From contig NC_080559.1 of assembly GCF_030253575.1 (NCBI RefSeq), positions 30,468,501 through 30,532,500 of the forward strand: a stretch of DNA of 64,000 nucleotides, written 5' to 3'. Under the pieces are notes generated by a model that had not been told where the DNA came from, did not search any database, and worked only from the letters and a program-made list of their open reading frames with translations. Positions 1 through 64,000 of the stretch are shown here, in pieces; the stretch's first letter is position 1; each line of letters starts with the position of its first letter. The translations under genes were made by a program, and so were the position numbers. Source of the DNA: Rhododendron vialii. Taxonomy: Eukaryota; Streptophyta; Magnoliopsida; Ericales; Ericaceae.

Positions 1-1024
1 ATGTCACATCAGATTTTTATTATCCATTTAGAGGTTGCTAAAGTTAACAATGTCAAATCCCACATTAGTTATTTTTTGCTTATAATCAAAACCAATGGAT
101 CCTCCAAACTTTTTCCCTTTATTTCACCGTATATTTTTTGAAAAAACGGTTTTTGAAGGAAAAATAAACAGTTTATGTTAGAAACAATTCAAAAAAAAAA
201 GTTTTTCAAAAAACACACACTTTGTTCGCTTAAAAACTATAAATACAATTTTGAGAAATTTTGAAAGAATTGTATTTACACAAATAATTTTGAAATTTTA
301 AAAACTATAAATACATTTTTTTAAAAACAGATTTTGTGTAAAAAATAATTTTCTATAAAAGAGTTTTGAAATTTCAAAAACAGTTTTTTGAAAAACACAC
401 TTTATTTACTTACAGTTTTTAAAATTTTTGAAAAATTTGTTTTTTGTAAAAAAAAAATCTGAAAGTTACAATTTTTTAAAATTATTTTTTGAAAACATTG
501 TTGAGAGAGAGAGAGAGAATGTTTTTTTGTAATATTGATATACTTGATTGAGAGATAAAATTTGGTTATTGACAAAATATTGCTAGTTTTGATTATTGAA
601 GAGCCAAAATTTGATGAGTTGTTAAGAGGGTACTAGGTTTGGTTATTCCAATGTGAACACTTTTTTGATCCAACATTACTAACTTTAACAATTTTTTGTT
701 TTGCTTATTAAATTCCATTGTGGATGCTTTTAGCGGGGTGTTAGTATAATAGTCAACAAAAGATTCAGAGGCTGTCCATAATCCTGAACTCCAAATTCGC
801 CACTCGTGGGCTCGAACCTCTGCCTCCACCGTGGATGGAGGGTCTTCGAACTCGACTCCGTTGGCTCGTGATAAGAAGAACAAAACATTTGTTGATGGAG
901 ATGCAATTTGTTCTCATAGACGTCCATTGAAGGAGCCAAATCTGAGCTTGAGCTGTTCATAATCAGCCCAACTAGGTTGCCAATCTAACTCAAAAATTGG
1001 AGGTGCGTAACCTGAAAAAAAGAA
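1..1024. other. AT-rich intergenic stretch, no gene recognised
   Basis: A/T homopolymer-rich sequence with imperfect repeats of a TTTTGAAAAAC-like motif (about 120-500) and a short GA run near 505-518. Around 760-960 there is a more balanced stretch open on the minus strand, but it matches no family I recognise and has no convincing splice structure. It may be a decayed repeat or exon relic. Confidence 0.5.
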
Positions 1025-1144
1025 GCTACAACACCACCCTTTTATTAATCAACAAAAAAGAATTTGATTAAAAAACTTGATAACGGATACATCGAGAATA
1101 GACAAAGCAACCAAACACCCCAAGGCTAGAAAACCAGCAGAACT

Positions 1145-1145
<1 letters not shown>

Positions 1146-1184
<39 letters not shown>
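1146..1184. repeat. 39-base poly-G homopolymer
   Basis: An uninterrupted run of 39 G lies inside the LINE fragment. Runs this long are rare in plant DNA and difficult to sequence, so the exact length is unreliable. On the minus strand it would encode polyproline, which is not evidence of a gene. Confidence 0.9.
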
Positions 1185-1186
<2 letters not shown>

Positions 1187-1198
1187 CAAGAACGAAGA

Positions 1199-1276
1199 CC
1201 CCTGAGAGAACATAGCTAGATGGTTACTCTCCAACACCCCTGAGAGAACACATAGCTAGATGGTTACTCTCCAACA
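1199..1276. repeat. Two-copy tandem repeat of about 38-40 bp
   Basis: A unit beginning cccctgagagaaca and ending ctctccaaca occurs at 1199-1236 and again at 1237-1276, the second with two extra bases. It sits just downstream of the poly-G run, suggesting slippage or misalignment at this locus. Confidence 0.85.
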
Positions 1277-1410
1277 CCTGCAGACCTGCTAAACACTCTT
1301 GAAATCGTCGACCCGTCGAATAGGCAAAAAATGTTGAATTTGCTTTTGATCCACGGAGCCGCTCGATCTCTAGTCTTCACCAATTCACCCAGTGCTACAA
1401 CACCACCCTT

Positions 1411-2070
1411 GCAATCAAGATGAGGGCATCCAAACGATCAGACTGAATCCAACCAAGTAGGAACGTATTAACGAACTCTAAAAACTACGTACATAAAAGT
1501 CACAACAAGTTAACCTGCTAAAGACATCATATGGGGGTGAGAGCATTGCTGCATAGTTATAGTTTTGAAGTAACTTCATTAATTTGAAAATTTTTGTTCT
1601 ACCGTTCTATAGAGGAAATATTCGTCCATAGACTAAATTAACTACTCTAGAGAAAACAAGAGAAAACACTCTCATAGATCAAACGACAAGTCAATTAAAC
1701 GACGAGAGAAAAACAAAACAAATACTAAAATATAGAAGAAAATGTGTAGAACTAGTACCACGGCCTTTCCCTTCTACCGCCATACAAGGGTGTGAAATCC
1801 TAGGGGATCTGAAGAGAGAAGAAAGATATTTATAATGGCCAGATAGAGAGAGACTTTATAGAGGTCATGACAGTTAAAGATTACAAAATTATTTCCTTGT
1901 GGATTATAAAGTACATAATAAACACGAGAAATATTTACGAGGAAATCGTGTGGTCTCTGAGTCTTTGTTCGATATATATCTCTGTCTCAGTATTTGCATG
2001 CATGGTGCCGCGGCCTGGAAAATGCATGTATAGTAGAAAATATATATAAGTCAGCAAATAACAATAATAT
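1411..2070. other. Intergenic, nothing recognised
   Basis: No exon with splice signals, no RNA gene and no clear inverted or direct terminal repeats were seen here. The 60-residue open frame at 1867-2049 has no recognisable motif. Confidence 0.4.
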
Positions 2071-2076
2071 AGTAAA

Positions 2077-2320
2077 AAAATTTTTTTTGGTAACGGAGGA
2101 ATAGTCCTACAGTCAAACCATTAAATGGACCCGACTGCACAACCCATAAAAAAAAATTTTGGTAACGGAGGAACAGTCCAATAGTCAGATCACTAAATGG
2201 ATCCGACTGCACAACTCAAACCTCCAGGGTAGTTAGCGCGGCCACATCAATCATGGCCCCCCCACTTACTTCAGAATACTCACCCGGTGAAAAATCGAAC
2301 CCGGGCAACCTGGGTGTGTC
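2077..2320 (-). mobile_element. tRNA-derived SINE-like element, reverse orientation, with duplicated tail
   Basis: Read on the minus strand, 2295-2310 contains a B-box-like gggttcga, and the element runs toward T-rich stretches on the plus strand. The tail section, starting ggtaacggaggaa and ending gactgcacaac, is present twice (about 2090-2142 and 2160-2215). A family name cannot be given from sequence alone. Confidence 0.5.
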
Positions 2321-2642
2321 CAAATATAATAATTTGTTTTGTCTTATGTTACCTGTTTGGGATATCTGATATGAACATTTTACTTGCCACAATTTTGCAT
2401 CATTCTAGTTCCCTCCTTTTGGAGCTAGAATAGAATGGTGGTTGTAAACGTTTTGAAACGACAGGTATCCTCCAACTGAACTAAATTATCACTATTTTGC
2501 ATTAAGGTTACCAGCTTAATTAATTGGAGTACAAATTTAAAAAAAAAACATTTAGATGCTAGTTGTTTAAGTAATGGAACTCTTATTTTATGAAGGTGCA
2601 ATTTGATTTCCAATCATTAACGTGATATGAATTAATCTCCCT

Positions 2643-2790
2643 TTTTTTTTATCGGCAGTAAATTTATTGAAAAAAACTTGATAAATAGTACATCAAGATG
2701 GGAGAGGGGGAGGAAAATCCAACCAAAAGTTGGATGAAAAAAAAAAAAACCTATGAAACAAAGCCCCCAAAAAACACATGGAACAGAAAA
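2643..2790 (-). mobile_element. LINE 3'-end fragment
   Basis: Begins with a T10 tract and an 'atcggcagtaaatttattg' motif, followed by 'aaaacttgataaatagtacatc'. The start resembles the fragments at 1042 and 57468. This is a typical reversed A-tailed, 5'-truncated retroposon. No target-site duplication was identified, so the downstream limit is approximate. Confidence 0.5.
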
Positions 2791-2799
2791 TGCAAAGAA

Positions 2800-3786
2800 C
2801 ATATCCTTAATGATCCCTTGTTACTTTACAAATTAAGGAAAATCAAGAAAGAAATTATTGTAGCCTTAGATCATTCTCTTTGTGATCATCACTCATATGA
2901 CTGTTAATTTCAAATAAGTTTTTTTTATTTTATTTGACAGAAATGAAAAGAAATCATTATTCCTTGGTAGTCTAACGCTACAGCAAAAAAACCAATGAGA
3001 CCTAGAGATATTCTTCAATCCCTTTTCAGAATGATTTTTAGCGATGTTGAGCATATAAAAACATCTAAAATTAAACTTCATCAATCTGAGACGGAGATAC
3101 AAAATGAATATTGATTTTTGCCAAAACCCCAAATAAATAGCAGAAAATAAAATCGGTGCCTGACGATCGTTGTTTATCTTTTCAAAGTTCTTCTCTCTTC
3201 ATTGTATAAGCGCAGCACAATTAACATCAAAAGAAATAATTCAAAAGGCCAAAATGAAGCACATAAAACTGGATTAAGAGTAGCGCACGTAATAATTAAG
3301 CTAGTCTTTTTTCGTCTTTGATAACTCGATATCCGGTCCAATAAATCGACTAATCCATAGACCTAGCTAGCTAGTGGAAGCGAGTTAATTTCGCAACAAG
3401 TTGCTACTGTACGATTTAAGAACAATACAAACTAAACAAGAATCACAAGAAACTAATTGAAATTAACAGTAGAATATAACAGAAGCATATATATACACGT
3501 AAGGATAGTGAAAAAGTGGAAGAACTTATCTGATTTTGGATGGAGAGAGAGAACTAGAGAGAGGACAACAAAGCCATATCCGTAGTAGATCTCATGCAAT
3601 TTCCTCCTCCGTTTTTAACATTGCTTACTCAAATGAGCATCTCAGAAACAGATCTTGATTTGGACTGCATGTCCCGTTCAAGCCGAATTAAAGATTGGAG
3701 AAGTTCCGGTCCCGGTCCATTCCGACAGGAACTAGGTTGATGTTACGATCAACATCATATCAGAAATTATAAATAGAAAATTAAAG

Positions 3787-3832
<46 letters not shown>

Positions 3833-3965
3833 CATGTTGAAAACAGTGGTTTGAAAATCAGTCACACACGTGGGGGTTTCCGTCAGAATATGCATGCAAT
3901 TAAAGAAATCCACTGCCGTTGGAATACTCATTTGAGCAAGAAACATTACAAGGAGAGGGGTTCCA

Positions 3966-4016
<51 letters not shown>

Positions 4017-4560
4017 TGGCTTCCAGGAGTAATGGCCCCGTTGGCTTCCAGGAGTAATGGCCCCGAGAATGAAGGAGAGTGTCCTGTTATAAATAGGACG
4101 ATGTTGATACCATGATGAGACGGAATTACCGCCGAGCAAAAAATAAAAAATTACCATAACACCCCCCTTGGTGCCTTTAGAAAGACTGGTCGCCAATGGT
4201 GGCAAAGCAAGTGCACGTGGTAGTACCTACGGTCGCGGACCGATTTTCCATCATTTCTCTCAAAATCAATTGGTATTAGAAAGGGTTTCAATTAAGTTTT
4301 TTATGATATTTGACATCGCACCCGTAAATTTGCTTTTAGAGAGATCGCAGAAAATGTAATTGCAATCAAATCCATGGAGACACTCTGGACCCAACACATA
4401 CAACATACAAACATATATCATTGAGTTTCTGCCCTACTTTACGTTACAACTTGGGGGAAAAAAACAAAACTTACGGCCAAGTTTATCCTTAGAAATCAAA
4501 GTGAGTCATATCTTTACTCACATAATGATTCGGTAAGATCTCTGCTCGTGCATTTGCAAA
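2800..4560. other. Intergenic with microsatellites
   Basis: No gene recognised. Contains a long (TA)n tract at about 3790-3829, a (CT)n tract at about 3969-4012 and a perfect 25-bp tandem duplication at 4015-4064 (unit gttggcttccaggagtaat plus six bases). Open frames here derive from the CT repeat or are short and motif-free. Confidence 0.5.
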
Positions 4561-4565
4561 TTTTA

Positions 4566-4833
4566 CTCCCTCCGTCCCCTTTTTAAAATTCAGTGTTTCA
4601 TTTTGGACTGTCCATTTTGTAAAGTTAGTATGAAAAATTGGTATATTTTCCATTTTACCTCTAAAAGTAGATTTCATTTTGAAAAGTTTTAGTGAGTAAA
4701 AGTGTAATGATGATGTCTCTATAGTGGGTAAATAGGGAAAGTGGAGATAAAAGTTAATATGAATGTGTAATGATGATATTTTCTTAATAAGTTGAACTTA
4801 CGAAGCGTAACACTCAAAAATTGACCGAGGGAG
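4566..4833. mobile_element. Stowaway-like (Tc1/mariner) MITE, copy 1
   Basis: About 268 bp, starts CTCCCTCCGTCC and ends with the near-inverse CGAGGGAG, flanked by TA on both sides (4564-4565 and 4834-4835). These termini and the TA target are hallmarks of Stowaway MITEs. The body is non-coding. A second copy lies at 40486-40762 and shares internal stretches such as ctctaaaagtaga and gtgtaatgatgat. Confidence 0.8.
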
Positions 4834-5209
4834 TAATAATTTTATTTGAGATGTCACTTTAACCCTCGCACGTACTTCCGCTCCTGCTCTTGCATTATAC
4901 GAGTTATGTAGGTTATATCATCAATATTCTTGAATCCAAAAATTCGATAAAGAGGGGCACTTTAGTAGTCATGATCCCGAAAATATTTTTCCCAATCAAG
5001 TCTAATGTTATTTTCGGTCTTGTTTCATATGCTTTGAAGATGGTTTTGTTACTCAAAACGAAAAAGCCTAAAATTTTGAAAGAACTAAAAATATCAAACA
5101 AGCATATCCCATCCCAAAATATTAATTTAGGAATAAAAAGACATGACTTTTGTTGGAGATATGCCTTGAATTTGGAATGGTCGAAGAAAGGTATTTGACT
5201 TCCTAAAAG

Positions 5210-5660
5210 ATTTGTTTCTGTGTTGATTTAGACTTTGGGTGCAAGGAATTTTGTTTAGGCAAATATTTGTTTTTGGAAGGACTCTGTGACTATAAATATA
5301 GTCTTATTCCCTTCATTAGGTTTTAGACTTTTTGAATGAATCCCTTTGGATTGTTTTATGCTCTATTGGATTCCACCTAGGATTTTAGTATCCCTATCGG
5401 ATTCCGTCAAAGATTTGTCCTTAGATATCTGTAATTGGATACTTCAACAAGAGTTACAGGTATAGCCAACTTTGTGTGTTATCTCCCTGTTTATAGTAGA
5501 TCCTCTTGCTCTTCTCCCGTGGACGTACCCAATTTGGGGATCTTCTCCCGTGGACGTACCCAATTTGGGGAACCACGTAAATCTTGTGTTATTGATTTTT
5601 GCTTGTTATTTTGTTAATATTCTCAATTTCGTTTTCGGCACAACAACTTTCAGGAACACA
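5210..5660 (+). mobile_element. Relic resembling the 3' part of a Copia-type LTR
   Basis: The stretch around 5500-5600 (tctcccgtggacgta, then aaccacgtaaatcttgtgtt) resembles the R/U5 part of some plant Ty1/Copia LTRs, preceded by a TATA-like tataaatata near 5291. No second LTR and no gag or pol were found, so this is a solo or truncated fossil with approximate limits. A 31-bp tandem duplication lies within it (units starting near 5510 and 5541). Confidence 0.4.
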
Positions 5661-7000
5661 AACACAGGTATTAGATTCGAAAAAACTTTTGAGAAAACAA
5701 AAACCTGTCCTGCAAAGTATTTTTCAAAAAGAGAGGAGAGATGAGGTTATTTCTGAGAATGAAAATCGTGAAGCAATTAATAATTAAAGGAGCTATTTTA
5801 TTGCTTTTGAGACTTATTGAGAGTTGATGGTTTGATAATTTGTAACTATCAAAAACACTCATCTAAATTTTTTAAGAGAGAGATAAAAGATTATACATGT
5901 ACATATATAGGAGTTTAATTAAGTTCCAATACTAGAAAACCTATGGGGCTACGTGACCTAGCTCTGGTTCTTCGTTGGATCCGCTTCATATCATGAACAA
6001 AAACTTCTCTATATACCCGTGGAAATCAAATGTACGACAACAGTTAAGTATCATAGATTCTTTGTTAGTGTTTGTTTCATCATCGATCGTTTCTTCATTT
6101 TGTATCATATAGCCTATGTCGATGGTTTTGGTTGTTTCTTTACTTGTGCATAGTCTCAGGTCTCATATGAATCTTGAGTTTGTAGAGAAGCTTGTGAAGG
6201 GAAAAAAGGCGAGCGATTCTACAACCAAATCCATCCACAAATCCAAGCACACAAACACATCCTAAAGGGGAAAAAATGAATACCTTTTTTTTTTTTTTTC
6301 CTTGATCGGGAAAAAGAAGAAGAAATTAAAGAGTACCTTGCCTAGGGCTCTGTGGTCAAGAGCACGCGTAAACTCCCCCGTACACCTTGAGTTAGTAAAA
6401 AAAAGACATAGAAAATTAGTACGAGACTTCGCTATCTCTATGAATAATAGTAAATTGCAGAAGAGGGTATTATGGGAAGGATAGAATAGAAAGAGGTGAA
6501 AGTTGACCTGGAAGCCTGTAAGCTAGGGCAGCAGCACGCACAGGATGTAGTTGGAAAACTTGACAGTCAAGTTCACAGAGAAACAGAAGCTATGGAATTG
6601 TAGTTGTTCATGGAATGGCAGCTCAAACCCAACAACCAAAAACTAACAGGCAATATGTAGTTATTATAATGGTGAAATTAACGAAATCCAATTTTGATTA
6701 ATTATATTGGTGCCCTCTCCATCAATAAAAGTAGCTTTGTTTATGAGGATTTTTTTAATCTAAAATTAAAGTGACCCAACTTCATAAACTCGAGTATTCA
6801 TTTGACACTTTAATAAAAAGAAATATTATTAGAAAAAGAAATGCTAGATAAAAAAAAAAAAAAAAAAACCCTAAAAATCACTCAGAACAAGGATTTCTTA
6901 CCGTTAATAAAAGATAGAACAGAGATAAATGATCATACGACACAAAGTTTGAAGTAGGATGTAGAGTACATGATCTCTTACCCTTCCGAAAAGCAATAGG
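5660..7000. other. Intergenic, nothing recognised
   Basis: AT-rich; several A or T homopolymers. No exon-like ORF, RNA gene or terminal repeats were found. Confidence 0.4.
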
Positions 7001-7004
7001 AACA

Positions 7005-7160
7005 TCTAAGTCCGGTGGTGGAGAAGGGGAAATCTGGTGACTGGATACGGGATTAGGTTCGATCCCATAGGTGGGGGTCCATTCTCAAATGGGGATAAGC
7101 GATAAGCCGCTTTGCGGGACTTCCCTATCTGCAATTTGTCTATTAACGATCATAAACACT
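7005..7160 (+). mobile_element. tRNA-derived SINE-like element
   Basis: Contains an A-box-like tggtgactggat region and a B-box-like ggttcgatccc near 7046, followed by unrelated sequence. The layout (A box, spacing of a few tens of bases, B box) fits a plant SINE head. No target duplication was confirmed. Confidence 0.4.
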
Positions 7161-7499
7161 GTATTTCGAGCAGGAATCTTCTCCTGCTAGACTACTAAAA
7201 TGTGACTTGTTTCTTTTTGATGTTTTCTTGTAGATACTGACACATGTCTCATACACAATTGGAGGCCCATTTTCTTGTATATCTTGTTGCCCTTTTTTTT
7301 TTGTGGATCAGACCCTGTTTCTGTACTTTGCGCAGACCTCCTCGCTTACTGATGAGCACAAATTATTGACACATGGAAGTCCCATGTCACATCTTGTTAG
7401 TCCCAAAATGCCCATAATTGCCTATGGTTATTATATCTTTCATCACTTATATTGGATTATCGTTTGCGCAGGAAAAGATGATAATTAGAGGTATTTTCG

Positions 7500-8700
7500 G
7501 TAAATTAAAAGCGTCCAAAGTCAATCTGGAATTGCAAAAAAGTGACGGATCGTGTCCCATTCTGAATGGAAGTTGGCTAGAAGAAAGGAAATAAATTTCA
7601 CGTTGAATCAAAGTTCGGCCATATCTTTTAAAGGTGGATCCACCTTACCAGTTCCTTTTGATGCACTAATGGAAATTGGACTTCAGAAGAAGGGGAGACC
7701 AAGGCAAATTAGAAGGGAATTAGGAAATCTAATTAATTTCTTTAAATATGGGATTTAATTAGGGAAGAGATCTTTTTGCATAAGAATTCTTGGCATGTAT
7801 AAAAGGACTTCCCACACCCCCGAAGAGGACCTTTTCAACGCACCAACTCGGCACAACTCGGCACACTGCACGCAGCAGCAGCATCTTGGCGCAAAGAAGA
7901 AGAAGACGGAGAAAGAATTATTTGTTCTCTTTTTGTAAGCTTTGTTCAATGGAGTTTTATCTTTATTTGTTTATGTGTTTTGATTCCATGAGCGGCTAAA
8001 CTTTTCAACTAGGGTTGAGGATGAAGCCCTATTAATGACTATTGTTTATATGTTCATGAGATTTGATTTTACCCGATTATTTGGTTTGATTTTGATTAAA
8101 TTGTTCTTACTCCAAATCAACTATTAGGGATAAATTTTGGATATGAGTTCAATCATGTTTTTCTCATGATTTGGAATTGTCTTTAACATTGAACGCTGGA
8201 TTTTCATTGTTAACTATAAAACTGAATATTTATTGTGATTTGTTAAAAGCGGATACAATTAATGATTCGGTTTTATACTTGCGAGCGGAGAGAAACAAAC
8301 ATTAGACTTTTTGATGAATTTTCACGATGATATTTTCCATGGTAACAGAATTAGCTTTCAGATTATCGTGAAGAAATTTTGGGTAAAGTCAATGATCATG
8401 AATATATAATGATACGAGTTAATGGGTGTGGATTCCGAAACCTTAGTATTTTCTCCTTTGGTTAAAAAGAAGCTTTAATTTTCTCTTCTTTAATAATTTA
8501 GTTTATTGTTTTTACTTTTTACTTTTAGTTTAAAAAATCAATCACAACATTTGTCAACTAGGTTAGGGTTTAATCGGTTTAAGTTATTTATTTTTCCTAG
8601 AAGAATCATAAGTCCCTGTGGGTTCGACCTCGCTCTTGCATTACTATACTTCGGTACGATTCGTGCGCTTGCGAATACATTAAAATTTCACATCTCTTAC
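7500..8700 (+). mobile_element. LTR relic resembling Athila/Ty3-type LTRs
   Basis: The stretch ending near 8690 (gtccctgtgggttcgacctc, cttgcattactat, cgtgcgcttgcgaatac) matches a pattern I associate with the 3' end of long plant Ty3-class LTRs. Upstream is a possible core promoter (tataaaaggac near 7798) and a leader-like segment. No internal coding region or second LTR is present, so it is best read as a solo LTR fossil of roughly 1.2 kb. The 5' limit is uncertain. Confidence 0.4.
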
Positions 8701-8742
8701 AACTGAACACACAACACACTACGAAAAGACAGAGAAAATTAA

Positions 8743-8956
8743 GGGGGCGTTTCTGCTGACCAATAAATTATGGACAATTTTTTGTTGTCGAAAAATGTTA
8801 AAGTTGTTTACACTAACCTATAAGTTGTAGATGGTATATGGGTGGGTGAAAGGAAAAAATAGAGAGAAAAATGAAGAGGAAGAAGTTGTGAATTTTTGTA
8901 AATAACATGGCAAAATGCAATAATTTGTAGCCCAAATTTTTTAGTGAAAATGCCCC
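8743..8956. mobile_element. Short TIR element (hAT-like MITE)
   Basis: About 214 bp. Starts GGGGGCGTTTCTGCTGA and ends with an imperfect inverse, tttagtgaaaatgcccc. Non-coding. The family assignment rests only on the TIR style. Confidence 0.45.
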
Positions 8957-9189
8957 TATGATTTCTGTTCAAAGAAATCTGTTCTATTCACAAAATAATA
9001 CTTATAAGATTCGCATAAAGATCTCCCGGTAAGAAAAAGGTGAGAAGCAGCACGAAAAAGTAGTATTTGGTGGTCTTGGGGCCCACCTAGGCGTTCCGAC
9101 ACCCTTATTCACCACACATACTTGTAGGGTCCAGTATTAAGTGTATGGACCTCACAAAGATGTGTAGTAACTAAGGATATTGGGGCATC

Positions 9190-9950
9190 ACATGCAGTGG
9201 CGTAGCTAGGAATTTAGCTCGGTGGAGGCACCATTAATTAACACGGTCATGGTATTCTTTATCTTTCTTAATAAACAACCGTAATATAAAAAGAAATGAA
9301 CTTAGAACGTAAAATATTTGCTACAATATACAGATAGATAACGGGTTTTGATGAAAAGCAAATGCGAAAAAGTTTTTTTTTTTTTGAGAGCTTGACAAAG
9401 ATACTAGGGGATGTAAGTGTTATATGAGGAAAAATGTGAATACTTTTTGGATACAAACTGTCATGACCTTTTTACTTTTAATTGCTTCGTCTTATCTACA
9501 AAAACTTAAACTAGCAAACCGATAACACCGAACCAATCGAACCGCGTTGGCGAACACCGAACCGAGCAGCTTTGTTCATCAAGCAGTCGGTGTCAGTTTT
9601 TTATTTTTTCAAACCGACCGGTTCGGTTCAGTGGAAAAACAGGCAAAAAATTGACCAAACCAAACCGATTCCATCCCTAGCTACAAAATATAGATAGATA
9701 ACAGGTTTATATAATAAAAAAAAAAAGACAAAAAAGAAAACTTTTTTTGAGAACTTAACAAATATACCAGGAGATGTAAGTGTTACTATAAGAGAAAAAA
9801 TGTGAATATATACTTTTTGGATACAAATTGTCATGACCTTTATAATTTGGGAGCAAAACCGATACTTTTGGAAATTGCACTTGGGGTTCTTATCGCACAC
9901 TGTCTCCACCGACACTAACCATGTAGCGGTGCCCCAACACCACTGAATAT
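9190..9950. mobile_element. Decayed composite element with an internal direct repeat
   Basis: A stretch of about 165 bp (9326-9490) recurs in diverged form at about 9680-9850; shared blocks include agatagataac, gatgtaagtgtta, actttttggatacaaa and tgtcatgacctt. Between the two lies a segment rich in accgaacc/ggttcgg motifs ending near 'attccatccctag', the signature of a common plant MITE. The outer limits, near gcagtggcgtagctagg and caacaccactga, look like degenerate termini. Confidence 0.4.
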
Positions 9951-9959
9951 CCTGTCCAA

Positions 9960-11232
9960 ATGAAGACCACTGAAATCTTATCGGGGGTGTGATATGAGAA
10001 GTCTCTTTCTTCTTGTACCAATATACCGTATATATATGTCATAAACGTTCGGAGTTTATGTAACTACAAAGAGAGGACAACTTGGCCAACCACAATTAGC
10101 AGTGGCCTTTTTTTGTTTGTTTGGTGGGTAGTGCATGTGATAAGTCTACCAGCTCAGTGTTTGTACATAAATATTCACCTAATTGTGATTTACAGTGTCT
10201 GTAGTTTCGGGTAGGATCCAAAGTTTTAAATAACGGGTTACGGGATCGGTGCACGTGACGGTATCAGACATGGTGTAAGTAGGAATCGGCTCTAACGATC
10301 GTGAATTTTTAAAGTTTATTTTGACCAATTTTCCCCCTGTAGGCTGTAGTAGTATCTAAATTCAGTAAATCACCCTTTAACAATCGAGTATCTGCCCTGA
10401 ACCAATTTGTGAATCAAAAACAGACCAATAAGTATACAAAATCGGTCGGTACGCATGTGGTTTTTCCATCTTGCTGGTATATCAAAGTGCAACGGTATCA
10501 GAACACGCAAAAACTGTTACTACATAATAGCTGATATGATGCATAACAGACCATATTTTAAAGCATACCCCTTCAAACTTCCATTATGTGAAAACATTCC
10601 GAGCTCATAACAATAATTCAAACAGTTCAACCAGTAGGATCCCCAAAGAGACACATTTCTACACATGTCCATAGGCACGTGAACCCGTTACATTTCATTT
10701 TGGGAAATGGATTTCATAAGTTTTCGGTATGCAACATAATTTTCAAGGCACTTTGCAGAGTAAAATACAACGTGTTCACTGACAATCCAGTCTTTGGAGA
10801 ATTCCCTTCAGCTTGTCTTCTTCCCCCAAGGCAAGTGTGAAAGAAATCTTAAAAACGACTTTGCACCAAAAGAGATCACACAATACCAATGTTAACAGGG
10901 CATCAAAGTACGACACACACATTAGGAAGTGGGCCAAATGACACTCAGAACTGGAAACAGAAGTAAACTGAAACTGGAAGCAGTAAATTCTATTAAGATG
11001 ATTGAATTGCAAATATGAAGTTCCCAGTTTCACCAGATTTGAATCAAGATTACATTCGTCGTTATCCAAAATGAGGATGATTTACATTAGCAGGACACAA
11101 ACAAGTAGATTTCTTTGTCTTCTTTGTAATTCTTGTGCTTGGGAAAGTTTGAATAAACTAAGGAGAAGGGTTCACAAGGGGTATAAAGTTAGCTTGTCAT
11201 AGCCTAATCAAATAGCCAAGGATTGGAGGAGG
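9960..11232. other. Intergenic and 3'-flanking DNA of the ATXR6-like gene
   Basis: No protein-coding exon recognised. The part from about 10750 to 11232 lies directly downstream of the minus-strand ATXR6-like stop codon and probably includes its 3' UTR, but no poly(A) site could be fixed. Confidence 0.4.
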
Positions 11233-13871
11233 CTAAACAAAGTGCTCAGTTGGATATTCATGTTCATACCCATTGTAATCATAGTACAACCTCTCTCCCT
11301 TTGGAATGTCTCTGCTTGCGATCAGTAAAGCCCGACACTCCCCGTTCACATCGAATCTCACACATTTCACATTCTGCTTCTTTTTCCCATCTCTGCACGA
11401 TAACAAAAATGCGATTATTAGATGTAATGAGGAACCATGGAATGTTTTGTCACTTGGAGGAAGGACAAACTTACGGTGTGTGATTATTGATGCCATTTAT
11501 GAATCGAGCAATGTTACTACGCTTGTCTGGACAGATGACTAGGCTTTTTGAAGGATCCGCAGCTGAAATAAGTGTCATCATGCTATCGCCATCGTCATTT
11601 TCACGATTTTCCAAGTAATCGACGTCTCCAACATACTCCGTGATTATAGTTAAATCCTTGATGAACCTATCTGCCTCTACCGTGAATCTGTTAATAACAC
11701 ACAAATGAGTTGACTTCCGTCAAGGAATATAGTATCTAAAAACACTCCATGAAAAATGAACAAAACTAATAAGAAAAACAAACTTAGAATACAAAGAACT
11801 TACCCTTCTCTAGGATCAAAAACAACCATGAGGGGTGGCCACTCCCCTCTCTCCATCATGTTCTTGCACAAGTCCAGGGTTTCCATGTCCTCTTTAGGCA
11901 AAACCTGAATATGATTTTTATTTGCATTTTCAGTCAAATAGCACCAACAAAAAATGATAACCATATATGTAATCACTTAAAACATGATTGAGAGCTATTT
12001 CCCTATGAAATATATGTACATGACATCCGTTGTCACAGAATACTAGAGGGTGAATTCAGTGGACTATGGTTATGGCAAATTCAGCTAAACATTAGACAAT
12101 AAACCACCAGAGACAACACATTAGAACAGTCCTAGCTTGAAGGGCTTTCCGATCATAAGGTTTATGCAACTTTACAATGCTTCACTTTGTGTTCAAACTT
12201 CAAAGGATCCTTAAATTTGATTGTCCGTGTTGATAGCTTCAGAAAGGGCTATTACACCATTTTGGGTTTTCTTTATTCAACTTTTGGGCAATGAAATGTT
12301 ACAATGTTTATTATACCTGCATTCCTCCTTGTTCCAGAGCTGCACAATTTGCTGATCTAGGAGCCATGCCAGGCACATAAGTAAGTTCATTTCTGAAATC
12401 TGCACCGGTTGCTGTCAATGCCGTGGCCAATGAAGCCATTTGTTCTAATCTCCTTATTGGATCTTCACATGGGTTAAACGCCAACAACTTTCTTCTCTTC
12501 TTTGACACCTTCAAAATACTTGTTCTCTTTCTTCTCTTTCGACTATCTGAATTAAAAAAATCAATAGAATTGAGCGGGAGAGGTCATTTCTGTTTTCTAC
12601 ACAAAACAAATAAATAAAAAAAACAAGAAATCAAACTGACAGTGAAATTCCATGTACCTGTACCTGGACTTATCTTCTGTATTGGTTCTGAAGACCTTTG
12701 AATTCGAAAGAAATCAACAATTTTCGTTTGGACAAGAGGAAAACCTGTGAATTAAAGGAAAGAGGTTGTTGTTTTGATTTCTAACCAATGATAAATCACA
12801 ACCCTATATCACAAATTAAACATAGGACAGATGATGCGATGCATGTTAGCTGACCCTAACAAATCAATAACGCCCCATTTGTTTCTGAATTTTTTTTAAA
12901 ATTTAACAACATTTATTAAGATGAGACCATTCACTAAATGCATTCTAACATTTAATTTCTCTTCTATCTAAGAAGATAATGAAAATTTTGTGTAGGCGCT
13001 TTTTGATTCATTGTACCTGATACAAAAACCCAAATATATGGCAATGTAACTGATCCAACTATGCTTACGTGTCCATAAGCGAATCTATATCCTAACTTTC
13101 TGGTTTAACCGCCCCTTTGGATGGTGAAAAAGGCTGAGATAAGAAAGAGGAAAAGACAATAAAAAAAATATTCTATTTTTGTACTTTTCTAACCAAAATA
13201 CTCATTCCAGATGAGTGATTTTGCTAGAAAACATAACCCTTTCTTTCATTTTCTTATGAAATCCCTTAATCCAAAGGGAATGTAAATAAACCACATTGTA
13301 AATTTCAAAATCCCAATTGTTGGAGTCCTTCACAAGAGGTGCAAGTGGTGAGAGTGACAAGAATCAAGGGCTCCACCACAGCCTAAACTTTAGCTGCCCA
13401 TGTTGGACTTTTGCTTCCCATTCCTGATTTGGTTGAAGTTTTGATGTGAAGAGCATTGAATTACTTCTTTGTTTTTTTCTCTTCATAAGAGAGGTGAGGT
13501 TTGAGCGCGTAAACCAATAACAAGAAAAACGCAGACAAATAACTTAACTTAATTTTTTTGGGTAAGGTTAACTTAACTTAATTGACATTACTAAATCGTA
13601 AAACGAGCACAAAATACGTACTTTTGGGTTTTTTCTTGTGGTCCGAACACGAGGGGCAGAACCAGGAGCCTTTGGGGACGGAAGCGAGGATGGGCCTGAG
13701 GCAAAAGAGGTGAAACCCACAATCGCATTTGTCGCAGAGAAGCAGCTCGGACGGGCTCTCGCCGGAGCCGCATTCCTCACAGCAGGTGTCGGTGTAAGAA
13801 TCCTCCCGTTTCGATTTCGAAGAGACAGGACGAGGCTTTGGAGCCATGGTTCTGCGCCTGAGGGAAGCCAT
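11233..13871 (-). CDS. ATXR6: ATXR6-type histone H3 lysine-27 monomethyltransferase (PHD + SET)
   Basis: Six exons on the minus strand: 13871-13622, 12744-12658, 12546-12317, 11904-11804, 11687-11475, 11392-11233. All are bounded by GT/AG and phase-consistent, giving 346 aa, close to the roughly 350 aa of the Arabidopsis protein. Residues about 30-78 form a PHD finger (CEEC, CDKC, FHLFCLRP, SWFCPSC). Residues 89-96, QTKIVDFF, match a PCNA-interacting PIP box. The C-terminal half is the SET domain, with RSNIARFINGINNH and the C-terminal GERLYYDYNGYEHEYP. In the family, ATXR5/6 monomethylate replication-coupled H3.1 at K27 and keep heterochromatin silent. The start at 13871 begins MASLRRR; an upstream in-frame Met reaches through a CT-repeat leader and is less likely. 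The exon 2 donor is a tandem GTACAG/GTACAT pair that could add or drop two residues. Confidence 0.93.
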
Positions 13872-14840
13872 AGATGGGAGAGAGAGTTTGGTTTGAGACT
13901 GGAAGAGAGAGAGAGAGAGAGAGAGTGCGAATTTGGATTGGGGCAAAAGTTGTTTAGATACAGCAAATGGGACAAAGCGAGGAATACGAGGGTTTTGGCA
14001 GAACAATTTGGCGCGATAATTTGGTTTGGCGGGAAGTTGGGGGTGGTTTTTGGCGCCAATGCATCCAAAGGGACCAAATTCTAAATTCTACTAATTTTCT
14101 AGATTTTTGATTTTTTTTTTCTTCATAAAAATTAGAGAGGGGTGGTTTTGAGAATATGGATGAAAAATTATTCCACCCCTCTACGGCATCTCCGTGATAC
14201 TTGCCCCAAATTTATCATTTACCACACATGTCTTTCAGTGCATGTAATAATAACAATGCTAATATGTATTGAACATGAGTCCGTAAATAATTAAACTATA
14301 TTTTTTGTCAACTAACTTTGTGCCATTAAAAAAATGTTTTTTAAAATTTTTTTTTTTTATCTTCAAAAGGATGAAAGAAAACGACGAACGTAACAACTTT
14401 TGTCCTCTTAAATGTGATCATAGGAACTCCACAACTACCATTTAAGTATAAGATGGCATAAGCATCACTCCTATCATCGGGAGGACCCGAACCCAAACCT
14501 CCACTAGGGGGTGTGGCGTACATTGCAACTCCATCATATCCGAGAAATTTTTCAGTGCCTGATGGGTATGTCTCACGTGGTGTCCGCTCGACACTCTCGA
14601 GCCGTCTAATATATTTTTCGATGGCTCATATTAAAACCTTTTCTCTCCTCTCATCCCTTCTATTTCTCTCTCCCTTTCTATTTCAAATCCGAACAGTCCA
14701 AAACTGAATCAGACAGTTTGAATGTGCTGAATAAGCATCATGTGGTACCCGCATGCTACTGAAAAATTCTCGACATATACGATCCACGCCTTTTGAAGCA
14801 AAAAAAAGGCCACGCACAATCCATTTCCCCTCCGTTCCAA
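13872..14840. promoter_or_regulatory. Divergent intergenic promoter between ATXR6-like and Mut7-C genes
   Basis: The two start codons point away from each other and are 969 bp apart, with no other gene between. The ATXR6 side has a GA/CT-rich leader (13908-13925) and a cluster of E2F-like sites at 14007-14056. The remainder (14060-14840) is plain AT-rich DNA with no clear element. Shared regulation is plausible but not shown. Confidence 0.6.
14007..14056. promoter_or_regulatory. Cluster of three E2F-like binding sites
   Basis: TTTGGCGC at 14007-14014, TTTGGCGG (continuing GAA) at 14025-14032 and TTTGGCGC within a near-palindromic TTTTGGCGCCAA at 14049-14056. All fit the plant E2F consensus WTTSSCSS. 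They lie about 136-185 bp upstream of the ATXR6-like start codon, where S-phase genes usually carry them. Arabidopsis ATXR6 is known as an E2F-responsive S-phase gene, so the placement fits. Confidence 0.7.
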
Positions 14841-17800
14841 ATGGAAGCCGAAGACCGTAACCCGCCCACCATCTACTCCGTCTCTTCCGTCGACTCGCCC
14901 GAGTTCACCCGCTTCACTCGCGCCCTAACTCGCTCATCCGTCATCGGCCTCGACGCCGAGTGGCAGCCTCTCCGTGTCCACCAGCCCACGTTCCCCACCG
15001 TCTCCCTCCTCCAAATCGCCTGCCGATCAGCCGGCGACGACGACGATTCATCGGTTTTCCTACTGGACCTCTTAGCGATTCCTCTCCCGTCAATCTACGG
15101 ACTGTTGAAGGACGTGTTCGTTTCACCAGAGGTGCTGAAACTGGGGTTTAGGTTCAAGCAGGATCTGGTTTACTTGTCTTCCACTTTCTGCTCTCAAGGC
15201 TGCGACCCTGGTTTTGATAGGGTGAGTTTTATTTGTCTGTTTGTAGTCAAACGCAATCAAAATTGCGCAATTCAGGACTCCTAAGTTTTTAAATTTAATT
15301 GGAATTAAGAATAAATGGAGTCTCGTGTGAATGTTTTTGTTAAATTTTGCTCAATTTGTTCAGTTTTGTTTTGCGTGTGGTGATAATTATGGACATTCAC
15401 TTGCTGCTAGGGCTGCAAGCGAGCCGAGTCGAGCTTTGTTGTGTTGGAGCTCGGCTCGTTTACTAAATGAGCCAAAAATTCGACTGTAAACGAGCCGAGC
15501 CAAGCTTTGGAGCGCTTACTAAATGAGCCCAAAACTCGAGCTTGAGCTTGGCCAATTACTAAATGAATCAAGCCGAGCTGAGCCTCGCGAGCAGCTCGAT
15601 TCGTTTGTAGCCCTCTACGAAGCACGGGTACTTCAGAAATGTACCGGGTACGGCAAAATTTGATTGGGTACTTTTGATAATTTTGGGTACGGCATGGGTA
15701 CGTTTTAGCCTAAAATGATTTTTTTTTCAAAATTTCAGGGATTTTTTTTGTAAATAATTATAAAATATGGGCTTATTGTGTAAATTTTGTCTTTTATATA
15801 CACATTCACGTGTTTACTGAGTCACTGAGAGAGGCAGCGGTCTAGGGCTCCAAATCGGAACAGAAGACGTAAGTTCTCTCTCTTTTATATACACATACAC
15901 GTTTACACTGAGTCAATGTTTGTAAGCACTGTTGGTATGTAAGGAACAAGGAACTCATCTAGCTTTGATCTAGTCACGTTGAACTTGATGTATGAACTTC
16001 GAACTTTTATCTATGTTGCTTTTTGTTGGTAAAATGGGTTTATATTTCATTTAAAGCAATAAAAAATAGAAAAAATTTATATATCTATTCGCCGTACCCC
16101 TGCCGTACCCTACTTTTTTGGGGTTTTGCCATTTCCCGTACCCGTACCGCGTACCTGTGCTCCATAGGTAGCCCTACTTGCTGATTATTATGAATTATAT
16201 ATACCGCTTTGCGATGCATATTCAGTTATCTTGAAATTGCTAGCCCCTTGGATGGAGGGATTTCATAAGAAAAGAAAAGAAAGGATTATAGTTTATTTTC
16301 AAATCACTCATTTGAATTGAATTTTGGTGAGAAACGGAGAGAACAATACAAAAAATTTTGATTGGCTCTTCCCCTTTCTTATCACACCCAGAAGTTAAAG
16401 CCCTTTGATAACATAGCTGTCGAGTATACATTGAGTTACTTAATTGTAAAGAGTTCTGTATGGCATTGATAAATTTTGTAGTTTTTTTGTCCCTGCTATA
16501 ACGTTTCGGTTTATAAGTTATGCATCATTTATACTCCCTCGTGCAAAAAAAAATGGTTTGAGCATGGCATGATTGCCCTCGCAAGACTTCTCTGCTCAAT
16601 GCATGTGATAATGTCCTTGAGAAGCATTTCTTTTTGTGGTATTTGAGATGAGGTCTTTATTTGCAACAGAAAGAAGTTGTATGCCATTAAACTGTGCGGT
16701 TGACAAATAGATTCCATTTAGATAGTTCATTTTCAGAACGTATAAAGTAGCTGAAAGTACAATATCCGGTTTCATTGTATCTTATTTGGTGGAAATGGTA
16801 AATAGGTGGAACCCTTTCTGGACATTACAAGCATTTACAATTATCTACAACACAAGCAACTAGGAAGAAAGATACCGAAGCAAATCAAGAGCTTGGCAAC
16901 CATCTGTGAAGAAGTGTTGGGCATCTCTCTTTCAAAGGTTTGCTCTTGAAAAATCGCATTTTGTTCGTTGGATGGATTTAAACCCGAGTTTTCTCTTACA
17001 GTAATACTTGTTGTAAGCTGTTTCTTTCTGGGCCTAAATTTGAATTGCAATTTGAAAATTGCGTCTAAGAATCTTCCAACACAACTCATTTCTGGTAGGA
17101 ACTTCAATGTAGTGATTGGTCATGTCGTCCCCTTACAGCAGAGCAAAAAGCATATGCAGCTGAAGATGCACATTGTTTGCTTGAAATCTTTAAGGTCTTC
17201 CAGATCAAGGTTAGCAAAGAAGGTTTGTGACACTTAACAGTTTGAAATCGTTAAACTTGTTTAACCATGGTATAGGGAATAGTAAGGGACAGAAAATCAG
17301 ATTATGCACTTGACAATTAAAAACATCAGAAAGGGGATCTGAAGTAATTGGCTCAATATCTACATCTCAGAGCAGCTTTTTCTGTGAGAGGCAATAGAGG
17401 AACTCTGAGAGATCTCATATGTAGCCCTTTGGGCATCTGCTTTCTTCCGTATAGTGAAACCCTCATCGTCTGATTGCCTATGGAGTAGGTATTTGTTACT
17501 GAACCACGTAAAATCTCCGAGTTCTCTGTGTTTGCTCATTTCTCTATCTCTTCCGTCGTTTGTTCAACTACCAATAATCATGTCCGCTTTATGTGTTTGT
17601 TAATGCTTCCACACAACAGGATCAACATGAGTTTTGATTGTTGAATGAACGTCTTTTAATTCATTTGCCCTTTAAATTTTGTAACTTGTTTTCATCCTCC
17701 TGTTTCTCGTTAAGGGAGGTTAAATACTAGACGACATCAAAGAATGCATATGAGGACCAGCCTTTGACAGGTTTCTCAATGTAGTACAGTAGCAGCTTTA

Positions 17801-19888
17801 TTAATTATCCACTTATTTTCTTTTTCTGATGATCAAATGTTGTAGGATGTTTTCTACTTGTGAGCTTTGAACAGAAAATCATCTTCTCTTTCTCTGGTAT
17901 AAATCACCCTATTGTGCTGCATGAAGCATCTAATGCCCCACAAATTGATACCATTCTGAAATAAAGGGATATATCATATATGTAGCCCACCTGCTGCATT
18001 TCAGATGAAATGCAGAGACAAGTCTTTTGGTTTCTAATTCGAATGCCTGTGGTCTTAAATAATATTCAGTCTGCTTATAAAAACTAAAATGTTAGCGTTG
18101 GTCAGAGTACTATAAATTTCTTTTATTCTTTACTGCAGGGGATTCTTTCGGTGAAGTCACTGAACTTAGTTTCTCTCATCTAGATCTTGGGTTGAAAGAG
18201 ATTCTTGAGAAGCCTAATAGTTGTGATAAAATCTTGCGGACCAAATTCAGTGAAGCTTTAGAGATTGTCCGAGCTACTACATCTTCTGAATCCTCTCATA
18301 GAGTACTTTCTGCAAGGAGAGAAGTACCTGATGTGTCATGCATGAATACCATACCAATGGATGGTTCGCTATTGCAGATTGTTCAGATACATGGTGATAG
18401 AATCCTATTAAAGGAATCTGACAGAAAACCTAAAATGTCCAGAAAGAAAGGAAAAAGAAAACCTTCTGAAAGTTTGATATGCAAAGAAAGGCGATCAGAA
18501 AAGGTCGATGATTGGCAAGGCCTTCCACCTTGGGACTTGTCCTTGGGTGGTGATGGATGCCCGAAGTTTCTATGTGATGTGATGGTAAGTGGCAGTACTT
18601 TAGTAAGTTGTTGCTTGGAGATTCTTTTCTAATGCCGTTATTTGCAAGTGTACTAGTTCCTTTGGAATTACGAGGCTTGGGATTTGATGTCCCTCTTCTC
18701 TCCTGCTATGATCGTTGTTTGAAAATTGCATTCCTCTTAGTTTCCAATTAGATGTGATTGGATATGTCTCAATATTCAATTATGAGAGCTGAATAAAAGG
18801 ATCAAGCAGGTAGAAGGCTTGGCAAAACATCTTCGGTGTGTTGGAATAGATGCTGCAGTTCCATATGCTAAAAAGCCTGAAACCAGGTGTTATTCTTTTG
18901 AATAAATTTTCCTCATTTTAGAATTGTGATTCTTTCTTTGTTTTTTATTTTCTAATGTAACTTTATTTGCCACTTGTTTTTCATTAGGGGCTTAATAGAC
19001 CAAGCACAAAGAGAGAAGAGGGTGCTTCTGACACGAGATGTCAAGCTTTTGAGACATGGATATCTATTAGAAAATCAAATATACAGAGTGAAGAGTCTTC
19101 TGAAAAATGAACAGCTGCTTGAGGTATATATTCAATGTAGTCAGTGGTGCATGCTAAGTTTGGACTTAGTTATATTGTTGGCATGCATACTCATTCCTAG
19201 TTATTACCATAGTAAGTCCCAATATAACCTCAAGCGTCTAGGGTTTTAAATAAAGGTGGTTACATATTGTATACCGTAACGTTTCCTGATACCGCGAGTT
19301 AAAACCCTGAGCTTATCATGAAAGTGAGTACATAGTTGTGGATGCTAATATGATGAATCCTTGCAGGTAATTGAGACTTTCCAATTGAAAATTATTGAGG
19401 ATCACCTGATGTCAAGGTGCACCAAATGCAATGGTAGGTTTGTTCAAAAACCACTAACAACAGAGGAGGCTGTTGAAGCTGCGAAGGGTTTCCAAGTGAT
19501 TCCCAACTGTTTGTTTAACAAGAATTTAGAGTTCTGGCAGTGCATGGACTGCAACCAACTCTACTGGGAGGTAGACATTCGATGAAATTTCTGCTTCAAT
19601 CATGGTTTTATCTGCTTTTTTCGTAGTGATTACATGCTTGTATCATGAATCTAATGTCAGCATACCAGAATCATATAATCAATACTTGTGGGAGTCATGG
19701 TTCTACTATCTTTATGTTCTCTTTGATTACTTTGTTACGAAAACTCTCATCAAACATGTCATTTTTTTGTCTTTGTTGTGATATATGATTGCGTATGGTT
19801 TAAGATAACACCTGTAATATTGTTACAGGGAACCCAATACCATAATGCAGTACAGAAGTTCATCGACGTTTGCAAGCTAAATGCGTAA
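14841..19888 (+). CDS. DEDDy 3'-5' exonuclease fused to Mut7-C RNase-like domain
   Basis: Eight exons: 14841-15221, 16806-16937, 17099-17222, 18139-18584, 18810-18886, 18988-19123, 19367-19570, 19829-19888; all GT-AG and phase-consistent, 519 aa. Residues about 20-210 are a WRN/RNase D-type exonuclease with motif I GLDAEW (D38, E40), the 'LGFRFKQDL' block, and motif III YAAED (Y190, D194), so catalytic residues look intact. Residues about 350-505 are a Mut7-C domain: CDVMVEGLAKHLRCVG, LLTRDVKLL, then two zinc-like pairs CTKC and CMDC. The same architecture occurs in C. elegans MUT-7 and human EXD3. The plant role is not established. The middle (residues about 215-350) is basic and probably disordered. 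An in-frame Met at 14793 would add 16 residues; 14841 is preferred because the conserved part begins there. Confidence 0.9.
15409..15614. mobile_element. MITE rich in GAGC-CGAGCTCG motifs, in intron 1
   Basis: Starts agggctgcaagcga and ends tcgtttgtagccct, giving inverted ends (agggct.caa). The interior repeats motifs like gagccgag and ctcggctcg and can fold extensively. The sequence just before it, acttgctgct, is matched 9/10 by acttgctgat after the nested element (16176-16185), consistent with a roughly 10-bp Mutator-type target duplication. A related GAGCTCGGCTCG-rich stretch lies at about 43080-43300. Confidence 0.6.
15615..16167. mobile_element. hAT-like MITE with perfect 8-bp target duplication
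   Basis: About 553 bp, starts ctacgaagcacgggtac and ends gtacctgtgctccatag, imperfect inverse repeats that continue into gtaccggg / ccgtaccgc stretches. It is flanked by a perfect 8-bp duplication, gtagccct, at 15607-15614 and 16168-16175. The 8-bp target fits the hAT superfamily. The interior is non-coding. Confidence 0.8.
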
Positions 19889-21957
19889 CTCAAATGCCAC
19901 CAATCCTCGGCGAATATTTGCAACGGGTATCGTATTTTATTTGTTCTAATTTCTTGTTATGTTGTATTTGTTACTGTCAGATAACACGTGTATTTGTTTT
20001 GGTTTATTTATGAAGCTTCAATCTGCCATTGCTACCTGTTGTGCGTATCCTTTTTCCACAAATTTTCCTCCATGAGCTTCTCTGCTTGTTGCAAATGGAC
20101 AGTCCCTTTGCTTGTCGAAAGGGTTGCGGTGTTGCACCCAATACAACATCATGAATCTAATCTGGAAAATTTCAGATAAACTGATACTAATAAACTTAAA
20201 AAAAATTGAGGGAAAATTAACGAAACGCTTAGGGAGACCAAAAAAAAAAAGGAGTTAAGATAAGCATGTGAAGGTCACTCTTCGTATAATTCTGTCAAAA
20301 ACAAATGGTGGGAATTTGACATTTTATATGATTCTGGCAAGAATTGCTGCTTTAAAGACAGCAAAATAAGCAGCAATGCTGTGGAAGAAATCTGGGCGGG
20401 AGTGCTGACTCATGTGGGCATCGAAGGGTTGGGCTGCTACCCAGGGTCTATTCTCCACACCACGTTATGGTGGGATTCATACAATTTGGCTTGGGTCCCA
20501 TCATAACGTGTGGCAGTGGAGGAGTATGGACACCATGTGGCGGCACTCCAAGGGCATTGAATAATTTTTTCTTAGTATCTTTGAGAATCCCTTCTTTTGC
20601 ACTCAATTTTTGCTCTCAATCATTGCTTTGGATTTTTTTAAGACGCTTTTATGCTTGCACTCTCGTTCCGCTCTCGTATGCAAACATCAATTACTATGTG
20701 ACCTATGGGTGTTTTGCTAAACAAGTCACTTGCCTTATTTTTTTTCTTTATTCAATTTTTTTTTTTTACATCTGTTAGTTTCATGTCATATTTTTAGGAT
20801 TATTGATTCGTCTCAACGAGTCAACGAGAGTAATCGAAAAAGTAAAAAATTAGGGTTCGAACTTAATTTTTTAAATAAAGCCCAAAATTAGCCCAAAAAA
20901 TCAAATTTTTTGGCTTTACTAAAAAAAATTGAGTTTGGATCACAATTTTTTTACTTTTAGATTTCTTTCGTCGAGAGAAACTAATAATTCACAAAAATAT
21001 GATGCGAAATTAACAAATGCAAAAAAAAAAAATTGAATAAAAAAAAATAAAAGGTCGAATGACTTGCTCCATTTTTTTAAGCCAAATTTATCACCCCTTG
21101 GTCCCAAAAAAATTCGTTTCGATTTGATCGAACGGTTTTGGGGTGGGATTCTCTGCTTCGGAAAAGGACAATCGCACGCTCTGACGGGACCCCGGCCCAC
21201 CGTCGCTCATAGAAGCCGTTGAAAGGCTCGAATAAAACGTTTCGTTTTCTAATTGGTTAGTACTTCGGTTGGGTAGCCCCATGTAAGAATTGACCATAGA
21301 ATGGTGAAAAGTGGAAAAAAGATCAACAAAAAAATGGAGTAAAGAAGAGGTGAAGCGTGGAAAATTGTAAAGGAGCAACCAAGGCGGTTGGCGTAGTGAT
21401 TGTGTAGCGGTACTAAATACTATAAGGTTGCTGGTTCAAATTCTATGGAGAGAACAGTGATATCTATTGTGTTTGGTTAGGCCATTGGATTGGGGTTTTT
21501 TGCAGTGCACAGCCGCAACCGATCTAGCTGTCTATTTTGACGCGGGCAGTTCAGATTTAATCTGAACCATTCATTACTAGGCCGTTAGGGGAAAAATAAG
21601 TTCTATCACACAAAAAAGAACCTGTAAAAGAAGCATAAAAAAGCTTCTGTCAGCTCAATACCATAGTCAGAAAAGAAGCCACTATACTGCACTCTGGTCA
21701 TGCAACACGCACAAAACCACTCGCAAGCAAAAAGATTATGAATGACTAATGAAAAAGTATACACCCAAGGGAGGTGCTACTACTCTCATGATTACAGACT
21801 ATAATGGCAATTTTGTGTGTATTAACTGAGCCATGCTAATTGCTAGTACAAGAAAAAACAAAAGAAAAAAAAAAGTCATTTCAAGACTGGCTACTAGTCG
21901 CAGCAAATTGGTGTTTTGCTTGTGATTTTCCTATCTTTTCAAAGCCAAGACTCAAAA

Positions 21958-21991
<34 letters not shown>

Positions 21992-22003
21992 TCATCTTGA
22001 TCC
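19889..22003. other. Intergenic with foldback and SINE-like repeats; promoter of the Dof gene
   Basis: No protein gene recognised. About 20745-21065 contains a diverged inverted repeat related to stretches at 39780-40320 and 45770-45940. The last few hundred bases before 22004 should contain the Dof promoter, ending in a (CT)n leader at about 21960-21988. Confidence 0.4.
21375..21500 (+). mobile_element. tRNA-derived SINE head
   Basis: An A-box-like ttggcgtagtgattg (about 21389) and a B-box-like ggttcaaattc (about 21432) are about 40 bp apart, as in tRNA-derived SINEs. The lack of a complete cloverleaf argues against a functional tRNA gene. Confidence 0.5.
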
Positions 22004-23280
22004 ATGGACATTTCTCAGTGGCGACAGGTAAAGAAACTATGTCTTCTCCCTCCGAAATCATCATACATGCTATCTCCTCACTTGGGTCTTGACCGGTTTT
22101 AAAGACTAATCCAGAATGCTTTGGGTTTTAAGAAATTTTCTTGTTGGTTGCAACTTTTCTTAGATATCTTCCATTTTTAGTTTGCAAGTACTCACCCCCT
22201 TCTCTCTTTTTCTTTGTTTTCCCACCATCTGATATGAGGAATGATATGAACACAACCCCGGACACAACTTTATCGAGAGTCTTTCGATACATATGAGTCC
22301 ACATACCACATACATCCAACTGTTTCGGACACAGTTGTGTCCGATAGATAGGCGTGTTCCTAGAATTTTCCATCCAATAAAAGGGCCCCCCGCAAGCAGT
22401 CGTAATTTGTTCTTTCTGCCTTGCTTGTTTGCCTTTTTACTTTCTTAACTTCTCTATTTTCCCCTACATATTTTCCTTTCGTGCTCGACTGTAATTTTGT
22501 TTTTTCCTCATACATAGAATAGAGCCCTTCTCTTATCCAGTTATCCTCTTTTTGGTTTTTTGTTTTCAGGGGATGGAGTCAAGGGGTATAACTGAAATGA
22601 GGAAGCCAATTAGGCCACAAAAAGAACAAGCATTGAACTGTCCAAGGTGCAATTCAACCAACACAAAATTCTGCTACTACAACAACTACAGCCTCTCTCA
22701 GCCAAGATACTTCTGCAAGTCTTGTAGGAGGTACTGGACTGAAGGTGGGTCCCTCAGAAATGTTCCAGTAGGTGGAGGCTCCAGGATTAACCACAAGAAA
22801 TCATCATCATCAAAGAATAATCTCCCTCATGATCTGACCCCGCCAACAAATTCCTCACACTCTGCCATCCAAAACCCTAAATTTCACCAAGGCCAAGACC
22901 TCAACCTTACTTGCCTACCCCCTAATACTAGTGATCACAACACCATTTACCCTAACCCTTTTGGATATAGGATATTTGACTCAGATGGGGCAATTTCTGA
23001 GCAAGAATTCAAGCCAATCAGCCTTAATATTTGTCTAAACGGGTTTGGAAATGTGTATGGATCAAGGTTTCCAGGGGTTCCCCGTCCAGTCCTGACGCAC
23101 AAATACACACAAATAACTTTCCCACCAACTCCTCTCCCATGCGCGCCTGACTTTGAAGAGAGTACAAGTGCAAGGCCATTTTTCCCTTTTGAGGAGTTGA
23201 AGCTGCATAATAAAGGGCAAGGAGAGCCTAGCACAACTGGGCACTGGAGTGGGATGTTGGGTGGAGGGTCTAATTGGTAA
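22004..23280 (+). CDS. Dof zinc-finger transcription factor
   Basis: Two exons: 22004-22027 (eight codons, MDISQWRQ) and 22570-23280, joined by a 542-bp GT-AG intron, giving 244 aa. Residues 32-60 carry the Dof zinc finger CX2CX21CX2C (CPRC...CKSC), followed by [20 protein letters not shown], the DNA-binding signature that reads AAAG cores. The short first exon encoding M-D-x-x-Q-W is shared with the DOF4.6/DOF2.x-type plant subgroup. So are the C-terminal FFPFEELKL block and the terminal [13 protein letters not shown]. Members act in vascular tissue and seed regulation, but the role here is unassigned. The body is short for the group. A CT-repeat leader precedes the start and another CT tract lies 43 bp beyond the stop. 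Confidence 0.92.
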
Positions 23281-23322
23281 AATTACTACCATTCGAAAAT
23301 GGGTAAGGAAAAAAACTGAATA

Positions 23323-23367
<45 letters not shown>

Positions 23368-24467
23368 AATCCCAGCAAGGGAGCAAAGAACCCTAAGTTG
23401 TATGCGTCTTGGTGAAGATGAAAATTGATCCTAGTTCCATGTTTTGAAGCAGCATTTTTTGAGCTGTTCTGCTTAGTAGAATGTCTGTTCTTGGGAATTG
23501 AGACCAATAAACCTTTCCTAAAGTAAACGATGTGGCCTAGATTAACTAAGAGCATAGGGATTGCATCGGCACCTGTATATGAACCACAAAATTTATCTTC
23601 ATGTGCAGTTTTCTTGATTCTAGAAAGCAAAGATTGTTTCGTATGGCAGGGTGATCGATTAACATTAGTCTATGATTTTTGTTTGATAACATTGGGTCAG
23701 GCAATGTATGCATCTGACTAAACTAATCCACAGGATCAATCCCGCTGTCAATTAGAGGGGGGCCATAAGTGTTAATAGCACATCTGCCTTAACCACCATA
23801 TCAACTCCTTGGGATATTGGTATGCGATCACAAAGTGTCTAATAACTTCGATCTAGTAGAGAAATGAAATTAAAAATCATCTCGTGATTCCCAAGTTCAC
23901 CTGCTATACCAACAGGTCACATAACATGCTCAATATGGAAACCGCATATGAATACCTAGCCACGTTAGCACTCCCGAAATTTTTTTTGTATTTTTGGTTG
24001 TACCCACAAACATTCCCCTTGGCAGTCGTGCGCGTGTGTGTGAGCGCTCTTCTTTTTTTTTGTGGTGGAAGACTGACTCGATAAAAATTCACATAACAGT
24101 TGTGAGGTCATCCAAGTAACTAACATGATCAGATTAAGATCTCTATCATATTTGCACAGATTAAAATAATACGACAACGTCTCCAATCAAGATTTCCAAA
24201 CCATTCTTCCCTAAGGCCGTGTTTGGATTTTGGAGTAAAGAATTTGGTGAGGGAAAAGAATGCAAGCATGCTTTCAATTGTAAAGGGAAATTCCCAGCCT
24301 TTCATTTCTATCCACAGATCAGTCTACAAATTGTTACCAACACATACTCGAGAAAAAAAACAACGGGAGTTGATGACGCACCTCCAGCGTGTATCTTCTG
24401 AGCCGCTCCAGGAATTTTCCTGTGAGGGTAAATAGCAGCGATGAAAGGATCATTACTATGATTAGAT
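23281..24467. other. Intergenic between the Dof gene and the convergent Cdc14-like gene
   Basis: Begins with the Dof 3' region, including a (CT)n tract at about 23325-23366. No exon, RNA gene or terminal repeat pair recognised. The two neighbouring genes converge here, so both 3' UTRs must lie within this stretch. Confidence 0.4.
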
Positions 24468-27400
24468 TCAGTAAAGGTCAAGCGACTCGAGCACTCTGCG
24501 AGCTTGGATGTGTAGAGCCATCAGTCTCTGCTCTGGATCAAGGGTAGAGCCAAACTGACTAGCAGCCCAAATCAAAGAGGCAGACTTCTCACCCATAAGC
24601 CGCCTTATGTCTTCATGTACTGCTGCCATTGGAGATCTCTCTCTCCCATTTACATGCCCAATGAGCAGCAGCAAAAACTCTCCACATTTTAGCCTGATCA
24701 GAAAAAATAGTAGTTTTCAAGTCACTGTGTTTTCCAATAAAAGCAACATCATAAGGTAACCAGACAAAATATGAAAAGACTAGAGGAATGATATAATTTC
24801 TGATACTTCTATCCAAAACTGAGACGGGGAGAGCCTAATGCACTAATGAAATTTGTGTAATAAGAATCTGAATGAAATGAAAGAGATCCAAGTTAAACTA
24901 CGGTGAAATAGTTTTTTTTGCCATGGCCTTCCAAGATTTATCTGTGCTAACCAAGATTTATCTGTGCTTCCTAATAGTTCCGAAATCCTCAATCCCACTA
25001 GTTTTTACATTCCCAACTTTCCAAGAAGGGCAAACAGTACTGATCAAGAATGCACAGAATTGTTCCCAGAGCATCAAATTACGTTCTCGTCACTCAGGGA
25101 TCCAACAAAAGGCCCGTTCACAAATTATTAATTTAGTTCACATAAATGAGAGACCATTGAAGTATATATCTTAACTGGCCATAAAGAAGGCAGGAATCAT
25201 GTGGTATATGCAAGTTAACAGTCAATAAAACGGGGAAAAACCGAAGCCTGGGCAGAAAAATTACCTCAAATTCTCTTCTACTTGTTTGTCTTTTATGAGT
25301 ATAGCAACTTCCTCAATGCCATTGCACGCCTCAAAATCCTATATATTATTGCCAAAAAATTAAATATGCAGGAAGCAAAAAAATTTAATATGCAGGCATT
25401 GTAGATAGCAAAATAAATATGTATATTCCTTTTCACATTTCTAAATCCAAATATCTGAAGGACTACTTACATTTCAAGGGCATTTTTACAAGTTAGTTTC
25501 ATAAATAATAGCTCTACACTGAATCTTAAGACCTTATATTCTGAAAAGGAAGACCGTAGCTTAAGAACTTTATTCAGAACTAATTCTCAGAACTTGTATG
25601 ACTGCATCATTAAGTGGTAACCGAAACTTTAAACAGAGAGATGAGACAATGTCTACCATTTGGTTGGCAGATGAATCGAGCATTATTGAGATTAAAGCAT
25701 CTAGACATGCGCCTTGCTCAAGTACTCCTCGAGTGGATAAGATATTCATCAATACCTGCAACATATGAAACCATGTCAAATCTGACATTCCTAACATGAC
25801 ATGAGAAGAAAATTTTAACAGCAAAGCATTGAAACTAAGGGAAAGAACCTAAAGTTTAAAGATTAATTTCCAAATTAGTAGTAGATGTCTACATAAAGTA
25901 GCCATCCGAAAAGTAAGAAATGGCTAGAAGCAGGCGGCAAGCAAAAGCTGCATGACACAATCAGTTGAATGGAGAAACTCACACCAAAGCAGATTATTTC
26001 CCATGTTTACATGATTCACAATGATGACCTACACAGAACACCTTTGCATGGTGGCTACCAGATGCATCCCTGAAATCTTACTCATGTCCAACAACTATCC
26101 AGTGCAAGGGGGCTCAACATTCAACAGGCTTTGATAACTATGTCACAGCTCATACTAAATGTGATTTCTGGAGAAGAACCAAAACATATTCACATAGCCA
26201 ACTGGGGCCAAAAATGTTGGGCTTATACATTGAATATTGAATTGATGGCTTCTGGTTTCTTGTTTGCACCATCTGACAGGATTAAACACATTGCCAACCA
26301 TTACAGAATTAGAAGCCTTCCTTTCCATCAAGTCCTTGAGCAATCTATCTTCAACAGTATTAGGATAGTTCTACTTCTCTCACATTTGATAAACAGTATG
26401 TTCTAAACATTTTCTTTTTGACGGGGAGGGAAGAGGGAAGGAGAAAGAAAGATAAGGGAATCCGACCCAGATGTAAACAAGAGACGTGCCTAGTACGACA
26501 TTTTTCTTACAATCTCCAAATTGATAAATGATTGTAAAACAATTGAGACAGCAAAGAAGTTAGCCAAAGAATCTGCAAACATATACGTATATATATGTAC
26601 GCATGGTTTTTGTGATGGGGTAAACAAGAGGTTAACCTATGTATATGTATACCTGGATTGCCTTGTGTTGATGAGCCAGTAGTGCGCTTCCTCTGTGCAG
26701 CAAACAACATCCTTCCAAAACTCGAAGTGCAAGTGCAACTTCAGAATCAGTTGAAGGTGTAACTATCCTAATGGGTTCAGTGCCAAATATATGATCCAAA
26801 TTTGCTACCCTCTGCTCCTCTAGCTCTTTTAATGAATGTTGAAACAGAACCGGCACAACTGGTAGATACCAAAACACCATGACGTCAGCCACGTCTCAAC
26901 GTCAAATCATACAGATTTTTCCAAAAGGAAAACCAAATTGACAGTCTTTGCGCTTCAACAACAGAAATCGTTAAATTACCAATTCTCAACCTTTGACATC
27001 TGACATATAAGCATAGCAGCTATCTTTCAAAACCTCTATATGTCATCAATCCGAAAACAGCACTCAATTTGGTTGCAGAGAAAACATAGGAAAGCACAAA
27101 AACTTATACCCAGTATTTCCGAATTTGATTTTCTTCGAGGAGGAAAATGAACAATGATAATCTAATCCAATCATTTTTTACTTTTTTTTCCCCCCTCGGA
27201 GAAAGTCAGTATGATTGGATCATCTAATCCAATCATCTTGGCTTGGCAACATCGCAAAATGTCACTTTTTTCAAATATTGAACCAAATCAACCATAATAT
27301 TTAGATAGTTTCTCTTTTGTGGTATTATAAGTTTCCTCCTGTAGCCTGTAACAAATCCTAAACACATAGAGAACTAAATAGATTGTATTTACATCTATCC

Positions 27401-28552
27401 AAATCAAGTAGATGCAAACATCAGGAAAGAATGATAAAAAAAACATCAGGATCTAGGAGATGAACACCAACAAGTAAGACAAATTTGCCATCCTGGCTTA
27501 GCAACAGAGCAAAACGTTACCTTTTTCAAGAAATAAAACAACTTTTACCAGAAGATTGGATAGTTTCTCTTTTCCAGTCATACAAGTTCTCCTTTTTTCC
27601 CCCGCAATCAAACAAGAGATGATGGCAATCAAGCTGAAACAAAACAGTAACAAATACAGAACTAAACATATCGTACGTCCATTCAATTCGAATCACCACA
27701 AATTCGCTTAGATGTAAACACCGGGCTCTAGTACGCACACACAAACAAATAGAAAACGTTTCACCACCTTGGCTTGGCAACAGGGCAAAATGTCATCTTC
27801 TCCACAAATTAAACCTAGAATGGATAGTTTATCTATTCCGGTGTTTAAAGCTTCTCCCTTTTTTTTCTCAATAAACAAATAAGAAACAGCGGCAATCAAG
27901 CCACAACAAATAATTACCACACACAAAACAGATCGTATATCCATTCAATCAGAATCACTACAAACTTGTATAGACGTAAACATCGGGCGCTAGTATATAA
28001 ACACAAACAAATAGAATAAATTCACCGCCTTGGCTTAGCAACAGAGCAAAATGTCGCCTTTTTCACAAATAAAACCATTTAAGCCAGAATAACGGATAAT
28101 TTATCTTTCCTAATTCCTAGTGTTTTCTCCTTTTGTTCTCGGCAAAAATGTAACGCGCCAATCAAGCCGCAAAAAACAGTTAACACTTAAACACATACAA
28201 AACTGAACAGATCGTATATACAGTCAATTCGAATAGCTACAAACTCGTATAGACGTAAACATCATATTACTTGACCTTGGAGATCGGGGATGGATTGGCT
28301 GTGGCAGAAGAGGTTGATTGTGGAGTCGGACTCGGCGACGGATCGGAGGAACTTGAGGATGCTGCGGAGGCCGCGGACGCGAAGGAACGAGAACTCGGCT
28401 CGCGCGTCCTTGAGTCCGGTCCGGAGCGCGAGCGTGATTTCCCTGTAGAGTCTCTGCTTGTCGAGCGAGTTCACCACGTCTCCGACGGGCGACGGCGACT
28501 GGGTCTGGGGGTCCGAGTTCAGGCTGTCGCTCCAGAAGGCCTTCTTCAGATA

Positions 28553-28555
<3 letters not shown>
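24468..28555 (-). CDS. Conserved plant protein resembling Cdc14 SIN component (ARM-like helices)
   Basis: Five exons on the minus strand: 28555-28276, 26858-26653, 25755-25657, 25338-25265, 24693-24468; GT-AG and phase-consistent, 294 aa. Helical, leucine-rich and free of signal peptide or membrane segments. Conserved-looking blocks: LYREITLALRTGLKDARAEF, LRSILKFLRSVAESD, ALALRVLEGCCLLHR, VLMNILSTRGVLEQGACLDA, IMLDSSANQMDFEACNGIEE, LKCGEFLLLLIGHVNGRERS and the tail ARRVLESLDLY. From memory this matches a single-copy plant family with the 'Cell division control protein 14, SIN component' domain (not the Cdc14 phosphatase). In fission yeast that protein binds the Sid1 kinase in the septation network. 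The plant function is unknown. The gene model is strong; the family name is moderate. Confidence 0.8.
27230..28265. repeat. Tandem array of about four 255-276-bp units in intron 1
   Basis: Diverged copies start near 27246, 27501, 27777 and 28038 (anchor gcaaca followed by gcaaaa-g), giving periods of 255, 276 and 261 bp. Each unit runs: cttggctt-gcaaca, then ggatagttt-tct, then caatcaagc-ca-aa, then cagatcgta-at, then attc-aat-c-aatc, then gta-a-gtaaacatc. The last copy stops about 10 bp short of the exon 1 donor site. Confidence 0.8.
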
Positions 28556-28597
<42 letters not shown>

Positions 28598-31037
28598 TCT
28601 TGCCCCCAGTATCATTTGGACGCTCAGTAGCCCAAAGCCATGTGCAAAAAAAGAGAATTTGCAGCTCACTTTGCTTAATGATGTCCGTACAAATCTGTTT
28701 TGTTTATATATGTAATTATTGATGTTTGATCAAAACTAATTTTTTTGCTTAGAAACATACTGGAGAGAAGCTTTACAAAATAAACGATTCCATTTCGGGC
28801 TTCCAACGAGACCGAACTGGACCTTGACCCCAAAATGGAGCAGCTCGGAGAGATCTTTATTCCCTTTCTTTTTTTTCAACAACTTAGATCATTTCAGATA
28901 TTATATATAAGAAAAATACAGTATAATGAAAACGGACATTATTGGTCCGAAAATACAGAAAACGACAAACAAAAACAAAAACAAAATACACCAAACGAAA
29001 CAAAAAAGAAAAGCCAACTAGAGCCAAGACGCCAGAGCACTATAAAGGGGGAGTTTGAGTGACCAAGTATGGACACAAAGCAAACTCTTCTGGATGAACC
29101 CGCTGCACCAACATTCCCTTTCTTTTAGATCTAAGCTAATGTAGGTTCTTTTTAAAAAAAAAAAAAATCAAAGTGAGCTATTTTTTTTATTTATCTTGTA
29201 TTTATATTCATGAAAGAAACATTCTCTGAAAGTATCCTACGTTTTTTACAGTAATCATGATTAGTATTACAAATCACATACTTGAACCTGATTCAATGGT
29301 CCCAGATCAGTCAGGACACAAAATAACTCTGGAAGTTCTGCTTTGGCCCCAAGTCAAGTAGGCTAGCCGAACTGCCGTAACCATCACCGCTGCTGCTTTT
29401 CTATCAGAGTTTCGTAAACTTATTCAAGACATGATAAACCAGTTTTTTTTTTTTTCCCTTTTAACAGTACTGCAATCTATCTTTTCTTGATTATTCCATT
29501 ATTCCAAATCCAAATCTTTCGCAAGGCCTTAGTTTAGTCACTGTGGTTATCATCTGAAGTTCTGAACAATAAAAGTTTGCACAATGAAATCCGACATGTC
29601 TTTATTCTCAGTACAATTTTGCAGACATTAGGAAAACGCCCCCAATGTCTTGTTCCACAACCCACGCATTCTTCTGCTAACCGCGTGTGGAGTCGCAAAC
29701 CTTCCTAATTGGAACATATTCTCCGGTCAGTAGATGTTAAATCACCGCCTCCATTTTGCTGACGTTGTGAAGTCTCTCGCCCGGATGGGACCTTGCGTTA
29801 TGCACCGTCGTTCAATGGTGAGGAATCTCGCCTTGCCCTTTTAGTGTCAATAGACACAATAGTAGCAGTTTCAACAGGTTATTCGCCCCAGGATCAAACA
29901 TTCAATGCCTATCCAATGCTAGTATCGAACATTCAACGAAAAGATCATGGTCATATATGGACATTCCATCTAGCTTGCAGTTAGTTTGCTCCTGCAACTT
30001 CAGTTCATATTTACAGTCCAGCAACCAACGCAACCCCACCTTTTCTTTTGAAACCTGGAGAGTCTAAAGAAATTTCAGTGCTGTGTATTCCACTTGAGAA
30101 GATCAAATAAAATCATCTTAGATCACGTTTATACTAGTGCCATGAGCTAGCAAACGAAGACCAGAAACGCAAAAGCAAACCGGAACAAGAAAACGGCCAG
30201 AGTCCCCAATTTGTCAGTTGAGAACACAATTAATGCACTAGTTACTTTAACCATTTTCGCCTTTTAGGTAAAGGGCCAGCATTGCCTCTCTCGTTTACAC
30301 ATAAGGGTAGTCCCAAGTCTGTCCGTTGGTGTGAGATAGCAGACTGCAAATCTTGCCATACAGACTAAGATAACCGAACCTCCCGACATCTCCCAAATTT
30401 GTTTTCAAAATATAAAAATAGGCAGATTCTAGCATGTTGGTTTCCACCGGGCATGTTTCTTCTTTTTTTCCACAAGAGAACCCTAACTTTCAAGTTCTTC
30501 CCTCCTCCCAACGACAACCTTTAAATCTCCACCATTTCTCTGAAACCTAGTTCCATTCTATGAGGAACAGACAGATTACTGGACTCAGAGAGTTGCCTAT
30601 GGCTGCAAGAGGAGTTGGAGAAAATGAGAGTTTGGAAGTTTAAACAACCACAAAACCCTAAAAACTCTAAGACTACTCTTTTTACCAGCACCTACTACGT
30701 AAAGGTCATGCTTGTTAATTTCACATTCTCCTTCAGATCCATAGAAACCTGTAATTGTACCAAGCACCACAACACACCATTTAGACAAAGCAAAGGCTTT
30801 ACTATGAGCACAATCCTCGTAAATAAGGGATCAGAGAACACAATCGATGACACAGTTGTATTAATAACAAAACAATTAGTTCAACAAAACTTCCGTACAA
30901 ATCACATTGAGATAGTAAATAAAGGGGACAATGACAAATTTCCATTTGAGTGACTATTCCTGGAGAAAATTAACATTAGGAAACATGGCACACTTGCATC
31001 AACAATGGGATGAATGGTATACGGTTTTTCTAGAAGG
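28556..31037. other. Promoter of the Cdc14-like gene and intergenic DNA
   Basis: Immediately upstream of the start (28556-28592) is a (CT)n leader repeat. Beyond about 28700 no gene was recognised; the 63-residue frame at 29793-29984 has no motif or splice context. The stretch from about 30600 to 31037 is downstream of the Yippee-like stop and may include its 3' UTR. Confidence 0.4.
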
Positions 31038-32260
31038 CTACCAATTATCCTTCACAATTTTTGACTTTTCAAGTATGAATTTCCCTTCCTTGTACTTCTG
31101 TGATGCCTCGTAAGCTCTTTCATACTTCCACCCCAAGACCTCACGGCAGTCACCACAATAGACATCGGCAACTGTGTGAAGACCAGTCAAGAGGTGCCTA
31201 TCTTCTTTTGGCCCCATGACAATGTTCATTGTGTGAGAGAAAAGAAAGGCTCTACCATTTCTTCCCTGGAAACAAGAGATTGGAAATTTGAAATTAACAA
31301 ACCTACTTAAAACTTTTGCTTGCGCCAAAACTGAAAGGAAACGTTCTGGCATCTCAAAACATTCAGGAAGCGCAAAATAGAAAAAATCTAGGGCCACGTT
31401 GAATTTGATTGTCAGCGAGGGGTCCTATAATCCCATCGCATGAGTATCACACCGGATTAATAACGAGAGCATATCTCATGTCATTGTTGGATGGGTTGTC
31501 CCCCAAATTGGCTTTTGTTTTGGATAAGCAATAATGCTATTGAAAAGGCATGAAGGGGATGCCACCCATGTACAAAAGAAAGCAAAGAACAAAAGGCCAA
31601 AACACCGACAATCCCAGAAATTCTACTCAATCAACAGTAAATGCCAAAAATATCTAGCATGGCAAGAAATTGATCAATGGAAGGATAGCTCACTTTCGAC
31701 TCCCAACTAAACGAACTGGAAGAGTATGCACTCCCTCCGCAAATTGGTGCATTCAAATGCTACGAAGGAATGGCAAGGGATATATAATCCAATTTCACAT
31801 ATAATCCCGGGCAATCTAATGGGCCTAACAAGGGAAACAACCCTATAATGTAAGTTAAATTGAACCCGAATCCACTCTTCGCAAATTGACTAACAACAAT
31901 ATGCTCTTTCCATGAAATTCGGAAGATATGGTGGTTCAAAAGTTGGAAACATAACCAATATCTCTTCAAGAAGAATCATTCACGTCAATAACTTGTATCT
32001 CCAGTTAGTTGCCCTCGGTCAACGCTTTAATATAAAAACGAACCCGTGAACAAAGAACACACATCAAATTAGAGGTAAAAATGATAGACAGGGCAAGGTC
32101 AATTCTATACAAAAGAACTATAGTTCAACAACGGTTCTTACTACATGGATCAGAGGTATTCATTCACCTGAAAAGCCTTGGAAACTATATCGTCGTGAAG
32201 CGAAACATGATTTCGACAATTGCAGCAGCTGTACAGGCGAGGCCCGAAAAATTCAGCCAT
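31038..32260 (-). CDS. Yippee-like zinc-binding protein
   Basis: Two coding exons on the minus strand: 32260-32168 (31 codons, [20 protein letters not shown]) and 31265-31038, joined by a GT-AG intron of about 0.9 kb; 106 aa, the usual Yippee length. The Yippee fold needs two CX2C pairs about 52 residues apart: here C12-C15 (CCNC) and the VYCGDC pair, with the intervening [14 protein letters not shown] and [17 protein letters not shown] blocks. The tail [18 protein letters not shown] closely resembles plant Yippee-like proteins. Structurally the domain resembles cereblon and MIS18; the molecular role in plants is unclear. High confidence in the model. Confidence 0.93.
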
Positions 32261-32292
32261 TAGACACACAATTCAGCTCCAAACACCTTATT

Positions 32293-33040
32293 GCTGCATC
32301 CAAAACATAGTTATGAGATCATAATAACACAGAAAGAACCAAGTAAATCAACTTGATTGATATCAACAGAAAACAAAAGGCCTGCGAAGTCGAAAACCCG
32401 AGCCGATAAGGGGGAAAGGGGCAGCAAGTGCTTTACCCACAACGAAGCTGGTAAAGACCCAAAATTCACAACAGAAGATAAACTACATAGAGTGTTAGCG
32501 TGCAAGTTTAGAACTCATTGAATATATGATTGAGTGAAAGATTCAAATAAAGTCATGGGTTTCGCAAGGGAAATAAAGAAGTGGGTGTGATAGAGACAGG
32601 ATTGGTATGAGGTGCAAACTACAAGAATATACGAAAATAAAAACAAATTCTGAACCAATTAGAAAAGGGGAATCTTTGAAAACAAAATCTGCACAGTCAG
32701 ATGGACTGGAGAAGACGACCCATTCTGAACTGAATTAAAGAAGTGGAATTGGATGAGGATCAAATTGGAGTCAAACTCAAAAAAAAAAAAAAATTGTAGA
32801 TTGAAAACAGAATTAACCCCTTACAAATATTTTGAAAATTCTAACCTGCCCAGTGTGCCCTAGAGCTTACGGTAGCCATTCTTGAGAACCAAAGAGGAGT
32901 TTCTGGGCCTATTTCGGTTGGTGGGTGGTGACCGTATGTGGACGTAGCAATAACATCCCAACGCGCGCCCACAGCACGTTGCAACCACGCGTCCCGTTAA
33001 ACTAAGATTTATTTTTTGTTTTTTCTTTATAAGACAGATC
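32293..33040 (-). promoter_or_regulatory. Probable 5' leader with an intron, and promoter, of the Yippee-like gene
   Basis: On the minus strand a donor-like ACC|GTAAGC near 32868 and an acceptor ending at 32294 (GATGCAG) could remove a 5' UTR intron. A TATAAAG-like box lies at about 33027-33033. This arrangement is inferred from signals only and needs transcript evidence. Confidence 0.35.
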
Positions 33041-33389
33041 ATTTTCTCATAATACATCATATTTAATTTAAAAATAAATACTTATTTAGTAGAATACACC
33101 CTAATAATTTTGAATGATTATGATGCCAGCAAAAACAATTTTGCCATTATAATTTTTCCATATTTATCTAAAGGGACAAACTGTAAGAGAATTCCAACCC
33201 ATATAGTACTATTTTTGATAAAGCAATGTTGAAAAAAATAATCCGACCCTCCCATCAAAATTGACAACTCTTTCTCACACTTCAAATATGATAACTGAAC
33301 ATAAGCCCGATAAGAAAAAAAGAACATCACTCATTACCCCCCACCAATTATAATTAACATCTAATTATTTTATCAACGGAAAGTCTATG

Positions 33390-33653
33390 GACACAGCAAA
33401 AGTGGGCACAGATTGTGCACAGAATGCGTAGTGGGGTCTATAACGGGTCCCACAAAAATGATTCGAACCGTTCATTATGTTTAAAATATTTTTTCAAGGA
33501 TCCTCTCAAAAAATTAGCTCAATCCGATACCTATAAGAACTTGATCTGGAAAAATGTTTTAAATATAATTAACGATTCGAATCATTTGTGTGAGACCCAT
33601 AATGAGTCCCAGAATGTAATCTGTGCACGATTTGTGCACAATTTTGCTGTGTC
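33390..33653. mobile_element. Long-arm foldback MITE, copy 1
   Basis: About 264 bp, almost entirely palindromic. Left arm begins gacacagcaaaa and includes gattgtgcacag, the right arm ends ctgtgcacgatttgtgcac then ttttgctgtgtc. Internal blocks such as gttcatta-gt-taaa and tagctcaatcc-ata are shared with a second copy at 41217-41593. Non-coding. Confidence 0.8.
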
Positions 33654-33892
33654 AGAAGGAAGGTTCATAATTACACCATATTTCCGTAGGTTTTTTAGCC
33701 TTTAAAAGTTAATCCTATTGATTTTTTTCATTGTTCGAATATTTTTTGGCATCTATTAATTTGCATTATTGGTTTTTGAATGATTTTCTTTCCAAAAAAA
33801 ATTCAATTAAATAATCCAAAATGAAAATTTATGCAAAAATAACAATGCAAAAAAAAAAGAATAAAAACAAAAAAAAAAAGGGAAATGATAAT

Positions 33893-34962
33893 GCCAAACC
33901 CACTTTTATTCCTAACAAAGCCCTTTTTGTTCTTACCAAAACTCATTCATTGCATAACTCTTTTTGTTCTTACCAAAACTCATTCATTGCATAACTTAAT
34001 TGTCCTCCACTACATTACTTACTTTATGAAATTACCCCTAAAAATCCCATAAGTGATGTTTTCCAGTTCCACATTTTCAAGCAAAAATGCAATTCACAAG
34101 CAAAACTAGAATTAATTTTAGAACAGAAGCAAACAAAAATTAAACTTCAATATTTTCCAGTGGAGTACATGTTTTATCAATTCATGAGCAACTCATCTAA
34201 CAAACACGAGCTAATTTTTGAAGAGCCATGTTCACATCATCATCAAGAATCAAACATCAATTCCAAAAAGTTCTAAAGTTGCGATTAACAAATGATAATA
34301 CTCTAGTCTTCGCACAAAAACTCCATTATGCATACTCTAGTATTCACTCAGCAAATCTACATTATGAAAGTTAAAGAAAAAAAGACTTTACATTTATTTG
34401 AACCTGTAAAGTTGCAATAGACAATAGAAGAGCAATAAAATTAATTCTTCTAGAAATTGAGTCGTCCTTACAGAAATAACAGAGAACGTGGCACTAACTA
34501 ATGATGTTATCGATGGAGAGTTGAAAAATACATAGTTGTTGTTGTATAAATTACCGCTTTGTGACAACAAAAAAACCCAAAGCAAATCACTACCACGACT
34601 CTTCATCACATTGATGTTTGAATGGTGGGCGTTGACGAGAATGGAATATAAAACTTGGATTTACCCAATAGACAGGTGATTGTGGATGTTCAAACCTTAA
34701 AAGTCCAAACCCTAAGGTTGCAATAAACAGTAGAATACTAATAAACTTGGAGGAACTTAAATAAAGAACTATTGTGTATAAAATAGCTTTGCGTATAGTT
34801 TTAATGGGTGCAAAAAAATATTTTTGAAGGATAAATAATTCTCTGGATTTGAAGGGTTATTTTTGTAAAGTAAGTGATGTAATGGAGGACAATTAAGCTA
34901 TGCAATGAATGAATTTGGGCATGAATAAAAAGCGTTTTGGCAGGAACAAAAATGGCTTTCGC
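33893..34962. mobile_element. Non-autonomous TIR element (Mutator-like), about 1.07 kb
   Basis: Long inverted ends of about 120 bp: left includes cattcattgcataac, taattgtcctccactaca and ttacttacttta; right carries the inverse (agtaagtgatgtaatgg, aggacaattaagct, atgcaatgaatgaat). A 37-bp block is tandemly duplicated in the left arm (about 33925-33998). The flanks atgataat and atgattta may be a decayed target duplication. No transposase frame was seen. Confidence 0.65.
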
Positions 34963-34997
34963 ATGATTTAACTCCCAAAAAAGACAACCATTGCTTA

Positions 34998-35302
34998 GAG
35001 CATCTCCAGCCTTGACCCATTTTAAAACTCAAATTTAAAAATGGGGCAAAAATCTCAAAAATCTCTCTTCAATATTTGACCCAAACCCTTTTCCATTTTT
35101 GGTTTTACCCTTTTTTTTTGCCCAAATCTGAGACAACTTTTGCCTTGACCCATTTTTCCAACGGCTAGTTGGAGAGGGAGAGAAAGAGGGAGATGTGTAA
35201 AATTTGGGTTTGATGGTTAGAAATGTGTTTACCCAAAATGGATTTTTATCCAAAATTTGACTCAAATTTGAGGAAAAATATGGGTGAAGGTTGGAGATGC
35301 TC
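34998..35302. mobile_element. PIF/Harbinger-like MITE
   Basis: About 305 bp with inverted ends gagcatctccagcctt / aaggttggagatgctc and TTA on both sides (34995-34997, 35303-35305), the three-base target typical of PIF/Harbinger MITEs. Non-coding. Confidence 0.8.
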
Positions 35303-35306
35303 TTAG

Positions 35307-35472
35307 TGCAGTTGGTCAGTCATTGTCTCCCATTTGTGGAAGGTCTTGGGTTCGAGCCCCACAGAGGGCAGGTCCTTTTGAGGACCAGGGTTATAGATAG
35401 CTCCCGCTGATGTATATCGCCGTGAAAAAATAAAAATAAAATAAAATAAATAAAATAAAATAAAATAAAATT
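35307..35472 (+). mobile_element. tRNA-derived SINE just upstream of FLU
   Basis: A-box-like ttggtcagtcattg (about 35311), B-box ggttcgagccc (about 35350), then a body ending in an (aaaat)n tail through 35472. Its tail ends about 45 bp before the FLU start codon, so it lies in the FLU 5' leader or core promoter. Confidence 0.7.
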
Positions 35473-35517
35473 TCTTGAACATTACCAAGAAGAGGCCCAA
35501 CCGAAGAGCCATCAGCC

Positions 35518-38500
35518 ATGGCGGTCGTCGTCCGTTGCTCCTCCCAACTCCGCCCCCTAACTCCGCCTCTTTCGACCGCCGCCCATCTCCCTCCACCCAA
35601 TTTCCGCTTTCGACTTGGTCAGTCTCTCTCCCTCTCTCAATAGAATTCTCATCATTTCTGAAGTTATTGCTCCACAGTACTATCCTAATGTCATCTAGTT
35701 TAGAACAATTCATTGAGCAAAACCTTGGGTTAACCCCGAGGGTTTGATCCGGTGGTCTTGGCTTGGGACTTGGGGTTTGTTGCCTCCTAAGGTTGTACGT
35801 TCAGTAAGATAAAGTCAGACAAAAGTTGAACTTTCACCTACGCATTATGATGAACTTTTGAAGTACTGTTGTGATGACCTTCCACTTAGGTATTAAGCCT
35901 TATGAGGGATGTATCGTTTTGGTGGTGAATCTTTTGACGCTGGAGCACCAAATCATTGTGGTCTTGTGGCACTCTCTTCCCTAAGTAAGGAATTTGTCCC
36001 GAAAGTTTGAAACACTTGTGTGGACAACAAAATTGGAAACTGAAAGAGTTGAAACCAGCTTTGTCTCTTTAGTTAGAGTAGAAAACACTTTTTGTCTCTT
36101 CAGTCTTTTATAGTACTAAGGATAGACTCTTCCAAGCTTACCGATAGTTACTATACTATTTCAATGGGGAATAGAATCCATTTAGAGATATGTATTTGTT
36201 CCATTTGTTGTTTATTTTTCATACTTTGGGGATGCTTTTCTCATATACGTCGGGTAAGCATAGATACAGAGTTGAAATGGTTGAGACGTGTGATGAAGAA
36301 GATTACATAAACTTTGGGGATTTGACAATGCAATTTCACTCAAGCCAATTCTCTTCTGCCTTAAGTAGAATAGCAGAAGAGAATTGATACAGTGATTGCA
36401 GGGTAGAATTACAAATTGGCTGCAAAATCTTGCGGGGAAGTATCCTTGATCACCACTCACTGTGCTTTGTCCTGCTGCTTATTTTGCTAGAAATACGTCA
36501 CAGATGCACTTGTTAATTTGTTATCTTTCCATCTGCTTAAGTTTCGTGATTAAGTTCTTGTTGGTATCTGATATTGAGGAAGCTTCCACACACAGAAGAA
36601 TTATTTATCCACTCTTTTGCTCTCTTACATTTATTAGTGTGAGACTGTCTTGTGTATACTCTGTCGGCCACCCTTTACAATTGATATGATGGTGTGAAAT
36701 CAAGACATAAAAGCATGCTTCTGACGGTAACCAAAACACACTTTTTCAGGCAATATGGATTCTATTCCTTTGAAGGTAAAGAAGTTAATTTCATCAGTGG
36801 AAAACGCTGCTAAGGAAGAATTTGAGGCTTATCTAGCATTGCTAGGCAGACAGGCTATGCCTTTGGGAGTGGATGATGTGAAGACCTCAATATCAGAAGG
36901 AAATTCTGTCGGCCCTACACAACTAGATGATGACAGCTCTCCAGGACACTTACTTGCTCATCAGGTACGATGGTGATGCCACATCTGTTGTTGTTCTAAT
37001 TCTGATGTGACATGCACAATTAGAAGTGGGTAGAACTTCTGTCCGTCAATGTATTGTTTGATGAAGTTGCTGGAATTTGGTTTTGGGTCTCTAACGCTTG
37101 GATACTTTTTCTATAATCATCATATAAGATAAGTAAACGAGTTTATTTCTTTTTCGTATTCCGCTATTGTCATCAACTATATGTTTTTTTTCCTTTCATT
37201 TTTACATGAGTTGTATTACATGGATAGAAATGTGATTTTGACAAGGTAAATGGACCCGTCAAGCTGTTTTAGTAGCCAAAAACATGCATGTGCCTCATAT
37301 ACCTGTCTCAGTTTGAATATTTATGATGATCAGGGGCTCTATGGGTCGCTGTTATAGTTTGATGACGTCAATAAACTCCTCCATTGGAATTCCTTTTGCA
37401 GGTGATGGTTCTTGGAAGATTCCCAGCCTTCGCACTTTTCGTTGTTAATGCCTTGATGTTTAGCACACCGCTTGAGGCTCTGGCAGAAACATTTGAGGCT
37501 GATCAGTCTATTTTCAACATGCCATTACTGCTATTTGCAGCCTTTATGGGGGCAACAGTTGGAGGTATGCCACATCTAGCCATGGTGTCGTAACCTTATG
37601 TTTTCTTCCTTAATTTTCATGAACAATACCTTAAATGTTGTACGCCCCACTGTCCACATCTTAAACCCCAGCCTTAGTTTCTGTGCAAGTTTCAATAAAC
37701 GCTTTTAGACATTCGGTTTCGTGGGCTTGCCCAGATGCAAATAACACACCAATGCCCCCAATCCGAGGATAGCATAGGAGCATTTGAGATGAGTCTAAAT
37801 TTGACGTCAAAACTGTGTCAACTAACTGTTTGCTTATCCACAATAGAAATAGAAGTCACGAGCCCGAAAGTATGTACATTCGATTATCGCTCTTCAGCCA
37901 TTTGAAGGAGATACCCTTTATACTTACTCATATGTTTAGGTTTTAGCTCCCAGTGAGTTTCAAAACACTAAATAGTTCATTTGGTATTACAGTATTGCTT
38001 CCACAATGGAAAAAAGAAAATTTGAAGCAGCTGGATGAGCAGTTGCGCCAGATCAAGGCAGATCTAAGAAGGCAAGCAAAGATCAAGTCATTAGCCCCCA
38101 CTTTGAGAAACGCTCCCGCTGTTGGTAGAGTACCTGAAAATGAAGTAATTGCTGATCCGAGGAAGCATGAGTTGATTTCTCATTTGAAATCCGGAGACGA
38201 TTTTTTGACGAATCAGGATCCTGATAAGGCATTTGTAGAGTTTGAGGCGGCTCTTAAACTCGCTCACAATCTATCGGATCGAACCAAGATGAAGAAGGCT
38301 GGTACAGGTTTAGGTTGGTTATCCGTGGTCGTCTCCTCTCTTTTTTTGGCCTCCAATCCAGCGTATGTTTGTTTACTGCTGTTTTAAGGGAATCATAAAA
38401 CTCTGAGGCCCCGTTTGATAACAGTGATAGATGGATGGGATTCGTAAGAAGATGAGATTAGGATTGGGATTGATAATAAGAAGAGATTGGTAATGAGAAG

Positions 38501-39313
38501 GAATTTGTAATGAGTATGTTTGTTTGAGTTGGAATTGAATGATAAGATTATTAATATCATGTTTGTTTGAGATGGAATTAGATGATGGGATTGGATTGAT
38601 AGAAGGAATTGGTAATGAGAATGGGTTGGGTTGGGATTGATAATACCATCTCCCCCGGGTATTCATAATACCCCCTAAAGCCCACCTTACTAGTCCCTTG
38701 GACTAATAGTCCTAACCCATTTTTGGTTATCAAACAAAGGATTGGTAGTCCATTGGGATTGGTAGTCCAATCCTAAGGGTTAATAAGTTTATCAAACGGG
38801 GCCTTACAGGAAGGGTAGGATATCGAATGTTGTGTGATTTTAAAAATTCTTGGGTTCAATCAACCCAGATGCATTAATCTAGTGACAACCTTACATGCGG
38901 GCAATAGCATTTACATAGGTTTGGTGGGTTTTCAATCAGCTGAAAGAACTAATTCCTCACTATTGGTTACAAATGTTGCTTTTACGCGTTGGTATTGTGT
39001 TGCTCAGTTTTACAGTAGATAATTTCTTGCTCAACAGTTTGCTGAAACATTTGTTTTTTTTTTAACGAATTTGAATATTTGTCAAGCAGGTGCCTCATTG
39101 CAAATGCAAGGAAAATTTCACGAAGCTATTCAATGCTATTTCGCGGTACTGGCAAGCTCAAAACAGGAGGCAAAAGTCCGATCAAAAAGGAAACGGGAGG
39201 TTAAAGATTCTGGGGATACAGAAGCTTATAGAGCAATCGCGGAATGTTACACTGAGCTTGGAGAAGTTGATTTGGCCAAGGCTTTCTATGAGAAGTATAG
39301 TAATTCACTATAA
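35518..39313 (+). CDS. FLU: FLU (FLUORESCENT IN BLUE LIGHT), TPR regulator of tetrapyrrole synthesis
   Basis: Five exons: 35518-35617, 36750-36964, 37402-37564, 37993-38313, 39090-39313; GT-AG and phase-consistent, 340 aa (Arabidopsis about 316). The N terminus, rich in Ser, Thr and Pro and poor in acidic residues, looks like a chloroplast transit peptide. Residues about 106-163 include VLGRFPAFALFVVN and MPLLLFAAFMGATVG, the FLU membrane anchor. A coiled-coil (KQLDEQLRQIKADLRRQAKI) follows, then C-terminal TPRs (HELISHLKSG, DPDKAFVEFEAALKLA, ASLQMQGKFHEAIQCY, AYRAIAECYTELGEVDLAKAFYEKY). In the family, FLU binds glutamyl-tRNA reductase at the thylakoid and blocks ALA synthesis in the dark. 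One TPR helix junction holds a basic insert (KVRSKRKREVK) not recalled from other FLU proteins. Exon 1 is inferred from frame and signals and is the least certain part. Confidence 0.88.
35735..35835 (+). mobile_element. SINE-like fragment in FLU intron 1
   Basis: The stretch tccggtggtcttggcttggg, followed by cctcctaaggttgtacgttc, resembles the head of a tRNA-derived SINE with a degenerate B box. It is intronic and has no clear target duplication. Confidence 0.35.
38407..38803. mobile_element. TIR MITE in FLU intron 4
   Basis: About 397 bp bounded by GGCCCCGTTTGATAA and its inverse, ttatcaaacggggcc. The interior is made of gggattg/gaattgg-like motifs. No coding content. The superfamily is undecided (hAT or PIF-like); no reliable target duplication was seen. 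Confidence 0.65.
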
Positions 39314-40480
39314 CAGGCGGATTTATTCGTTTATCTACTCGGGTAGTTGTTTTCCTTGTTTGTTGTGTTGCGGGATGATTTTTTCCATGTGTTGATAATA
39401 GCTTTGGTATCATTTTCAGTTTGACAAATCTTTTTTGAAGGTTGCAAGTGTTTCCGGTGGCAATCTTCTGCTTCTCTAATTTTATTTGGGTGCTGTTCCC
39501 GTGTTATTTTTGTATTCTAAACTCATATGTTCGGACCAGCGACTAGCTAACCATGCTAGTATTTCATTTTTGCTAATGGAACTAAGAATGCTAGAACGTC
39601 ACATGAGTCTATGTATTTTGAGGGTTTTTTTTTTTTTTTTGGGACTATGGATTGAGATCAACATGAAAAATTATTCCGTCAAAATATATAGGAAATAAGG
39701 ACTTTCCAAGGTAAAAAAGAAAGAGATTTCTTGATTCAGTCCATCAAACCAAAAGACCAATCATTGGGGTTCATACTTTTGGAAACACGCTAAGGTTAAG
39801 ATTTTTGGATTTTTTTTTTGTTTTGTTCTTATTTAAATTTTTTTCGCATTTATTAGTTTTGCGCCTAATTTTTGCTGGCTTTTTGATTTTTAACTTGAAT
39901 ATTTTTCAAAATATTTGGGCAAAAGTCATTAATTTTTTACATTTTTGGGAATCAATAATTCACAAAAATTAGGTGCAAAACTAACAAATGTGAATTTTTT
40001 GAATAAGGACAAAACAAAACAAAAAAGCCCAAGAAAACCCTTTTGCGCCTAACTTTTGTGAATTATTGATTTGTTTCATTAAGATGAATGGAAAAAGTAA
40101 AAAAATCATAATTTTTGTTTATGCGCTTTATTGTATTATTTGGATTTTTAGGCCTACAAGTGTTTTGGGCTATGGCCATTTAGGGGTGTTTGGGTTGTCC
40201 CAATTGGCTGTATTTTTCTACTTTTGGTTAAAATTCCTTTTCCCTTTTCCCCATTAATAAAATATTTTTGTCAATCAAAAAAAAAATCATGAATTTTACC
40301 CAAATATTTTTGAAAATATTGAATATCCAAAATAAAGCCCAAAAACATGTTAATTGCTACTCTTAGTCACTCCTCCCATTAACTAGAGCCAAGACTGCGC
40401 AGATGGTCACCCATTGCGTCATAGAATTTTGCTCTCTTTCCTCCTCCTCCTCTCTATCTGTCTCCCTCCGCCATAGTAGT
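39314..40480. other. FLU 3' flank and AT-rich foldback DNA
   Basis: The 3' flank is followed at 39780-40320 by a set of diverged inverted copies of a ttttgcgcctaatttttg-like sequence, related to 20745-21065 and 45770-45940. An A-tailed end at about 40240-40285 resembles a LINE 3' tail. No gene seen. Confidence 0.4.
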
Positions 40481-40485
40481 TGCTA

Positions 40486-40762
40486 CTTCCTCCGTTCCCT
40501 TTTTAAAATTCAGTATTTCATTTTGGGTTGTCCCTTAATAAGTATCCATTTTGTAAAGTAGTGGGTAAAAGTTGGTACATTTTCTATTTTGCCTCTAAAA
40601 GTAGATTCTATTTTGAAAAGTTAGTAAGTAAAAGTGCAATGATGATATTTCTATAGAGGGTAAGTAGGAAAAATTGAGATAAAAATTGATGTGAAAAGTT
40701 TAATAATGATATTTTTTTAATAAGTTAAAGATACGAAGCGAGACACTTAAAAAAGGACAGAG
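40486..40762. mobile_element. Stowaway-like MITE, copy 2
   Basis: About 277 bp, flanked by TA, starting CTTCCTCCGTTCCC, with long stretches in common with 4566-4833 (ttaaaattcagt-tttcatttt, cctctaaaagtaga, tacgaagcg). The right end is more degraded than in copy 1. Confidence 0.7.
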
Positions 40763-41216
40763 TAGTATTTTTGGTGCTTAAAAATGTCAAGCTTCATGGG
40801 TTGCCTAGCTATTTTACTTGCGGCGATGAAAGAGCAGCACAAGCGCACGCCGTGTAACTAGACTTACCCGACTCCATTCAAGCATCCTATAATCGTACTT
40901 ACAGGGTGTGGTACGCGTTATGCGTTCCTGTTGCGAATTGAGTGCCGATACTGTTACTCTTTAGATATAGTTGTCTTCTGTGCATATCTAATGGTGTTGT
41001 GCAGTATCCCAGGAAATTCATCATATGTTGGGGGGAGACTCGGCTAGGCCTTTGAGTGGTGGAGTAACCGGTCGTCCGGGTTATGAATATTCTTGGATAA
41101 ACCGACTGGCAAAAGATCGACTCTGAATGCTTATGTCCTCGGATTAGGATTTTTTTGTTTGCAGCAGAATGATCAGCACTCTCAAGTGCAAGATTGGACT
41201 TTATTTTGGAACTGTG

Positions 41217-41593
41217 CTACACACACAGCAATCTGTGCACAGATTGTGCAAAGATTTTGTTGTGGGGCTCACCACGGGTCCTACACAAATCATCCGAGCC
41301 GTTCATTAAATGTAAAACATTTTTTCAAGATTCCCCGTAAAAAATAAGCTCAATCCAATAGCTATAGGTACTTCATCCAACCATCTAACTTTTCATTAAG
41401 ATTTTTGGATAATTAAAAGTTGTGTGATTGGATCGAGCATCTATAGATATCGGATTGAGATTATTTTTTACGGGGACCCTTGAAAAAATGTTTTACATTT
41501 AATGAAGAGCTTGGATGATTTGTATGGAAATCCGTGGTGAACCCCACAACAAAATCTGTGCACAATCTGTGCACAGATTGTATGTGTGTGTAG
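41217..41593. mobile_element. Long-arm foldback MITE, copy 2
   Basis: About 377 bp; arms of roughly 170 bp start ctacacacacagcaatc and end gattgtatgtgtgtgtag. The inner arm blocks (ccacaacaaaatctgtgcac and its inverse, ttttacatttaatga, ttttttacgggg) pair across a loop near 41400. Same family as 33390-33653 but with a longer centre. Confidence 0.8.
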
Positions 41594-42149
41594 ACTTTCT
41601 GTTTATTTTGTGCCTGTCACATTTGAAAGCAAAGTAAAGTCGCGCCAAGAGTACCTGTGTATATCCTGTTTTATATTGGGAGATGCTCTTATTTTTGGGT
41701 CTACAAAGTTTCTAGGGACTATATAAACTTTTTCTCTAACGGAGTTGCCAGAAATATGTATTAGCAGGGGCATTATGAAATAAAATTCCGGTGACAACGA
41801 ATCTCAGACATCCCAAGAGGCACCGACTCACGACTTGATGTTTTTGGGTAATACGATGGTGGCTTGCGTGTTACATCACGAAAAAATGAGTGAGTTTTTA
41901 AATTCTGGAACAGTGTTTTGTTCACCCACCTATTACGAATTCTAAATAAAGTAGATAATGTCATAATCTTCACCCGATTTTTTGAGTTATTGAACACAAT
42001 ATCCTTCATAAATGCGTATTTGGACGAGTTAGTTGAACTATGTATGGAGCAACATCAGTTTCAATTCAAGTAAAACTAAAACGAAAAAGAAAAATGCAGC
42101 GGGGGCCGTGCCCCGGTGTGGTTACATTGGCTCCGCCACTGATTTTCCT

Positions 42150-42381
42150 CGAGTACAATTTTGTTTACCCTCCTTATACGAGGATGAACATTACCTTCTC
42201 TCTTATTAGTTGAAATAGTGTGGATCCCATCAAAAAGTGATGTCATGCTTACCGTGTAATACACTTTTTGGTAAGCATGACATCACATTGTAATAGGATC
42301 CATACCATTTCAATTTTCAACAAATAGGAATAAGAGTAATGTTCACCCTCTTAAGTGGAGGGGTGAACAAAACTCAACTCG
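42150..42381. mobile_element. Palindromic MITE, about 230 bp
   Basis: Arms of about 110 bp: left cgagtacaattttgtttacc and gtgatgtcatgcttacc, right ggtaagcatgacatcac and ggtgaacaaaactcaactcg, meeting at a short loop near 42255-42268. Non-coding. Confidence 0.75.
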
Positions 42382-42399
42382 TTTTTCCTCTCATCTTTT

Positions 42400-43080
42400 A
42401 GACCGATATGACATTTGGTTTTCCACCAACTTATTTTTTTGGTCCACCTTCAATATAGTGGTCAAGTGCGTTATATCTTCCCATTTCGCGTGTGCTTATC
42501 CGTCGGCGTCGAGGGCATTTTGTCTGCCATTGCTGATGAATCGTCAACGTACGTTCGAGTAGATTTATGGTCCAGCACTCCAACTCCACGTTATCAGAAT
42601 ACTCCATGCTTTGGGCATTTCCCATTTTTTCAATTGGGGACCAGGGTGAAATGTTCAATCGAGGACAACCCCGAGCGGGTTTGGCTAAGTATGAATGAGA
42701 AAGCAACAAGTGTTTGTAATCAGAAAGCATGTTCGAATTTCACGGAGGTCAAATGTTCCAAATCTCGAGGTCACTGAAAGGTTTGTTCGGCCATTAATTT
42801 TAGAATTCCGGAATTAGTCGAAGTGCGCAAACAGACACGTTATCGGGAAAAAAAAAAAAAGTGAGATCGAGGACATTGTTTTGGAGTGAGCTAGCCCAGC
42901 CTGGAATCCAAGCATTTGTAGGATGTAGATTTCTTTGTTTCTGTCGATGAGGGTGTTGGGAGTTTGGAATTAAACTTAGAAAACAACTGGTCATTATTGC
43001 CGCCCCAGAGCGAGGGTTAGAAAATTAAAGAGAGTGCCAAAATCAATTCTCGTCAACATATATGTGATGCTGATTGAATG
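42400..43080. other. Intergenic; one motif-free open frame
   Basis: An open frame at 42415-42777 (120 codons) has no recognisable domain and no splice partners. No other feature recognised. Confidence 0.35.
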
Positions 43081-43300
43081 AACCGAGCGGCTTGCGAGCT
43101 CGGCTCGTTTAGTAAACGAATCGAGTGGAGCTCGGTTCGTTTGACAAAAGCTCGACTCGTTAAGAAATGCTCGGCTCGATTAAAGAGGCTCGTTAAGAGC
43201 TTGGCTTATTAAAGCTCGAACTCAAGTTTTTGACTCGTTTAGTAAACGAGCTGAGCTCGAACTTGACAAAACTCAGCTAGTTTACAGCAAGCTGCTTGTC
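43080..43300. mobile_element. Copy of the GAGCTCGGCTCG-rich MITE family
   Basis: Repeated ctcggctcgttta, aacgagc and gctcgaac motifs like the element at 15409-15614. The ends are degraded and no target duplication was found. Confidence 0.45.
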
Positions 43301-43320
43301 ATCATTTGTCAAAGCAATGT

Positions 43321-43484
43321 GTGCTTTCGTTATTTGTGGAATTTTTTACAACTTGTGGGCCTGTGACAATGTGTGGTTTCGCTATTTGTGGAATTTTAGA
43401 CAACTTGTGGGCCTGTGGCAATGTGTGGTTTCGTTATTTGTGGAATTTTAGACTACTTGTGGGCCTGTGGCAATGTGTGGTTTA
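43321..43484. repeat. 52-bp minisatellite, three full units plus a partial
   Basis: Units begin at 43321, 43373 and 43425 (gtg-tttcg-tatttgtgga start, gggcctgtg-caatgt end), a constant 52-bp period. A fourth begins at 43477 and is interrupted after eight bases by the Mutator-like element. Sequence matching the unit (atttgcggaattttag) resumes at 45052. Confidence 0.85.
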
Positions 43485-45051
43485 GGGAAAAAAATCGAAA
43501 TGGTCCTTATAGTTTAGTGTTTGTGTCAATTTGGTCTCTGCAGTTTGAATTGGCTCGATTTACACTCTGTAGTTTTCATTTTGTTCCAACTTGGTCCAAT
43601 TACTAACTGTCGTTAGACTCCGTTAACCCCAGATACGAATGGGCCCATTTTCTAGGCTTAAAACTGTAATCTGTCATTCTCCTCTTACCCTAATATACCT
43701 CCAAACCAAAACACAGAGCCTCATTGTTCCATTCTCCATTTTTTTTCACGGCTTCCATTCTCCATTTGTCGCGCCCGAGATTTTACCTTCGACCGAAATG
43801 TGTCTTGTTCGCCTTCGGAGGGAATGAGTGAGAGGGATTAGGCCTGAATAAGTGATTTGATTCCTATGGATTGTGACGTGGTTCTTACAAAAATAAGGAA
43901 AAATGAGGAGTTTTGTGTTCTATAAAAGGGGTTCGGATATTTTTAAAAAATGTATGAATTTTTAAAAAATGAGCAAGGGATTTCTTGCTGATATATTGCT
44001 GAATTCTGCTTGTGGTGAAGCTTGAGTTGTGATGTGGCTGTTTGATCGTGGTGTGTACTGATATCTCTTTTCAACTCCCAACCGTGGGGGAGGGCTAGGA
44101 GATAGCTGGGTTATTAGTGTTTTTTAGCATGTTTTATTGTCCAATTGTTGTTGCTCCTATTGCTGTTGGTCACGGTTGAATAATGAGCTGAACTATTACT
44201 ACAGTATTGATGAATTATGCGATAAACTAGTTTGCTTGGATTTCATGATATAATGGGTTTGCTTCCTGCTGCATTTGGTGCTAATGGAAATGTGCTGGAC
44301 GAGATGAGCTCTAGTAAATAATTATGGAAGATCCTTTTGCTGAGGTTCGTGATCTAATGAGACTGCTCCTGAAATGTTTTTGTGACTGTTGGAAGCCATT
44401 CAACTTCCATTGAATGTAATCTTCTCTTCTTTTCTTTTCTTTTGCTTTCCCTCGGGCCTATACAGTATCTCTTTCCCAGTGGTCTGTATTTGGTCTTTTC
44501 TCGATGTACCATTTGTCAAATTTTTAATAAAATTTTGTTGCCTATCAAAAAAAAATGTTTGAATTTTAGAAAATGAAGTGGGTTTTATTTTAAAAAGAGA
44601 CTGAGCTTTCATCAAGCTGCCTACATATTTCCAAGTAAAGGAGAATCAGGTTCGGCCATAGTTTGGGCCACAAAAGGGGTTTAGAAAAAAACTTAGAGTC
44701 TCCGGGCATAGAGTTTCGGTGTGTTTGGTCACCTCTTGAATATCGGAAGAATAATTCAAATATTTTAGAAAAAAGAACATAGGCCAGAGAACCCGGTTTT
44801 TAGAAAAAAGTGACTCAATTTTGCTTTTTAGGAAAAACCTTTAGGTCTGCGAGATTAGAGAATAAAGTGTTTGGTAATTCACTAGAAAAGAGACCCATTT
44901 GTGTTTGGGGTTAACGGAGGCTAATGGCAGTTAGTAATCGGACCAAGTTGGAACAAAATAGAAACTATAGAGTGTAAAGCGAGCTAATTCAAACTGCAAG
45001 GACCAAGTTGACACAAACAATAAACTACATGGACTATTTTGATTTTTTTCC
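43485..45051. mobile_element. Mutator-like non-autonomous element, about 1.57 kb
   Basis: Inverted ends of about 148 bp: left 43485-43632 (gggaaaaaaatcgaaatgg to cgttaacccca), right 44905-45051 (tggggttaacgg to ttttgatttttttcc), with long matching stretches such as cactctgtagtttt / aaactatagagtgt. No transposase frame. A LINE-like A-tailed fragment (about 44395-44555) sits inside. No clean target duplication was seen. Confidence 0.75.
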
Positions 45052-45059
45052 ATTTGCGG

Positions 45060-47020
45060 AATTTTAGCTATGTATTGTTTGGAACTTAAAATAAACGGGA
45101 GAAAAGAAAATGGGAGAAAAATAAGCGGGAGATTGGACGGTGCACAATTCTAGATTTTTTATTTATTTATTTATCCTTTTTCTATCCAAACCAAATAATT
45201 GGAAAGAAATTTTTTTTTTTTAATTTTTCCTTCTGTTCTCTTCTTTTCTAACACACCATTAGTTTCAAACAAAAAATAAAACTAAAAAGAACAAATCATT
45301 AATTACGTGTAATTTTCTTCTTCTTATGGATATCTGCTCCGGCCCCGTCGATGGAGGGGGATTTCATTAGATTGTTCTTAATAGTACTCTTAAATAAAAT
45401 AAATCTACGTCTTGTTTTTTTTTTTTTTGTTTATTTGTTTGATATAGTGTTGCGATGTTTTCAAAACCTATTTTCTCAAGATAAATGTGTTACAAAAATG
45501 TACCAAATATTATGTGAGCGATATAATTTTCATCTTATTGAGCTAGTCTAGAAAGGGTCCGATCATTTTGATTAACTTATGGGATTTATTTTTGTGATCT
45601 AATCAAAAAAAAGTTATGAGATATTTCAAATATAATCACCAAATTTTTGTAACCACTACCTGAATCGAATTAAATGTTAATTAACGAAGTCAAAAGTGTT
45701 GGTCCGATGGGGCCTTTACTCGCGTTAGTGGTTTCAATATTCAGAAAAATGCATAGGCTAATAAGAATTTTTGGGTTTTTTCTTGTTTTGTTTTTATTAA
45801 AAAAAATCAGTATTTGGTAGTTTTGTGCCTAATTTTTATGATTCTCACAAATCGAAAAAATAAAAAATTATGACTTTTACTCAAATATTTTTGAAAATAT
45901 CCAAAATAAAGCCAAAAAAATCTCAAAAAATAACTCGACCTTAAGAGTGTGCTGCACATGGAAGTTTCTTGACTTTTTGATGAATGTTACATGGGGTGTT
46001 TTTTTTTGACAACGAGGGGAAGGTTTGAGCCAGTAAATTTACGCGTATTTCAATTAATTTTCTTCCAGATTCGATCAAAGAAAGGTCATTCATACCGGAA
46101 CTAATAAGTTCACAAAAAAAAAAATACTTTCTTACGACTGACTTCCAAAAATTGAATCCTGATTAATTACGAAATACTGTATACGAAAAGCAAACCCATC
46201 AACCAACAAACTGACCTAAACGCGGGTTTTGGGAGGATGATTGCAACTTGCAAGTCCACACTCTCATTTGATGCTTATCGGTTTCGATGCCGACATCGAT
46301 CTTCTGAAAGCAGTATTTTATTTCAACTTTAAAGACTTTTAATTAATTGAAGGGGGTGGGGGAGCACTGTGTTTGTCTTAAATTAGCCCCAGTGGACTTT
46401 TGTCCTTGTTCGTTGAATTCCTTCTAGATTTGCGTTAGATTTTAGATTATTCATTTGTCAATTTCAAAAATAAAAATGACCCAAGAAAAAAATATTCGTT
46501 GAAGTAAAAAACAAGTTTCAAAATAAAAGGATTATTGACTTCTTGTTCATCTTATATGAGTTATTTTTACTTTCGGTCTAGATGTGTATATTTTTTAAAT
46601 GGGACAGTAGGGGTCATCAGTCAAGTGTTGCCCTATAACCGGGAAAGAATAAGTAAAATGTTGAATGAGTAATTAATGTTAAAGTTTATTGATAAGATTA
46701 AAATAACATAGTAGATGTGTTTTTTCAAAAGCGTTAAAAGTGCTAAATGAGTTTTATTTATTTATTTATAATTTCTTTGTATTTAGTGGTGAAAAAAGCT
46801 CATTTAATACTACTTTTAACACTTTTGAGAAACTACCCCTACACAAGTATTAGAAATACATCAAACTAGAAAACAAGTTCATAATCACTATAAACTAAAC
46901 CCAACTAATAATTCAATTAAGAAGGAAAATAATTCCAACAAATATAAGAGGAATAACGTTCACACATAGGGGACTAGGCACAGAGATTTAAACTTCTGAC
47001 CTCCTAATAGAAATCGAATT
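45060..47020. other. AT-rich intergenic DNA
   Basis: No gene recognised. 45770-45940 holds a further diverged copy of the foldback sequence seen at 39780 and 20745. Other open frames are short and motif-free. Confidence 0.4.
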
Positions 47021-47022
47021 TG

Positions 47023-47184
47023 GGGTGCTTGGCTGCCTGGTGTCCCCGTGTGTTGGGCCAATTGCATCTCAGCCGAATAGATATCAATCGTCCATTGCTA
47101 TTCGACCGAAATGCAATTTGAGTCATCTGTTGTCGAGCATGAACGGTCCAAATTGACCCAACACGCATATTGTCCCACGCACCC
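47023..47184. mobile_element. Short foldback MITE
   Basis: About 162 bp, left end gggtgcttggctgcc then gtgtgttgggccaatt, right end with the inverse aattgacccaacacgcata and gtcccacgcaccc. Flanked by similar but not identical phrases (tttaaacttctgacctcct; tttaaactcccgacctgtc). Confidence 0.5.
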
Positions 47185-47199
47185 AGGTTCATAAAAACT

Positions 47200-48360
47200 T
47201 AAAGGGATAAGCATGAAAATTTAAACTCCCGACCTGTCAGTAAACCGTAAAATGCAGGAGGAGGAATAGTTATGAAACTCGGATTCCACTCGGTAGTTGC
47301 TCACATTTCACACATCACACGTGACGTGACAGACTGGACTCCCAGTTATTATCAAGAGCGTTCCAAGATCTGAAAAAGAGATTGGATACACACAAAGGTA
47401 AATTTAGTCAAATTACTCATTAAATTCCACTATAACTGCACAATTATTGCTTTCCTTAAGCTGCCAGAGAAAGCGAACCCACTAGACATAAAAACAGCTA
47501 CGCAAGTCGTCCTCTTCATCAGTTAAATTGGAAATCCCCCATCAGTGGGGCTGAAAATATCATTGGACCTCTTCGTCTTTGGAATTAGAATTTACTCTAA
47601 TAGTGGCGAAATATATACTAAAAAAATATAATACAATATTAATAGTCATCGACTCCAGAAAAAATTAAAATAACATAATAAAAATTATAATAAATGATAT
47701 TTTTCATTTGCACATGAAGTACGAAAAAAGACTAATTTTAATTTTGGGCATCGATAATGTCACTCCAACAACAATAACAGTAGAACCCATGTCGTCCTCA
47801 ACCATTGGGGGTATGAGCGGGGGAGGATTGGAGATGGACTTAACTTTTGACAATATGTACAGAGTAGCTGATCCCAGAATACTACTTAAACAGTAGCCCC
47901 TCTATACATGTTTTGCTGCGGAACCATGCCCCAAAATCAAAGTCACATGACATCAGAGAGGACAGGCCTAGAGGTCCAATTCAATTTATGTGCACATTAC
48001 CATGCTTCCTTCATTAATAGTCCAGAGCATCGGTATGCACAAAGATAATGTTACTTTCCAAATTTATAATGTTACTTCTCAGATCCCTCTATGAATTTCC
48101 CAAATTGATAACCGCATTCCCTTTTGAGAGTGGCATTATAAATTTGGGGAGTGATATAATTAAATTCCCTTAATTTTTTAGGTTAAGTTATTTTAGGGTT
48201 AGAATTTATTTGGAGTTTTTTTTTTCTTAATTATACATCATCATTTATATTATTTCACTTTGGCCCATTAAATTTAGTTTTAGAATACTTTTTTGGGTCT
48301 ACTTTCTTGAAAAAAAATAGAAGGTTTATGACTAGTATATAATAAAAAATAAGAAAAAAA
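47200..48360. other. Intergenic, nothing recognised
   Basis: No gene. The 62-codon frame at 47708-47896 has no motif. Confidence 0.35.
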
Positions 48361-48364
48361 TCTA

Positions 48365-49240
48365 GCAGTGGCGAAACTATATAAGTTGGGGATAAATTTT
48401 TTTTTCCATATATAATAATTGCGTTTTTTTAATTTCTTGTCGTGGCGGCCGCCGCCACTAGACCCCCCTCTGGTCCCATCCTTGCTCCTTATTGTTGTAT
48501 GGTGAAAGGATAGAACGGTGAATTGGGTATCTGAAAACAGAAGGGGGTATACCTCCGGGAAGACGCTCAGACGAACAAGTTAGTAAGAGCCCGAGAGGTG
48601 GAGGAAAGTATGCTTTTTGTGAAATTTGTAAGAATGAGAGAGATTCGATCATTTACCTTGCCTCTTACTTATAGGCAAGGTTTTGAGTTTTGGACTGGTA
48701 GATGATATCATTTTCGATTATAAGTATAAAGCTTCTAAATCATGTCACTTTCGACCATAAGTAAAAAGCTTCAAGATCATATCACTTTCGATCATATCTA
48801 GAAAGTTTCTAGATAACCCTTTAATTCCCACTTGCAAGCACTATTCCTGAGATATTTTCCCGAATGATAACGTACTTTCCGAACGAAAGCTTTTATGCCC
48901 ATGGACGAGCTAAGGTGTTACTGAGTGATCATGCAGTAAAACATGCCAGGAAGGGAATACACTCGGGAGAGCCTCTGAGGGTCGGCACACGCTCTGCGGA
49001 ACAACGGAGTGCTTTCCCATGATGTGTAGTGATGTTACAGACGAACTGAGGGATCCGCCCTATTGCTTCTGAGTACATAAGAATCCTCTGGACCTTCTGA
49101 ACCATGAATATTTCGGCCCACTACACCATCTAAATGGGATTTCGATCCAGATTTACGTTCCCACTAGAATTTTATTCAATGCCACTGGTACCTGTTGTTA
49201 TTTTGTTCCACACCATAAATGTGATTAATTGGTTAGTCAT
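48365..49240. mobile_element. Possible LTR-type relic
   Basis: The phrase tacctccgggaagacgctc and the following gcccgagaggtgg near 48551-48600 resemble parts of some plant Ty3-type LTRs, but no paired LTR, primer site or coding region is visible. The assignment is weak and boundaries are unknown. Confidence 0.25.
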
Positions 49241-49249
49241 TAGGATCAA

Positions 49250-49615
49250 GTGGCGGAACTAGGATTTGGGTTCGTTAATCGCCGGCACCGGTGGTGATCG
49301 TTGCAAAAAATCGAGCCGATTGAAGATTGCCGTTCAGCGGCTTCCGTCGATTCCTCGCCCTTGAGCTCTCGCCTGTACTGGTTTGATAGTTTTACCGTCA
49401 CCGAGCTAAATCGAATGAGGGAGGAGATCGAGACTACGCCGGGAGAAATACGGAGAAAACAACGTGGGTTTGTTTTGTTTGTAAATAAGATGAGAAATTT
49501 TAAACTGAGAGTTTGGGAAGTCACATTGGCTAAAGCTCTACGCCTGTGAGAGTTTTATTCTGAGTTTTCGGTTGAAACTAAAGATGGACCCCGGCCCCAA
49601 TCAGCCCCAAAACAA
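49250..49615. mobile_element. TIR element with gtggcgga ends
   Basis: Begins agtggcggaactaggattt and ends with the partial inverse attccgccact. Similar motifs occur near 9192, 42130 and 48366, so this is a repeated family in the window. Non-coding. Confidence 0.4.
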
Positions 49616-49751
49616 TTCCGCCACTATCAGGACCCATTAGGCCAATTGCTTAGTTCATATTTCCACTAGCAATTTTAGGTGACAAGTTATGACGTTTTTG
49701 CTTGTTGTTCATACTGAGCAACAAGTTTTGCATTCCATTTATTGATATTTA

Positions 49752-50415
49752 GGGGGTGTTTCCGGTAGTGAAAGATTTGTAGATTTTTATCTGTGATTGA
49801 AAAGTTAGATATTTTCGGTAGTGAAGAAGTTGTTGAGAAATGTCAAATTGTTTCTAATAGTGAAAAAGTTTTTGCTGGGTATGTAAGTGAAAAAGTTGTT
49901 GAGTTGGCAAAAACTTTTTTGTAAGAGGAAACCAATTGGTAAAATGTGTTTCGTTTCTAGTGTTTTTTATTAGTGGAAACGGGACCTCAATTGAGTGTTA
50001 TAGGCGCTTGGATTTAATTTTGTGGGGTTCAAGCATTATGGATGTTTAGTTGGCTTCTTGTCAACGGTTGAGGGGTATGTTAAGTAATGTGAGTAGCAGC
50101 TGGAAGCTCTCTCAAAGCATTTACTATTCCTATCGTATTATTTCCATTTCGGGCATCTTTATGATTCATGAAAACTTTTTTTTGCCGTTCAAAAAAAAAG
50201 AAAAAGTTTTGCATTCCATCTACAGTTTATACGTTAGTAGAAACAATTTGACATTTTTCAACAATTTCCTCTCAACAAACTTAAATTTTTTTAATAACCT
50301 ATTGGTCAGTAAAAACAACTTGATATTTTTCAACAACTTGTTGGTTAATGAAAATAACTTGATATACTTCAACAACAAGAAGTAATCCTTAAGTTTTTTA
50401 CTACCGAAAACACCC
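49752..50415. mobile_element. hAT-like TIR element carrying a LINE tail
   Basis: Inverted ends gggtgtttccggtagtgaaa and tttttactaccgaaaacaccc. The interior has gaaaaagttgttgag-type repeats. About 50020-50205 is a separate insertion ending in an A9 tract, similar to other LINE tails in the window. Non-coding. Confidence 0.6.
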
Positions 50416-50608
50416 AATGTTAAGAACCTAGCCACAAAATGGTACCTAATACAGTGAATAAATTTTTCACACCCACGGAATCTTTATGAATCCTTAAATC
50501 CTAATCCATAGGATTCTCTGAATCTCCCTATTCAAACTCATCCTGCCCAGACTCATTCTACACCTCAATACTTCTTCCTTATCCTATTTAGCTGCATTAC
50601 ATCTATTC

Positions 50609-50617
50609 TATATATAA
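50609..50617 (+). promoter_or_regulatory. TATA box of the OPT gene
   Basis: A TATATAATA motif 98-106 bp before the start codon, with a (CT)n leader (about 50672-50711) between. Position and composition fit a plant TATA promoter with a pyrimidine-rich 5' UTR. Confidence 0.5.
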
Positions 50618-50670
50618 TACTAATTCTATGTTCCGTTTGGTCACCCACAACCTTGGAGTGCATTGAATCA

Positions 50671-50713
<43 letters not shown>

Positions 50714-50714
50714 C

Positions 50715-53700
50715 ATGGCCAGCATCCCCATGGATGAGCCGGCGACGGTTTCAGACGAGTGTTCGATCAAACAAGTGGATATAACAGTGCCGAAAACCGA
50801 CGACCCAACGCTACCCGTCCTCACATTCAGGATGTGGGTTCTGGGTCTCACTTCCTGCGTCCTGTTGTCCTTCGTGAACCAGTTCTTCTGGTACAGGACC
50901 GAGCCGCTGACCGTCACCTCCATTGCCGCCCAGATTGCGGTGGTTCCCATCGGGCACCTGATGGCCCGGACCGTGACGAAGCGGGTTTTCTTTCCGGGGA
51001 CGAGATGGGAGTTCACGATGAATCCGGGGCCGTTCAACGTGAAGGAGCATGTCTTGATTACCATATTTGCGAATTCGGGTGCCGGTAGTGTTTATGCCAC
51101 CCATATATTGAGTGCTGTTAAGCTTTTTTACAAGAAAAGCCTCTCGTTTTTGCCTGCCCTTATTATCATGGCCACAACCCAGGTTCGATGCTCTCTCTAG
51201 CTCTCTCTGCTTGCGCAAAATGTATTGGATTTTGAGGAGGAAAAAAAAAAAAGCATTTTTGGAATTTATTTGAAAACTTTGTGGGAAAGATCATCTATAA
51301 GATTGTTAACCTTTGTTTCTGGGGTAAGAACCCATCTTGTACACCACCTTGGATGGTGAGAAAGGAGGAATTAGAAAAGAGATGGGAGTCATTTCTTTCC
51401 AAATCTCATCAGTTTGGGTGAGATTGGTTGAGAAAGGGAAAGGACCAATCAATTTATATATAACCCAACAACATTTTCCTTTCATTTCTCACGAAATCAC
51501 TCCATCAAAATAGGCTGAGAGATGAGAGAAGATTAAAGAAATGCTTCTCTATTCTCAAAAGTCGTTATGAAAAATGAATGAGGTATGAAAATAATAATGA
51601 CCAATGACCCGGGGATGCTGAGGGCAGCCAGCCCTACAACTCTGTAGTGCGGTCAATTTTGAAATGGACCGAGCAATAGACGTTTCAGATCAATAAAAGC
51701 TTGCATTAATTTGAGCAATTCATGCCAAAATGGATGGCCGAATTCTGAAAGGTGCAACTCACCATGGCCAAAAGGAAAATAGTTTAACACATGTCTGAAA
51801 CACATCACACATCACAGGTGTGTTCAGGATCGTCCGATGTTGTGGATTTTATGTACACCACTTGCATGGTACAGTTCCGCACACTCTGGACAGATGTGTC
51901 TAGATCTGTATCTGAACATATGCACCCGTAACATTGCTAATGTTCTTTGTTTCTTTTCGAATCGATGAATTGTGAGTAGAGAAGAAGACTATAAGGCAAA
52001 AACAGTCAACAGAGTTGGGAAAACAAGAAGACAACAGATATGCATTGACAGAAGAATTTTTTTTCATTACCTACAATTTCTTTGAATATTTACAAGTAAT
52101 TTAACATCTTGTATTCTGTCTCCTTAATCGGTATCAATAACAATAGACTTCAATAAAGCATGATGAGCATTAATTCCTTGATATTTTTGTGTCCTGTTTA
52201 CAATATAGAGGGTTCATGCTCAGTTGGTTAGGAGCAGATAGTCATAGTTTCGTGGTAATTTGAAGTAAATTAGGAAATCCTCAATAATGCTATGAAATGG
52301 AGTTTTTTGGGGGCAACTTATCATGAATGGAGTGTTTACGGCTCCAGCTCCGGCTCATACTGACAATTAATAATTTGAATATTTTACCGGTAAAAGTATA
52401 TTATTATTGATAAAAGATTTAAAACAAATCTGGACCATTGAAAACTCTAACCGACGGTTGCGACCACTTGGACTGCACCTCTGCAGTCCAAACACTAGAC
52501 TGCAGACAATCCATGTTCTAAATTTACTAAACTGTGATTGTAGGTTTTGGGGTTTGGCTGGGCGGGGCTTTTCCGAAAATATCTAGTTGAGCCAGGAGAA
52601 ATGTGGTGGCCGTCTAATCTTGTTCAGGTCTCCTTATTCAGGTAGATTACTCATGTCCTTGTAATCATTCGTCGTCCAAATCTCTGTTTTAATTTTGCGA
52701 GCTTTTTGTGATCCAAATTTGAAACTGTTGCAGGGCTCTGCATGAGAGAGAGAAGAGGCCCAAAGGCGGCACGACAAGGACCCAATTCTTCCTCATAACC
52801 TTCATTTGTGCATTCGCTTATTACGCCTTTCCTGGCTTCCTCTTTCCACTCTTGACTTCATTCTCTTGGGTCTGTTGGCTCGCTCCCGACTCGGTTTTGG
52901 TCCAACAAATAGGCTCGGGCTACAAAGGCCTCGGAATTGGGAGTATAGGACTGGACTGGTCCGCCATTGCCTCGTATCTCGGGAGCCCACTGGCCAGCCC
53001 GTGGTTTGCCACTGCCAACATAGCCATTGGGTTCGCCTTTGTGATGTACGTAATGACACCGATCTCTTACTGGCACAACATCTACAACGCCAAGACCTTT
53101 CCGTTGTTCTCCAACAAGCTTTTCATGTCAAATGGTTCTGAATACGATATCACGAATATCGTGAACTCCAACTTCCACCTTGACGTGGATGCTTATGAGA
53201 AGTATGGACAGTTACATATGAGCACGTTCTTTGCCATGACATACGGCCTCGGATTCGCCACTCTTTCTGCTACCGCCGTGCATATCCTGCTCTTTCACGG
53301 ACGGTAAAGACCACGCTGCTTTTGCATTTTGATTCTGTAGATCGCACATTGTTAGCTCAAGCTGTGGAAACTTTATATCCATTTCAAAACCAATTGGCAA
53401 TGAGTGAAGAGGTCCAGATGTTATTAAGTAATCACCCATTCCACTCTCAAGCAATGTGAAATTTGTTAAGGAAATAGAGTCCCATATTGTTTGGGAGTGG
53501 AATGGGTGATCACTTAATAACATCTGGGACCTCTCCACTCTTTGCCAATTGGTTTTGAGATGGATATAAAGTTTCCACATGGTATCAAAGCGGGGCCCGT
53601 TCTACCCCCACATTTTAAAAAATTCGCAATCCACACGCCACGATGACAGACTAGCAAAAAGGTTGCACGATGATAGGACCCAAAAGTGGCCACACGTGAC

Positions 53701-55899
53701 AGACCTCAAACGCGGTTGCACGTGAGGGGGGATGTTAAGGAAATAGAGTCCCATATTGCTTGGGAGTGGAATGGGTGATTACTTAATAACATCTGGGACC
53801 TCTCCACTCATTGCCAATTGGTTTTGAGATGGACATAAAGTTTCCACAGAATTCATTTCCTTAACATCTTCCCTCACGTGCAACCGCGTTTGAGGTCTGT
53901 CAAGTGTGGCCACTTTTGGGTCCCTCATCGTGCAGCTTTTTTGCTGATCTGTCATCGTAGAGTGTGGATTGTGAATTTTTTAAAATGTGAGGTGGAATGG
54001 GCCCCACTCTGATACCATATAGAAACTTTATATCCATCTTAAAACCAATTGGCAATGAGTGGAGAGGTCCATATGTTATTAAGTGATCACCCATTCCACT
54101 CCCAAACAATGTGGGATTCTATTTCCTTAATATCCCCCCTCACGTGCAGCCGCGTTTGAGGTTTGTCACGTGTGGCCACTTTTGGGTCTCTATCATCGTG
54201 CAGCTTTTTTGCTGGTCTGTCATCGTGGAGTGTGAATTGTTAATTTTTAAAATGTGGGGTAGAACGGACCCCGCTTTGATACCTATGCCATAAAAACTAT
54301 CTGCCATGGGTGGCTATATAGAAAAAGCCAACCACGAACCATTATCAATAAGTTAGACCATTGGCATATGGATGCTTGCCTGTGCTTGGAGTTCAAATGT
54401 TCCATGGTTAGAAATCATAAGCAATTATCAGCAAAAGCTCTTAGAATCGTTTGTCCTTCCAAGGCGAAAAGCTGATTTGACCCTTTGACAAATGCAGGGA
54501 ACTGATGGAGCGAAGCAGAAGTGCCTTCGGAGAGAAGCAGAAGATGGACGTGCATAGCAGGCTGATGAAGGTATACAAACAGGTGCCTATGTGGTGGTTT
54601 CTTGCCATTCTAGTGGTGAACATCGCGCTCATCTTCTTCGCTTGCATCCATTACGAGGAGACTCTTCAATTGCCTTGGTGGGGTGTATTGCTTGCTTGCG
54701 CCATTGCGATTCTTTTCACCCTTCCTATTGGTATCATCGCTGCCACCACAAACCAGGTAAACTTCGCAACCAACCTTTTCTTTTATATATGCATAGATAG
54801 ACAAGGATCGAGTACTTTTTGTGAATTGTATCGTTGAACAGGCACCGGGCTTGAACATCATCACAGAGTACATCATTGGGTATGTGTACCCAGAGCGCCC
54901 TGTTGCGAATATGGCCTTCAAGGTGTACGGATATATTAGTATGACTCAAGCTTTAACATTTCTGTCGGATTTTAAGCTTGGTCACTACATGAAGATTCCT
55001 CCTAGAGCAATGTTCATGGCTCAGGTTAGCTTTTGTTTCTAAGTTACGTCCTGCCTTCGATGTTGGGTATCCTTTTCAGAATCAATTTTCCCCGCGTAAT
55101 TTTGAGAATTGGTTTTGGTTTAACGCATTTTTGTAGGCCATTTTCTTGGAAAGAACCTAATTCTGGAAAATACTACAAAATCTCTTCAAATTCTTGTAAA
55201 CCAGTTTGGCTTCTGAAAGTGTTTTGAAAAACAGCAATCAAATAGAAACTTCACTGAAATCTAAATAGAAAACATTTTCAGGTGGTGGGAACGCTTGTAT
55301 CGGTCCTAGTATATCAGGCAACTGCGTGGTGGCTAATGGGAACCATCCCGCACCTCTGCGACACCTCATTGCTGCCGCCAAATAGCCAGTGGACATGCCC
55401 AATGGACACTGTTTTCTACGACGCATCTGTCATTTGGGGCCTCATTGGGCCCCGGAGAATCTTTGGCAACCTCGGCATCTACTCAAATGTCAACTGGTTC
55501 TTCCTCGGCGGTGCCATCGCCCCTCTACTCGTCTGGTTGGCTCACAAAGTGTTCCCCAATAGGAACTGGATCCGGCTTATCCACATGCCGGTGTTGCTCG
55601 GCGCAACGTCTATGATGCCCCCGGCTACTGCTGTCAACTACACCAGTTGGCTCATCGTCGCGTTTGTTTTTGGGTTTGTTATGTTTAGGTACCACCTCAA
55701 GTGGTGGGAGCGGTACAATTACGTTCTTTCAGGCGGGCTGGATGCCGGGACGGCTTTCATGTCGGTGTTGTTATTCGTCGGGCTGCAAATGCAGAACATT
55801 GAGCTCGATTGGTGGGGTGGGAGTCCGGATAGGTGCCCGTTGGCGGCTTGTCCAACTGCCGAGGGAGTTTCAGTTAAGGGCTGCCCAGTTTTCTCTTGA
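50715..55899 (+). CDS. Oligopeptide transporter (OPT family)
   Basis: Six exons: 50715-51182, 52544-52641, 52734-53303, 54498-54756, 54842-55024, 55282-55899; GT-AG and phase-consistent, 731 aa, typical for plant OPTs of the peptide-transporter clade. Family signatures: NPG (residues 103-105, in [11 protein letters not shown]) and KIPPR (516-520). Many hydrophobic segments suggest a polytopic plasma-membrane protein. Conserved blocks: [104 protein letters not shown], with the C-terminal CPLAACPTA. Family members carry peptides, glutathione conjugates or metal chelates by proton coupling; the substrate cannot be told from sequence. A partial tandem copy follows, and intron 3 holds a nest of TRIM elements. 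Confidence 0.93.
53363..54284 (-). mobile_element. TRIM-type LTR retrotransposon array, minus orientation
   Basis: In OPT intron 3. On the minus strand the order is: internal region starting with a tRNA-Met-like primer site (54133-54284), LTR (54018-54132), internal region (53867-54017), LTR (split, 53363-53463 and 53849-53866). LTRs are about 116 bp and internal regions about 150 bp with no coding capacity, as in TRIM elements. One terminal LTR is absent. The layout resembles the product of LTR recombination between tandem copies. A second element of the same family lies inside it in the opposite orientation. An old, non-coding fossil. Confidence 0.75.
53464..53848 (+). mobile_element. Complete TRIM-type element nested in the array
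   Basis: LTRs at 53464-53579 and 53733-53848 (116 bp each, TGTTAAGG...TTTCCACA), a primer site tggtatcaaagc at 53580-53591, and a purine tract gaggggggat just before the 3' LTR. The internal region is 153 bp. The two LTRs differ at only about four positions, so it is the younger insertion. It carries no proteins and would depend on enzymes from elsewhere. The flanks aaatt and gaatt may be a 5-bp target duplication. Confidence 0.85.
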
Positions 55900-56768
55900 A
55901 AGTCGTCACTGATATGACCATTTCAGTTTTTAGTTTGTTCAGAATAGGAAATTGACTTATACACTCCAATTTTTACAACATACACTCCTTTTTTTGTCTT
56001 TATTTGATATGAATTTACTCTATTGCCCTTAATATGTGAAAAAATAAACTTGTGAGAGGGTAAAAAAATAAATTCATATGAATAAGGACAAAAAAGGAAG
56101 TGTATGTGGTAAAAAGGGAGTGTAGAAGTCAATTTCCTTCAGAATATTATCTCTGTAAATAGTTTATGTCTGGATTCTACAGTGATTGCTAGTTCTTATT
56201 TGGATATCAGATGGTAGTATGGTACACGCAGAACTGCTAAGGACACTAAGTTTCTGGGGGCTCTCTCTTTATTTTTCCCAAATCTAAGTACTCTCTGGTT
56301 TATTTTTGTGGTACTGAATGTTTGTCTATACCAATGAGCCCTTGAGAGAGAGAGAGAGAGAGAGAGCTGAATGGTCAGCATAGAAGAAAAGAATTTTGAA
56401 ACATGGCTGTGCTGAAAGGCAATTCGAGTTCAACCAACAAATGGAGATCTACTGAAAAAGAAAGATCTCTACTTCCTTGAGGACCCCGACCTCGTGCTGC
56501 TAATGCGCTGATAAACCTTCAGCTGGGAAGCCAGAATTGGTAGCAATCGCCAGTTAGCCATACGGAGACTTTAAACTACATGCGAAATAATAGGTCCTGC
56601 CTTTGATATATGGTTGGACGATTATGAAATGTTTAACATTCTCCAAGGCCTTGCAAAATTCTTTTGAGTAGCAAACAGATCGATGAAGGTTAGTATCACT
56701 TATATTTTCGGAGTTCGTAAGGCTAAAAAAAAATTAAAAAAAAGAGAGTAGAGGGAGCCGGAGAGAGG
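55900..56768. other. Spacer between the OPT gene and its partial copy
   Basis: Contains the 3' flank of the OPT gene and a (GA)n tract at about 56344-56367. At about 55985-56130 there is an inverted pair (tacactcc-ttttt-ac / gt-aaaaa-ggagtgta), a small foldback. No counterpart of OPT exons 1-3 was found here. Confidence 0.5.
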
Positions 56769-57455
56769 GTATACAAACAGGTGCCAATATGGTGGTTTCA
56801 CATCTTTCTATTGTTGAACCTCGCTCTCATCTTCTTTGCTTGCTTCTATTACCATGAGACTATTCAATTGCCTTGGTGGGGTGTTTTGCTCGCTTGCACC
56901 ATCGCGTTTGTTTTCACCCTTCCGATTGGTGTCATCGCTGCCACCACAAACCAGGTAAAATTCCAACCAATTAACCTTTGCCTTTGCAGACACACATGGA
57001 TTGATTGGGTATGGTTTTGTGATTTGTATTGTTGAACAGGCACCGGGATTGAACATTATCACGGAGTATATTTTCGGGTCTGTGTACCCAGGACGTCCTG
57101 TTGCCAATATAGCCTTTAAGACGTTTGGATACATTAGCATGATCCAAGCTTTAACATTTCTAGCAGACTTGAAGCTTGGTCACTACATGAAGATTCCTCC
57201 TAGAACAATGTTCATGGCTCAGGTTTAGCTTTTGTTTCTTGCCATTTGAATTCTGCCTTGCAATGTCTGCTTTTTTTCTTTTTTCAAAATCAATTTTTGA
57301 AAATAATTTTTGTATTTCAAAAAACTTGCTTACGGTCAGTTTTCTGAAAAAGGAACGTAGCTTGAGTAAAGTACTTTCAGATCTTGTAAACTATTTTCGC
57401 TAAGAATAACCACAATATTGACATGATGGACGTTATATTATCATACGCAGTTCTT

Positions 57456-57732
57456 AATTAAAAACTACTCTTTTTTTTAATCGGCAAAAGATAAAGATTT
57501 ATTAACTCCAAACACAAAGTACAGAGCTAATAGGATTATGGATACACCAGTCTGACCATCCATGACTCTCATCTCCTAATCATATGGAAGAAAAACTAAG
57601 TTGAATCCAACAGATTGAGTCCAAACCAGAGGAAAAACACCTAAAAAGCCTAAGTTGGAGAGACACCGACCCAAAAACCCAAACGGGCTAAGCCCACACA
57701 CCTAAAATCTAATCAAACACAAATTAAAAACT
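57456..57732 (-). mobile_element. 5'-truncated LINE tail in an intron of the OPT duplicate
   Basis: An 11-bp direct repeat, aattaaaaact, at 57456-57466 and 57722-57732, brackets DNA starting with a T-rich stretch and 'aatcggcaaaagataaag'. It is a reversed A-tailed retroposon like those at 1042 and 2643. Non-coding here. Confidence 0.65.
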
Positions 57733-58180
57733 GCACTTGAAAACTGTTTTCAAATACAACAATCAAACACAAATGCCCAGAAATCTAAAATCTAATCACA
57801 TTTTCAGGTAGTAGGGACACTTTCTATCGGTCATCGTATATCAGGCAACTGCTTGGTGGCTGATGGGAACCATTCCCAACCTCTGCGACACCTCATTGCT
57901 GCCGCCTAGCAGCCAATGGACGTGCCCAGGTGACCACGTTTTCTACGACACCTCAGTCATTTGGGGCCTAGTTGGGCTCCGGAGGATCTTTGGCGATCTC
58001 AGCCAATACTCAATGTTAAACTGGTGCTTCCTCGCTGGTGCCATCGCTCCTCTACTAGTTTGGCTTGCCCACAAAGCATTTCCCAATCAGAAATGGATTG
58101 GACTAATCCACATGCCAGTGTTGATTGGTGCAACAGCAGAAATGCCCCTGGCTACTGCGGTCAACTACACAAGTTGGTTT

Positions 58181-60822
58181 TGTTGGGGTCCACCCATAGT
58201 GGTGGGTTATTTTGTGTAACACCCTGAGTGGGTGTTGAGCGTATTTACTCTTGGAGTCCCTTATATATAGTCGTAAACCCTATTAGGGTTAGGGTGTGAC
58301 ATAATGTGAGGGAGAGGGTGAGGCGAGCGTGGGGGGCCGGTCTGTGGCCTCCCGGAGAGGGAGAGGAACCGGCGTATGGTTCCCGGAGAGTTTTTTCATC
58401 TTTATTGTATATTGTGTGAATATATAATCAAAGGGAGTTTTTCTCTGAAATCACTGCGTGTGCTTGTGTGTGTGGTGTCCCTCACGGTCCTAACAATTGG
58501 TATCAGAGCGGGGTTGAAGAAGAGGGTCACCGGAAAAATCACGGATTCGATTTCTAAAAAAAAGGGTTGCTCACAAACCTCGTGTTTTGTCACCCGAAGA
58601 AGAAAGCACAGAGCATGGCCTAAGCTGGGTTCTCGGTCGAACCGTTTGAAAACTCAATCGGACTGGTAAGGGTTGTGCACCTCACTGAGACGAGTCTATA
58701 GGAGGTGACGGGGTCGAGTTTCGTCGCCGGATGAAGGCTCGGGAGCCATTCGATCACAGCGGGCGGAGTCAGCGACGGGCAGAGAGGTTGTTTTGAAAAG
58801 CCCGCGGTCATGGATGATCGAAGATGAGTTTTGAGCACTGGGTTGTGTTCACCTCGAGGAGACGATCACGGATTGGGGTAGAACGTCGCCGGAGGAGCTC
58901 GGAGGTGGCAGCAATGGCCGTTCGAACGGCGGAGGCGAGTCTGCATAGAGGCTGTTCAAGGGTGGTTCGTACCAGAAGTTGTCGGATGCGAGATTGGAGC
59001 ACGGGGTTGTGTTCATCTCGAGCTCGGGAGTGGTTGGAAAATCACCGAGCGAAGCCAGAGTAAGCTGCACGCGCCTCTGGAAGCGGCGGCACGTTAGATC
59101 TACGCGCTCGTGTGTGCTGCACGCGTGGGACCGTGGCTGGCACATGCCAGCAGGTGGGGTGGTGGCACACGCCAGGCGTGCGCGGTCAACGCCTAGTCAG
59201 CCGGTCAACGCTGACGGGGACTGCCACATCATACGCCACGTGGCAGACATGTCATCGCCATGTGGCACTGCCACGTCATCAGGTCACAATGGCGTGTCTG
59301 GTCAACGGTCAAACAGCTCGGTCAAACAGGAAGAATATTCCAGATTGGTTTTTTGCAATTTCGTAGCCGTTCGGACTCCGTTTTTTGCGAGTGAGTAGTC
59401 GATTTTGACTATCCTGACGTTCCGGATCCCAACCATGCGTTCTATTTTCTTATTGGAGGATCCTAGGCTGAGGCTAATGTTTGGTTGAGTAGGAATCGGA
59501 AGTTTAGAGACAGTTCGGGTTGTGAGGAGGCTTGGTGCAACATAGGGATCAGCTTCGGACGGCCATGGGAGGTCGTGAGCAGTCGTGGGAGACCTAGTGA
59601 GTAAGGATACATTCCTTCGAGTGTTGCATCCCGGTTTGGGGGGTGCTGGAGAGCTCGTCTGGTAATGACACAAGCACTTACTAGGGACGATATATCAGAG
59701 ATCAAGGGTTGCAGGGAAAAGCCTGAAGTGGAACGAGGATGGACCGAGTGACAGGAGAAGATCCGAGAGAGATGATTGAGAGTGGTAGGATGCATTGGGA
59801 GTGACAGATGTGATGAAGACCTATCATCAGGAGTTGCAGTTGTGATTTGAGCTGCATGAGGATGATGATGGGCAACCGATACATGCTTGTGGAGAGTACA
59901 GACAGATAGAGCTGATATTTGGTACGAGACAAGTAGTATGAGTTTTTTGTGACAGTGAATAGGTGAAGCAACAATTGCGGAGACACACAGGAAAGGCATT
60001 GGAGTACGAGGAGTCATGACCTGAGATGTACAGGAGTGTCGGTTACCAAATCAGATTGTGTGTGGAATAGTCTGTAGACGGCGGGCAACTGGTTGTTTGG
60101 GAGATGTTCACGGGAGCTCTGGACAGAGGGATGGAGATGGAGACCAGACGATGTATCGCTGGGATCTCTTCCTTTGTGGATTTTGTGATTGAATTCTCTC
60201 TATGGTATGCGGCCGCATGAGAAGGAGAGATGAAGTCACAGATTGCATCCTGGTAAGGATGCGGGCAATTCGGTCAAGGGGGTGCGAGCACTCTATTGAG
60301 GGGATGCTAAATATCAGCGGAGATGTCGGTATTGCAGCCGGAAAGTGCGCGGGTTTAGCCTCGGAAGATCTAGTCTTGCAAAGAGACATTCAGTCAGGCA
60401 GGAGTACTTCGGTGAGGGGGTGCTGGCAGCTAGACTTGGAGTGACACATGCGCTTTGCTAGAGAGGCTGGACAGATGCAACAATTGCCCACTCTGAGTGG
60501 AGGGGGTGATTGTTGGGGTCCACCCATAGTGGGGGAGTTATTTTGTGTAACACCCTTAGTGTTGAGTGTTGAGTGTATTTACCTTTAGAGTCCTTATATA
60601 TAGTTGTTAACCCTATTAGGGTTAGGGTGTGATATAATGTGAGGGAGAGAGTGAGGCGAGCGTGGGGGGCTGGTCTGTGGCCTCCCAGAGAGGAACCGGC
60701 TTATGATTCCCAGAGAGTTTTTTCATCTTTATTGTATATTGTGTGAATATATAATCAAATGGAGTTTTTCTCTGAAATCACTGCGTGTGTTTGTGTGTGT
60801 GGTGTCCCTCACGGTCCTAACA
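58181..60822 (+). mobile_element. Non-autonomous LTR retrotransposon in the OPT duplicate
   Basis: A 2.64-kb element with LTRs at 58181-58495 (315 bp) and 60511-60822 (312 bp), both TGTTGGGG...CCTAACA. A primer site tggtatcagagc (58498-58509) matches the plant initiator-Met tRNA; a purine tract (gagtggagggggtgat) precedes the 3' LTR. A perfect 5-bp target duplication, ggttt, lies at 58176-58180 and 60823-60827. The LTRs are about 92-94% identical by eye, suggesting an insertion some millions of years old. The 2.0-kb internal region is GC-richer than its surroundings and shows no gag, protease, reverse transcriptase or integrase, so it is a non-autonomous fossil between TRIM and LARD in size. 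Confidence 0.9.
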
Positions 60823-61066
60823 GGTTTGTCGTTGCGTTCGTTTTTGGGTTTGTTATTTTCAGGTACCGGACCAAGTGGTGGGAGCGGTACAACTATGTTC
60901 TTTCAGGCGGGCCTGATGCTGGGACAGCTTTCTTTTCAGTGTTGTTATTCCTCGGGTTGCAGAATATTGGGTCGATTGGTGGGGTGGGATTCCGGATAGG
61001 TGCCCGTTGGCTGCTTGTCCAACTGCTACGGGAATTATAGTTGAGGGCTGCCCTGTCTTCTCTTGA

Positions 61067-64000
61067 TAAATTGTACTCCTTTTCTGTGACTCAAATGTCT
61101 AGGCCATCTTATGACTAGTTTGATCGAGTAGTATTCTCTCGATATTTGTCACTACTTTGACCATTTTAAGTTTGTAGGTTGTCTAGAACCCAAGCCTAGG
61201 AATGAAAAAACTTCTGATTCTTCTTGGTCTTTGATGAACAGTATGCCATACTTGTGGCCGCTGCTAAAAGAGTTATCGGAATTGATTTCGATATCTACTC
61301 CGGCCACAATGGTGTTGATTACGGCGATGATATCTGAATCTGGAAGATAAAAGGCGAATCTTTTGATTGGGATTTGACTAAGAAATGGCTGTTCCAATTT
61401 GTTCTTATTTGTCTGTACGTGTATTGATGTTCACTTGCTGGGTTTCGCGTTTTTGCTTCGAGCAATGCTACGTACACAATTTTAAATCACAATCCATCCG
61501 GAGTTGTTCCTAAACTGGGCTTTCCAATTTGATGCGTTAACGTCTGTTAGGGAAAAAAAAATACTACATAGTTAACGATAACACTATGAAGCTTTGTCAT
61601 TAGGGAAATTGCGGAGACAAACGATTCCCTTTTATATATGAGAGAGATGAGATACATAATTTTGACTATGAAACATCTATCTATTTATATTTATACTATA
61701 TAATATTACAGAACTAGCGAATGAGCTCGTGCCTAAAGGCACGGCAAGATGTAACGTAAAATAAATCTTGATGAACATCACTCCTATAGACCCCTAGTCA
61801 ATGAACTCACCTCCTCATGTTTACATTTTTTGAAAGAAGCTTCAAATAGGGCTCAGTAAGTGCATTTGATAAACTATTTATGAACCAAATATAGTTGAAG
61901 GAACTAACGAAAAAAATATGAACGCGTAAGCCAACAACTTCTAGTAGATTTCATTCATTAGCGAAGGCATGGCCTGTGCCTGAAGGCATGAAGCAAACAT
62001 GAGTGAAAGACCACATTGATCCAACTCCGAGACCTCACAAACTTGTGTTTCAAATAAGCTTCACAAAATTCGTCCAACTTAGTTATTGAGCTTTGAAAAA
62101 AGAGACTACTTATAAAATAGAGTTTGGGACTACAATCTTATAGCAACTTGCATGTTTGGGTGTGTATCCCCTGCCTTCCCCTAATATCTTGTGGCAACTT
62201 ACAAAGGGAGTCTGATATGTCGACTACACATCACGAAATAATACCTGAAACAATTGACATCTAGAATCAAAACCAAAGTTGAAGTCGTCGTTCGAACTTT
62301 CAAAGAGATCACACAACACCTCCTTTTGAATCCACTACAACTAAAGCATAGAACGGTCGATTGTGTACGCAGGTGAATAAAACTAAAATTGAATCAATGC
62401 CAAAATTGGTTCCCCATAAATGGAGCGAATGAGACAAAGAGAGAAACCATTGACTGAAAAGGAGAGAGTGAATCACAACTAACAGAGGCTCCTCTGGTCT
62501 TCAAACAACTGGCCATGGTTACACAGCAGTTACATGTGAAAAAAAGTTAAGGAACAAAAATTCAAATCTAGCCCTTTTTCTTTGTGCCATATCAAGCCCG
62601 ATGTTCATATATTTGGCACCCTAAACCAGGAAAACAATTACCTTCCTTGGCCTAGTTTAGTCAAATCTAAACGTTCTTACTCAGCTATGCAAAATAAAGA
62701 ACAAAAAACAGAGAAGCAATGGTCTAACCTATGCACGTTACCTTCTTAAGCTTGATAGTTACTCCTAATAAATCTACACACACAATCTAGAGAAGTTCAT
62801 ATTCTTTTACGTGCTATAAAGAAAATAAAACAAATATAAGCCAATCTACCGTATAGTAGGTGGAGTTATGTCTTCCTTGTCCTCTCATTTTCCCAATCTA
62901 CAGTTGGCTGTCACTATACTATTTCACACTCATTAAGAAGATTGTAAAAAAAAACTGCAAAAACTATAGCGTTGCTCAGGCGACTTGAACTTAAAGTCCC
63001 CTAATCCGGAAGGAATTTTATAGCGTACATTTGCAAATAATTTGTCAACGCCATATAAATACCCAAAATCCAGTTTTCTAGTCAAAAGCCTAACTTGAAT
63101 ACATCATTTTTTAAAGTTAAACTAAATGTAAAAACAACAAAGATCGATGTAGCCAAAATTTTTAGGCTTCCACTATGGACACCAAAATCATTCAAAGCCA
63201 AAATAAAAATCACCACCCATCTGGATTATGGATTGAAGCGGTTGCAGCATGGAGACATCAATGTAGCGGGGCCGCAGGAGACATGGGAAACATGAAACAG
63301 AGAACAATTAGAAATTTTGGAATCCTTTAAGAAATTAAAGAGTAACAAATTAACATAAAGATTACACAACCTTAACAGAGGAGAAAATCCCAATAACGAA
63401 ATCCGTAAATCGTGTACATTAATCCAAATATGCTCGGCAAATCTCAAACCCAATCTACTTTCCCTTTATGACCTAATCCGACCTTCCAATGGGTGCACTA
63501 TATGCTTGGCAACAAAAGATAGTTTACCAAATTTTGACAACAGAAGTCTTATGGGCCCCAACGCCTGTGTGAGTGTGTGTAATTGGGAGTGTAAAATGGG
63601 TATGGTTATAAAATGATTGAGCCAATTCCAATTGTTTATGTTAAGTACCGTAGCTATCTAGAGATCTAAACTAAATACACTTAGTTTGTGTATAGTTTTA
63701 CATGACACCTATACACTTGGCACCTATAATTCCAATTTGCGTCTAGTTTTATATGCCACCTATACCTAAACCTCTTACATCCTTGTTGAAATTGAACACG
63801 AAACTTGAAATCCACCGTACCTCTTCTATTTTGTTGCCGGGTATGCAAGATCAATTTTAGAAGGCTTTCTGTAATGACCGCCATCATACCTGAGTCTAAT
63901 TTTCTTGACTCTCCTGCGCGTCTACCATTTTTTCTAGGAATTAGCAAGAAGCAACTCTGTCACACTTGCGAAAATTGACAACCCACACGATCAAATTTAA
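61067..64000. other. Intergenic, right end of the window
   Basis: No gene recognised. A minus-strand open frame at 61152-61397 has no known motif or splice partners. 61720-61760 and 61965-62005 share a diverged phrase (gcctaaaggcacg / gcctgaaggcatg), suggesting a decayed repeat. Other open frames are short and motif-free. Confidence 0.4.

Follow-up and report, generated by a model that had tools for sequence, protein, structure and literature searches.

When two genes begin back to back, does the DNA between them act as one promoter or as two? The question is raised by a 64,000-nucleotide stretch of Rhododendron vialii DNA (hereafter the window; C3:30468501-30532500 in an assembly of 13 contigs and 532.6 Mb, which was also used for the genome searches), whose genes are of plant type and in which a predicted ATXR6 gene and a predicted MUT7-like exonuclease gene point away from each other. 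A first-pass annotation of the sequence had proposed that the two share a divergent promoter with an E2F cluster and that they could form a silencing pair tied to the cell cycle. Our analysis led to a different reading, to which we give a probability of about 0.7: the two genes most likely have separate promoters, set back to back within the interval, instead of a single shared one, and the exonuclease is probably not controlled by E2F.

Gene models and protein families

The predicted ATXR6 gene occupies 11233-13871 on the minus strand. Its six coding exons (13871-13622, 12744-12664 or 12744-12658, 12546-12317, 11904-11804, 11687-11475, and 11392-11233) were modelled from GT-AG splice sites and translation, and the predicted protein has 344 residues (or 346). 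Alternative in-frame splice donors of exon 2 were observed at 12658-12664, 6 bp apart (GTACAG and GTACAT). The exonuclease gene, predicted at 14841-19888 on the plus strand, has eight coding exons supported by splice dinucleotides and translation, and encodes 519 residues. The predicted start codons (13871-13869 on the minus strand for ATXR6 and 14841 on the plus strand for the exonuclease) are separated by exactly 969 bp (13872-14840), and the modelling of both frames end to end with GT-AG introns bears out the divergent layout that had been described.

Pfam placed a PHD finger (PF00628) at residues 31-75 of the ATXR6 protein and a C-terminal SET domain (PF00856) at residues 221-332. Between them, residues 89-96 (QTKIVDFF) form a PIP box as that motif is commonly defined. 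This layout of PHD, PIP box, and SET is that of Arabidopsis ATXR6 (At5g24330), an H3K27 monomethyltransferase, which carries the same three elements. The top PDB match was 4o30 (E=2e-105; molecule name ‘ATXR6, putative’), and the five best matches of the model were all ATXR5/6 chains, whose names mix ATXR5 and ATXR6. The assembly has one other locus of the ATXR5/6 type, on C10; it contains pieces of PHD and SET and is predicted to have a longer N-terminus. A longer N-terminus also distinguishes ATXR5 from ATXR6.

In the exonuclease protein, Pfam found a DNA_pol_A_exo1 domain at residues 19-207 (E=1e-21) and a Mut7-C domain at residues 354-510 (E=3.2e-38). A search of NCBIfam gave four matches, all far beneath their cut-offs. 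The nearest solved relatives were PDB entries 7jw2 and 7jw6, whose chains are named mut-7 homolog, and the Mut7-C part matched the structure of C. elegans MUT-7 (8q66, E=0.00013). D38, E40, D108, Y190, and D194 are candidate DEDDy residues, and zinc-finger CxxC pairs are present in Mut7-C at 450-453 and 491-494, with 37 residues between them. A 3'-5' exonuclease followed by Mut7-C with two CxxC pairs is the arrangement of C. elegans MUT-7, vertebrate EXD3, and insect Nibbler. Thus, Pfam domains and PDB matches confirmed at the family level the identities that both genes had been given.

A silencing role for the exonuclease had been suggested by analogy with worm MUT-7, which a literature entry links to small-RNA production. 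According to passages of PMC11347159, the insertion of worm MUT-7 that binds MUT-8 spans aa 784-868, and plants carry a minimal Mut7-C form. The worm site of this insertion lies between the cysteine pairs, and the 37 residues found there, unlike the situation in C. elegans MUT-7, fit the minimal plant form described in those passages; judged by length alone, the insertion appears to be absent from the exonuclease. It is a feature of Caenorhabditis and is not common to the whole MUT-7 family. Because only 37 residues stand where the worm protein has its MUT-8-binding insertion, homology does not imply a silencing role, and the analogy with MUT-7 is weak.

At5g24340, which we take to be the Arabidopsis exonuclease gene lying next to ATXR6 (At5g24330), is not mentioned by locus name in the literature searched. 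A plant sequence has been aligned in the literature found on Mut7-C exonucleases in Arabidopsis, and that search gave no functional work; the literature searched on Nibbler, EXD3, and MUT-7 gave no silencing role for this family in plants. In the passages available from PMC7154835 and PMC6445950, MUT-7 is named solely in animals.

When the assembly was searched with the exonuclease, the matches comprised its own locus and two fragments on C8 and C12. These fragments (G000:C8:28424859-28425056, 70% identity, and C12:19886168-19886371, 66% identity) resemble residues 42-105, and both contain internal stops.

E2F-like sites near the ATXR6 start

Three sites matching WTTSSCSS had been noted close to ATXR6. 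We found them as claimed, at 14007, 14025, and 14049, together with a minus-strand overlap at 14053 and a weak match at 13940. The first is TTTGGCGC (14007-14014), and the other two belong to near-palindromes, TTTGGCGGGAAG (14025-14036) and TTTGGCGCCAAT (14049-14060), all given on the plus strand. A WTTSSCSS match alone says little, because the window as a whole contains 35 of them, with 42.6 expected from shuffling. Four of the matches fall within 60 bp, a number reached in none of 200 dinucleotide shuffles of the whole window, in which the biggest cluster had three matches (5 shuffles), and in none of 2000 shuffles of the 969-bp interval. Since 14049 and 14053 represent one palindrome read twice, the independent sites number three; a cluster of this size was reached by 5/200 window shuffles and 8/2000 interval shuffles. 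The five matches that the interval has in all were equalled or exceeded in 6/2000 interval shuffles.

TTSSCGSSAA occurs in the 64 kb only at 14026 and 14050. TTSSCG is matched five times in the gap, always within 14008-14059 and at a distance of 137-188 bp from the start of ATXR6; 14060-14840 contains no match. The paired pattern TTTGGCGGGAA-N5-35-TTTGGCGC, which was written from the ATXR6 locus itself, recurs at two places elsewhere in the 532.6 Mb of the assembly, and a reversed-pattern control at none. The two other places are G000:C1:9096982 and C10:1790692. The cluster on the ATXR6 side is thus real and stronger than first stated. Its E2F-like sites are separated from the start of ATXR6 by 136-189 bp and from that of the exonuclease by 781-834 bp. 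Clustered E2F consensus sites near the start codon, as in an E2F target promoter, are found for ATXR6.

Control of ATXR6 by E2F is already published knowledge. Passages of PMC2754662 describe Arabidopsis ATXR6 (At5g24330) as E2F-regulated, and in those of PMC11658180 the Arabidopsis promoters of both ATXR5 and ATXR6 carry E2F sites; the titles and extracts listed for E2Fa targets and ATXR6 in Arabidopsis contained nothing further of use. The gene studied here resembles its Arabidopsis counterpart in having promoter E2F sites, and a clear E2F architecture therefore goes with ATXR6 in the R. vialii genome too. Unlike Arabidopsis ATXR6 as described (a comparison with descriptions, not base by base), it has three sites, two of them near-palindromes, within 54 bp. 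By analogy with the Arabidopsis gene, the stretch of roughly 190 bp before the start of ATXR6 is probably an E2F-responsive promoter that would drive ATXR6 in S phase. The orientation of the sites cannot tell which gene they serve, because they are nearly palindromic.

A partial ATXR6 duplicate and an ATXR5-type gene on C10

Alignment showed that the segment 13376-14278 (minus strand), which covers the E2F promoter, exon 1 of ATXR6, and the first part of intron 1, has a duplicate at G000:C10:18590680-18591559, with 86% identity over 928 columns. The duplicate is truncated; its stop-free matched stretch is 93% identical to the ATXR6 protein over residues 1-84. Two of the three E2F-like sites still match in the copy: TTTGGCGCCAAT is unchanged and TTTGGCGGGAAG reads TTTCGCGGGAAG, and no match is left at the position of TTTGGCGC. 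The duplicated block ends at 14278, short of the transposon described below. A truncated duplicate of promoter and exon 1 on another chromosome is a further difference from Arabidopsis ATXR6.

Since the exonuclease matches in the assembly are confined to its own locus, C8, and C12, there is none near either the C10 copy of ATXR6 or the C10 ATXR5-type gene. A local search with the exonuclease of two C10 stretches of 18 kb and 20 kb, which took in about 9.4 kb on the upstream side of the ATXR5-type gene and 2.9 kb on its downstream side, likewise yielded no match better than chance level (E 0.43 or worse). It is clear from the C10 copy that the ATXR6 block need not be accompanied by the exonuclease.

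We also considered whether the C10 copy reveals selection on the E2F block, and rejected this. The block is 96.3% identical, compared with 93-95% in five of the six other sub-blocks and 87% in the remaining one. Among 289 sliding windows of the alignment, 36 have equally few differences, the E2F block included. The E2F block is thus not clearly more conserved than its surroundings, and the copy gives no evidence of selection.

E2F sites were likewise rejected as a distinction between ATXR6 and its paralogue. In the 969 bp before the ATXR5-type gene on C10 there is no TTTSSCGS, and there are two TTCCCG, which lie 27 and 58 bp away from the putative start of this gene; under the looser published definition of an E2F site (TTssCG, in passages of PMC11658180), both genes have sites.

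A MITE beside the exonuclease start

On the exonuclease side of the interval, family copies, ends, and target-site duplications identified a MITE of 230 bp with inverted ends at 14542-14771. Since it ends 69 bp before the exonuclease start, transposon sequence makes up about three quarters of the 300 bp that lead up to this start. The element contains a G-box core, CACGTG, at 14574-14579, and the 9-bp target-site duplication at its flanks has decayed (ATCATATCC / GACATATAC, 6/9 identical).

Members of the family occur at 72-83% identity in at least 39 other places on all 13 contigs, a count for which 40 of 669 candidates were scored, the copy at 14542-14771 included. Among eight aligned copies, the best 9-bp flank match over six end offsets was 9/9 in three, 8/9 in two, 6/9 in two (one being the copy at 14542-14771), and 4/9 in one. 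When 14533-14783 was folded as single-stranded DNA, it formed a hairpin (z = -3.52), and none of 200 shuffles was equally stable. The inverted-end test is weak when taken alone, as 6 of 1000 random segment pairs scored equal or higher, and the MITE call therefore rests on the family copies. Inverted ends, a length of about 230 bp, 9-bp duplications in several copies, and a high copy number are features of MULE-type MITEs, and from the rule for a 9-bp target-site duplication we presume that the element belongs to this type. The MITE is old, not recent. Without it and one 9-bp duplication, the start codons would be 730 bp apart.

Discussion

We infer that E2F binds the cluster, that each gene has its own transcription start, and that the exonuclease is independent of the cluster. 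Transcription of the MUT7-like exonuclease would then begin in a separate region at the other end of the gap, in or adjoining the old, presumably MULE-type MITE, and would probably be free of E2F control.

In passages of PMC2851598, Arabidopsis divergent pairs less than 400 bp apart are on average more co-expressed than farther pairs. The 969 bp between the start codons, or 730 bp without the MITE and its duplication, weigh against sharing, though not decisively, as 400 bp is a distance between transcripts and describes an average effect; if the 5' leaders together exceeded 569 bp, the pair would fall below that value. In having head-to-head genes within 1 kb the locus resembles plant bidirectional promoters; it differs from them in the 969 bp between start codons, in the one-sided sites, and in the transposon remnant opposite.

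Several points speak against two separate promoters. The pair may adjoin in Arabidopsis too, if the locus number that we take for the exonuclease is right, and neighbours kept together for that long would be in keeping with some shared control. The MITE may also have been tolerated or co-opted, with a shared element left intact.

Other explanations have to be weighed against, or alongside, two back-to-back promoters. One that is compatible with them, and for which we see about even odds, is that the adjacency is an ancestral order kept by chance or by chromatin accessibility and has no regulatory meaning; passages of PMC2851598 put the co-expression of farther Arabidopsis neighbours down to shared chromatin. 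A second, also compatible but unlikely, is that the MITE supplies the present proximal promoter or 5' leader of the exonuclease, including the G-box core, in which case regulation of this gene in the R. vialii lineage would derive from a transposon. The position of CACGTG at 14574 within the element and the mere 69 bp from its end to the start codon agree with such a role, but the core promoter may sit inside those 69 bp.

It is improbable that ATXR6 and the exonuclease share one bidirectional E2F promoter and are expressed together from it in S phase to silence repeats as a pair. This proposal is in line with the divergent layout inside 1 kb, the rare site cluster, and the possible adjacency in Arabidopsis, and for each protein a family member is involved in silencing in some species: ATXR6 is so in Arabidopsis, according to an abstract, and MUT-7 through its reported link to small RNAs. 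Against it stand E2F-like sites on one side only, a MITE on the exonuclease side, and a start-codon gap of 969 bp set against the 400-bp range of the average effect for Arabidopsis transcripts in the extract of PMC2851598. A MUT-8-binding insertion would find little space in the 37 residues that separate the cysteine pairs, and the literature searched held no functional work on the plant exonuclease. The shared promoter is thus not supported, as the sites lie far from the exonuclease start with the MITE between and the ATXR6 block exists alone. The silencing pair fares no better, given the weak MUT-7 analogy. The first-pass annotation had itself marked control of the second gene as inference. 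In the broadest version, the divergent pair would be conserved among eudicots, and its joint expression in S phase, driven by a single E2F element, would link the maintenance of heterochromatin with the trimming of RNA; this too is improbable.

If the conserved, co-regulated pair were nevertheless real, an Arabidopsis allele might be affected. Passages of PMC8784105 describe atxr6-1 as a T-DNA insertion in the ATXR6 promoter and atxr5 atxr6-1 as a hypomorph. The insertion may then disturb the exonuclease too, the atxr5 atxr6-1 phenotypes would need rechecking for the neighbour gene, and a plant MUT7-like nuclease would be tied to S-phase heterochromatin upkeep. Titles and abstract beginnings on divergent E2F bidirectional promoters in Arabidopsis included none on the ATXR6/exonuclease pair, and nothing relevant to ATXR6 with an adjacent exonuclease was among the matches listed, the passages of PMC12243177 being unrelated. 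On our preferred reading of two promoters, the locus illustrates that a neighbour gene can look co-regulated while a transposon sits between.

Additional features of the window

An inverted repeat pair at 13132-13278 and 16244-16389, one member in intron 1 of each gene, is 76% identical over 149 columns. We rejected it as a link between the genes, since it has the look of a further repeat family, possibly one of short transposons. The remaining genes were surveyed with Pfam on 20 chosen frames of the 42 stop-to-stop frames of at least 110 aa. A Dof zinc-finger transcription factor gene lies downstream of the exonuclease at 22573-23280, and an open frame at 31041-31424 on the minus strand has a Yippee/Mis18 domain match. 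Exons of an oligopeptide transporter (OPT) were found at 50667-55896, and 57815-58216 gave a second OPT match, which corresponds to the family's C-terminal part; the matches within 50667-58216 suggest a tandem copy.
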